Shown piece after piece: positions 1 through 49,923 of a stretch of 49,923 nt of DNA. How positions within the stretch are numbered: position 1 is the stretch's first letter; each line of letters starts with the position of its first letter. The DNA lies in contig JAQXGK010000006.1 in assembly GCA_029006345.1 (NCBI GenBank), positions 1-49,923 of the forward strand. The letters run 5' to 3'. Source of the DNA: Bacillota bacterium (lineage in GTDB: Bacteria > Bacillota > Clostridia > Oscillospirales > SIG627). A program made the position numbers and the translations under genes. Under the pieces are notes generated by a model. The model made no database searches and had not been told where the DNA came from. It saw nothing but the letters and a program-made list of their open reading frames with translations.

Positions 1-141
1 CCGCGGAGAACGCCGCGGCGACCGGTCAAAGCGGCGGTCGTATGAATAACGAAGGCCAAAAGAACAACCTGCGATATACGACATTTGACTCAGAGCATAC
101 AGCGTATAATATCCTGAGGCAGAAAGGCAAGGTGGTAAGAA

Positions 142-336
142 ATGGATCACTGCATTTGCTGCGGCAGTCCGATTCCCGAGGGCAGACTTGTATGTCCCGC
201 CTGCGAGGCGGAGCCCGAGAAAATCTCAGCGCGGATGAAAAACAGCCGCCGTTCAGAAGCGGGCAAAATTCCGGAATACCCTCCGTTTTCCGGAATAGCA
301 AGTGTCGAACAAACACAAAACAAAACAGATGGATAA
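142..336 (+). CDS. small zinc-ribbon-like protein (CICCG...CPAC)
   Basis: 64 aa ORF starting MDHCICCGSPIPEGRLVCPACE; two CxxC pairs; followed by a terminator hairpin. Confidence 0.5.
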   Translation: MDHCICCGSPIPEGRLVCPACEAEPEKISARMKNSRRSEAGKIPEYPPFSGIASVEQTQNKTDG

Positions 337-343
337 AAAAGAC

Positions 344-378
344 GCCCCGCGTGCTAATCACGCGGGGCAGCTTTTATT
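344..378. terminator. rho-independent (likely bidirectional) terminator
   Basis: gccccgcgtg-ctaat-cacgcggggc hairpin followed by a T-rich run, between convergent genes. Confidence 0.8.
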
Positions 379-379
379 T

Positions 380-2275
380 TCAGTTTCTTTTAGGGTGATA
401 AGTGGGTACCGCCTTTTCGACCAGCCCGATGATGTCCTTTGAATTATGACAGCAGGCTTCATACAGCTCGTCAAGCGTTTTTTCAAACTGCTGCTCGTCT
501 ATCTCGATGGGTTTGCCGATAAAAATAAGCTCATTATCGGTCTTTGTGAGGCCCTCCTCGTCCATAAGCAGCTCCTCGTAGAGCTTCTCTCCCGGACGCA
601 ATCCGGTATACTCTATCTTCATATCGACTCCGGGAGTAAATCCCGACAGTCTGATAAGCTTGCGCGCCAAGTCGTCTATCTTGACCGGCTCGCCCATGTC
701 AAGTATAAATATCTCCCCGTTTTTAGCGGAACAGCCGGACTGCAATACCAGCGAAACAGCCTCCGGTATGGTCATAAAATAACGGATAATACGCGGGTCG
801 GTAACGGTGACGGGTCCGCCGGCGGCAATCTGCTTCTTAAAGAGAGGGATAACCGAGCCGTTTGAGCCCAATACATTTCCGAACCGCACTGCAGTAAAGC
901 AGGTCTTGCTGTGCCGGCTGATATTCTGAACCACCATTTCGCACAGCCGCTTTGACGCGCCCATGATATTCGTGGGGTTGACCGCCTTATCTGTCGAAAT
1001 CATTACAAAGCGCGCGACTCCGTATTTATCGGCGCACTCGGCGACATTCTTAGTGCCGAACACATTATTCTTGATAGCTTCATTGGGGCTGTCCTCCATG
1101 AGCGGAACATGCTTGTGCGCCGCGGCATGGTACACAATATCGGGACTGTATTTATCAAAAATGTCTTCCAGCCGCTCTCTGTCTCTCACCGAGGCAATCA
1201 GCGTGACCAAATCGAGCTCGGGGCAATTGCGCTTTAGCTCCTGCTGGATAGAGTATGCGTTGTTTTCGTAAATATCTACTATTATCAAGCGCTTGATGTC
1301 AAACTGAGCTACCTGACGGCAAATCTCGCTTCCGATGGAGCCGCCGCCGCCGGTGATCATAACCACCTTGCCCTGCAGTTCTGCGCGAACCGATTCGAGA
1401 TCCTGCTTGATAACGCTTCTGCCCAGCAGGTCGAGAATATCCACCGGCTGCATTTTGCTGACAGAGACCTCGTTATTGACAATCTGCGAAAGAGTCGGCA
1501 CCACCTTGACCTCACAGCCGGTAGAGGTGCATATTTCAAGTATTTCCTTCTTATCGGTGGGGCTTATCGACGCGATGCAAAAAGCGATGACCTTTATATC
1601 GTACTTTACTGCAAATCTGGGAATGTCGTTTCTGCCGCCGACAATCGGTATTCCGCAATAACAGCGGTTCTGTTTGCCCGGATTATCGTCGATGATACAG
1701 CAGGGTTTCATTCTGATATTCTCGGAATTGAGCATATCCTGAATAATCAAGCTCGCGGCACCGCCGGCACCGATTATCATGGTATTCTGAACCTTACTGT
1801 GATCCGCACGCGTCCTGACCTTCACCATGTCACGCATACGCGGAACAAAACGCATGATAATGATAAACACCATATCAAAAATATACGCCACAATGCACAC
1901 GGCTATCATGGAGAATACCGAAGCAAAGCCGGACACCACCGCAATAATAACTGCCGCCGCCGTGAAAATGACGCCTGAAAGCGATATCGCCGTGACTATG
2001 GTAAACAATTCGCGTATGCCTATATAGTGCCACAGAAAGCGGTACATTTTGAAGAACGAAAAAACCAAAATCGACGCTACAAGATATATGGGAAACCAAA
2101 TCAATAAAGCAAGCCAAAAGTCCCCGTTCACCGGGTAAGCACCAAGTCCGTTTCTGATAGCCGGGCCCAGACAAGCTCCCAGGGTAAGTATGGCTATATC
2201 GAGCAAAAGGACAATCAGAGAGTGAAGTCTGCGGCGAGTTTTATTCTTATTGATTTTGGCGCTTGCTTTATCCAT
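380..2275 (-). CDS. membrane-anchored nucleoside-diphosphate-sugar epimerase/dehydratase (CapD/FlaA1/PglF-like)
   Basis: N-terminal TM helices, CoA-binding-like Rossmann domain, then GGGGSIGSEICRQ NAD motif and SDR region with AAHKHVPLME and STDKAVNPTN. Confidence 0.9.
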   Translation of the reverse strand: MDKASAKINKNKTRRRLHSLIVLLLDIAILTLGACLGPAIRNGLGAYPVNGDFWLALLIWFPIYLVASILVFSFFKMYRFLWHYIGIRELFTIVTAISLSGVIFTAAAVIIAVVSGFASVFSMIAVCIVAYIFDMVFIIIMRFVPRMRDMVKVRTRADHSKVQNTMIIGAGGAASLIIQDMLNSENIRMKPCCIIDDNPGKQNRCYCGIPIVGGRNDIPRFAVKYDIKVIAFCIASISPTDKKEILEICTSTGCEVKVVPTLSQIVNNEVSVSKMQPVDILDLLGRSVIKQDLESVRAELQGKVVMITGGGGSIGSEICRQVAQFDIKRLIIVDIYENNAYSIQQELKRNCPELDLVTLIASVRDRERLEDIFDKYSPDIVYHAAAHKHVPLMEDSPNEAIKNNVFGTKNVAECADKYGVARFVMISTDKAVNPTNIMGASKRLCEMVVQNISRHSKTCFTAVRFGNVLGSNGSVIPLFKKQIAAGGPVTVTDPRIIRYFMTIPEAVSLVLQSGCSAKNGEIFILDMGEPVKIDDLARKLIRLSGFTPGVDMKIEYTGLRPGEKLYEELLMDEEGLTKTDNELIFIGKPIEIDEQQFEKTLDELYEACCHNSKDIIGLVEKAVPTYHPKRN

Positions 2276-2400
2276 CTGTGCTTGCTCCTTAATGATTTTG
2301 ACATATCCGAAAAACGACGAAAAGACTGATAAAAAGCCTGTAGTATATCATTCTTGGTGTATTATAACAAATTTTTTCAACAAATTCAATACTCGGAAAG

Positions 2401-3138
2401 CTATTTTTCACCATGGACGCGCGCAAGAATACGCAGCCGTCCCTTTCGGGTCTCCCGCTCGACGGAAACGAAAATAAACCGTCCGACTCCCCGCACCGAA
2501 ACGATGCTCCCGTCCTCAAGCTGATGAGAGGCGGAAATCACCCTGCCGTTTCTCATTACGCGCTCTGCCTCGAAAAGCCGTGACGATTCGGAACGCGGCA
2601 GGTCATACACCGCGCTGACAACGGCGTCGGCTCTGAGCGAAGCGACAGTAAAGCTCCGGCAGTCGGGAAGCGCCGCCTCCGTCGGCGGCTGCAGGCAGAC
2701 CGAACACTTTACATCGGTATGACACACCTTACATAGCTGAGATATAATAATGTCGGCGGCGGTTTCAAGGCAAAAGAGATAGCCGACATTATCCTTTATG
2801 ATTATATCTCCGAGCAGCTCGCGCTGCAAGCCGAGTCCGGTAAGCGAGCCGAGAAAGTCACGGTGAGTGAGCTTATCGGCGAACTTCATTGCAACCGGCT
2901 GTATTTTCAGGCAAACAATCGGAAAGCTCCCGTCTGAGCCAAAGCGTGCAACCTTGCGTTCAGCGCCCTCGAAGCCGCCGAAAAGCGACACCTCGGAATA
3001 AAGGCGCGTCATGCGCAGGGTTTCCTGCTCCGACAGGCCGAGAAACCTGGAATACACGGCAACTCCTCTGTCATCGGCGCGGCGGGACAGCTCCTCGAAG
3101 CGCTTTTTGAGCGCCTGTTCTTCTTTAACATCATTCAT
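2401..3138 (-). CDS. YlmH-like S4-domain RNA-binding protein
   Basis: 245 aa; C-terminal S4-like segment (ESSRLFEAERVMRNGRVISASHQLEDGSIVSVRGVGRF), N-terminal YlmH-like region. Confidence 0.75.
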   Translation of the reverse strand: MNDVKEEQALKKRFEELSRRADDRGVAVYSRFLGLSEQETLRMTRLYSEVSLFGGFEGAERKVARFGSDGSFPIVCLKIQPVAMKFADKLTHRDFLGSLTGLGLQRELLGDIIIKDNVGYLFCLETAADIIISQLCKVCHTDVKCSVCLQPPTEAALPDCRSFTVASLRADAVVSAVYDLPRSESSRLFEAERVMRNGRVISASHQLEDGSIVSVRGVGRFIFVSVERETRKGRLRILARVHGEK

Positions 3139-3140
3139 AA

Positions 3141-3860
3141 TTACTTTTTCCGTTTTTCTATATTTAAAACAGACAGTTTTTTACCTTCAACGCAAAATGA
3201 TACCGAGAGGTCCGCAAAGTCAAAGCCGTAAACGCGCTCGGGATCGTCCTGATACGACGGGCGCGGATCCTGAGACAACAGCTCGGTCAACGCGGCGCGG
3301 CGGTCATCGGAAAGCAAAGCCGTGTCACAAAGGTACGAAACAAAGAGTCTGTGCTCCAATACGGAATCCGCAAAGCCGCCGACTGCATCGGGATGACTGT
3401 CGGTAAAGCGCAGATACGGCTTGATATCAAAAATCGGTGTGCCGTCCATGAGATCCGCTCCGGTAACCAAAATCACTTTGCCGCACCCCTTGATATCCTC
3501 CACACCCAAGAGCCCGACCGAGGAAAGTCCGAGCCTGTTGGGCCGGTTGGGTGAACGCGTAGCGAACACGCCCACACGCGTATTTCCGCCGAGCCGCGGC
3601 GGGCGGACAGTCGGAGACCATTTTCCGTCCGGAACTGACGAAAACTGCCAGATCAGCCAAAGGTGCGAATAGCCCTCTATACCGCGAAGAGCGTTCTCGT
3701 CCCGGTATTCCGGCTCAAATACTATCCGCGAGACAAGCTCATTTGCAAGACCGCTCTGGCGCGGAATGCCGAATTTGGCCGGAAAATCATTTTCGATACG
3801 CGCTATCGGGCGTATTTCAAAGCTGCTTTCCATTCCCTGCTTCCTCCGTAATTCATACAA
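3141..3860 (-). CDS. trmO: TrmO-like tRNA (t6A37) N6-methyltransferase (TsaA/YaeB family)
   Basis: IARIENDFPAKFGIPRQSGL, EGYSHLWLIWQFS, GVFATRSPNRPNRLGLSSVGL motifs; true start probably the internal Met of MESSFEIRPIARI. Confidence 0.85.
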   Translation of the reverse strand: MYELRRKQGMESSFEIRPIARIENDFPAKFGIPRQSGLANELVSRIVFEPEYRDENALRGIEGYSHLWLIWQFSSVPDGKWSPTVRPPRLGGNTRVGVFATRSPNRPNRLGLSSVGLLGVEDIKGCGKVILVTGADLMDGTPIFDIKPYLRFTDSHPDAVGGFADSVLEHRLFVSYLCDTALLSDDRRAALTELLSQDPRPSYQDDPERVYGFDFADLSVSFCVEGKKLSVLNIEKRKK

Positions 3861-3945
3861 TTATTATATACTTTCGAGAGCGGTTAGTCTATAATTTTTT
3901 TATTCAAGGCAACCTGCGGCAGTGCAAACCGGTATCAATAATAAT

Positions 3946-3963
3946 ATTGTCAACGCCGACAAT
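3946..3963. promoter_or_regulatory. putative operator palindrome overlapping -35
   Basis: ATTGTC-aacgcc-GACAAT perfect inverted repeat; -35 TTGTCA 3947-3952, 17 bp spacer, -10 TATAAT 3970-3975. Confidence 0.55.
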
Positions 3964-3991
3964 TTGCTTTATAATGCTCTTGAAAGTATAT

Positions 3992-4004
3992 TTTGTCTGA
4001 CAAA
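3992..4004. promoter_or_regulatory. putative operator palindrome overlapping the RBS
   Basis: TTTGTC-t-GACAAA perfect palindrome with the same half-site as 3946-3963, touching the aaaggag RBS. Confidence 0.5.
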
Positions 4005-4014
4005 GGAGTACTGT

Positions 4015-5577
4015 ATGTTTTCCGAAATGCTTAAAAAATTAAGAACCAAGGCTCACCTGACTCAGGCCGAGACCGCCGAGTGCGTCGGGGTTACAAGACA
4101 GACCGTGCAAAAATGGGAAAACGGAGAAGAGTTTCCGGATGCGGCAAAGCTATGCTCTCTTGCCGGGCTTTTCGGCACAAGCCTTGACGCGCTTATAAAC
4201 CATGACGATTTGCGGACAGATGCTCCGCCGCAGCCGAAATATGACTCTATTAACGAATGGGAGGCGTACTACGCCGCTTTGCCGCTCGAGCTTCGGCAAT
4301 GCACCGAGGAGGGACTCGATGTTCGCCGTATCAAGCCGCTTGTCCGCGAAATCGACCGTCTTGCCTCCGACCGGCACAAGAAGAAGCTTGCCGATACAAT
4401 ATACGACATGATATCGGAGTCGCCGCGGATTTCGGGATACAAATACATTGAGCCGTCGGAATATGCTCTGATTCTGCCGCTGACAAAGCCGCAGAGGCTT
4501 GACTGCGGGCTTTCCGATGAGGAGCTTCTCCGCCGCATAAACGGAGCCTGGACAGGCAGGATATGCGGATGTGTTCTCGGAAAGCCGATAGAGGGCATGA
4601 AGCGCGGCGAGCTAATCGAATTTCTCAGTGAAAACGGCAACTACCCGATACACCGATATGTCAATCTCTCGGAGGTCACTCCCGAGGTTCGCAAAAAATA
4701 TACCTACGGCTTTTGGGGAACCGGCTTCGGCGATACGCTGGACGGCGCGCCGAGCGACGACGACACCAACTACACTATACTTTCCTCCCGGCTTATCGAC
4801 AAATGCGGGTTGGACTTCACAAGCGCCGATGTGGCTCTTCTATGGGTGGAATCGCAGGTCAAGGACGCCTACTGTACCGCCGAGAGAGTCGCGTATCTCA
4901 ACATAATAAACGGCTACGCGCCGCCAGATACCGCTGTCCGCCGCAACCCATACCGGGAATGGATAGGCGCCCAGATTCGCGCCGACTACTACGGATACAT
5001 AAATCCCGGCGATCCGCAGACTGCCGCCGAAATGGCTTTCCGCGACGCCTCTGTATCCCACACAAAAAACGGTATTTACGGCGCAATGCTTGTTGCCGGA
5101 ATGCTGGCGAGCGCATATGTTCTGCCGGATATACCGTCTGTCATACAGGCGGGGCTTGACTGTATTCCGCACACTTCGCGCCTGCACGAATACATTACTT
5201 CCGTGCTCAAGCTCTACAGCTCAGGCGCCGGCTACGATGATTTCGTCGATATGCTGACCCGAGACTTTGACGACCGCGACGCCCACGACTGGTGCCACAC
5301 CGTTTCAAACGCCGCGATAGTATGCGCCTCGCTGCTGTTCGGCGGCGGCGACTATTCAAGGACCGTGAGCCTTGCCGTCAGCACAGGCTTCGACACCGAC
5401 TGCAACGGCGCCACCGCCGGTTCGGTGCTCGGCATGATGAAGGGCGCCGAAATAATAGACTCGCACTGGACGGCGCCGATAAAGGGTGAAATAGACACGA
5501 CTATTTTCGGAATGAGCCGAATGAAAATATCAACGCTCGCGCAAAAAACGCTCTCCCACATCAAGCTGAAAAAATGA
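4015..5577 (+). CDS. XRE-type HTH / ADP-ribosylglycohydrolase (DraG/ARH-like) fusion protein
   Basis: N-term MFSEMLKKLRTKAHLTQAETAECVGVTRQTVQKWENGEEFP HTH; C-term GRICGCVLGKPIEG, DDDTNYT, FDTDCNGATAGSVLG ARH motifs; RBS aaaggag before ATG 4015 (ORF track start 3922 is upstream of this). Confidence 0.88.
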   Translation: MFSEMLKKLRTKAHLTQAETAECVGVTRQTVQKWENGEEFPDAAKLCSLAGLFGTSLDALINHDDLRTDAPPQPKYDSINEWEAYYAALPLELRQCTEEGLDVRRIKPLVREIDRLASDRHKKKLADTIYDMISESPRISGYKYIEPSEYALILPLTKPQRLDCGLSDEELLRRINGAWTGRICGCVLGKPIEGMKRGELIEFLSENGNYPIHRYVNLSEVTPEVRKKYTYGFWGTGFGDTLDGAPSDDDTNYTILSSRLIDKCGLDFTSADVALLWVESQVKDAYCTAERVAYLNIINGYAPPDTAVRRNPYREWIGAQIRADYYGYINPGDPQTAAEMAFRDASVSHTKNGIYGAMLVAGMLASAYVLPDIPSVIQAGLDCIPHTSRLHEYITSVLKLYSSGAGYDDFVDMLTRDFDDRDAHDWCHTVSNAAIVCASLLFGGGDYSRTVSLAVSTGFDTDCNGATAGSVLGMMKGAEIIDSHWTAPIKGEIDTTIFGMSRMKISTLAQKTLSHIKLKK

Positions 5578-5597
5578 TACGAAAGTATATCTGAAAA

Positions 5598-5632
5598 AAA
5601 CCGACGGCCTTACAAAAGCCGTCGGTTTTTTC
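5598..5632. terminator. bidirectional rho-independent terminator
   Basis: ccgacggc...gccgtcgg hairpin flanked by A and T runs between convergent genes. Confidence 0.85.
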
Positions 5633-5640
5633 TTAAGCTC

Positions 5641-7167
5641 TTAATCCATAAAATAGGGAATATTATCGGAAACGGTAAGCTTGTACTTTTCGGCATACTG
5701 CTCTTCCCGCTCCTGAAGCTCATTGACGCGCAAGCTCGACTTTGCCGTATTTATCCAGGCTATATCTCCGTCGCCGACAAAATACATTATGTGGTAACCG
5801 TACGACGACTCGACTATGCCGATGTCCCCGACGGCTCTGGCTTCATCGTACAGCCAGTCTTCAAACTCGGCAACCATAGTGCCGCGCACGACATTTTCAT
5901 ACAAGCCGCCGTTTGCCTTAGAACCTGTGTCCTGGCTCTTTTCCTTCGCGACTTCGGCAAAATGCTCCTGAGACTTATCCGTGCCGCTCTCAAGCTCGGC
6001 ATACACCGCGTCGCACGCCGCTTTCGCCTCATCACTGCTTTCATAATTATCAGTTTTAAAGAGTATGTGGCGTACATTTTTTGTGACATATTCCTGCCTG
6101 TATGCGGGCTTGACGATGCAATAAACCGTATATCTGCCGCTGCCGGAATCTATAACCTTCGTATCGCCGGCCTTTCTGTCGCCGGAGGTCCATGCCACGC
6201 GCTCGTTGTCCTCGCCTATCGCCTTTGCGCCCTCGGTAAGTCTTTTTTCGACAAGCTCTTCTATAATCTCATCTGTTATGGGCTCACCCGGGTTTTCTGC
6301 TTCATAGTCGGCAATAAGCAACTTCCTGAGCTCCGAACCAAAGTCCTCTGCAGAGCCGCTGTGCGAAGCAAGCGCCTGCGCCTTTTGTTTTGCATCCTCG
6401 TAAGCGGCAATAACATCGGGATCGGTAGTATCAACCTCATCGGCATCCGTCGAGGTAGAGGTGCCGTCGTCTTCGGGAAGTTGTGCGCTGAAGGTGTAGC
6501 TGTAGTAATCGCAAAGCATGAATTCCGATTTGTTTTCTTCAAAATATTCACGGCATTCCTCATCGGTATAGTCCATGGCTTTATATACGTCCTCATAATA
6601 GGTGTATGCGCGCGTGTACATTTCAAGTGCCGAACGGATAACGTCTTCCGTCACGCCCTTGCCGAAATACTGAATCAAATAGTCGTCGAGAGAGGCACCG
6701 TCGCTCTCTGCCTGTGACTTGATTCCCGAGATAAAGGCATCTATATCCGATGTATTAATCTCCCGGTTTTCCTTGCCCTCTTCCCTTGCGGCTTCGAGCA
6801 GGTGAAGTACATCGGAAGCATTTGTTTTGGCATTATCCAAAAAATAGCTGTACCAGGTCTTGCCCTCGGCATATTCCTGCTCCCTGAGCGACTTGGAGGT
6901 ATCAAGGCCGTAGTACTGCTGATACATACTTCCATACTGGCTCATTTCGGAATAATAGCCGCTGTAAAAGAAATATGAAAGCATGGCGTTGGTAATAGTG
7001 TAATGCTCGCTCGAAACAGCAGCCGCACTGCCGTCGAAAACAGTTTCTTCGGTGGTAATATCGGCGGTAATAACGGCGGTCGTCTTTTCCTCGCTCTTTT
7101 CGGAGCAGGCGGCAAGACAGGTGCAAATCATTATAAAAGAGAGTATTGACGCAATTATTCTTTTCAT
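5641..7167 (-). CDS. PrsA/SurA-like foldase lipoprotein with parvulin (PPIC) domain
   Basis: lipobox LAAC at the N-terminus; VRHILFK...FAEVAKEKSQDTGSKANGGLYENV...SSYGYHIMYF parvulin segment. Confidence 0.85.
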   Translation of the reverse strand: MKRIIASILSFIMICTCLAACSEKSEEKTTAVITADITTEETVFDGSAAAVSSEHYTITNAMLSYFFYSGYYSEMSQYGSMYQQYYGLDTSKSLREQEYAEGKTWYSYFLDNAKTNASDVLHLLEAAREEGKENREINTSDIDAFISGIKSQAESDGASLDDYLIQYFGKGVTEDVIRSALEMYTRAYTYYEDVYKAMDYTDEECREYFEENKSEFMLCDYYSYTFSAQLPEDDGTSTSTDADEVDTTDPDVIAAYEDAKQKAQALASHSGSAEDFGSELRKLLIADYEAENPGEPITDEIIEELVEKRLTEGAKAIGEDNERVAWTSGDRKAGDTKVIDSGSGRYTVYCIVKPAYRQEYVTKNVRHILFKTDNYESSDEAKAACDAVYAELESGTDKSQEHFAEVAKEKSQDTGSKANGGLYENVVRGTMVAEFEDWLYDEARAVGDIGIVESSYGYHIMYFVGDGDIAWINTAKSSLRVNELQEREEQYAEKYKLTVSDNIPYFMD

Positions 7168-7273
7168 CGGAAATCCTTTCGTATTGTTTTTGAGAGGTTT
7201 CGGGTAAAAAAAGCAAATGGAATCGGCGCAACTCCAAACCCCATTTGCTTATTTTCAAAATGTTATGATTTTA

Positions 7274-8881
7274 TTACTCGGAAATTGCAATTAAGGTGCT
7301 GTCATAATTGACCTTGTAAGTATCGGAGAATTCTTTGTCATAATCGGCCATAGCAGCGTTTACCATGGTATTCGTGACCTCGGCCTTCCATGCGATTTCG
7401 CCGTCGCCGACAAAATACATTACATGATAGCCGTAAGAGGATTCAACGATACCGGTGTCACCTGTGGATCTCGACTCGTCGTAAATCCAGTTCTCAAAGG
7501 GCTCTACCATAGTGCCGAGAGCTACATTCTCATACAGACCGCCTATAGCGGCAGAGCCTGAATCCTCGCTCTTTTCCTTTGCGAGAGCGGCAAAGCTGTC
7601 CTCGGTTTTGTCGCCCTTCTCCCACTCTGCAAGCGCTTCCTCAGCCGCTTTCTCGGCCTCCTCGGCGCTTGAGTAACTGGAAGTTTTGAAGAGCATATGA
7701 CGCACATCCTTAGTCACATATTCGTGACGGTATGCGGTCCTGAGCATAAATACCGCTGTATAGCTGCCCTCGCCGTCATCAATTACGGTAGTATCGCCGA
7801 CGGCACGCGCCTCGTCAAAGCACCACTCGGCGATATCGCCGGTTTCCTTCTTCGAGTAATCGGTATGGACCTGTTCTTCCACAAGCTCGGCTATCTCGCC
7901 CTCTGTCTTGGCTGTTTCGTCGTTTTCGTGAGCCTTTGTGATTATCTCGGTAAGAGCTGCTCTGAAGCTGTCCTCATCCTTATTCCCGGCGAGCTTTTCT
8001 GCCTCCTGCTTAGCCTTGTCGTATGCCTCCTGCGTAGCCTGATCAAGCGCAGAATCGGAGGTTTCGTCAGAAGCCGCCGTAGTAGTGGTGGTGGCGGAGT
8101 CCTCGTCAAGCTCTGCCTTGAAGGTGTAGCTTATATAGTCGCAGAAGGTATAATCCGATGCATTTTCGTTAAAGTAGCTCTCAATCTCCTCATCGCTGTA
8201 GTTGAGCGCGTCCTGAAGGCTTTCACTGTAACTGCTTGCAATAAACGCAAGTCTTAAAGCGTCGCGTATATCCTGCTCCTTGATGCCCTTGCCGAAATTA
8301 GCGGCAAGGTACTCATCGACAGTCGTGTTCTGCTCCTCAACAGTCTTATTAAGGGAAGAAACACTGTCGTCCACCTTTTCATTAACGGCAGCTTCGTCAA
8401 TGGCTCCTGCCGCATAAGCCGCCTCGGCGGTATACAGAACACCCTTAACCCTGCTGACCGCGCCGTCTAAAAAGTGCTGATACCATGTGACTCCGTCCGA
8501 GTAATTCTGTTCCTTGAACGACTTGTTGGTATCAAGTCCGTAATACTGCTGATATATCTGACCGTAGGTGCTCATTTCGGCATTAAGGGTGTTCATAAAG
8601 AAATATGTGAACATCGCATTATTTACCGAAAAATGGTCGCTTGAGAGAGCCGTGACCTCGCGAAGCGAGTCGCCGCCGGATGCCCTGAGCTCATCTCTGT
8701 AGCTTTTGAAAATCAAAACGCCTGCCACTGCCACTATCGCAACTGCGAGAACAATGGCAATAACTTTATTTCTCGTCTTTCTCTTTTCGCGTATCTGCCA
8801 CTCCTTGAGCGGCTTTTTCTTAGTCTCTGTCTCTGCAGCGACTGTATTGTTGATCGCCTTGTTTCTTTGCCCTTTTCCCAT
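7274..8881 (-). CDS. membrane-anchored parvulin-type peptidylprolyl isomerase, paralogue of 5641-7167
   Basis: N-term TM VIAIVLAVAIVAVAGVLIF; VRHMLFK...SEDSGSAAIGGLYENV...SSYGYHVMYF; start chosen at MGKGQRN because ggaaagga RBS precedes it (ORF track start 8908). Confidence 0.85.
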   Translation of the reverse strand: MGKGQRNKAINNTVAAETETKKKPLKEWQIREKRKTRNKVIAIVLAVAIVAVAGVLIFKSYRDELRASGGDSLREVTALSSDHFSVNNAMFTYFFMNTLNAEMSTYGQIYQQYYGLDTNKSFKEQNYSDGVTWYQHFLDGAVSRVKGVLYTAEAAYAAGAIDEAAVNEKVDDSVSSLNKTVEEQNTTVDEYLAANFGKGIKEQDIRDALRLAFIASSYSESLQDALNYSDEEIESYFNENASDYTFCDYISYTFKAELDEDSATTTTTAASDETSDSALDQATQEAYDKAKQEAEKLAGNKDEDSFRAALTEIITKAHENDETAKTEGEIAELVEEQVHTDYSKKETGDIAEWCFDEARAVGDTTVIDDGEGSYTAVFMLRTAYRHEYVTKDVRHMLFKTSSYSSAEEAEKAAEEALAEWEKGDKTEDSFAALAKEKSEDSGSAAIGGLYENVALGTMVEPFENWIYDESRSTGDTGIVESSYGYHVMYFVGDGEIAWKAEVTNTMVNAAMADYDKEFSDTYKVNYDSTLIAISE

Positions 8882-9033
8882 ATTATTAATCCTTTCCGAT
8901 TTATTCATGTAAAGTAAGGAATCAAAAAAGGTAAGCCTACGATCCGCGGCGAAGCGGTATCGGTATCAGTAATTTTAACCTATTTGCACTAAAAATTCAA
9001 TATATTTTCGAAACATTTACGGCAATAATATCG

Positions 9034-10641
9034 CTACGCGCGGTTTTTGCGGCGTTTTACGGCAATAACGGCAACCGCAAGTGCGATGACCGCAATGCAG
9101 ACAGCGACGACTGTCACGCCGATACTGCGCGAACGGCTGTAATCGTTTTGACGCCATATACGCTCAAAATTCCCGTTTTCAAAAAAGTCCGCGGTCAGCT
9201 GTGTGTTTGCAATATATTCCGAAATTGCGTCAAAATCGGTATGCGGGGACAGCCGCTTTTCGCAATCCGAAAGGTTTGTGTTTTCTGTCGCGACAAGCGT
9301 ATATTCCGTCTCGTCATCACTGCGGTCCAGCTTGACGCCGCCGTCGGCAACAACCGACTTTATGCGCTCGTTTTGCGGCGCCTCCGGGTCATATACAAAA
9401 CCGAATCCTGCGGCCTGAAGGAATTTGCCCTCCGGGTCGGTATATCCCTCCCCATCCTCTTTGACGCCGCTGACGGCGTTTTCAAGTATCTCATACAGCT
9501 TTTTCGGGGTGACCGTAACGGTCACAAGCCGCTCAAAGGACGGGACGGCGTCTGTCAGATTCCGGTAAGTTATAAGCACGGTATCGAGGCCGCTTACAAT
9601 TCGGCCGGCATTAAAAAGAGCAAAATCCGTATTGCAGTAGCTTCTGAGCGACTCGGCGGCAAGCCAGCCGAGGTTATTGTTTGTCAGCATATCGCCGAGC
9701 GGCAGGTTTACGCCGGAGGGCTTATTTTCCGCAAGCTTAGACGACAATATCTCGCCGTATTCGCCGGCGCAATTGAGACGCGACGCCTCGAAATCGGTTT
9801 TTTTCTGTTCCGCCGCTTCGCTGAAAGTCATTTTCTCCAGCTCGCGCCCGGTGAGCACCCGAGCGGCTGCGGAATATACCGCGCCGTCCTTGATATTGAG
9901 CGATATGAGTTCCACTCCCTCGCGCGCGTCCGGCACCGGCAAAACCCTCGTGCCGCTTACCGTCAGTTCCTGGCTGATATCGGTAATAACCGCGATATCA
10001 ACACCCGTCACCTGACTGAAAATGGCCTCAGGATCGGTCGAGCCGAGACTGCCGGCGGCGATGATAACATCCGCTCCCGCAGCCCTTAATCCGGCGCTGA
10101 CCTCCTCCGTCGCCTCGATAAGCTCACGCGCACCGAAGCGGTCGGATGTTTCGCCGTCGAGCCCGGTAAGCCCGATAATACCCACCGTGACAGAGCCGAC
10201 CTCTTTCAGTATGCCGTCGTCTACGCCGTCTATCGAGGTAAGACCTGCCGAAATCAGACTCACATCATTCTCCCCGGCAAGCCGCGAAATGCCGTCCTCT
10301 CCGAAGCAAAGGTCGCCCGAGCCGACCACGGCACAGTCAAAGCCTGCCTGAGCCATGAGCTCGGCGGCAAACACGCCGCCGCTCAGCACGGAAAACGGCG
10401 AACCGTACAGAGAATTGCCGCAGTCGATAACAAGCGCCGCGGAGGAATCCGCCTTGAGCGCCGCAAGATATGCGGCATCCACAGGCGCCGAAGCGCCGTC
10501 CGTATCCGAAGGGTCAAAATCTCCGCGATATTCGGATGTGCAAATAATATCAATTCGTGTTCCGGTATCTTCGGCGCTCGCCGAAACGGCTGCCGAAGCA
10601 AGAATTATGCAAATCAAAACGGCAACAAATCTTTTCATCAT
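9034..10641 (-). CDS. 5'-nucleotidase/UshA-family protein with degenerate metallophosphatase motifs, C-terminal TM anchor
   Basis: overall UshA-like order: signal peptide, N-terminal domain, 5'-nucleotidase C-terminal domain (NLPLGDMLTNN..., LQAAGFGFVYD), TM + KRRK tail; expected metal ligands not found. Confidence 0.75.
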   Translation of the reverse strand: MMKRFVAVLICIILASAAVSASAEDTGTRIDIICTSEYRGDFDPSDTDGASAPVDAAYLAALKADSSAALVIDCGNSLYGSPFSVLSGGVFAAELMAQAGFDCAVVGSGDLCFGEDGISRLAGENDVSLISAGLTSIDGVDDGILKEVGSVTVGIIGLTGLDGETSDRFGARELIEATEEVSAGLRAAGADVIIAAGSLGSTDPEAIFSQVTGVDIAVITDISQELTVSGTRVLPVPDAREGVELISLNIKDGAVYSAAARVLTGRELEKMTFSEAAEQKKTDFEASRLNCAGEYGEILSSKLAENKPSGVNLPLGDMLTNNNLGWLAAESLRSYCNTDFALFNAGRIVSGLDTVLITYRNLTDAVPSFERLVTVTVTPKKLYEILENAVSGVKEDGEGYTDPEGKFLQAAGFGFVYDPEAPQNERIKSVVADGGVKLDRSDDETEYTLVATENTNLSDCEKRLSPHTDFDAISEYIANTQLTADFFENGNFERIWRQNDYSRSRSIGVTVVAVCIAVIALAVAVIAVKRRKNRA

Positions 10642-10667
10642 CAGCCCTCCGAAACGATTTACTTTTT

Positions 10668-13085
10668 CTAATCTGCTGCGGCCGCCGGCGCGGCGGCGGT
10701 CGTAGCCGCGGTCGTCGCCGTAGTAGCGGGGGCATCGGTTTTTTCTGTAGTAGTTGTGGTGAAATATGAGGTCTTGGCCGCCTCGCGCTCGCTTTGCTCG
10801 CGCTCATATTCGGCTATCTCCTCGGCGCTCGGCCACTGATCCTGAGGCAGCATTTCCCACGGCTTCTTTTCAACCGGGTACTTACCCTCCGCCTCGGCAA
10901 TCGGGTCGCGCGTCAGTTTATCGTACTTGAATTCCTCGGTCTCGGACATAATCTTTCCGCTCTTGGTTACCTGGCAGACCTTGACCCTGGTTCCGGGACT
11001 AATATCGGAATTGTGCACGACAAGCGTATTTTCGTCAATGTGATCCGTCGAAACGCGGTCGTCGTCGATATACACCATGCTGCGCTCGGTAAAGTTTTGA
11101 CCCTTAAGCACGATTTCATTCGTCTGCACGGCATAATTCACATCATCAAGTGTAATCTTATCGATGCCGTACTGTATATCGGTAGCCACATAACGGTTTT
11201 CATTATTGTATATTGTCTTGGGACCGTACAGCATGTCGTACTCTATCATCTCCAGGGCAGCCTGATACTTTTCGTTGTCACTGTAGCTCTGATGAAGCTT
11301 AGTCAGCACGCCGTTGTTTATCGAGAATTTGCCGAGGACATACGATGTGAGCTGATATGCATTTATATCATCGTGTACGATTTCCATATCGAAATTCGAC
11401 CAGATGACATAATCGGTCTGAAACTTATTTCCGCTCGAAAGCTTCTCATTTTCAATGTCAAGACTCGGAAAATGGTCTCCGTACAGCACCAAAACGGTCG
11501 GCTCGTCCCGGTTTTCAAGCTCGATGACAAGGTCGGAGATGAATTCATCCATTTCACGAAGCTGGTTTATATAGTATTCAAAGCCGGCCTTTTCCTCGTC
11601 GGTGCCGTCAAAGCCCCGGTCTATGGTGACGGTCTGAGTATCGTCTATCTGCTCGGACGGGTACTTGCCGTGCCCCTGAACAGAGACGGTAAATACAAAA
11701 TCCTCGCCCTCGGTGGAATCGAGACACTTGACAACCTCGTTGGGCAGAACGCTGTCCTTCATCCAATTGAGAGGATTGCGAACGACGTCCTTGATATATT
11801 CCGCAGAGGTAAAGCTGTCAAAGCCCAAATTCGCATAAACCAGATGGCGGCTGTAAAAGTCGCCGGAGTGGTTATGAACCGCGTGGGTTCCGTAACCGAG
11901 CTCCTTCAAGTCATATGCGACGCTCTCGCAGGTGCTTTTTTGCAAAATGGTCTTGAAGGGATACTCTCCCGTTCCGAAATACTTAATATTCATCCCGGTC
12001 AGCACCTCAAACTCCGTGTTTGCGGTTCCGGCGCCGATGGACGGGACGGTGAGATAACCCGAGGAATACTTCTCCTTCAGATAAGTAAAGGTCGGGATGG
12101 GATTTTCATTATACTTATAATCCTTCATTCGGTTGACATCGAAGAAGCTCTCAAGCTGAACTATGACGATGTTCGGCTTCTCTGCGGGCGTATTATCGCT
12201 GTCTGCCTCGATATCGTCAAGAATCTGATTGACTGCCTCAGCCGAATAATCCTGCGGCTTATCGACCCCGGAGTCGAAAATTCCGCGGTAGAAGCAATAC
12301 ACGAAGCCGTATTCCATATATGCGTCGGTGATATTCGGGAAAACGGTCTCAAGCACATTGAGCTTTATGAGCGCCGCGCTCGAACCGAAAAACAGTCCGA
12401 TACACGCCAGAACGATAAGTCCGCTCTTAATGTAATTTACCTTCTTCTTCTTTGACTTGACGCTGACAAAAACCATGGCCGCAACCGCAAGCACTATCGC
12501 AAGACCGATAAGCGCTATCTGGAATTTGGTCAGGTAGAGATTCATGAGCTGAATTCCTGAATCGAGAATCTTTATATCGGTGGCGGTCAAGGGCGTGACA
12601 CGGGTGGAAAGCACCGCGCCGTTGGCTATTCCGAAGCCCCCCCACACGATAGACATAAGCGTAATCCAGATGGTTTTCTGCTTGAACAGCAGAGAAACAG
12701 AATATGTCATCAGGATGACTATGGCGTTATAGCTGAATATGACGGGGTGCGTGACCAGATACGTCAGCGCGGCCAAAATCGAATGCCGCTGGCAAGTCTC
12801 GATGAAGAGATTCATGACAAACGACAAAACTATTATACCGAAAAGCGGATGATCGCCGAAAAAACGTCCGCACCGCTTCAGAAAGTCGACTACGGCTCTG
12901 ACAGGCTTCGGCAGGTTGAGCGGTTTTCTTTTTCTGCGGCGGAAAAGCCGCCTTCTTTTACCGCCGGGGATATTATTTTCGGCTGCCTCGAGACCCTCGG
13001 GCGACACAAACTCCTCGCTCTGAGCATCCTCGCTCACGGGCTTGATGTCACGGGTCTCGTCTATTTTTTTCTGTTTATTCTTCAT
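10668..13085 (-). CDS. LTA synthase-family sulfatase-fold membrane protein with C-terminal IPT/TIG-like domain and Thr/Ala-rich tail
   Basis: N-terminal TM helices, NIVIVQLESFFD, PSIGAGTANTEFEVLTGMN (Thr nucleophile region), YGDHFPSL; C-term ITLDDVNYAVQTNEIVLKGQNFTERSMVYIDD and TTTTTEKTDAPATTATTAATTAAAPAAAAD. Confidence 0.85.
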   Translation of the reverse strand: MKNKQKKIDETRDIKPVSEDAQSEEFVSPEGLEAAENNIPGGKRRRLFRRRKRKPLNLPKPVRAVVDFLKRCGRFFGDHPLFGIIVLSFVMNLFIETCQRHSILAALTYLVTHPVIFSYNAIVILMTYSVSLLFKQKTIWITLMSIVWGGFGIANGAVLSTRVTPLTATDIKILDSGIQLMNLYLTKFQIALIGLAIVLAVAAMVFVSVKSKKKKVNYIKSGLIVLACIGLFFGSSAALIKLNVLETVFPNITDAYMEYGFVYCFYRGIFDSGVDKPQDYSAEAVNQILDDIEADSDNTPAEKPNIVIVQLESFFDVNRMKDYKYNENPIPTFTYLKEKYSSGYLTVPSIGAGTANTEFEVLTGMNIKYFGTGEYPFKTILQKSTCESVAYDLKELGYGTHAVHNHSGDFYSRHLVYANLGFDSFTSAEYIKDVVRNPLNWMKDSVLPNEVVKCLDSTEGEDFVFTVSVQGHGKYPSEQIDDTQTVTIDRGFDGTDEEKAGFEYYINQLREMDEFISDLVIELENRDEPTVLVLYGDHFPSLDIENEKLSSGNKFQTDYVIWSNFDMEIVHDDINAYQLTSYVLGKFSINNGVLTKLHQSYSDNEKYQAALEMIEYDMLYGPKTIYNNENRYVATDIQYGIDKITLDDVNYAVQTNEIVLKGQNFTERSMVYIDDDRVSTDHIDENTLVVHNSDISPGTRVKVCQVTKSGKIMSETEEFKYDKLTRDPIAEAEGKYPVEKKPWEMLPQDQWPSAEEIAEYEREQSEREAAKTSYFTTTTTEKTDAPATTATTAATTAAAPAAAAD

Positions 13086-13202
13086 ATATAATAACCGTCC
13101 TTTTTTGCGTATAGGCGCTAAAAATATCGGTAATAAACATTTATATTATACTTCAACGCGGCCGAGTATTCAACCTGCGTCACAAAAAGTTTGCATTTGC
13201 CG

Positions 13203-13988
13203 TTACAGCGGCTTCTTGGTTATCGCCGCAAACGCCCGCGGATATTTTCCGCCGGTCGTGCTTACCTTGCGCACTGCAATTATGCTTCGTCCCGCGCCGC
13301 AAAAGTCGTGCAGACGCTCAAGCTCCTGCTCCGAAGCGGCACTTACCGAAGATAATATCTCATCGCAATCGGGCGACTGCTTAATCACCCGCTCGACCTT
13401 GCCGCCGAGCGCAAAAACGGCACTGCGCGCTTCCTTAAGTTCCTCGTCCGCGCCTGCGCCCTTCATGGCAAGGAAATATCCGCCCTTTCTGACAAACGGC
13501 AGGCAAAGCTCGCAGAGGACATTAAGCCGGGCCACCGCACGCGAAACCGCAAAATCATATCGCTCGCGCATAGGCGAATCCTTCTTTGCAAGCTCCTCGG
13601 CGCGGCCGGCGACAAAATGCATTTCCGACAGTCCGAGAAGTCCTGCGGTCTGCTCGACAGAGCGCACCTTTTTTTCGGTGCTGTCGAGCATGGTGACGCT
13701 GTAGTCAGGCAGGGCTATCTTGAGCGGCAAGCCGGGGAAACCGCCGCCGCAGCCGATATCAATAATACTTTTTCCGCCTATATCCGAAATGACCGGGGCG
13801 AGCGTCAGCGAATCGGCAAAATGCTTGAGCGCAACGTCGCACATATCGGTAAGCGAGGTAATATTCATTACGCTGTTGACCTCAAGCACCCTATCATACA
13901 AAGCCGAAAACTGCTCCAGCTTTTCCGCGCTGAGCGGCACACCGGAAACAGGGGCAATAATATCCTTGCAAAACTGATTTAACGGCAT
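13203..13988 (-). CDS. rsmG: 16S rRNA (guanine527-N7)-methyltransferase RsmG
   Basis: IIDIGCGGGFPGLPLKIALPD SAM motif; follows mnmG; start at MPLNQFCKDI (ORF track includes an upstream extension overlapping mnmG). Confidence 0.92.
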   Translation of the reverse strand: MPLNQFCKDIIAPVSGVPLSAEKLEQFSALYDRVLEVNSVMNITSLTDMCDVALKHFADSLTLAPVISDIGGKSIIDIGCGGGFPGLPLKIALPDYSVTMLDSTEKKVRSVEQTAGLLGLSEMHFVAGRAEELAKKDSPMRERYDFAVSRAVARLNVLCELCLPFVRKGGYFLAMKGAGADEELKEARSAVFALGGKVERVIKQSPDCDEILSSVSAASEQELERLHDFCGAGRSIIAVRKVSTTGGKYPRAFAAITKKPL

Positions 13989-14001
13989 AGTCAAAATTCC
14001 T

Positions 14002-15885
14002 TTACTGCATATTGAGATAAATAATAAGCACCGTGATATCCGCCGGGCTGACGCCGGATATGCGCGAAGCCTGACCGAGACTTTTCGGTCTGATTTTATC
14101 GAGCTTAATGCCCGCTTCAAGCCGCAGACCTTTTATCGACTTATAATCGATATCCTCCGGCAGCAGCTTGTTTTCGAGCTTGCTGAAGGCCCTGGCTTCG
14201 TTTTCCTCGCGCTTTATGTAGCCCTCGTACTTAATCTCTATACCGGCGCGTTCAAACACCTCGTCCGGCAAATCCGGACGGGTCGGATCGACGGGGGACA
14301 GCGCGGCGTAATTCAGCTCGGGGCGGCGGATAAGGTCGGCAAGTCTCACACCGGTGGTCACGCGCGCCGAGGAGTAGCTCTCAAGCAGAGCGTTGAGCTC
14401 GTCGGACGGCGGAAGAAACGTGGTATTTGCCCGCTTTATCTCTCCGTCTATCTCGGCAAACAGCTTGTGCTTGTTTTCATAGCGCTCGTCGTCGATAAGC
14501 CCTGCGCGGCGGCCGTATTCGATGAGACGGCGGTCGGCATTGTCCTGTCTCAGCAAAAGCCGGTATTCACAGCGGGAGGTCATGATACGGTAGGGTTCAT
14601 TGGTCCCCTTGGTAACAAGGTCGTCTATCAGGGTCCCGATATACGACGAAACGCGGGTAAGTATCATCTTCTCTCTGCCCTGAACTCTGAGCGCCGCATT
14701 TATTCCTGCGACAATGCCCTGTGCGGCGGCCTCTTCATAGCCCGAAGTGCCGTTGAACTGTCCTGCGCCGAAAAGCCCCGGCACGACCTTAAATTCAAGT
14801 CCTGCATCCAGCTGTGTCGGGTCGATACAATCGTACTCAATGGCATAGGCGGTTCGCATGACGCGCGCGTTTTCAAGCCCCTTTATCGAATGGAGCACCT
14901 GAATCTGAACATCCTCGGGCAAAGAGGAGCTCAGACCCTGGACATATACCTCCTTGGTATCTCTGCCCATCGGCTCGAGAAAGAGCTGGTGTCTCTTCTT
15001 GTCTGCAAAGCGCATTACCTTATCCTCAATAGACGGGCAATAGCGCGGGCCGGTACTCTTTATCCTGCCGGAATAAAGCGGCGACCGATCTATATTATTC
15101 CTGATGATTTCATGCGTACGCTCGTTTGTATAAACGATATAGCACGGAAGCATTTCGCGCTCGGCGAAGGCCTCGCGGTCGGTGTAATAGGAAAACGGGC
15201 GCGGGGGAACATCCCCCTTCTGAACCTCAAGCTCGGAATAATCTATACTGTCGGCATGAATGCGCGGCGGAGTTCCCGTTTTGAAGCGCATGAACTCAAT
15301 GCCGAGCTTTTTGAGACTGTCGGTGAGATAATCCGCCGGGTAAAGGTTGTCGGGTCCTGCACGGTACATGACGTCTCCGACAACGATATCGGCATTCAGA
15401 TATGTTCCCGAGCACACCACCGCCGACACTGCGTCGTACTGTGCGCCGAAGCGGGTGGTGACGGTAAGACCGCCCGACCCGTTTCGCTCGACCGAGACTA
15501 TTTCTGCCTGTATCAAACGAAGATTGGGCGTGTTTTCTATGACCGACTTCATATACGCCTGATAAGTCCTGCGGTCGGACTGCTCTCTGAGCGAATGGAC
15601 CGCCGGACCCTTGCCCATATTCAAAAGCCGGCTTTGCAGGCAGACGGTATCTGCCGCCCTGCCCATTTCGCCGCCAAGCGCATCTATCTCACAGACAAGA
15701 TGACCCTTGCCGGAGCCGCCGACCGACGGATTGCACGGCATATTTCCGACAGCGTCAAGACTCATAGTGAATAAAACGGTATCTACGCCCATGCGCGCCG
15801 AGGCAAGCGCCGCCTCAATGCCGGCGTGACCCGCTCCTATTACCGCCGTGCCGGTACTGCCGGCGTGAAAACTGACTGCTTCCAT
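14002..15885 (-). CDS. mnmG: tRNA uridine-5-carboxymethylaminomethyl modification enzyme MnmG (GidA)
   Basis: [23 protein letters not shown] motif; [40 protein letters not shown]. Confidence 0.96.
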
Positions 15886-15915
15886 TTATTTATACCTGTT
15901 CTCTGTTATTTAACC

Positions 15916-17289
15916 TTATTTTCCCACGCAAAAGTGCGAGAATATTTCATTTACAATCCGCTCGTCGGCGCCTCGGCCGTCGGTCTCCTCAACAACGGTA
16001 AGCGCCTTTTCGAGCATTATGAGCATGATGTCCTTCTGACCCGACTCAAGCGCCGTCTTAGCCTCGGAAAACAGATCGGAGAGTCTGTCGAGCTCGCCCT
16101 TCTGACGGGCGTTAGTAACAAAAGCGTCCTCAGAGGGGTTGAGTTTTTCATCGGTGAAAAGCCGCTCTGCCGCCGCGAGCAGTCTGCCAATCGATTCGCT
16201 GTCCTTATGGGAGATAAAAATCGGCTTTCCGAACGCTCGCTCTATCTCCTGCAAATCGAGAACGCGGTCAAGGTCGGATTTTGTAACCGCCGCAACGACC
16301 TCTGCCCCTGAAGCCTTCAAGACGCGAATTATCGTTCTGTCGTCCTCCGAAAGCTCGCGGGAGCCGTCGAACAGTGCAAACACCAGCGAGACCTCTCCGT
16401 TTTGCAGGCGCTGTCTGACGAGCTCTATGCCCCGGCGCTCTATTTCATCGGCCGGGGTTTCCCTTACTCCCGCAGTATCGCACAGACGGAGAAGTATTCT
16501 CCCTGCGCGCGCCGGATATTCGATAATGTCGCGGGTAGTACCGGAAATATCGGTGACAATGGCTTTGTTTTCACCCAAAATGCTGTTGAACAGCGAGGAT
16601 TTCCCGACATTGGGACGGCCTACTATCATAGCGGGTACGCCCTCGGTAATCGCCTTGCCCGTGCGGTAGCTGTCCGCAAGACGGCGGGTGCGTTCCGACA
16701 GCGCATCTATGCGGCGCGCAAGCTCCTCGTCCGACAAATCCTCCATATCCTCATCCGGATAGTCAATGTACGCAAACAGGCTCGCTGTCAGCGCGAGAAT
16801 CTCTGCCGATATCTCTCCGAGCTCGTGCGAGAGGCGTCCCCTCGCCGACGAGGACGAAAGCTCCGCCGCGGTTTCGGTCTTTGCCTCCAAGAGCTCCGCC
16901 ACGCCCTCGGCTTCGGTGAGCGACAGTTTTCCGTTCAAAAACGCCCGCCGCGTAAACTCGCCGGCTTGTGCCTGCCGCGCACCGGCGGCGATGACGCTTT
17001 GCAGCACCATGGCAGTTACGACTACGCCGCCGTGGCAGGACAGCTCCGCGGTATCCTCGCCGGTAAAGCTGTGAGGCGACTCAAAAAAGGTACACATTCC
17101 GTCATCGATTACCCTGCCGCCGGCAAGAATGTCGCCGTACAGCGCTCTCGCGTGGACCGGCTCGCCGCCCGAGCGCGGCCGAAAGACCTTACTGCATATT
17201 TCTTTTGCTTTACATCCGCTTACACGGATGACAGCTATGCCGCCCTTGCCGAACGGCGTGCTGATTGCCGCTATGGTATCTCCGAGCAT
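15916..17289 (-). CDS. mnmE: tRNA modification GTPase MnmE (TrmE)
   Basis: DTIAAISTPFGKGGIAVIRVSG, GRPNVGKSSLFNSILGENKAIVTDISGTTRD, C-terminal FCVGK. Confidence 0.96.
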   Translation of the reverse strand: MLGDTIAAISTPFGKGGIAVIRVSGCKAKEICSKVFRPRSGGEPVHARALYGDILAGGRVIDDGMCTFFESPHSFTGEDTAELSCHGGVVVTAMVLQSVIAAGARQAQAGEFTRRAFLNGKLSLTEAEGVAELLEAKTETAAELSSSSARGRLSHELGEISAEILALTASLFAYIDYPDEDMEDLSDEELARRIDALSERTRRLADSYRTGKAITEGVPAMIVGRPNVGKSSLFNSILGENKAIVTDISGTTRDIIEYPARAGRILLRLCDTAGVRETPADEIERRGIELVRQRLQNGEVSLVFALFDGSRELSEDDRTIIRVLKASGAEVVAAVTKSDLDRVLDLQEIERAFGKPIFISHKDSESIGRLLAAAERLFTDEKLNPSEDAFVTNARQKGELDRLSDLFSEAKTALESGQKDIMLIMLEKALTVVEETDGRGADERIVNEIFSHFCVGK

Positions 17290-17362
17290 TTATATGACCG
17301 TTCCTTTCGGTAAAAGTCAAAAAACGAGGCGTTCACGACACCTCGTTTCTGATGTAATACTA

Positions 17363-18217
17363 TTAGTTGTCGAAAATTACTGTCTCGGTATCTTCAACAT
17401 CCGCCAGTCCGAGCTCGTCCAAGCTCTTGAGCTTAACTATCTTCTTAGGCTCTCTGACCGGATTGTATTCATACTTGATCTGCGGCTTCTGAGAAGTCTC
17501 TGCGGGCTTCTTTTTCGACGCTTCGCCGCGGCGGTTTCTGCGCGACGGACTCTGCGCCGCCGTGTCGGATATCTTCTGCTGACCCTCGGGAGCCACTACT
17601 ACCCTGCGCTCGTCTCCCGCGCCGATTGAATAGGTGGTAACGCCCTCTATCTTCTGAACTCTCGCATGAATGATTCTGCGCTCGTAGGGATTCATGGGCT
17701 CAAGAGTGAAGCTTCTGCCGCTCTTTTTGACCCGCGACGCGGTTCTTGCGGCAAGTGAATTGAGCGTTTCAACTCTCTTTGCACGGTATTTCTCAACATC
17801 CACGGTAATTCTCGAATAGCCCTTGTTCTGGCGGTTTGCCGCAAGATTTGCAAGATACTGGAGACTGTCGAGCGTTTCGCCGTGACGGCCGATGATAAGG
17901 CCGAGATTTTCACCTATTATTTCAAGTGCGGTTTCGCCGTCCTCGGTTGCTTCCGTCTCGACCACCTTTGCATCGCCGAAGCCGGCGTTCGAAAGAAAGG
18001 TCTCGAGAAATTCCTTTGCGCCGTCTACTGCGCCGAGCTCGTAACGAACATCTATCACCGCGTCCGACGCGCCCATTCCGAGAAAGCCCTTGCGGCCCTC
18101 GTCGGAAACCGTGTACTGCAGCTTATCCGCCCGGATGCCGAGCTGTTCGCCTGCCTTTGCAAGCGCCTCCTCCACCGTCTTGGCGGTCACTTCCATATGC
18201 TTTATCAAAATTTTCAA
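17363..18217 (-). CDS. jag: Jag/SpoIIIJ-associated RNA-binding protein (Jag_N, KH, R3H)
   Basis: IGRHGETLDSLQYLANLAAN KH; MNPYERRIIHARVQ R3H; located between yidC and mnmE. Confidence 0.93.
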   Translation of the reverse strand: MKILIKHMEVTAKTVEEALAKAGEQLGIRADKLQYTVSDEGRKGFLGMGASDAVIDVRYELGAVDGAKEFLETFLSNAGFGDAKVVETEATEDGETALEIIGENLGLIIGRHGETLDSLQYLANLAANRQNKGYSRITVDVEKYRAKRVETLNSLAARTASRVKKSGRSFTLEPMNPYERRIIHARVQKIEGVTTYSIGAGDERRVVVAPEGQQKISDTAAQSPSRRNRRGEASKKKPAETSQKPQIKYEYNPVREPKKIVKLKSLDELGLADVEDTETVIFDN

Positions 18218-18244
18218 CCCTCTTTTTTCAATAAATCTCGGAAA

Positions 18245-19402
18245 TCATTCGTCCTCACCGGACTCTTCTTCTTGGCTCTCTGCGCCGGCGGAATTATCCT
18301 TGAGCGGAGCCATTTCTATTACTCCCGAGCCGCTTTTTTTCTTCTTTTTCGCGTTAGCGGCGGTCTTGGGCGCAGGGGTATTCTGTCTGTTCTCTGTTGC
18401 CAGCGGCTTACCGGTGGTTTCCGGCTCGTCGTCATCGTCATCATAAACGATGGAGCGGCGCTTGACCTCCTCTGTCACCTTGCGCGGCTTCTTCTTTTCC
18501 TGTGCCGCAAACTCCTTCTCGAGCTGCTTGAGCTCCTCGGGAGAATACTCGGGAATGGGGTAAATCTTGCTTAAAATAAACTGCTGAAGCGGACTTAACA
18601 GGTTCTGAACAGCCCAATAGAAAGCAACTGCGACCGGTACGATATACGCAATATATACCGAGAACAGCGGCAGCATGACATTCATAAGGCGAAGAGAACT
18701 CTGATTATTTGCAGTCGGAGGCTGATAGCTGAACTTTCTCGTGAGCCACTGACCGCCGTAGGACGTAATGAAGGTGATGACCAGCACCGCTATAAACAGA
18801 GCGGTGTATTCGCCGAAGCAGTCCTTGGGAATTATGCCGAGGTTAAAGCCGCCGACCGTGACATCCGGCACCTTGGCAAACTCGCTCTCGGAAATGACCG
18901 ACAGCGACTGTTGCTTATTTTCAAGAACTTTCTGCGCAAGGGTGATTTCCGAATAGCTGTCAGCCGTAACATTGAACACGCCGTGCAGCTTCTCAACTGC
19001 TTCCGTTCCGAGGCGAGCAATATATGTAAGCGGCTGTCTTATAACACTGTAAAGCGCCAAAATTATGGGCATCTGTACAAGAAGCGGCAGACAGCCCGAA
19101 AAGGGACTGAAGTTTTCCTTCTGATACAGCTCCATTATCTCCTGCTGAAGCTTCTGCTGCGTAGCCTTGTCCTCTCTGCCCGCGTATTTGCGGCGGATGG
19201 CGCTTTCCTTAGGACGGAGCGACGCCTGCTTAACGGAATTCTTCTGCTGCTTTATGCCGAGCGGGAACATGATTATCTTCACGACCAAAGCGAAGAAAAT
19301 CATAGAAATGAGATAATTACCGGTAATACTGTATGCAAACCGGATGACATACCCAAACGGTATGCTGATAATATCCAGTATGCCGAGTGCTGCGTTAATC
19401 AA
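18245..19402 (-). CDS. yidC: YidC/Oxa1-family membrane protein insertase
   Basis: YLISMIFFALVVKIIMFPLGIKQQKNSVK; QPLTYIARLG; long charged C-tail; TTG start at 19402 preceded by gtgagga RBS (ORF track start 19483 runs into yidD). Confidence 0.9.
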   Translation of the reverse strand: MINAALGILDIISIPFGYVIRFAYSITGNYLISMIFFALVVKIIMFPLGIKQQKNSVKQASLRPKESAIRRKYAGREDKATQQKLQQEIMELYQKENFSPFSGCLPLLVQMPIILALYSVIRQPLTYIARLGTEAVEKLHGVFNVTADSYSEITLAQKVLENKQQSLSVISESEFAKVPDVTVGGFNLGIIPKDCFGEYTALFIAVLVITFITSYGGQWLTRKFSYQPPTANNQSSLRLMNVMLPLFSVYIAYIVPVAVAFYWAVQNLLSPLQQFILSKIYPIPEYSPEELKQLEKEFAAQEKKKPRKVTEEVKRRSIVYDDDDDEPETTGKPLATENRQNTPAPKTAANAKKKKKSGSGVIEMAPLKDNSAGAESQEEESGEDE

Positions 19403-19425
19403 TATACTATCCTCACAATAAATAT

Positions 19426-19635
19426 TTACGGGACGGGGTCGTAACCGCCCTTTCCGAAGGGATTGCAGCGCAGAATGCGCCACACGGTCAGACCGAGGCC
19501 CTTAAAAAAGCCGTGTTTTCTGAACGCCTCCATGGCGTACACCGAGCAGGTCGGAGTAAAACGGCAATGCCGGCCGGTCAGCGGCGAAATAAACCGCCTG
19601 TAAAGGCCGATGAGCCAAATGCACACATATTTCAT
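19426..19635 (-). CDS. yidD: membrane protein insertion efficiency factor YidD
   Basis: [34 protein letters not shown]...[13 protein letters not shown]. Confidence 0.95.
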
Positions 19636-20009
19636 TTTTCATCACGGCGCTGTTCGCCGTCCTGTTCACAAAGTGCGCCAAGCGCCGAAAAACCCCGCTT
19701 CATATCAGACAAAACGTCGCACATTTTGGTCTTTTGCAGCGCGCAGCGGGTGCGCGCAACCACGACATATGCGCCCGGCTTAATTCCCGGCGTTTTGCAA
19801 AGGCTTGTAAAAGCCTCGCGGATCAGCCGCTTGGAACGGTTGCGGTCTACCGCATTTCCGAGCTTCTTTCCTGCCGTTATACCGAGCCTCGGGGCAGACG
19901 TGCGGTACTTCTTCAAACGATACACCACCACAAACCGGCCGGCAAAGCTTTCACCGGAGCGGTAAGCGCGCGAAAACAGGTGGTTTTCCTTAATAGAATC
20001 GATCTTCAT
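19632..20009 (-). CDS. rnpA: ribonuclease P protein component
   Basis: [26 protein letters not shown]; start at [19 protein letters not shown]. Confidence 0.93.
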
Positions 20010-20163
20010 ATTATAACCAATCCCCGGGCTAAAATAAAAACCGCCGCAAAAGAAAACATCGCGCACCGCAATGCTCTTAGAATACGGCGGTTTATCATCG
20101 ACTTGAAGCCGAAAGTAAACAATACTTGTCCGAGATGCGGTCTGCTCCCGGCATACAAATGCA

Positions 20164-20298
20164 TCAGTATGTGAGTCTTGCTCTGCCTTTCGCACGGCGT
20201 CTCTTAAGGACCTTTCTGCCGTTAGCAGTCTTCATTCTCTTTCTGAAGCCATGTTCAACTTTTCTCTGACGCTTCTTGGGCTGGTATGTTCTTACCAT
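20164..20298 (-). CDS. rpmH: 50S ribosomal protein L34 (44 aa; absent from the supplied ORF track)
   Basis: reverse-strand translation [44 protein letters not shown]. Confidence 0.97.
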
Positions 20299-20355
20299 AT
20301 TAACAGCACCTCCTTTACATAGGCGATCGCGGAATAACCGTCAAATTCACCTGAT

Positions 20356-20384
20356 ATTATATAATGACGCAGGTCGGTTGTCAA
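20356..20384 (-). promoter_or_regulatory. consensus sigma-A promoter of rpmH operon
   Basis: reverse strand TTGACA (20384-20379), 17 bp spacer, TATAAT (20361-20356). Confidence 0.85.
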
Positions 20385-20424
20385 GCATATTTGCAAAAAA
20401 AGCGTTTTCGACCCTGCGACCGCT

Positions 20425-21267
20425 CTACTTTTCCTCGCGGAAATAAGTCAGCGCCGCGCCGATTACAGTTCCGAATTCGGCTATATCGGGAATGAGGAAA
20501 TTGGTAGAGAACATATGTCCTAGACCCTCAAAAGTCGGCTTCGCCTGCTTTATGGCGGCAAGATTGCCGGTCAGGACGATGTCGCTTATCCCATAGCTTC
20601 GGGAGGCAAAAACGGCGATCATTCCGATGGTCTCAAATATCATATTTATTATACCGAGCGCTATATCCCCCTTGCTGGCGATGTCCGAAAGCTTTCCGAA
20701 ATTGGAAGCCGTAGTTTCAACCGGAAGGGTCGGTATGATATTTTTCTGTGTGATATCCGAAATGCGCAAATCTACATTGTCAAGACTTCCTGTCTCCGCA
20801 AGCTCGCTGATAAGGGAAATGTCCTGCATATTGAGCATCTTTTTCGACAGTCCCAAAAGCGTGCCGCCGCCGACTCCGGTGCCGCCGAGGTAGACAAGCG
20901 AATCCTTATCCGCGTCTGCCATTACGGTCGCCGTGCCTGTGCCCATACTGACCACTATAGCGCGTCTGAGTCCCGACAGATGCAAACCTCCGAGGCCGAT
21001 AGCATTGAATTCCTCGACATGCTTTGTCTTACGCTCAAACAAATCTGTCGTTATAAACGACGAGCCCACGCCGGTCACTCTGACCTCGCTGACATTTTCA
21101 AGCGGGATATCGTTAATCTGCGTGAATTTGCCGAAAGCTCCGTAAACGCTGGCAAGCGGGTCGGTAGCCTTTACGAAAAGCGGCTTTATAAGCTTCTTTC
21201 CGTCGTCGGTAAAGCCGCATATTTTGGTGGTGCTTCCACCGACATCTATTCCGATGATGATTCCCAT
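20425..21267 (-). CDS. coaW: type II pantothenate kinase
   Basis: IIGIDVGGSTTKICGF, VTGVGSSF, VSMGTGTATV, GGTGVGGGTLLGLSKKML. Confidence 0.88.
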   Translation of the reverse strand: MGIIIGIDVGGSTTKICGFTDDGKKLIKPLFVKATDPLASVYGAFGKFTQINDIPLENVSEVRVTGVGSSFITTDLFERKTKHVEEFNAIGLGGLHLSGLRRAIVVSMGTGTATVMADADKDSLVYLGGTGVGGGTLLGLSKKMLNMQDISLISELAETGSLDNVDLRISDITQKNIIPTLPVETTASNFGKLSDIASKGDIALGIINMIFETIGMIAVFASRSYGISDIVLTGNLAAIKQAKPTFEGLGHMFSTNFLIPDIAEFGTVIGAALTYFREEK

Positions 21268-21316
21268 AGCATATTGCCTTTCCGCACGGCGACCCGTGCA
21301 TGACGCCGGTAAAAAA

Positions 21317-21979
21317 TCAGTTTACCTCTCCCGTATATATACAGTCGACGCTCTCCCACGACGGACGGATAACCTTGAGATCCCGGAATCTGACATGGCC
21401 GTGATATGCGCCCAGCCCCACTCTGCCGAGCAGGTCGAATTCGTGACGAAGCGGGTCAAAAAGCTCAACTATCAGCACGCCGTCGACGAATATGAATGAA
21501 TGGTCGCCGATATTGCCTGCCTGAATGTGATACTCTCTTTCCGCCTCAAGCTTGAGAAGTCCCGTAGCCGCCCACGGCTTGAGCTGAGGGTAATGCTCTA
21601 TGCCGGTCTTATTGTCCCACCAGCCGCCGAGTCCGGCTATATAACCGGGAGCCGCGTCCACCTTGTCGTAATCCCATCCCGCCGAGCAGAAGGAGAAATT
21701 CAGGTCATTGTCGCAGTTTCCTACCGTCTTTCCGACAAAGTCGAGAAGAATATCCCCGGGGTAGCTGAAGCGCGAATAGACAAGCGCGCCGTGGTTGGTT
21801 TCATCCCTGCCGTCCAGCCAGCCGTCGACTACCTTCCAGTCTCCGCCGCCGCAAGTGGTCTCCCAGTCCCTTTCAAGTGTTTTTGAGGTAAACGGCGCGT
21901 CATACAGCACCGTGCTCTTTGATAAATCTATGTTTTTTTGAGAAATATGAAGCAAAATGATCCTCCGAAACAAGCGCAA
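21317..21979 (-). CDS. concanavalin A/LamG-like (DUF1961/YesU-like) protein
   Basis: LERDWETTCGGGDWKVVDGWLDGRDETNHGALVYSRFSYPGDILLDF; aromatic beta-sandwich-like sequence. Confidence 0.55.
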   Translation of the reverse strand: MRLFRRIILLHISQKNIDLSKSTVLYDAPFTSKTLERDWETTCGGGDWKVVDGWLDGRDETNHGALVYSRFSYPGDILLDFVGKTVGNCDNDLNFSFCSAGWDYDKVDAAPGYIAGLGGWWDNKTGIEHYPQLKPWAATGLLKLEAEREYHIQAGNIGDHSFIFVDGVLIVELFDPLRHEFDLLGRVGLGAYHGHVRFRDLKVIRPSWESVDCIYTGEVN

Positions 21980-21991
21980 AATTCTTGTGTT

Positions 21992-22603
21992 TTACTGTTT
22001 TTCCGCAAACGCCTTGTGCAGGGGCTTTGTTATCGCCGTGCCTGCCACAAGCGAGAATATTGCCTCCACAATGCCGTTCAATCCGATAAACGCCGCAAAG
22101 AACGGAATTATAGCCGACATATCGAATCCCCACTCTGTCATCGTCTTGACGAAGGTATCGTTTGAATAGAACAAAACGATAAGAGTAAAGACAAAGAATA
22201 CTGTATTGAGTAGCGCCGAGCAAATGCTTGCCACCGCGAAGGAAGCCAGCTTTGTCTTATCTATCCTGTAAAGCGCCTTGAAAATGATGCCGACCAAAAA
22301 TCCCATCAGTGTGCGGGGCACTATGCAAAGAATCAACGTAAAGAACGGGTTAATACCGACAAGCATAGCTCCGAACGCACTTCCCATAAAGCACTGAGCA
22401 AAACTTGTCAGTCCGAAAACAAAACCGAGCAGCGTACCTGCAAGAGGTCCCATAACTATCGCCGCTATCGCAACAGGCAGCATCATCGTCGAAATCTCTA
22501 TGGCTCCCACTCTGATGTATCCCAGCGGTGTGAAGCCCATTAGCAGCATGATCGCCACCAACACCGCGTACTGGGCCAATCTTACTACTTTACTGTTTTT
22601 CAA
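21992..22603 (-). CDS. ECF transporter S component, possibly pantothenate-specific (PanT-like)
   Basis: six-helix hydrophobic protein, FTPLGYIRVGAIEISTMMLPVAIAAIVMGPLAGTLLGFVFGLTS; same strand and upstream of coaW. Confidence 0.8.
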   Translation of the reverse strand: MKNSKVVRLAQYAVLVAIMLLMGFTPLGYIRVGAIEISTMMLPVAIAAIVMGPLAGTLLGFVFGLTSFAQCFMGSAFGAMLVGINPFFTLILCIVPRTLMGFLVGIIFKALYRIDKTKLASFAVASICSALLNTVFFVFTLIVLFYSNDTFVKTMTEWGFDMSAIIPFFAAFIGLNGIVEAIFSLVAGTAITKPLHKAFAEKQ

Positions 22604-22640
22604 GATAATATCATCTCCTGTTTTTTATTTATGAACCTTA

Positions 22641-22669
22641 ATTATAGCTTTATCAGTAGCTTTTGTCAA
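22641..22669 (-). promoter_or_regulatory. consensus sigma-A promoter upstream of the ECF S-component gene
   Basis: reverse strand TTGACA-N17-TATAAT. Confidence 0.8.
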
Positions 22670-22708
22670 GAAATGCGGCGCTTTTTATCGGTCATGCGGG
22701 CGAAAAAA

Positions 22709-23965
22709 TCATCTCGCGGGCGGCTCGGCAAGCTTATTTACCGCGGTGTAGATATACGACAGCTGATACCATGTCGCGAAATCCACCACTCCGGTAACCG
22801 GCAGTGAAAAGACGCGCTGAAACGTACGGACGCTGTCGGCGGTAGCCTGACCGTATATGCCGTCAACCGCGACCTTACCTATGGCGGGATAATTATTTGC
22901 AATTGAATTGAGCTGAGACTGAACGACCCGTACCGGCTGTCCCGACGAGCCTATGGAAAGCGGACTGCCGCCGTATGACTGCGGCACGCCCTCTACCCGA
23001 GCGGCCTCCTTGAAATAGGTGCTTGCTCCGTAATAGCGGCGGAGTATCTGTATTGCCGAATAGCCCTGATCTCCGAGCGACTTTGAACCCCACTGATGCA
23101 TTCCGACGGCACATTGTACTCTCTTTCCGTCGCAGTACTGCGCGAAAAGCGGCTGAGCGATACCGGGCTGTGTGATGTAGGTGGTGAAAACATCGTCCAC
23201 CACAACCGATATCTCGTCGAAAATGTTCCTGTCAGGAGAAAATGCCTGGTCGTAGGCGGTGGAATTGGTTATGGTGAAATCATACCCCTTCGAGCGGTAC
23301 CATTCGGTATATACGCGGTTGAGCGTAAGAGAAATAATGGCGATGATATTTGCCTTGAGCGTTTCCTCCGGCCAGGTGGCGTATATCTCGCAGCAGGCTA
23401 CATTCTTTATATAGTCTATAAACGGCACGCTGACATTCCGTGCCGAGGTATTTGACGGCGTGCCGAGATGGACGGTCACAAAAGCGGGAATGACCGGCTC
23501 CGGCAATATTACAAGGCCGTTGTCGTTGGGGAGCGGCTTGACCGGATCCTCCTCGATTTTCGGCGGAAACATTCCCCAAAGCGTGTTTTGATCTATGAAA
23601 ACAGTATCGGAAGAAGTAGTCGGAGGCGGCGTAAGCACGCAGGTCTGCTCGGCGTTGCAGGTGGGCAGGATCTGCACGCCCTTGACTCTGAATTCCGAAA
23701 AATCCTTTGCCGTAACAGTGACATTGTATTCGCTGTACGGCTTATTATAGCCCGCCTCCTCCGAGTACTCCTCGGGCGGTGCCGAAAGCTCGACGACCGG
23801 GGTCATCCCCGACGAATCGGTTCTGAGTTCATCCACGACAAACGTATCGTCCCGGTCTGTAATGCGCACAGTCGCGCCGTCGAGCGGCGTAACCCTGTCA
23901 AAGCCCGTTACATTGACTCGCAAAAAGCCGGTATCGGTATAATCCGTGTTCTGAAAATTGTTCAT
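22709..23965 (-). CDS. SleC-like spore cortex-lytic enzyme (SpoIID-like catalytic region + C-terminal PG_binding_1)
   Basis: N-term GFLRVNVTGFDRVTPLDGATVRITDRD...RTDSSGMTPVVELSAPP resembles SleC pro-region; YIKNVACCEIYATWPEETLKANIIAIISLTLNRVYTEWYRSKGYDFTITNSTAYDQAF SpoIID-like; C-term VRVVQSQLNSI...VDGIYGQATADSVRTFQ. Confidence 0.8.
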   Translation of the reverse strand: MNNFQNTDYTDTGFLRVNVTGFDRVTPLDGATVRITDRDDTFVVDELRTDSSGMTPVVELSAPPEEYSEEAGYNKPYSEYNVTVTAKDFSEFRVKGVQILPTCNAEQTCVLTPPPTTSSDTVFIDQNTLWGMFPPKIEEDPVKPLPNDNGLVILPEPVIPAFVTVHLGTPSNTSARNVSVPFIDYIKNVACCEIYATWPEETLKANIIAIISLTLNRVYTEWYRSKGYDFTITNSTAYDQAFSPDRNIFDEISVVVDDVFTTYITQPGIAQPLFAQYCDGKRVQCAVGMHQWGSKSLGDQGYSAIQILRRYYGASTYFKEAARVEGVPQSYGGSPLSIGSSGQPVRVVQSQLNSIANNYPAIGKVAVDGIYGQATADSVRTFQRVFSLPVTGVVDFATWYQLSYIYTAVNKLAEPPAR

Positions 23966-24052
23966 ATTACTTACATTTCCTCTCTTTCCGGTATGTGTCG
24001 GACAAAAGCCGTCATAGAATATAATATGTCAGAAAGAGAGGATTTGATTATT

Positions 24053-25681
24053 ATGGACGAAACGGAAGTAATAGTGAAATACAACGGAGATATTTCCGCC
24101 GTCGCACGGGCAGTCGGCGGAAAAGCGGAAATTCTTAACAGTTCGTACGCCATAGTAACTCTGCCGACGGACAGAATCGAAATGCTGAGGGATTTTCGCG
24201 AGGTGGAATACACAGAACGCGACAAAGTGCTGTATTTTCAGCTCAGGGACGAGCTGGACTCCGCCTGCGTACCGCCCGTAAACTCCGACACCGGGCTCGG
24301 CATCGCAGGGGAAGGCGTGATAGTCGCGATAATAGACTCGGGCATAGACTACACACATCCGGACTTTCGCAATCCCGACGGCAGCACACGCATACTTTAC
24401 ATATGGGATCAGACCGCGCCGTCCGACGGCGCGCAAAAGGGCGCTGTATATACAAAAGATATGATTGACGAGGCTCTTAATTCGGGCGAGCCGTATGCCG
24501 TCGTGCCGAGCCGGGATATATCTGGGCACGGCACCGCCGTAGCGGGCATTGCGGCAGGCAACGGCGCGGCAAGCTCGGGAGCGGAGCGCGGCGTCGCACC
24601 CAAAGCTCAGATAATCGCGGTAAGGCTTGATGAGCGGAGCGGACTCGGCAGTGCGCAGTCGACCGACATAATGCGCGCGCTCAGATTTGTATTCGACCGA
24701 GCGATACAGGAAAACATGCCGCTTTCTGTCAATCTGAGCTACGGAACAAACAACAGTCCGCACGACTCCATGAGCTTATTTGAAAACTTTATAGACGACA
24801 TATCCGGCGAATGGAAGGCCGCCGTTACAGTCGCCGCCGGCAACGAGGGAGACGCAGGGCGCCATTTCAGCACGAAATTAACCGCCGGCGAAGCGTCGGA
24901 CGCGGTATTTTCGCTGTCAGGCTCGGAGGCGTATCTGACGCTGTGGAAAAATTTTGCCGACGATGTGACATTTACGCTGATCTCGCCGTCGGGACAAGCC
25001 GTATTTTCGCTTGCCCGCGGCGGAACCGCCTCGGTATCCCGCGCCGAGGGCGGCGAGGTCAGCGCGCTCTACGGTCTGCCGACAAACTACACCGTGTCGC
25101 AGGAGCTGTTTGTCACATTCCGCGGGATGCAGATAGGCTCTCAGGGGCTGTGGCGGCTTATCATGCATCCGCGCAGCATAGTGGACGGCGAAATTAACAT
25201 ATGGCTGCCGTCAAGCTCCGCCGCCGATTCTGCAAGCGCGTTTCTCGTTCCCGATCCCAACAACACTATAACCAGTCCCGCCACCGCCGGGCGGGTCATA
25301 ACAGTCGCGGCGTACAACTCATCCGTCGGTAACACGGCGCTGTTTTCGGGACGCGGCAGAGAAAACCTGCCCCTCAAGCCGGATATCGCCGCTCCGGGGG
25401 TGAATGTCCTGTCTGCGCGTGCCGGCGGAGGCTACGACCGCTATACCGGCACGAGCTTCGCCGCGCCGTTTGTCACCGGCAGTGCCGCTCTCATGCTGGA
25501 ATGGGGCGTGGTACGCAAAAACGACCCGTTTTTGTACGGGCAAAAGATAAAGGCGTATCTTCGCCGCAGTGCGTCCCGGCGCAGTTTCACGGCCTATCCT
25601 AACAACTCCGAGGGCTACGGCAGGCTGAATTTATGCGGCGCGTTCATAGAGCTGATATCGGAAGGGAGTGATATTCTGTGA
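24053..25681 (+). CDS. Csp-like subtilisin-family (S8) germination protease
   Basis: catalytic motifs IIDSGIDYTHPDF (D), SGHGTAVAGIAAG (H), AAGNEG (oxyanion N), GTSFAAPFVTGSAALMLEWG (S); start placed at ATG 24053, ORF track extension to 23468 overlaps the divergent gene. Confidence 0.88.
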   Translation: MDETEVIVKYNGDISAVARAVGGKAEILNSSYAIVTLPTDRIEMLRDFREVEYTERDKVLYFQLRDELDSACVPPVNSDTGLGIAGEGVIVAIIDSGIDYTHPDFRNPDGSTRILYIWDQTAPSDGAQKGAVYTKDMIDEALNSGEPYAVVPSRDISGHGTAVAGIAAGNGAASSGAERGVAPKAQIIAVRLDERSGLGSAQSTDIMRALRFVFDRAIQENMPLSVNLSYGTNNSPHDSMSLFENFIDDISGEWKAAVTVAAGNEGDAGRHFSTKLTAGEASDAVFSLSGSEAYLTLWKNFADDVTFTLISPSGQAVFSLARGGTASVSRAEGGEVSALYGLPTNYTVSQELFVTFRGMQIGSQGLWRLIMHPRSIVDGEINIWLPSSSAADSASAFLVPDPNNTITSPATAGRVITVAAYNSSVGNTALFSGRGRENLPLKPDIAAPGVNVLSARAGGGYDRYTGTSFAAPFVTGSAALMLEWGVVRKNDPFLYGQKIKAYLRRSASRRSFTAYPNNSEGYGRLNLCGAFIELISEGSDIL

Positions 25682-27381
25682 CAGAGGAGGAAAAAATGCA
25701 GTATGCGGTTTCCCCCTACACCGCAGATTTTGTACTGAGAATCAATCCCTCCACCGAGCGAACTCTCGAGTCGCTTTCGGGTGTGGCGGTCACCAACATT
25801 CTCTCCGGGCGGTACGCCGTATGTTATGTGAAAAACGACATTCTTTCGGACACGATACGGAACGGCGCCACCGACGCGGTAAGCGCCGCCGCAACGGTTC
25901 TCGGCACGCTTGACCGGCGCGACCTCAACTACGCCGGGATCACCGCGGTGCGCTCGGACTCGCTTCTCGGACTGCGGGGGAGCCAAACGATAGTCGGCAT
26001 TATCGACACCGGAATAGACTACACGGCCGCGCCGTTCATACGGGAGGACGGAAGCACAAAAATCATTTCCATTTATGACCAGACGGCCTCCGGGCCGCCG
26101 CCTGCCGGCTTTTATTTCGGGCACGAATACACGCGCGAGGACATAAACCAGGCCCTGAGTTCCGACGACCCTTACACCGTCTTGCCGAGCAGAGACGAGT
26201 CGGGACACGGGACCTTCCTCGCCTCGGTATCCGCAGGGCGCGAGCTCGACGGCTTTTCGGGGGCGGCTCCCGACGCAGAAATAGTCGCCGTCAAGCTAAG
26301 GCGCGCCAAGCCGTATTACCTTACTAACTACATGATACCCGACAGCGCCGAGAACGCCTTCAGCTCGGTTGACATCATGCTCGGTGCGGAATTCATACTC
26401 AACAAGGCGCGCGCCGAGGGCAAGCCGTGCGTAATCTTCATTGGGCTGGGAACAAACCTCGGCAGTCACGACGGCTACTCAATCTTTGAGGAATATCTGA
26501 GCGGCATATCAAGCCAGCGCGGAGTCTGCCTGTGCATTGCGGCAGGCAACGAAACGCGCGCGCGGCACCACGCGCAGGGGCAGATACCCGCCGATCCGGG
26601 CACGGCAATGCTGGACATAAAGGTAGGAACCGAGGGCAGTAATGTATATATGACGCTCTGGAACGAGATATCAGACCGCATTTCCATAGCTGTGCGGAGT
26701 CCCACAGGAGAATTTGTTTCGAAAGTGCCCGCCCGACCGAATCTTACCTATTCATCACGGCTGGTGCTTGAGCGCTCAACCGTCGATATAAGCTACTACT
26801 TCCCCGTCGAGGGTACGGGCAGTCAGCAAACGGTGCTGAGAATACACGACGCAACCGAGGGAATATGGACGGTGACAATGTACGGCGATATTATCCTGAG
26901 CGGCAATTATCAGGCCTGGCTGCCGATAAACGGCTTCGCTCCGCCGGGTCTCGAATTCCTCGCAAGCTCCCCCTACGGCACCGTAACCGTTCCGGCAACC
27001 CTGCCGACCGCAATCTGTACGGGCGCTGTGGACGCAGGCAACGGAAGCCTCTATCCCGACTCCTCCTGGGGTCCCAATCGCAGTAATTTTATAGTTCCCA
27101 CACTGATTGCGCCGGGAGTAGATGTAGCAGGCTACTATCCGTACGGGGAAGGCACCATGAGCGGCACAAGCGTCGCCTGTGCGATAACCGCCGGTGCCGC
27201 CGCGCTTATGCTCGAATGGGGCATAGTACGCAAAAACGACATATCCTTATCAACCTATCAGATCAAGGCATACATGGTACGCGGGTGCCGAAGAAGCGAG
27301 GGACTGACATATCCCAACGTCCGCACGGGCTACGGCGAGCTCGACCTTGCGGAAAGCTTCCGCATTATGAGAAATGTCTGA
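25678..27381 (+). CDS. second Csp-like subtilisin-family (S8) protease, translationally coupled to the first
   Basis: IIDTGIDYTAAPF (D), SGHGTFLASVSAG (H), AAGNET (N), GTSVACAITAGAAALMLEWG (S); GTG start overlaps upstream TGA. Confidence 0.88.
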   Translation: MTEEEKMQYAVSPYTADFVLRINPSTERTLESLSGVAVTNILSGRYAVCYVKNDILSDTIRNGATDAVSAAATVLGTLDRRDLNYAGITAVRSDSLLGLRGSQTIVGIIDTGIDYTAAPFIREDGSTKIISIYDQTASGPPPAGFYFGHEYTREDINQALSSDDPYTVLPSRDESGHGTFLASVSAGRELDGFSGAAPDAEIVAVKLRRAKPYYLTNYMIPDSAENAFSSVDIMLGAEFILNKARAEGKPCVIFIGLGTNLGSHDGYSIFEEYLSGISSQRGVCLCIAAGNETRARHHAQGQIPADPGTAMLDIKVGTEGSNVYMTLWNEISDRISIAVRSPTGEFVSKVPARPNLTYSSRLVLERSTVDISYYFPVEGTGSQQTVLRIHDATEGIWTVTMYGDIILSGNYQAWLPINGFAPPGLEFLASSPYGTVTVPATLPTAICTGAVDAGNGSLYPDSSWGPNRSNFIVPTLIAPGVDVAGYYPYGEGTMSGTSVACAITAGAAALMLEWGIVRKNDISLSTYQIKAYMVRGCRRSEGLTYPNVRTGYGELDLAESFRIMRNV

Positions 27382-27390
27382 CCGACAATA

Positions 27391-27419
27391 TTGAATTTGC
27401 CGGTTTCACGGTGTATAAT
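27391..27419 (+). promoter_or_regulatory. sigma-A-like promoter for the aminotransferase gene
   Basis: TTGAAT-N17-TATAAT. Confidence 0.65.
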
Positions 27420-27453
27420 AGGTAAAAACCAATTTCCGAAAGGACATAATATA

Positions 27454-28611
27454 ATGCCGGAATTATCAAAGAGAACACGGGGCTTTACGGACTCCGTCAT
27501 CCGCCGAATGACGCGCATATCCAATCAATACGGAGCCGTCAATCTCTCCCAGGGTTTTCCGGATTTTGACCCGCCCGCAGAGCTGACCGCAAAGCTGCGT
27601 GAAACAGCGGCGGCAGGGCCTCATCAATACGCGACGACCTGGGGAGCGGAAAACTTCAGGCAGGCGCTTGCCGAAAAACAGGCCAAATTTATGAACATTC
27701 CCGTAAGCGCCGACGACATCGTCGTCACCTGCGGCTCGACCGAAGCCATGATGGCAGCCATGATGTCCGTAACCGACCCGGGAGACAAGGTGGTAGTTTT
27801 TTCGCCGTTTTACGAAAATTACGGCGCCGACACCATTCTCTGCGGAGCCAAGCCGGTGTTTGTGCCGCTCAAGCCGCCGCACTTCGACTTTGACCCCGAG
27901 GTGCTGGAGGACGCATTCCGCCTGCACCCGAAGGCTCTGATACTCTGCAACCCGTCAAACCCGTGCGGCAAGGTATTCTCACGCCAAGAGCTTGAAACGA
28001 TTGCTTTTCTCGCAAAGAAATACGACTCCTTCGTCATAACCGACGAGGTTTACGAGCATATAGTCTTCGCGCCTCACCGCCACACATACATCGCCTCTCT
28101 TGACGGTATGCGCGAGCGCACTATCAGCGTAAGCTCGCTTTCCAAGACATACTCGGTTACCGGCTGGCGGCTGGGATATGTCATCGCTCCGCCGGAGGTT
28201 ATCGACACCGCGCGCAAGGTCCATGATTTTCTGACGGTGGGCGCGGCAAGCATATTGCAGGAGGCTGCGGTTACGGCGCTTAGATTCCCCGACTCGTACT
28301 ACGACAGTCTGACGCGGCTATATACCGAAAAGCGGGACTTCTTTCTCTCGGGGCTCGATTCGCTCGGGCTGACCCACACCGTTCCCGAGGGCGCATACTA
28401 TGTAATGCTCGACATCTCGCAATACGGCTACGAGAGCGATCTCGAATTCTGCGAGGAGCTCGCACGCACGGTAGGAGTAGGCGCGGTGCCCGGCTCGAGC
28501 TTCTTCCGTGAAAACGAAAACCGATACATACGTTTTCATTTCGCCAAAAAGCGCGAGACACTTGAAGAGGCGCTCAACCGACTCGAAAACATCAAAAAAA
28601 TAGCAAAATAA
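27454..28611 (+). CDS. class I/II PLP-dependent aminotransferase
   Basis: NLSQGFPDFDPP, NPSNPCGKVFS, TDEVYEHIVF, SVSSLSKTYSVTGWRLGY (PLP Lys); start ATG 27454 after gaaagga. Confidence 0.93.
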   Translation: MPELSKRTRGFTDSVIRRMTRISNQYGAVNLSQGFPDFDPPAELTAKLRETAAAGPHQYATTWGAENFRQALAEKQAKFMNIPVSADDIVVTCGSTEAMMAAMMSVTDPGDKVVVFSPFYENYGADTILCGAKPVFVPLKPPHFDFDPEVLEDAFRLHPKALILCNPSNPCGKVFSRQELETIAFLAKKYDSFVITDEVYEHIVFAPHRHTYIASLDGMRERTISVSSLSKTYSVTGWRLGYVIAPPEVIDTARKVHDFLTVGAASILQEAAVTALRFPDSYYDSLTRLYTEKRDFFLSGLDSLGLTHTVPEGAYYVMLDISQYGYESDLEFCEELARTVGVGAVPGSSFFRENENRYIRFHFAKKRETLEEALNRLENIKKIAK

Positions 28612-28631
28612 GAAAATTTCAGTCAAAGACG

Positions 28632-28669
28632 AAAAAAAGAGGCAGTTTGAAAAAACTGCCTCTTTTTAT
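28632..28669. terminator. bidirectional rho-independent terminator
   Basis: aaaaagaggcagttt-gaa-aaaactgcctcttttt hairpin between convergent genes. Confidence 0.85.
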
Positions 28670-28696
28670 AATCTTACAAATCGCAAAGCGTGAGAA

Positions 28697-29740
28697 TTAC
28701 TTAACCTCGATAACTCTCTTCTCCTCGCCGGAACGGTAAGCCGCCTCGACTACCTTCTGAACCCATACCGCATCGGTCATGGGGACATTTATCTTTGTGC
28801 CGTTGAGTATGGAATCGGAGAACGACTCTATCTCGCGGGTGTAGGGGTTTCCGAGCTCCACATCAAGCTCAAGCGGCTTGACCTCGTTGCGCGTCTGGTT
28901 TGCATCGTAGCCCTCTGCGTCCGAGATAACTACCTCAACCTTGCCGCCGTCCACCTGACCTATGGTGCCTTCGGCGAGAATTGAGCCCTTTGTGCCGTAA
29001 ATCTCAAGGCGGCACTTAGCGGCGGCGTCGGGAATATTGAAGTGTGAATCAACATAAGCGGTAGCGCCGTTGGACAGCTTCAGAAGGATGTTTGAAGAGT
29101 CGTCAACATCGTACTTGAAGGACTTTGTCTCATTAAATCCGACTACCTCAGTGGTCTTGGCGCCGGTGATGTACTCTATCAAATCGATGCAGTGAACGCC
29201 CATATCTATCAGCGCGCCGCCTCCCGAAAGCTCCTTCTTCTGACGCCATGCTCCGGGAATTTCGGGATACCAGCAGGTCAGCTGACCGCGGCAGGAAACT
29301 ATCTGTCCCAGCTTGCCTTCCTCAACTATCTTCTTCATGGCCATATTATAGGCATTGTAGCGCATAACAAATCCGGTTGCGGTAAGGACATTTGCCTTGT
29401 TGCAAGCCTCGACCAACTCGTTGCACTCCTCTATCGACTTAGCGATGGGCTTCTCAACGAGAATATGCTTGCCTGCCTTTGCTGCCGCCAGCACCTGATC
29501 CTTGTGATAAATAACCGGAGAAGCTATGTAAACAGCCTCGACCTCCGGATCGTTTACAAGATCCTCGGTATTGTCGTACGCGCGCTTAGCATTATACTTA
29601 GCGCGGAACTTTTCGGCAAGCTCCATATTGATCTCCATTACCGCCACAAGCTCTGCATTGTCTGCAAGCATCATGCCGGGAATAGTTCTTCTGTCGGCGA
29701 TTCCGCCTGCGCCGAGGACGCCCCACTTTACTTTTTTCAT
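28697..29740 (-). CDS. Gfo/Idh/MocA-family oxidoreductase
   Basis: WGVLGAGGIADRRTIPGM Rossmann motif; VEAVYIASPVIYHKDQVLAAAKAGKHILVEKPIAKS. Confidence 0.93.
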   Translation of the reverse strand: MKKVKWGVLGAGGIADRRTIPGMMLADNAELVAVMEINMELAEKFRAKYNAKRAYDNTEDLVNDPEVEAVYIASPVIYHKDQVLAAAKAGKHILVEKPIAKSIEECNELVEACNKANVLTATGFVMRYNAYNMAMKKIVEEGKLGQIVSCRGQLTCWYPEIPGAWRQKKELSGGGALIDMGVHCIDLIEYITGAKTTEVVGFNETKSFKYDVDDSSNILLKLSNGATAYVDSHFNIPDAAAKCRLEIYGTKGSILAEGTIGQVDGGKVEVVISDAEGYDANQTRNEVKPLELDVELGNPYTREIESFSDSILNGTKINVPMTDAVWVQKVVEAAYRSGEEKRVIEVK

Positions 29741-29779
29741 TATGAATAATTCCTTTCAGAAATTTTTATTTCATCCTGT

Positions 29780-29808
29780 ATTCTACCCTGTAACTCAGCG
29801 TTTGTCAA
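29780..29808 (-). promoter_or_regulatory. sigma-A-like promoter for the Gfo/Idh/MocA gene
   Basis: reverse strand TTGACA-N17-TAGAAT. Confidence 0.7.
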
Positions 29809-29868
29809 TAGAACAAAGCCTGACGCGCAAACAGCTGTGCGGCAAAAATAAAAAAATTCAAAAAACAC

Positions 29869-29897
29869 TTGACAAACAAATTTTGCGCGCATATAAT
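29869..29897 (+). promoter_or_regulatory. consensus sigma-A promoter for the T-box leader
   Basis: TTGACA 29869-29874, 17 bp spacer, TATAAT 29892-29897. Confidence 0.85.
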
Positions 29898-29904
29898 TTC
29901 AGCA

Positions 29905-30187
29905 TAAACCGTTGATTCGGAGTAGTACGGAGCTAACCGATATGTTCAAAGAGAGCCGCAGGCGGTGAGATTGCGGTACAGAGGCGTTCCCGAATGGACC
30001 GATGAGGGCAAACCGAAAGGATTTTTCCTATTAGGAGAGACGGGACGAGACTCCCCGTTACCAAGTGTCTTCGCATGAAGTGTGCGAGTTGAGTGGATTG
30101 CCCGTATATTGGGCATCAAGCCGGGTGGCACCGCAGGAGTTTAACTCTTGTCCCTGCATGATAAGCATGGGATGGGAGTTTTTTTGT
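29905..30187 (+). ncRNA. T-box riboswitch leader, tRNA-Trp specifier (UGG)
   Basis: T-box sequence AAGCCGGGTGGCACCGC (about 30118-30134), specifier context GAA-UGG-ACC (UGG 29995-29997), terminator aactcttgtccctgcatg...catgggatgggagttttttt before the trpB-like gene. Confidence 0.92.
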
Positions 30188-30233
30188 GCTCTTATCCCTC
30201 CACAACCGATTTTTTTGAAGGGAGAAAAAGAAA

Positions 30234-31619
30234 ATGTCAAAAGAGATGCCTTACAAAATTTATCTGTCGGAGGATGAAATTCCGAAATATTGGTACAATG
30301 TGCGCGCCGACATGAAGACCGACCACAGTCCGATGCTTCATCCGGGTACGCTCAAACCCATGACGGTCGACGATATGACGCCTATTTTCTGCACCGAGCT
30401 GGCGCGCCAGGAGCTTAACGCGACCGACCGCTTTATTCCGATACCCGAGGAGGTACGCAATTTCTACAAAATGTACCGTCCTTCTCCGGTCGTAAGAGCC
30501 TATTTCCTTGAAAAGGCGCTCGGAACACCGGCAAAAATATTCTACAAATACGAGGGCGGAAACACAAGCGGAAGCCACAAGCTCAATTCCGCTATCGCAC
30601 AGGCATATTACGCAAAGGAGCAGGGCTTAAAGGGTGTAACCACCGAGACCGGCGCAGGTCAGTGGGGCACGGCGCTTTCAATGGCGTGCGGCTACTTCGG
30701 GCTCGACTGCAAGGTATTCATGGTTAAATGCTCGGCAGAGCAGAAGCCCTACCGTAAGGCGGTAATGGAAACCTACGGAGCTACTGTAGTTCCTTCTCCT
30801 TCCGACACCACCGAGGTAGGCAGAAAAATCCTCGCAGAATTTCCGGGCAGCACCGGCAGTCTCGGCACGGCAATTTCCGAAGCAGTCGAAAAGGCGGTCT
30901 CCTCCGACGGCTACCGCTATGTTCTCGGAAGCGTATTAAACCAGGTAATACTCCATCAGACCATTATCGGTCAGGAAGCCAAAGCGGCGCTTGAAAAGGT
31001 AGATATTTACCCCGACATAGTTATCGGCTGCGCCGGAGGCGGCTCCAATCTCGGCGGTCTTATGGCGCCTTTTATGGCAGACAAGCTGGCAGGAAAGAAA
31101 GCGCCGCACTTCATCGCGGTTGAGCCTGCCTCCTGCCCGTCGTTGACGCGCGGCCGCTTCGCTTATGACTTCTGCGACACCGGAAAGGTCACTCCGCTTG
31201 CAAAGATGTACACTCTCGGCTCCGGATTTATTCCCTCTCCGAGCCACGCCGGCGGTCTGAGATATCACGGTATGAGCCCGATCCTCTCCGAGCTTTATCA
31301 CGACGGTTGTCTGGATGAAGCGAGAGCGGTGGAGCAGACGCAGGTATTTGAAGCGGCAGAGCTTTTCGCAAGGGTCGAGGGTCTTCTTCCCGCACCCGAG
31401 TCCTCACACGCGATAAGAGTAGCGATAGACGAGGCGCTCAAGTGCAAGGAGACCGGCGAAGAGAAGAGCATTCTGTTCGGTCTTACAGGTACAGGCTACT
31501 TTGACCTCGCGGCATACACGGCCTACAACAACGGCACAATGACCGACTATATCCCGAGCGACGAGGATTTGGAGCGCGGATTCGCATGCATTCCCAAGCT
31601 CCCGGGCATTCAGGACTGA
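30234..31619 (+). CDS. TrpB2-type tryptophan synthase beta-like PLP enzyme
   Basis: RPSPVVRAYFLEKALGTPAKIFYKYEGGNTSGSHKLNSAIAQAYY (PLP Lys), TETGAGQWG, GCAGGGSNLGG. Confidence 0.93.
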   Translation: MSKEMPYKIYLSEDEIPKYWYNVRADMKTDHSPMLHPGTLKPMTVDDMTPIFCTELARQELNATDRFIPIPEEVRNFYKMYRPSPVVRAYFLEKALGTPAKIFYKYEGGNTSGSHKLNSAIAQAYYAKEQGLKGVTTETGAGQWGTALSMACGYFGLDCKVFMVKCSAEQKPYRKAVMETYGATVVPSPSDTTEVGRKILAEFPGSTGSLGTAISEAVEKAVSSDGYRYVLGSVLNQVILHQTIIGQEAKAALEKVDIYPDIVIGCAGGGSNLGGLMAPFMADKLAGKKAPHFIAVEPASCPSLTRGRFAYDFCDTGKVTPLAKMYTLGSGFIPSPSHAGGLRYHGMSPILSELYHDGCLDEARAVEQTQVFEAAELFARVEGLLPAPESSHAIRVAIDEALKCKETGEEKSILFGLTGTGYFDLAAYTAYNNGTMTDYIPSDEDLERGFACIPKLPGIQD

Positions 31620-31701
31620 GAAAGTTTTCTGTTTTAGGTTTCTTTTTTTCCGAATTCTGATATAATATGCTTGTATTTTACGGAAAGAGGGGCAAGAATG
31701 A

Positions 31702-32280
31702 GTGTTTGAAGCCATAACCCGACTCGATTTCGCAATTTTGGACTGGATACAAAGCAATATTAAATGCGCTTTTCTCGATGTGCTGGCCTCCTGCTGGCGT
31801 TTTTTCGGAGAAGCGGGAATCTTCTGGATAGCGATTGCAATAGGGCTTATGATCACCAAAAAATACCGTAAGCTCGGCGTGACGCTAGCGCTGTCCTTTG
31901 CGATAGGCGCCCTGACGGTCAATCTCGGCCTGAAGCCGCTTGTCGGCAGAGTACGGCCGTATGACATCAACACCGGTATCAATGTGCTGATACCCCATCT
32001 TTCAGACTACTCATTTCCGTCGGGGCACACGCTGATATGCGCGGAGGCGGCGGCGGTGCTGTGGCACTTCGACAGAAGATTCGGAATTCCGGCGGCAATA
32101 TGCGCCGTGATAATGGCATTTTCGCGGGTTTATCTATATGTCCATTATCCGTCCGACGTATTGGTCGGGCTGATACTCGGCGCAGTCAACGGCATAATTG
32201 CCATATCGGCCGTCAACGCGATTTGGAAAAGGCGCGGCTTTTTCACAAAAACAAATCAGGACTTATCAAACGGCAACTGA
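31702..32280 (+). CDS. PAP2-family phosphatase (lipid phosphatase-like)
   Basis: KPLVGRVRPYD, SFPSGHT, SRVYLYVHYPSDVLVG motifs; GTG start. Confidence 0.88.
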   Translation: MFEAITRLDFAILDWIQSNIKCAFLDVLASCWRFFGEAGIFWIAIAIGLMITKKYRKLGVTLALSFAIGALTVNLGLKPLVGRVRPYDINTGINVLIPHLSDYSFPSGHTLICAEAAAVLWHFDRRFGIPAAICAVIMAFSRVYLYVHYPSDVLVGLILGAVNGIIAISAVNAIWKRRGFFTKTNQDLSNGN

Positions 32281-32296
32281 ACAGATTTTACAGACA

Positions 32297-32340
32297 AAAA
32301 ACAATAAGCAGAAGCCACTGCGCTGCTTATTGTTTTTTTT
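32297..32340 (+). terminator. rho-independent terminator
   Basis: aaaacaataagcag...ctgcttattgtttt hairpin plus T run. Confidence 0.85.
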
Positions 32341-32393
32341 ATTCTGATATTGTATAATAAAAATGGGATAATATTAACAAGGAAGAAACTCTC

Positions 32394-33305
32394 ATGAATA
32401 AACCGAACAGACTCAAAAAAGGTGATACCATCGGGCTTATCGCGCCGTGCTACCGCACGGCCCCGGAGGATATTGCGGCCGAGTGCGGAAAGCTCAGCGA
32501 GCTCGGCTTTAAGATAAAAACCGCGAAAAACATGTTCAGCTCAGACTTCGGCAGTGCCGGAACTCCGGAGCAGAGAGCGGCCGACATACTCGAAATGTTC
32601 TGCGACGACAGCGTAAACGCCATACTCTTCTCGGGAGGGGAAACCTCCAACGAGGTTCTGCCGCTGCTGAACTATGAGGAAATCGCAAAACACCCCAAGA
32701 TTTTCTGTTCCTACAGCGACTCGACAACGCCCATGAACGCAATCACCTGCAGGTGCGGCTTTATGACCATGTACGGCTCGGCGCTCTGCACCTTCCGCAA
32801 TCTTACCGACCACAATCTGCGCTGCTTCGAAGCGGCGCTCATGGAGGGCGACAGGCATTTTCAGCGCGGCTCCGAGTGGAAAATATACGGCGGACGCGGT
32901 CAAAAAATACACGGCACTACTATAGGAGGATATCTCGCCAACTTTGCGCTGATGGTGGGAACCGAATATCTTCCGTTTGATCCCGACAGGCGCTACATTC
33001 TCTTTTTGGAGGACTACACCAGCTTTTCAAGCGTTGACGCGGTGGAGAGGTATTTTGCTCACATCTCCCAGAGCGCGCTCTTTCGCAATGTTGACGCGGT
33101 TATTTTCGGCGACTACGATACCGTCGAGCGCGACGACCTGAATTCCCTCATCGAAAGATATGCCGCAAGGACGGCAAGACCGTTTGTAAAATGTGCGGAC
33201 TTCGGGCACGGCGCGAACAACGCCATCATTCCGATAGGCATAGGCGCAACGCTCGATTTAAGCCGCGGTGAGCTGGACTTTGACGAAAGTCCGGTCATAC
33301 TTTAA
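32394..33305 (+). CDS. S66 peptidase (LD-carboxypeptidase/MccF-like)
   Basis: KKGDTIGLIAPC, FSGGETSNEVLPLLNYEEIAKHPKIFCSYSDSTTPMNAI, LFLEDY, FGHGANNAIIPIG. Confidence 0.87.
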   Translation: MNKPNRLKKGDTIGLIAPCYRTAPEDIAAECGKLSELGFKIKTAKNMFSSDFGSAGTPEQRAADILEMFCDDSVNAILFSGGETSNEVLPLLNYEEIAKHPKIFCSYSDSTTPMNAITCRCGFMTMYGSALCTFRNLTDHNLRCFEAALMEGDRHFQRGSEWKIYGGRGQKIHGTTIGGYLANFALMVGTEYLPFDPDRRYILFLEDYTSFSSVDAVERYFAHISQSALFRNVDAVIFGDYDTVERDDLNSLIERYAARTARPFVKCADFGHGANNAIIPIGIGATLDLSRGELDFDESPVIL

Positions 33306-33340
33306 TAAATCAATACTTCAGTGAATAAGAAAGCGAAATC

Positions 33341-35941
33341 ATGAAAAAGCTACTTATCTTCGACGGCAACAGCATAATGAACCGCGCCTTTTACGGCGTG
33401 AGGCCGCTCTCAAACAAGGAGGGCTTGCAAACCAACGCCATCTACGGCTTTGTCACCATTGTCAAGAAGCACATGGACAGGCTCAAGCCCGATTATGCGG
33501 CAGTCGCCTTTGATGTAAGGGAGCCGACCTTCCGCCACAAATATTACGACGGCTACAAGGCGACGCGCTCGCCCATGAAGGAGGAGCTCTCTGTTCAGGT
33601 GCCGTATATTCACCGCGTGTCCGAGCTGCTCGGTCTGAATGTAATAATGACTCCCGGCTTTGAGGCCGACGACATTCTGGGCACGGCGGCGGCAAATGCA
33701 AACCGCGGCGGAGTTCAGGCATTTATCGTAACGGGAGACCGGGACTCATTTCAGCTTGTTAGCGATATGACCACCGTCATTCTCGCCGCAACCGCCGGAG
33801 ACGAAAGCATTACCCCCGAAGTCATACGTGAAAAATACTCGCTTTCGCCCGAACAGCTCATCGATGTAAAGGCGATAGCCGGAGATACCTCCGACAACAT
33901 TCCGGGGGTGCGCGGCATCGGCGAAAAGGGTGCGATCAAGCTGATAGGCGAAACCGGCAGTCTTGACGCGCTGTACGACGGTCTGAACGATATGAAGCTG
34001 TCGGACAGCCTGCGCCGTAAGCTGACGGAAGGCAAGGACAGCGCATTCATGAGCCGATATCTTGCAAAAATTAAAACCGACGTCCCGGGAGTGCCTGCGC
34101 TCGACCGGCTGGAGGTCAGGGAGCCCGACATCGGTGCGCTGCGCGAGCTTTTCACAAAGCTTGAATTCTTCAAGATGCTCAAAGATCTCGAAGGGCACAG
34201 CCGCGAGACTGCTCCCGAACAGCCTGCCGAGGCACAGCTGCAAATCAGCATTGACAGCGTGCAAAGTGAGGGCGATCCGCTCGACGGGCTCGAGGACAAC
34301 TGCCCCGTAACAGACTTAGACGCAGACAGCATTGCCGACGGGGGCGACCTCTGCTTTGCCTTTGACAAAGACGACAATGTCTATATACTGAAAAACGGCG
34401 AAGTCATGCATATTACCGGAGACATAGCCAAACTTATGAGAAGAATCCGTCCGACGGTATTCAGCTACAAGGACTACTGTCACCTGTACCATCGCCTGAC
34501 CGGAGACGACAGCGCCGACGGGCTGAATGCCGCCTTTGACATATCAATCGGCGCGTATCTCGTCAATCCGGGCGACAACGCAACCGGGCTTGAACGGATA
34601 GCATTTATATATCTCAAGCGTTCGATAGGCACTCAGCGCGCCGCCGACCCGAAATTTTCGCTGGGACTGTTTCCCGAGCTCAGGCGCATACTGTCCGAGG
34701 AGCTTGAACAGCTCGGCATGCACAGACTGTACTACGATATCGAATTGCCGCTTGCGCGGGTGCTGGCGAAAGCCGAAATGCGCGGCTTCAGGATATTGAC
34801 GGCCGAGCTGGCTCAATACGGAGACACGCTGAGAGCCCGTATGAAAGAGCTGGAAAGCGAGATTTACGCTCAAGCCGGAGAAAGCTTCAACCTCAATTCT
34901 CCCAAACAGCTTTCCGATGTCCTTTTTTCGGAAAACAAGCTCAATCTGCCGCACTCAAAGAAAACCAAGAGCGGCTACTCCACCGACGCAGAGACGCTCG
35001 ACAAGCTCAAGGGTTTTTCGCCGGTGGTTTCGATGATACTGGATTACCGCGCGCTCAGCAAGCTTATCGGCACCTATGTGGACGGTCTGGCGCGGCAGGT
35101 GGACGCACACGGCAGGATACACACGCAATTTTTGCAGACACAGACGCAAACCGGGCGTCTGTCATCAGTTGAGCCCAATTTACAGAACATTCCGGTCCGC
35201 ACTCCGCAGGGGCGCGAGCTGAGGCGCTTCTTTGTCGCCGACGAGGGAAAAATGCTGATAGACGCCGACTACTCTCAGATAGAGCTGCGGCTTCTCGCGC
35301 ATATTTCGGGAGACCGCGCCTTTACTCAGGCCTTTAACTCCGGCAGGGATATCCACACCCAGACGGCAAGCGAGATTTTTCACGTCGCACCCGAGCATGT
35401 TACGCCCGAAATGCGCAAAAACGCCAAGGCGGTCAACTTCGGCATTGTCTACGGTATTGGTGACTACTCGCTCTCGGTGGATATAGGCACCTCCCGCGCG
35501 CAGGCGGCGGCATATATCGAACGGTATTTTGAAAGCTACCCGACAGTGCGCGACTACCTCGAACGGGTAAAGGCCGAGGCAAAGCGCGACGGCTATGTGA
35601 CCACTCTGTTCGGCAGACGCAGGTATATACCCGAGCTTTCGGCAACAAAAAAACCGACAGTCGCTTTCGGCGAAAGGATTGCCATGAACACCCCTATCCA
35701 AGGGACTGCCGCCGATATAATTAAACTTGCCATGGTCAACACCGACAGGCGGTTGGAAAAGGAAATACCGCAGGCCCGTCTTATCATGCAGGTTCACGAC
35801 GAACTGATAATCGAATGCCCCGAGAACAAGGCAGAGGAGGCCGCAAGGCTGCTCAAGCAGGAGATGGAATCTGCCGTCAGCCTTACGGTTGAGTTGCGCG
35901 CCGATGTCGGCGTGGGGAAATCGTGGTACGAAACGCACTGA
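33341..35941 (+). CDS. polA: DNA polymerase I
   Basis: N-term 5'-3' exonuclease (FDGNSIMNRAFYG, GDTSDNIPGVRGIGEKGA); polymerase motifs DADYSQIELRLLAHISGD, KAVNFGIVYGIGDY, QVHDELIIECP. Confidence 0.97.
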   Translation: MKKLLIFDGNSIMNRAFYGVRPLSNKEGLQTNAIYGFVTIVKKHMDRLKPDYAAVAFDVREPTFRHKYYDGYKATRSPMKEELSVQVPYIHRVSELLGLNVIMTPGFEADDILGTAAANANRGGVQAFIVTGDRDSFQLVSDMTTVILAATAGDESITPEVIREKYSLSPEQLIDVKAIAGDTSDNIPGVRGIGEKGAIKLIGETGSLDALYDGLNDMKLSDSLRRKLTEGKDSAFMSRYLAKIKTDVPGVPALDRLEVREPDIGALRELFTKLEFFKMLKDLEGHSRETAPEQPAEAQLQISIDSVQSEGDPLDGLEDNCPVTDLDADSIADGGDLCFAFDKDDNVYILKNGEVMHITGDIAKLMRRIRPTVFSYKDYCHLYHRLTGDDSADGLNAAFDISIGAYLVNPGDNATGLERIAFIYLKRSIGTQRAADPKFSLGLFPELRRILSEELEQLGMHRLYYDIELPLARVLAKAEMRGFRILTAELAQYGDTLRARMKELESEIYAQAGESFNLNSPKQLSDVLFSENKLNLPHSKKTKSGYSTDAETLDKLKGFSPVVSMILDYRALSKLIGTYVDGLARQVDAHGRIHTQFLQTQTQTGRLSSVEPNLQNIPVRTPQGRELRRFFVADEGKMLIDADYSQIELRLLAHISGDRAFTQAFNSGRDIHTQTASEIFHVAPEHVTPEMRKNAKAVNFGIVYGIGDYSLSVDIGTSRAQAAAYIERYFESYPTVRDYLERVKAEAKRDGYVTTLFGRRRYIPELSATKKPTVAFGERIAMNTPIQGTAADIIKLAMVNTDRRLEKEIPQARLIMQVHDELIIECPENKAEEAARLLKQEMESAVSLTVELRADVGVGKSWYETH

Positions 35942-36010
35942 GGTCAGTGGGATAAACAACATCTTCAACATGCAAAAGCGCTCAACTTTCCGAAAGGGTC
36001 AATAATTCAA

Positions 36011-36721
36011 ATGAACGGGATTTTTTCGCGCACCGAGCGGCTAATCGGCTCGCAGGCGCTTGAAAAGCTGCATAATACACGCGTAATGGTAGTAGGAGTC
36101 GGCGGTGTGGGAAGCTATGTCGCCGAGGCGCTCTGCCGCGCAGGCATCGGCAGTTTTGTACTGGTAGACAGCGACAAAGTAGATATAACAAATATTAACC
36201 GCCAGCTTGAAGCCACTCATGACACCGTAGGAAAATTCAAGTGCGACGCCATGCGTGAGCGAATGAAATCGATAAACCCCGACGCGGATATCAAAACGGA
36301 AATCATTCGCGTGGGAGACGGCAGTGAGCCGGATTACACAGGCGTGGACTACATCGCCGACGCAATCGACTGTATTCCCGCAAAGCTGCTGCTGATAAAG
36401 CGCGCCGACGAGCTTGGGATAAAAATAGTATCCTGCATGGGCACCGGCAACAAACTGGACCCTACTCAGTTTCGTGCGGACGACATTTTTTCCACGCACA
36501 CCTGCCCGCTCTGCCGCGCCGTGCGCAAGGGCGTAAAAGAGCTCGGGCTCAAACATCTGCGAGTGGTATGGTCGCCGGAGCCGCGGCCGGATATACTGAA
36601 AACCGATCCCGAAAAGAGAACGCCGGCAAGCATAAGCTTCGTGCCGTCGTCCGCGGGGCTGATAATAGCAGGCGAAATAGTGCGCGATATAATTAACCGT
36701 CCGTCCTGCGCTTGCGGGTAA
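36011..36721 (+). CDS. ThiF-family tRNA threonylcarbamoyladenosine dehydratase (TcdA-like)
   Basis: VMVVGVGGVGSYVAEALCRAGIGSFVLVDSDKVDITNINRQ; YIADAIDCIPAKLLLI. Confidence 0.88.
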   Translation: MNGIFSRTERLIGSQALEKLHNTRVMVVGVGGVGSYVAEALCRAGIGSFVLVDSDKVDITNINRQLEATHDTVGKFKCDAMRERMKSINPDADIKTEIIRVGDGSEPDYTGVDYIADAIDCIPAKLLLIKRADELGIKIVSCMGTGNKLDPTQFRADDIFSTHTCPLCRAVRKGVKELGLKHLRVVWSPEPRPDILKTDPEKRTPASISFVPSSAGLIIAGEIVRDIINRPSCACG

Positions 36722-36786
36722 CGACCGAAAAACGGCAGACCGACACACAACCGCCATATTTGTATAAAAAACAAACGGAGAAACCT

Positions 36787-37248
36787 ATGAAAAAAATAAA
36801 AAGCTTTACGGTAGATCACGACCTTATTGGCAAGGGGATTTTTCTCTCCCGAACAGACAGAAACACCTATACCCTCGACATTCGGCTTGCTGTCCCCAAC
36901 CGGGAGTCCGTCAAGCCGGAAGCGCTGCACACGCTCGAGCACCTCGGCGCTACATATCTGAGAAACAGCGCATTTTCCGACAGCGTGGTATATTTCGGGC
37001 CGATGGGATGTCTTACCGGATGCTACGCCGTGTTTTTTGACGATATTTCTTATGCGGACGCAATAAAGCTTATACGCGACGCCTTTGAATTTGCCTCGGA
37101 TTTTGAGGGTAAAATTCCGGGTTCGGAGCGACGTGAATGCGGAAACTACCTGTTTCACGATCTTGACGAAGCGAAAAAAACCGCACGCGCCTTTCTTGAA
37201 GCAACTAACGGCTGGGACGAAAAACGACTTGCCTATCCGTCAAAATAA
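36787..37248 (+). CDS. luxS: S-ribosylhomocysteine lyase LuxS
   Basis: HTLEH metal motif, YFGPMGCLTGCYAVFF, ECGNYLFHDLDEAK; start MKKIKSFTVDHDL. Confidence 0.93.
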   Translation: MKKIKSFTVDHDLIGKGIFLSRTDRNTYTLDIRLAVPNRESVKPEALHTLEHLGATYLRNSAFSDSVVYFGPMGCLTGCYAVFFDDISYADAIKLIRDAFEFASDFEGKIPGSERRECGNYLFHDLDEAKKTARAFLEATNGWDEKRLAYPSK

Positions 37249-37263
37249 CAAGGAGATGAGCAC

Positions 37264-37737
37264 TTGAAAAACAAAAAGGACAGAATATATATCATAGCTA
37301 CCGTACTGCTGGCGGTATTTTGCATCGTAATATTCGCCGTAAAGATTGCAACTATGACACAGGAAAATCACAGCGTCACAGGCAGCGAGCTGCTCGGCGA
37401 GTTTATGCCGTCGTCATACGACATGGACACAGTATGCACCGGAGTAAAGGACGATAAGCTGGAAACGCTGCCTTATCTCTACGATTTTGACGGCACAGAG
37501 GATAGTCCGAGCTACACCGAAATGGCTCTTACCGACGAAACAAAGTATTTCACCGAAACGCGCATTTCCGCCGCAGACGGCTCGGGCGGCAGCTCTATCG
37601 AGTACAAAAGCCTGACCAAAAGCGAATTCTTGAAGCTGTTTGTCGAGAATGACAGGCAACACCTTTATATTTGGAGCCAAAACGGCACGGACTGCGACGC
37701 GGTCATGGCGTATTTTGAAGTCACCGGGCAAGGCTGA
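37264..37737 (+). CDS. hypothetical single-pass membrane protein
   Basis: 157 aa, N-terminal TM helix, TTG start with aaggag RBS. Confidence 0.65.
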   Translation: MKNKKDRIYIIATVLLAVFCIVIFAVKIATMTQENHSVTGSELLGEFMPSSYDMDTVCTGVKDDKLETLPYLYDFDGTEDSPSYTEMALTDETKYFTETRISAADGSGGSSIEYKSLTKSEFLKLFVENDRQHLYIWSQNGTDCDAVMAYFEVTGQG

Positions 37738-37747
37738 GCCGGGATGA

Positions 37748-37927
37748 GTGCAATTAAATGACAAAAAAGGAAGCTTTGGGCGTGTGTTCTTAAGGACACT
37801 TTTGAAGCACTATCACCATTATGGGGTGAGTAAGTGCGCACACTTATTAAGGCTGATATATGTATCAGTCTGCTTTATTATCGCGATTTTAAATACAAAA
37901 CAGCCGAATGAAAGCGATTTTTGTTGA
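37748..37927 (+). CDS. possible small membrane protein (59 aa, below ORF-track cutoff)
   Basis: GTG-initiated frame MQLNDKKGSFGRVFLRTLLKHYHHYGVSKCAHLLRLIYVSVCFIIAILNTKQPNESDFC*; one hydrophobic helix; weak RBS. Confidence 0.25.
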   Translation: MQLNDKKGSFGRVFLRTLLKHYHHYGVSKCAHLLRLIYVSVCFIIAILNTKQPNESDFC

Positions 37928-37952
37928 ATAACCGTTCTGATTCGGCTGTTTT
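37897..37952. terminator. stem-loop / probable terminator
   Basis: aaaacagccgaat...attcggctgtttt inverted repeat. Confidence 0.6.
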
Positions 37953-38207
37953 ATTCACTTTTATGGGCAATTCATACCAAAAGAAATGTTGATAGCTTGG
38001 GAAACCGTACCGCCAAGTACATGTAATAGTGGAATTTTCACAATTATATGATATAATTCACATATGCGATATAATCAGCTTAAATAAATCCCTGTTTGCA
38101 AAGATTACAAAATCGCACATTTCGATGATGTTTCGCAGCTTAAACATATTACAAAAGCAATATTTTGAAAACAGTGACAAACGATCTTTTTATTAATAGA
38201 GGATACT

Positions 38208-39644
38208 ATGAAATTATATGATAAAAATGGTAACATTAAGTTCGAGGGTACAGTTGAAGAATATTCATTTATTAGAAATAAAAGCGCAGATTTAACTTGC
38301 CCTGTTTGCTTTACAAAGTATGCTGGTAATGATACAAATGAAATCTTTGAGTGCCCGGTTTGTAAATTCAAATATAATAAGGCAGCCAAGTTTATTAAAG
38401 AAGAAGTTGTCAATTATCGAAAAGCTGTATATGATGATATTGTCTATGACCCCAATATTAATTATTATTATAATTATTGGAATAATAAATCAATTTCGTA
38501 CTATACAGAAAGAGCCGAGAATAATCTTGATTTATGTGATACATTCCCAGCATTATTGTTTGGACAGAATGTTAATATTCCGTTTGAATTGCTTGATGTG
38601 TGTCCTATTGAGCAGTTGCCGCATTGGTATATTCAGGGGCACATTGATAGCATCACAATAGAATGTGGATCATGTTCTATTAAGTTAGAAGGTAATGATG
38701 ATGATTACGATGTATGGTTATCAACAACCACGCACAAGGATATTGCCTGTGTTAGACGTTCTGTTGTTGACGCTTTAACGAGTAAACTTTTTTCAAACAA
38801 AAGAGATGTTCGAACATGGATGTCAAAAAAAAATATCTACCCTGAATATGATGAGTATTTAATTCAAATATCTATATCTAGATCATATAATCAAACATAT
38901 TATGATTTTGAGTATGTTTCAGATTTTTTTAGTCTAACAGCGAGTATCGATGGAAAATATCAAGAATTGATTAGGGATATATTCTCGTCATACGAAGTTA
39001 AAGAAATGTTACAAGAAATGAGTGAGTTGCCAGACAATTTGGATATTGTTAAATGTTTTTCAGAAGGATACGATTATCATAAAATACTATTTAATGATTA
39101 CTTAATTATTGTCCCTCATAATATTGAAATAGATTCACATAGCAATGCTACTGTAAATAGAGACATACGCATCTTAACCCCCGCCGGACAACAAATCGAA
39201 CAAGAAATCATTATTTCATATTGCAAAGAAAAAAACTTATATTTTATCAATGAACATGATTATAAAGAACTACAAAAAAATGGAATTGCTATTTGTCAAA
39301 AACTGTCATACGAGCAGTTTTACATAAATCCGAATGCAAGATATCATAGACCAACAATATATGCGCCTATATTACTATCTCAAAGCGGTTATAGCGTCAG
39401 TGATAGAAACACCTTAAGTGATGAACAGAGACACATACTACTTGAGTGTATTGTCGATTCAGGTCTAAATACCATTGACAATATAATCGCACACCTTAAA
39501 CACAATGTAGAAAAAGCAAAAATGTCCTGTAAAAATATGAGTAATGCAATCGCAAAATGGGAATCTGATATAAAGTATTTACAAATGATGTATCCAAACA
39601 GCAATTCCAATACTTACCTCAATGAAGATGAAATGCCATTTTGA
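38208..39644 (+). CDS. AT-rich orphan protein with N-terminal zinc ribbon
   Basis: 478 aa; CPVCFTKYAGNDTNEIFECPVC zinc-ribbon motif; codon usage much more AT-rich than neighbours. Confidence 0.75.
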   Translation: MKLYDKNGNIKFEGTVEEYSFIRNKSADLTCPVCFTKYAGNDTNEIFECPVCKFKYNKAAKFIKEEVVNYRKAVYDDIVYDPNINYYYNYWNNKSISYYTERAENNLDLCDTFPALLFGQNVNIPFELLDVCPIEQLPHWYIQGHIDSITIECGSCSIKLEGNDDDYDVWLSTTTHKDIACVRRSVVDALTSKLFSNKRDVRTWMSKKNIYPEYDEYLIQISISRSYNQTYYDFEYVSDFFSLTASIDGKYQELIRDIFSSYEVKEMLQEMSELPDNLDIVKCFSEGYDYHKILFNDYLIIVPHNIEIDSHSNATVNRDIRILTPAGQQIEQEIIISYCKEKNLYFINEHDYKELQKNGIAICQKLSYEQFYINPNARYHRPTIYAPILLSQSGYSVSDRNTLSDEQRHILLECIVDSGLNTIDNIIAHLKHNVEKAKMSCKNMSNAIAKWESDIKYLQMMYPNSNSNTYLNEDEMPF

Positions 39645-39804
39645 GATGATTAATATGGGTCCTTGACTATTTTGCTGTGTGCTATAAGAAATATTTCTTT
39701 TGCTCCTCAAATTAACACATTTGTATTAAGATAAATATTTCGCTTTTATTTTATACGGACTTTGAATACCCAAAGTCGTTGCTTGATAAAGCATAAGACA
39801 AAAT

Positions 39805-39851
39805 ACACCGACTGAAAGTAGGGAAAAATCCCATTTTCAGTCGGTGTTTTA
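39805..39851. terminator. bidirectional rho-independent terminator
   Basis: acaccgactgaaa...tttcagtcggtgt hairpin plus T run. Confidence 0.8.
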
Positions 39852-39950
39852 TTGCGAATATTAGACTGCCCTTTAGAACAGACAGCATTTGCTTCCTTTT
39901 TTGTTTTGGCAAATATTTGACTGGTTTTTCAAAAATGCTTTGAAAGTGCT

Positions 39951-41579
39951 TTATTTCAGCTGAAACGCCGTCACCTCGGCGCCCGCAAGAGTGAGCGAAA
40001 CGCTGTCTCCGGGCTGTACAAACGGAAGGCTGTCAGAGAGCTTTATCGGAACGGAATACACATCCTCGCCGGAGGTGAGGCGGATGAAGTAAACGGTATT
40101 TCCGTCAAGCACGGCCGAGCCGACAGCCTCGACGGTACCTTCAACGCTTATTTCCTCCTTATCCACGATATCCCGATCTTCCACACGAAGCTTTGAAATA
40201 TAGTTCTTGCGGGCTTCGTCGATAGTATTTCCCGTGCCGACCACCTGATAATTTGCGACGTCTACAAAGGCGTACATCTTAACAAGTCCCGCGCCATCCT
40301 TGAGCGACATGAAGTAGGTTGGCCTATTCGAAACATTCAAAAGCAGTGGGAAGGTGCTGACATAACCGAGGTTTTGAACCTGACCCTCGGCAGAGCTCAT
40401 AGCCGAATACTCCTCGGCACCGGGTATGCTGTAGAACCGCGCCGCCTTTGTACGAAGGTTGACGAGTACAAAGCCCACGTTCGACTCATCGCTCATAACG
40501 CTGGTCATGCCGGTATAGAGATAAACATCATCTCCCACGGCGATATAATTGTAGCCGGCGGTCGGCTGCAGCACGCCCTTCTGTCCGAATATCGAATTGA
40601 TAAATCCGGAGCGGTACTTTCCGTTATAGGTGAGCTGATCTATAATCATTTCCGAATCGAACACCTGATCCACCCAAGCCGGAATATCCTCAAAATCGTA
40701 GTACTCGCTCTCACCGGTGACCGCATTTACAAGCACGGCGCCGCCGACATCCCTGCCGCTCCAAAGCGCTATCCTGTAGTCCACGGTAGAGGCGACCCAA
40801 TACGGAGTGCCCTCCTCATCTATTTCAAACGAAATATTGTCAAATATCTTAGTCGGATACTTAAAGCGGAGATATCTCGGCAAATATCTCATAAAATACT
40901 CGCTGTTGCTGTAGCGGATACCGTTGTCAAGCCGCACAAGCGATGTCTCCTGCGAAACCATATCCACCATTATATACGCCGGAATACCCTCTGCGCAGTT
41001 TCCCAGCCACTTGATAATATCGCCGTAGGCGAGCGGAGTGACGCGGGTGGGAACACCGTGATAGTTTATCTGCGTATAGTCCTCCTCTATGACAAACTGA
41101 CTGACGAGGTCGGACATTTCGCCCAGCTTTCGCTGGCCCAGGCGCGACGCGGTATCGCGGTCAACGACCGGTATCTGCGACATTTCAAGCTCTGCCACAT
41201 CGACATTAAAGTCGCCGTCTTCAAGCGTCAGTATCTTTTCATATCGGGAAGCGTTAAATACCTGACTGCCGACAAGCGACGCAACCAATATAAAAGCAAT
41301 AACGGCGCCTATGCAGATAAGCAAAACCTTAGCCGGTTTTCCGAGCGACTTAACTGCCGACCGGGATTCAAGCGGGTCTTCCTTGAGTCCCTTTAAGAAA
41401 TCGCACAGCCAGCCGAACGACATTATCACAAAGCACACTGCCGCCGATATAATCAGAAATATCCAAAAATCCTTGCTGCGCAAATTGAGCGGCGGAAGCT
41501 CGAACCAGAAAATGGCGAAAACCGCAACAATGCAAAGAACTATGCGGACAACCGTTGAAAGTGAAAAAGATTTTTTCAT
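39951..41579 (-). CDS. conserved-looking membrane protein of unknown function (two N-terminal TM regions, large extracytoplasmic domain)
   Basis: 542 aa ORF with good start context; hydrophobic N-term; no family recognised. Confidence 0.75.
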   Translation of the reverse strand: MKKSFSLSTVVRIVLCIVAVFAIFWFELPPLNLRSKDFWIFLIISAAVCFVIMSFGWLCDFLKGLKEDPLESRSAVKSLGKPAKVLLICIGAVIAFILVASLVGSQVFNASRYEKILTLEDGDFNVDVAELEMSQIPVVDRDTASRLGQRKLGEMSDLVSQFVIEEDYTQINYHGVPTRVTPLAYGDIIKWLGNCAEGIPAYIMVDMVSQETSLVRLDNGIRYSNSEYFMRYLPRYLRFKYPTKIFDNISFEIDEEGTPYWVASTVDYRIALWSGRDVGGAVLVNAVTGESEYYDFEDIPAWVDQVFDSEMIIDQLTYNGKYRSGFINSIFGQKGVLQPTAGYNYIAVGDDVYLYTGMTSVMSDESNVGFVLVNLRTKAARFYSIPGAEEYSAMSSAEGQVQNLGYVSTFPLLLNVSNRPTYFMSLKDGAGLVKMYAFVDVANYQVVGTGNTIDEARKNYISKLRVEDRDIVDKEEISVEGTVEAVGSAVLDGNTVYFIRLTSGEDVYSVPIKLSDSLPFVQPGDSVSLTLAGAEVTAFQLK

Positions 41580-41694
41580 GCCGTAACTGTCCTTTTCTAA
41601 TTTTTATTTTGTAACTGTATTATAATCCATTTGCACTTCAAATACAACAAGGAAAGTAATGCGCCGATTTTTTTGATTTTTTTCATTCAGACTA

Positions 41695-41723
41695 TTGACA
41701 AAGCAGAAAACTGATAATATAAT
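41695..41723 (+). promoter_or_regulatory. consensus sigma-A promoter of the metal-efflux operon
   Basis: TTGACA 41695-41700, 17 bp, TATAAT 41718-41723. Confidence 0.85.
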
Positions 41724-41741
41724 ATGAACAGTAATTCATAT
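41722..41741. promoter_or_regulatory. ArsR/SmtB-type operator
   Basis: ATATGAA-cagtaa-TTCATAT inverted repeat overlapping the -10; extra TTCATAT half-site at 41751-41757. Confidence 0.75.
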
Positions 41742-41757
41742 GAAAGGATGTTCATAT

Positions 41758-42120
41758 ATGCCGCATTCAGCCAAACACAGCCACGATAATATCGTCGGCA
41801 TGATAAAAAACGAAATGCCGGATGACAATCAGCTCTTTGACCTTGCAGAGCTGTTTCGCATATTCGGCGATACCACGAGAATGAAAATAATGTATGTGCT
41901 TTTTGAGAGCGAGCTGTGCGTCGGAGGCATAGCGGAGCTTCTGAACATGACGCAGTCGGCGGTCTCGCATCAGCTCAAGCTGCTAAAGAGCGCCCGTCTG
42001 GTCGGCAGCCGCCGCGAGGGCAAAACTATATATTATTTTCTCGCAGACGACCATGTGCGCACCATGATAAATCAGGGCAACGAGCATATACTGGAAAGGA
42101 TCAAAAGGGAGGATAAATGA
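41758..42120 (+). CDS. ArsR/SmtB-family metalloregulator
   Basis: LAELFRIFGDTTRMKIMYVLFESELCVGGIAELLNMTQSAVSHQLKLLKSARLVGSRREGKTIYYFLADDHV. Confidence 0.92.
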   Translation: MPHSAKHSHDNIVGMIKNEMPDDNQLFDLAELFRIFGDTTRMKIMYVLFESELCVGGIAELLNMTQSAVSHQLKLLKSARLVGSRREGKTIYYFLADDHVRTMINQGNEHILERIKREDK

Positions 42121-42121
42121 C

Positions 42122-42340
42122 ATGAAAAAGACATACGGCATTCACAATATCGACTGTGCATTTTGCGCAGCAAAAATAGAAGCAGCGGTGGTCAGGCTGC
42201 CCGGAGTCAAGCACGCCTCGCTCAGCTTTTTTGCCGAAAAGCTGACTGTTGAAGCAGAGGAAGCGGACTTCCCGGAAATCGAAAAGCAGATATTAAAGGC
42301 AGTAAAAAAGCTCGAGCCCGACTGCACGGTAGATTTATAA
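42122..42340 (+). CDS. stand-alone heavy-metal-associated (HMA) domain protein
   Basis: 72 aa; HNIDCAFCAAKIEAAVVRLPGVKHASLSFFAEKLTVEA (CxxC). Confidence 0.9.
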   Translation: MKKTYGIHNIDCAFCAAKIEAAVVRLPGVKHASLSFFAEKLTVEAEEADFPEIEKQILKAVKKLEPDCTVDL

Positions 42341-42356
42341 GCAAAGGAGACAGCAG

Positions 42357-44222
42357 ATGAATCGCCGCCAAAAAAAGAATCTAATCAGAATAATTATCTC
42401 CGCGATTTTGCTCTGCGGGCTGCACTTTGTTCCGTTTGGTAAAATACCTAACGGAAACGCCGTCGGTCTCGCAGTCTATCTCGTCCCCTACATTATCAGC
42501 GGATATGACATAATACTGTCGGCAATACGCAATATTCTGAGGGGACAGGTTTTCGACGAAAACTTCCTTATGGCGGTTGCCTCTGCCGGAGCGTTTGTCA
42601 TAGGAGATTATCCCGAAGCAGTCACCGTCATGGTGCTGTACCAGACCGGAGAGCTTTTTCAATCGGTCGCGGTCGGAAAAAGCCGGAAGAGCGTAGCGGC
42701 GCTGATGGATATCCGTCCGGACAGTGCTACGGTAGTGCGTAACGGGGTCGCGGTCACCGTAAGCCCCGACGAGGTGGAGGTCGGCGAAACCATTATCATC
42801 AGTCCCGGCGAGCGCATCCCGCTGGACGGAAGGATAACAGAAGGATCGACCACCGTAAACACCTCCGCACTGACAGGTGAAGCGCTGCCGCAGGAGCTGG
42901 GGCGCGGTGACTGCGTTATCAGCGGCACAGTCAACCTTTCGGGCGTTATCCGCGCCGAGGTCACTTCGTGCGCCGCAGACAGCACAGTCGCACGCATACT
43001 CGACCTCGTGGAAAACGCAACCGCAAAAAAAGCCAAAAGCGAAGCCTTTATCACCCGTTTTGCCCGCATTTATACTCCCGCGGTGGTTGCAGCGGCAGTG
43101 CTTCTCGCCGTCCTGCCGCCTGTCTTTACCGGACAGCAATTCGGCATATGGCTCAACCGTGCGCTAATTTTTCTCGTAGTGAGCTGTCCCTGTGCCTTGG
43201 TCATTTCTGTTCCGCTGTCCTTTTTCGGAGGTATCGGCGGCGCATCAAGGCAGGGCATACTCATCAAGGGCTCGACATACATTGAGGTGCTGTCGCGCGT
43301 AAAAACAATCGTTTTCGACAAGACGGGAACACTCACCGAAGGCGTTTTTGAAGTAACTGCTATCCACCCGGAAAAGATAACCGAAGCCGAGCTGCTGGAT
43401 CTTGCGGCGGCTGCAGAAAGCTTTTCCACTCACCCGATAGGCGAATCGATAGTAGCCGCTCACGGCGGCCACGTCGACCGCGCGGCGCTCGGAAGTGTGG
43501 AGGAGATATCCGGGCTCGGAATAATAGCCGATTACAGGGGACACCGCGTAGCCGTCGGCAACCCGCGCCTGATGGAGCGAGAGAGCGCCGAGTGGCACGA
43601 ATGCCGCACTGTCGGAACCACCGTCCACATTGCTCAGGACGGCATATACATGGGTCATATCGTAATTTCCGACCGCATCAAATCCGATTCCGCCCAAGCG
43701 ATAAAGGCGCTCCGGTCGCAGGGTGTAAAAAGGGCGGTCATGCTGACCGGTGACAGCGAGGCTGTAGCGGCTGATGTCGCGGCCAAGCTCGGCCTGGACG
43801 AATTTCACGCGGGACTTCTGCCGGCCGACAAAGTCTCTATTGCCGAACGCCTGATAGACGAAAAAAATGCCGGAGAAGCGCTCGCATTTGTCGGCGACGG
43901 CATCAACGACGCCCCGGTGCTCGCCCGCGCCGACATAGGAATAGCTATGGGCGCGCTGGGCAGTGACGCGGCGATAGAGGCGGCGGATGTCGTGCTGATG
44001 GACGACAAGCCCTCAAAAATAGCTGCGGCAGTTGCATGTTCGCGAAAGACCATGCATATTGTTTATGAAAACATCATCCTCGCGCTGACGGTGAAATTCG
44101 CCGTGCTTATACTGAGCGCATTCGGAATCACGGGAATGTGGCTTGCAATATTTGCCGATGTCGGCGTGATGATGCTGGCGATAATCAATGCGGTGCGTAC
44201 ACTCAAAACACCAAGTAAATAA
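42357..44222 (+). CDS. P1B-type heavy-metal ATPase (Zn/Cd/Pb-like)
   Basis: TGEALP, SCPCALVISVPLSFFGGIGGASRQGILIKGSTYIE, DKTGTLTEG, GDGINDAPVLARADIGIAMG; TM7 Lys and TM8 FADVG of the P1B-2 type. Confidence 0.95.
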   Translation: MNRRQKKNLIRIIISAILLCGLHFVPFGKIPNGNAVGLAVYLVPYIISGYDIILSAIRNILRGQVFDENFLMAVASAGAFVIGDYPEAVTVMVLYQTGELFQSVAVGKSRKSVAALMDIRPDSATVVRNGVAVTVSPDEVEVGETIIISPGERIPLDGRITEGSTTVNTSALTGEALPQELGRGDCVISGTVNLSGVIRAEVTSCAADSTVARILDLVENATAKKAKSEAFITRFARIYTPAVVAAAVLLAVLPPVFTGQQFGIWLNRALIFLVVSCPCALVISVPLSFFGGIGGASRQGILIKGSTYIEVLSRVKTIVFDKTGTLTEGVFEVTAIHPEKITEAELLDLAAAAESFSTHPIGESIVAAHGGHVDRAALGSVEEISGLGIIADYRGHRVAVGNPRLMERESAEWHECRTVGTTVHIAQDGIYMGHIVISDRIKSDSAQAIKALRSQGVKRAVMLTGDSEAVAADVAAKLGLDEFHAGLLPADKVSIAERLIDEKNAGEALAFVGDGINDAPVLARADIGIAMGALGSDAAIEAADVVLMDDKPSKIAAAVACSRKTMHIVYENIILALTVKFAVLILSAFGITGMWLAIFADVGVMMLAIINAVRTLKTPSK

Positions 44223-44236
44223 TAAAAAACAAAACA

Positions 44237-44290
44237 TACCGACGGCCTGCTGTCCGTGCTTTTCGGACAGTAGGCCGTCGGTATTATTTT
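44237..44290. terminator. bidirectional rho-independent terminator
   Basis: taccgacggcctgctgtccg...cggacagtaggccgtcggta hairpin between convergent genes. Confidence 0.88.
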
Positions 44291-44305
44291 GATTATTTCG
44301 GCTTG

Positions 44306-45973
44306 TCAGCCTATGTAAACCCTGCGTTTAAGAAGCGTTACATCCTTTGAAGTGAGTTTGCCGTCGGAATTTATATCCGCTTTGTCAAAATCACTTCCGG
44401 TAAATGTCACAAGACCCGCAACCGCCTTTTTCAGCAATGTGATATCGGCGGCGGAAACAGTGCCGTCCTTATCCAAATCTCCTTTAGAGTAGCATGTATA
44501 GGCTCTCAAAACTACATTTCCGTAGCCTTTGCTGTTGCTGTCGGTCCAAGTTGACTTATTACTTGAATAATAACTCTGTCCGGGCTCGCTGTGGGCATAT
44601 GTTCCGGTCTCTAAGGGAAGATTTGCCTCCCCCTCGCCAACAGACAGCGTTATCACCACCGCATATCTTTCTCCCGGGCTGAGTGAAACTTCGGTGCGCA
44701 AATCTACAGTATGAAATCCGCGGTACTGCTCTGTTCCGGACACGGTCGCGGACGAAGCAAGAACGCCGGACGTTGGATCTGCCGAGCTCTCCGGAATATC
44801 CGTATAAATCTCTATCTTATACTGCGTATTCATATTGACGGTGTTAAAAGAAACCGACGTGAGCTTTTCGTAATCCTTACTGCGGAAGATATTTGCACCG
44901 TAGATAGTGCTCCTATTTTGGTAATAAATACTGCTGCCGCCGTAATATCCGGTATATTGGTATTCATTGTCGAACTCCTGCATGTCGGCCTCATATGACA
45001 CAAAGCTGCCAAGCGTCATATCGCTGTACGACAGCCAGAAATACCCGCTGTTGCCCCAGCTTGTTCCCCAGCTGTTACGGCAGAGCCAAGCGCCGTTTGC
45101 TGAAGGGCGATAGCCGGACTTGAAGTTGTCCTTTGAATAATTATCATTCCAGCCGACTACGATGACCTCGTGATTTGTGTCGTAATCGTAATCACAGTAA
45201 TACGAGTAATTCCCGGTGTTTAAGTACTGCTTGTCGGAGTAATAGCTTGTTACCACCGCGCCGGTATTCATAATTGCGGATTTTATCGAGTTTCTGTCGC
45301 CTGCATCGATATTATTCTCCTGCGTCAGGCGTGCGTATGTTCTGTAGCGGTCGCTCTCGCTGTAGTTGCCCATCTTTGAAAGGTCATACGGATAAAACGG
45401 GAAGGATGACTCCAGCTCCGCTCCCGAACCGCGCGCCAAAGCCGAAGTTGCAGTCCAATGATTGCCGCCGCTTTCATACGGCGATTGCTTTGTAAAGCCG
45501 TCTCCGCGGGTCGGATCGTTCGTATCGGACACATAGCTTCTCTGTGCGAACCATACGAGATGCGCCTCGGAAAAGTCGGTATTTGACGACGTTCCCAAGC
45601 CCTTTTTCAGAAAGCTCGACTCCAGCGCACCTATTGCGGCAAATGCCCAGCAGTTTCCGGATTTGCCCTGATTCCTGACACCGGTAACCATTCCGTAGTT
45701 TCTAAGGTCATACGACGCCGGATACACCTGCGCCGAGTTATACGGCTCCGATTTGCCATCGTCTATGAAAACCTCATTTCCGTACTCATCGACATACTTT
45801 ACATTTACAAGGCCGTATTCGCTCGGCTCCGATTCCACCGCATACACGGCGCAGACATCTGCTCCGGAATCCAAGGGCTCCGCCGAAACGATTTGAGGCA
45901 ACTGTGCATCCGCGCTGCAGACTAAAGCTGCCGCAATAAACAGGGCTGCGGTTTTTCCGAATCTATATTTCAT
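44306..45973 (-). CDS. secreted papain-family (C1A) cysteine protease with C-terminal type I dockerin
   Basis: signal peptide; NQGKSGNCWAFAAIGALE (Gln/Cys), TNHEVIVVGW (His), CRNSWGTSWGNSGYFWLSY (Asn); dockerin repeats GDLDKDGTVSAADITLLKKAVAG and ADINSDGKLTSKDVTLLKRRVYIG. Confidence 0.93.
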   Translation of the reverse strand: MKYRFGKTAALFIAAALVCSADAQLPQIVSAEPLDSGADVCAVYAVESEPSEYGLVNVKYVDEYGNEVFIDDGKSEPYNSAQVYPASYDLRNYGMVTGVRNQGKSGNCWAFAAIGALESSFLKKGLGTSSNTDFSEAHLVWFAQRSYVSDTNDPTRGDGFTKQSPYESGGNHWTATSALARGSGAELESSFPFYPYDLSKMGNYSESDRYRTYARLTQENNIDAGDRNSIKSAIMNTGAVVTSYYSDKQYLNTGNYSYYCDYDYDTNHEVIVVGWNDNYSKDNFKSGYRPSANGAWLCRNSWGTSWGNSGYFWLSYSDMTLGSFVSYEADMQEFDNEYQYTGYYGGSSIYYQNRSTIYGANIFRSKDYEKLTSVSFNTVNMNTQYKIEIYTDIPESSADPTSGVLASSATVSGTEQYRGFHTVDLRTEVSLSPGERYAVVITLSVGEGEANLPLETGTYAHSEPGQSYYSSNKSTWTDSNSKGYGNVVLRAYTCYSKGDLDKDGTVSAADITLLKKAVAGLVTFTGSDFDKADINSDGKLTSKDVTLLKRRVYIG

Positions 45974-46006
45974 ATCATCAATCCCTCCTTAACACCGGGG
46001 TGTCGG

Positions 46007-47344
46007 TCATTCGCCGAGCACGTCACGGCAGAAGACCATCGTCATTTTAGCGGCTTCGGCGCGGGACGCATAGCCCCGCGGGTCGAGTTTATTTCCCGGC
46101 TTGCCGGAGATAATTCCGTTACCGACCGCCCATTCCATAGCTTCCCTTGCCCAGTCGGACACACTTGCTCCGTCCGCAAACGACGAAAGGTCGTCCGTAT
46201 TTGACGGAAGTCTTCCGAGACTGCGGGCGTATCTGTAAAGCATTACCGCGAGCTGCTCACGGGTTACATTGTCAAAAGGCTTGAATGTGCCGTTGGGCAA
46301 GCCCGTAACTATATTTTCGTGCGACGCCCAAGTGATGGAGTCAGAATACCACTGTCCGCTATCTACATCCGAAAAACCGCTGCTTCCGCTGACGGCCGGT
46401 AAACCCGCGTGGTTATACAGAATTCTGCTCTCCATAGCGCGGCTGAAATTAACCTGCGGCGAGAATGTAATTCCGGAGGTGCCGTTCATCAGGCCGTGCG
46501 AATATACATATCTGACCGAGGCTTCATACCATGCGCCGTCGGGAACATCGTCAAACGGGAAATACTCGGTTACTTCACCGAAGTTAATGGTAATTGTCTG
46601 TTGCTTCTGCGGTACGGAGCTGTCGGCGACCTTGATTGTAGCAGTGCCCGGCGCTCTCATGGCAGTAGGCGTACCGCTTATTACTCCTCCGGAGCTTATG
46701 GTGAGTCCTGCAGGCAAGCCCGTCGCGGTAAAGGTATAGGGCTTAAGGCCGCCCGAAACGCCGCCTGAAACATTCTTTGACTTAATCGGCCTGTCAATAG
46801 ACATCTTCGGCAGGTCGTATGAGCTTGAATCTATGAATACAAGCGGAGATATAACCGAAACACTTGCCTGTTTAACCGAATATGTATAGTTTCGCGAGGC
46901 GTCCTCGTTGTAATACTCATCAATCGTCAACGACAGGCCGAGAGTGCCCGACGCGCCGCTTTTTACCCTGAAACCAACGCTTATGAGAGCTCCTGCCGCA
47001 AGATAATCGCCGTTTCGGTAATCGGCGGCAGATGCGGTATACATTACCGTTCCCGAGCTCGGCCGTGACAGCGTCTCATCCAATACCGCGCCGGTTGAGC
47101 CGACGGAGGTTTCCGTAACTTCAAGCTTGGCAGAATCATATGTCAGACGGAAATCCAAACCTCCGACTCTGCTTTTGTCACTGTCCAGCTTAACCGTGAC
47201 AGTGAAAACCTCCCCAATATCGACATTGCTTTTGCTCGTCTGCACCGAAAACGAGCTGTCATATGCGAGAGCGTCCGACGGTACAAACGCCAGCACCATG
47301 ACCACGCAGACAATAGCGGCCGTGAGCCGTTTTACAGTTTTCAT
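46007..47344 (-). CDS. cell-surface anchoring protein: cohesin domain + putative Ig-like domain + three SLH domains
   Basis: signal peptide; SKSNVDIGEVFTVTVKLDSDKSRVGGLDFRLTYDSAKLEV cohesin-like; LPAGLTISSGGVISGTPT Ig-like; three SLH repeats; start chosen at MKTVKRL after ggaggaag RBS. Confidence 0.85.
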   Translation of the reverse strand: MKTVKRLTAAIVCVVMVLAFVPSDALAYDSSFSVQTSKSNVDIGEVFTVTVKLDSDKSRVGGLDFRLTYDSAKLEVTETSVGSTGAVLDETLSRPSSGTVMYTASAADYRNGDYLAAGALISVGFRVKSGASGTLGLSLTIDEYYNEDASRNYTYSVKQASVSVISPLVFIDSSSYDLPKMSIDRPIKSKNVSGGVSGGLKPYTFTATGLPAGLTISSGGVISGTPTAMRAPGTATIKVADSSVPQKQQTITINFGEVTEYFPFDDVPDGAWYEASVRYVYSHGLMNGTSGITFSPQVNFSRAMESRILYNHAGLPAVSGSSGFSDVDSGQWYSDSITWASHENIVTGLPNGTFKPFDNVTREQLAVMLYRYARSLGRLPSNTDDLSSFADGASVSDWAREAMEWAVGNGIISGKPGNKLDPRGYASRAEAAKMTMVFCRDVLGE

Positions 47345-47587
47345 TCTCTTCCTCCGTTGCATAAATCAAATCTGCCGTGACTTAATATACTTTCATTTTT
47401 GTCCGTATGTATATGTATTTTTTCATAATTTCGGTTTTTGTCAAGAAAATTCGATTGCGCCGACGGCCGTATCTTTATTCCCGCAAAATCGGCCGATATA
47501 TCGGATATAAAATTTTAATTCACATAATTTGCGAAACGGCGCAAATAATACCATTAAACAATTTGCAATTCAAGAGGAGATTTATAT

Positions 47588-47728
47588 ATGAAGGCAACAG
47601 GAATAGTGCGCCGGATAGACGACCTCGGAAGAATAGTAATTCCGAAGGAAATCCGGCGGACAATGAGAATAGGAGAGGGCGATCTGTTGCTGATAACATG
47701 GATACCGCTTGAAAAATCAGTGCGGTAA
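47588..47728 (+). pseudogene. truncated AbrB/SpoVT-like regulator (46 aa), or a minimal AbrB-like ORF
   Basis: MKATGIVRRIDDLGRIVIPKEIRRTMRIGEGDLLLITWIPLEKSVR*; SpoVT/AbrB N-terminus intact, remainder absent. Confidence 0.65.
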
Positions 47729-47785
47729 TAGGAAGCATTGCAAAGAGAACAGCAGAGTGAGGCTCACTCCGATGTTCTTTTATTA

Positions 47786-48727
47786 CTATACTCGCACAAC
47801 TTTTTCGGTTATGTCGATCAGTTCTTCAAGTCCGGAAGATATTTGTTCAATGTCCTCATATATCTCTGATTCATAAACTTTGTCTAAATTATAGTCCGAA
47901 GCATATTCCTCTACGGTATAATAAACGCTGTTGCTGTTTGGAAAGCCGAATAAAGTTATTCGACCGATATAATTTTCATCAGCAAAAACTTTTAATACAT
48001 TTCCCGGCAGTAAGGATTCAGTTTCAATAATCGCTCTCCGAATGGCATATTTCTGTTTATGTATCGGAATATTACATTTCCCTGCTTTTTGTGCAAAATA
48101 AAAGGTTACACCTATTATTGCTACTTCTACGGCGCACATAACAGCAAAAATCATCCAGTCGATTGTGCTGAATTCATTTAGTTCCTTTTCGCCGGTTAAA
48201 AATACCGTAATGAAGATATTGATAAACATTAAAGCCAAACCGAAACAAACCTGTATCATGTATTTCTTTTTTTCAGATTTTAGTATGTCAAGGGACTCAA
48301 TCATTTCTTTTGGAGACTTGCCTGCCTCAAATATCATATTTCTGAGAATCTCAGAGCAAAGAACAAAAGGATTTTCAATTCCAAATATTGTGTGACATTT
48401 ACCGTCTTTTAATTGAATACTCAATGTGTTCATCTGCCCTAAGGCAAAATCGACATCCGAAACACGACAGTCGATTTTTCCGAAGTAATGATATTTTCCC
48501 CTTATGTGTCCATTATCAATTGAAAGATATGCCTTAAAATTAAAAAACAAACATATGACACTGAACAGACATATAATCAAACCAAAAACGATGCCTGTCA
48601 ATAGATTGCTAACCGTAGCTTCGCTGTCTACGTACCCTATAAAGATAAATAAGCCGATTAAAATAAGTCCGCAAAGCAGTGTTACTATATTCCAAATTGA
48701 TTTCTTCTTAAAGACGGCCTTAATCAC
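47786..48727 (-). CDS. hypothetical multi-pass membrane protein (PH-like domain suspected)
   Basis: 313 aa; two pairs of TM helices; AT-rich. Confidence 0.65.
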   Translation of the reverse strand: MIKAVFKKKSIWNIVTLLCGLILIGLFIFIGYVDSEATVSNLLTGIVFGLIICLFSVICLFFNFKAYLSIDNGHIRGKYHYFGKIDCRVSDVDFALGQMNTLSIQLKDGKCHTIFGIENPFVLCSEILRNMIFEAGKSPKEMIESLDILKSEKKKYMIQVCFGLALMFINIFITVFLTGEKELNEFSTIDWMIFAVMCAVEVAIIGVTFYFAQKAGKCNIPIHKQKYAIRRAIIETESLLPGNVLKVFADENYIGRITLFGFPNSNSVYYTVEEYASDYNLDKVYESEIYEDIEQISSGLEELIDITEKVVRV

Positions 48728-48867
48728 AAAATCACCACCTTAATAACATTATACTACAACCAAAAACAAAAATAAACATCGCAGTATATTCCTGTGATAA
48801 TTCAAAATGCTTACCAAACTGCATATGTGACGTACAACAGGATAACCGCTTTGAAAATTAGATATAA

Positions 48868-48885
48868 TATACCCGATAAGGTATA
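48868..48885. promoter_or_regulatory. HipB-type operator O1
   Basis: TATACC-cgataa-GGTATA. Confidence 0.75.
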
Positions 48886-48907
48886 CACAAATTAAAAGTG
48901 ACTGTAA

Positions 48908-48925
48908 TATACCTTTTCGGGTATA
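48908..48925. promoter_or_regulatory. HipB-type operator O2
   Basis: TATACC-ttttcg-GGTATA. Confidence 0.75.
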
Positions 48926-48942
48926 TTATTTTCGTAAATCTC

Positions 48943-48971
48943 TTGACATTATACCTTAAAGGGTATATAAT
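48943..48971 (+). promoter_or_regulatory. consensus promoter of hip operon with operator O3 (48950-48967) in the spacer
   Basis: TTGACA-N17-TATAAT; TATACC-ttaaag-GGTATA lies in the spacer and reaches the -10. Confidence 0.8.
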
Positions 48972-49005
48972 ATGTGTATTAGACGAAAATAGGGAGATAA
49001 TATCT

Positions 49006-49209
49006 ATGAATCCGATCGCCGAATTTGTTAAAAAAAGCAGAAGAGAAGCGGGACTTACGCAAGAGGAATTCGCCATGCGTTCGGGACTGGGGCTGCGTTT
49101 CGTCCGTGACCTTGAGCAAGGCAAGACAACCGTTCGTATGGATAAGGTAAATGTCGCTCTCGGTATGTTCGGCATGGAAGCCGCACCTGCACGAAAGGAA
49201 AATAGATAA
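49006..49209 (+). CDS. HipB-like XRE antitoxin/repressor
   Basis: VKKSRREAGLTQEEFAMRSGLGLRFVRDLEQGKTTVRMDKVNVALGMFGM. Confidence 0.88.
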   Translation: MNPIAEFVKKSRREAGLTQEEFAMRSGLGLRFVRDLEQGKTTVRMDKVNVALGMFGMEAAPARKENR

Positions 49210-49538
49210 TGGAAGCATTCAGAACCGCATTCGTTTATGTACGAAATGAATTTGCCGGAATACTTGCCGAAACCGATTCCGGTTATTCATTTTCGTATGA
49301 TGATGATTATTTAAAATCGGATCATGCTGCTGCCGTGTCTTTGACCCTTCCTTTAAGCGAAGAGCCGTACAATTCACGAACACTTTTCCCTTTCTTTGAC
49401 GGGCTGATTCCCGAAGGATGGCTTTTAAATGTTGTCAGCCGAAACTGGAAGATAGACACAAAAGACCGTTTCGGATTATTGCTTGTTGCCTGCAAGGACG
49501 CTATCGGCAATGTGAGCATTACGGAGGAAAAGATATGA
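49209..49538 (+). CDS. HipS-like stand-alone HipA N-terminal domain protein
   Basis: VYVRNEFAGILAETDSGYSFSYDDDYL...LPLSEEPYNSRTLFPFFDGLIPEGWLL; starts at the last base of hipB. Confidence 0.85.
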   Translation: MEAFRTAFVYVRNEFAGILAETDSGYSFSYDDDYLKSDHAAAVSLTLPLSEEPYNSRTLFPFFDGLIPEGWLLNVVSRNWKIDTKDRFGLLLVACKDAIGNVSITEEKI

Positions 49539-49923
49539 ACTGTTTTTGCTGCGGAAAGCCGCTGAAAACCGAAAATGATAACGGCTGGCATAAGGCGTGT
49601 ATCAAGCGTTTTTTCGGTACTGCAAATATTCCCGAAATTGAAATAGATGAAAATACCTTGGAATCCCTCGCCGCTCAGAGCACAAGTAAAGGCCTTACAG
49701 TTCCGGGGGTGCAGAAAAAGCTGTCATTGCATTTGAGCACGGACAATCACAATCCCCGCCTTACTTTGGTGAATTACCCTACGGGATATATCTTAAAGCC
49801 GCAGGTGAAAGAATTTGAATGCTTGCCCGAAGCCGAGCAGCTTGTTATGACGATGGCAGACGCCACAGGCATTTCCACCGTGCCCCACGCACTGATCAAA
49901 AGCGGAGATAATCTTGCGTATAT
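49535..49923 (+). CDS. HipT/HipA-like Ser/Thr kinase toxin, N-terminal part (truncated by window end)
   Basis: ATGA overlap with upstream stop; MNCFCCGKPLKTENDNGWHKACIKRFFGT...STSKGLTVPGVQKKLSLHL...YILKPQVKEFECLPEAEQLVMTMADATGIS. Confidence 0.88.
   Translation, partial: MNCFCCGKPLKTENDNGWHKACIKRFFGTANIPEIEIDENTLESLAAQSTSKGLTVPGVQKKLSLHLSTDNHNPRLTLVNYPTGYILKPQVKEFECLPEAEQLVMTMADATGISTVPHALIKSGDNLAY

Follow-up and report, generated by a model that had tools for sequence, protein, structure and literature searches.

The cell-surface protein OlpA of Clostridium thermocellum carries one cohesin together with SLH repeats and is part of a cellulosome in which many enzymes bear dockerins. OlpA and OlpC, each with a single type-I cohesin, are cell-surface anchors. 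Being tethered to the cell wall, a protein with such a cohesin can keep a dockerin enzyme directly at the surface (PMC12811415). Peptidases can be joined to a surface cohesin by a dockerin in the same way. The NlpC/P60 peptidase RflaF_05439 of R. flavefaciens sits on ScaE (PMC3573020, PMC5301203), C. thermocellum has an S8 double-dockerin peptidase (review PMC12484212) and dockerin-borne peptidases are predicted for the Limousia mucinolysome (PMC12997984). All three are accessories of large multi-enzyme systems, and the descriptions consulted mention no operon pairing with a dedicated anchor. When a genome has cohesin and dockerin genes together, a multi-enzyme complex resembling the cellulosome is commonly assumed; a 2026 survey shares this view and counted both domains in 4,333 genomes from the human gut (PMC12997984). 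Cwp84 of Clostridioides difficile is a surface-associated C1A protease that cleaves SlpA and has an acidic S2 pocket (Asp318, Asp320) for lysine at P2 (PMC4089489).

OlpA-type anchors and dockerin-borne proteases in cellulosomes are thus known. The locus described here differs in three respects: it is a stand-alone protease pair with no larger system detected in the genome, its cargo is of the Cwp84 type, and anchor and cargo are encoded by paired genes. It lies in a stretch of 49,923 nucleotides (hereafter the window) from a draft genome of 1.66 Mb in 118 contigs, 94.4% complete. Its two genes probably encode a surface display module of two components, in which one anchor carries one protease. 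Their features, all on the minus strand, are as follows.

47417..47444 (-): promoter candidate 5' of gene 1, sigma-70-like TTGACA-16-AAAAAT with TG; a consensus match only
46007..47344 (-): gene 1, secreted anchor protein with cohesin, He_PIG and three SLH repeats
47264..47344 (-): signal peptide of the anchor protein, by inspection, MKTVKRLTAAIVCVVMVLAFVPSDALA
46868..47248 (-): cohesin domain, by Pfam, leave-one-out profile and fold match of a model; the sole cohesin detected in the genome
46583..46789 (-): He_PIG Ig-like spacer, by Pfam
46436..46558 (-): SLH repeat 1, profile match
46247..46375 (-): SLH repeat 2, profile match
46049..46183 (-): SLH repeat 3, profile match
45974..46006 (-): intergenic gap of 33 bp, with a strong Shine-Dalgarno sequence (aaggaggg) ahead of the protease start
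44306..45973 (-): gene 2, secreted C1A protease with lectin-like domain and dockerin, 555 aa
45023..45721 (-): Peptidase_C1 domain, Pfam E 4.9e-25, with Gln102, Cys108, His268 and Asn300
44495..44947 (-): Cwp84-type lectin-like domain PF18560, Pfam E 1.1e-28
44318..44485 (-): type-I dockerin with calcium loops DLDKDGTVSAAD and DINSDGKLTSKD; the sole dockerin detected in the genome

Both open reading frames were recovered at these coordinates, in agreement with the sequence-only reading, which had described two minus-strand genes about 33 bp apart (exactly 33 bp here). The anchor protein measures 445 aa from the ATG at 47344 and 451 aa from 47362, the mechanical start of the reading frame; because a Shine-Dalgarno sequence (cggagg) stands before the ATG at 47344, this start, also the upstream end given earlier, is preferred. 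Sigma-70-like sites number seven in the region against 4.9 expected. On one side of the pair lies a P-type metal ATPase gene in convergent orientation (42357-44222), on the other an unrelated gene of low GC (47786-48727). A foreign origin of the two genes was considered and set aside, their GC contents of 0.53 and 0.50 being similar to that of the window (0.507). In line with the sequence-only reading, which had seen none nearby, a scan of 20 large window ORFs detected no carbohydrate-active enzyme.

Elsewhere in the window, the ATPase follows an ArsR/SmtB regulator and is of the zinc/cadmium type (41740-44222), while the gene at 47786-48727 encodes 313 aa at a GC of 0.347, against 0.507 for the window, and has no Pfam or NCBIfam match. 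Two tandem S8 subtilases (23468-27381), the first matching the CspB prodomain of Csp-type germination proteases, two successive PpiC-type peptidyl-prolyl isomerase proteins (5641-8908) and an ADP-ribosylglycohydrolase with an N-terminal helix-turn-helix domain (3922-5577) are also encoded. At 48898-49921 a helix-turn-helix gene is followed by further reading frames, which presumably resemble HipA.

In the anchor protein, Pfam reports Cohesin (PF00963) at E 4.5e-9 (37.1 bits against a cut-off of 24.1), He_PIG at E 1.4e-9 and three SLH repeats at E 1.1e-33. A leave-one-out profile built from 24 other cohesins of the order matched the window cohesin at E 3.6e-13 (search space of 1,600 proteins, as for the dockerin profile below). 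A single-sequence phmmer search of the anchor protein against PDB returned SLH domains only and no cohesin, and a cohesin match in PDB required a profile or a structural model. The model of the domain, made from a single sequence (pLDDT 68.8, pTM 0.66), was compared with PDB by Foldseek: the top 20 matches were all cohesin entries, the best having a probability of 1.00, the OlpA and OlpC cohesins (3ul4, 4dh2) were among the structures matched, and adhesins and pilins ranked lower (4igb, 4hsq). With a TM of about 0.6 and an rmsd of 4 to 9, the model supports the fold and is not an atomic model. Judged by a profile score above cut-off and a fold predicted with modest confidence, the N-terminal domain is a cohesin. 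The cohesin-like domain, putative Ig-like spacer and three SLH repeats read from the letters alone are thus all borne out, and the protein has the OlpA-type combination of one cohesin, SLH repeats and a signal peptide, the last recognized by inspection.

In the product of the second gene, a signal peptide and a propeptide-like stretch precede the C1A protease, after which come the lectin-like domain and the dockerin. Among solved structures it is closest to Cwp84 (4ci7), with E 1e-37 across 390 residues covering protease and lectin-like domain, and cathepsins match far less well. As in Cwp84, this lectin-like domain comes after the C1A protease, which places the protein in the Cwp84 type, and the catalytic residues match, with Gln102, Cys108, His268 and Asn300 intact and Asn293 aligning with Cwp84 Asn287. 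Unlike Cwp84, which has cell-wall-binding domains in its own chain, it gave no Pfam match to cell-wall-binding repeats and has the dockerin in their place. The two also differ in the S2 pocket: in a local sequence alignment, not a structural one, the acidic Asp318 and Asp320 of Cwp84 correspond to Phe324 and a gap, the region reading Ser323, Phe324, Val325 and the gap, and given these missing acidic residues, a preference for lysine at P2 is not expected. A model of the protease from two aligned sequences was set aside (pLDDT 32.5).

The dockerin matches Dockerin_1 (PF00404) at E 3.9e-12 (46.6 bits against a cut-off of 22.9) and, at E 3.8e-14, a dockerin profile built without it. It is closest to the XynY dockerin of C. 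thermocellum (1OHZ chain B, E 2e-8), and in the alignment with it both F-hand calcium loops (DLDKDGTVSAAD, DINSDGKLTSKD) are complete and followed by helices. The recognition positions are AA and SK where the C. thermocellum dockerin has Ser-Thr pairs, so that binding specificity is not readable from the alignment. The earlier description of a C1A protease with an intact Gln/Cys/His/Asn set and a C-terminal two-repeat dockerin agrees with these results, while the lectin-like domain between the two had been overlooked. All four profiles proposed for checking (Cohesin, Dockerin_1, SLH and Peptidase_C1) scored above their cut-offs in HMMER searches against Pfam.

Only one cohesin was detected in the genome by Pfam, and still only one with a broader 25-sequence profile at E<=1; likewise, only one dockerin was detected even at E<=1, carried by the protease. 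This count of other cohesins and dockerins had been called for by the sequence-only reading, and the result agrees with its proposal of a one-enzyme module rather than a polysaccharide-degrading complex: neither a scaffoldin with several cohesins (Pfam and broad profile) nor several dockerin-bearing polysaccharide-degrading enzymes were found in the 94.4%-complete genome. With one cohesin and one dockerin detected, the genome is without a multi-enzyme scaffold, and each domain is the other's only candidate partner, the main caveat being that the missing 6% could hold further partners. If both are single among about 1,600 genes, the chance of same-strand adjacency is about 6e-4. In contrast to OlpA and its cellulosome, the window offers a single gene pair with protease cargo. 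Among 396 genomes of the order, the exact combination of a protease-dockerin gene with a cohesin-SLH gene was found in this genome only, without a close ortholog. When GTDB genome contigs were searched for close relatives orthologous to the protease, one locus was recovered, and it has no dockerin match. We found no literature joining a dockerin with a Cwp84-type protease in this manner, although coverage was incomplete, with most subscription papers outside it.

Given these observations, we infer the following arrangement. Both proteins would be exported, and the SLH protein would attach non-covalently to secondary cell-wall polysaccharide and hold out its single cohesin on the Ig-like spacer. 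The C-terminal calcium-dependent dockerin of the C1A/lectin-like protease is predicted to bind this cohesin, one anchor carrying one protease without a scaffold or a carbohydrate enzyme, and proteolysis would take place at the cell surface. Anchoring through SLH is plausible from the gene content, since the genome encodes three other SLH proteins and a CsaB-like pyruvyl transferase. The latter is a PS_pyruv_trans protein fused to a glycosyltransferase, with PF04230 above cut-off and TIGR03609 (the CsaB model) at 187.9 bits, below the cut-off of 213.1. The four SLH proteins hold 12 repeats in total, and the other three are an LRR_5 protein, a polysaccharide deacetylase and a 1,055-aa protein without any other Pfam domain. 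Indirect support comes from two relatives in another family (G110 and G097), in which a Cwp84-type protease with its lectin-like domain is fused directly to SLH. Judging from their domain content, a surface-held Cwp84-type protease would thus be reached elsewhere within one chain, as a covalent counterpart of the tether. The fusion loci (L086:1330-3399 and L102:928-2967) are single-chain counterparts of the pair in the window.

Cohesins were detected in 19 of the 22 genomes of the family and dockerins in 20, the window's genome included. In a profile scan of the fetched regions, adjacent dockerin and cohesin genes were detected in 18 further genomes, which represent seven families of the order; this number is not a frequency estimate, since the regions had been picked for cohesin, dockerin or homology matches. 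The paired genes are on the same strand and 6 to 41 bp apart, except for one pair overlapping by 17. The window has the cohesin gene first, opposite to the other pairs. The commonest cargo is a SagB-like glucosaminidase with a dockerin, SH3_3 in most proteins and often a cadherin-like domain; the NCBIfam SagB glucosaminidase model matched the two proteins tested at E 4e-12 and 1e-20, below its cut-off. The partner encoded downstream has a cohesin and a cadherin-like domain, and the complete proteins end in a strongly hydrophobic stretch and a tail, the stretch being read as a putative transmembrane helix. Several of these cohesins fall below the Pfam cut-off and were detected solely with the order-specific profile. 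Such pairs were located at L146, L147, L148, L149, L150 and L151 (family f1), L196, L199 and L201 (f14), L200 (f16), L198 (f10), L197 (f20) and L202, L203 and L204 (f23); none was found in the window's genome.

The SagB-type pairs have the look of a cohesin-dockerin tether devoted to a peptidoglycan hydrolase, and no literature on glucosaminidase-dockerin proteins with cadherin-like cohesin partners was found within an incomplete coverage. They share with the window adjacent genes for a dockerin enzyme and an anchored cohesin, but differ in their peptidoglycan hydrolase cargo, transmembrane anchor and dockerin-first gene order. A second type, in genome G165, pairs a 204-aa secreted dockerin protein with a protein of cohesin and three SLH repeats 41 bp away; among whole-domain relatives of the window cohesin, the cohesin of this protein ranks first (33% identity, E 5.2e-12). 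At this locus (L136:5155-8857), an SLH-only gene precedes the two in the row. In the third type (genomes G010 and G011), the dockerin proteins have no recognized enzyme domain, and two of them also carry a cohesin of their own. That adjacent pairs recur with other cargo, a point absent from the sequence-only reading, adds weight to the argument for pairing, and the window's pair stands less alone.

A C1A/lectin-like protein occurs in 31 of the 396 genomes of the order at E<=1e-30. Besides that of the window, dockerin-bearing members are found mainly in family f23, with one in f19, and no cohesin gene adjoins them in the regions fetched. In a tree of 36 protease domains, most of the f23 dockerin-bearing proteins form one supported group that excludes the window protease, which is itself without a supported placement. 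One genome has two tandem C1A/lectin-like dockerin proteases adjoining a CHAP-SH3-dockerin protein (G262, L129:6375-11016). The window's own genome encodes a second Cwp84-type protease (L072:1-3141), 40% identical, with LRR_5 repeats in place of the dockerin.

The dockerin-bearing relatives without a cohesin gene beside them would fit the view that the two genes are adjacent without being partners, with the dockerin serving the scaffoldin of another species or the cohesin capturing dockerin enzymes that neighbours release. That the genome has exactly one of each, the 33-bp spacing and the adjacent pairs in 18 other genomes argue against this, and we regard it as improbable. That the domains do not bind at all, the beta-sandwich being an adhesin or spacer and the dockerin a calcium-stabilized C-terminal cap, draws on the adhesins and pilins lower in the fold search (4igb, 4hsq); however, the first 20 fold matches are all cohesins, both calcium loops are complete, and a single cohesin and a single dockerin side by side would be a coincidence, making this very improbable. 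It is also rather doubtful that the pair is what genome reduction has left of a larger ancestral complex of cohesins and dockerins, an explanation that concerns origin and is compatible with the tether. Several genomes of the same family do have many dockerins (for example, 18 in G004 and 12 in G005) and multi-cohesin proteins, but single adjacent pairs recur with differing cargo and anchors, which looks like a design in use.

Points that weigh against the tether are the differing recognition positions of the dockerin, the finding of the exact pair in this genome only, the draft state of that genome and the reversed gene order. With the one-anchor, one-protease tether retained as the preferred arrangement, its substrate can be considered. 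Proteins at the cell surface are the most likely targets of the protease. These may be the cell's own S-layer or SLH proteins, as with Cwp84 on SlpA in C. difficile (PMC4089489), which would alter the substrate alone and leave the tether as proposed. The close relationship to Cwp84 across protease and lectin-like domain is consistent with this, as are the three other SLH proteins as potential substrates, one of them of 1,055 aa. Against it stand the absent acidic residues of the S2 pocket and the LRR_5 repeats, instead of an anchor, on the genome's second such protease. We therefore give S-layer maturation appreciable weight without favouring it and, since the acidic residues are absent, lean slightly towards extracellular or foreign proteins as putative substrates over strict Cwp84-like maturation.

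Here the cohesin-dockerin interaction seems to serve as a surface tether for a single enzyme. As a stand-alone pair, it runs against reading cohesin and dockerin genes as a multi-enzyme complex. Together with the adjacent pairs of 18 other genomes, it suggests that one-to-one tethers for enzymes not acting on carbohydrates may be present in such genomes instead. Its recurrence with different cargo lifts the pair above a mere curiosity. Tentatively, the pairing may be a general one-enzyme tethering device in the order, organized in dedicated two-gene modules whose cargo includes proteases, peptidoglycan hydrolases and small surface proteins. Such modules would be largely unconnected with cellulosomes and might even represent a stage that preceded multi-enzyme scaffolds. 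If such genomes do hold one-to-one tethers, the annotation of cohesin and dockerin domains would change, minimal natural cohesin-dockerin pairs would be on offer, and the question of scaffoldin origin would gain a testable route.
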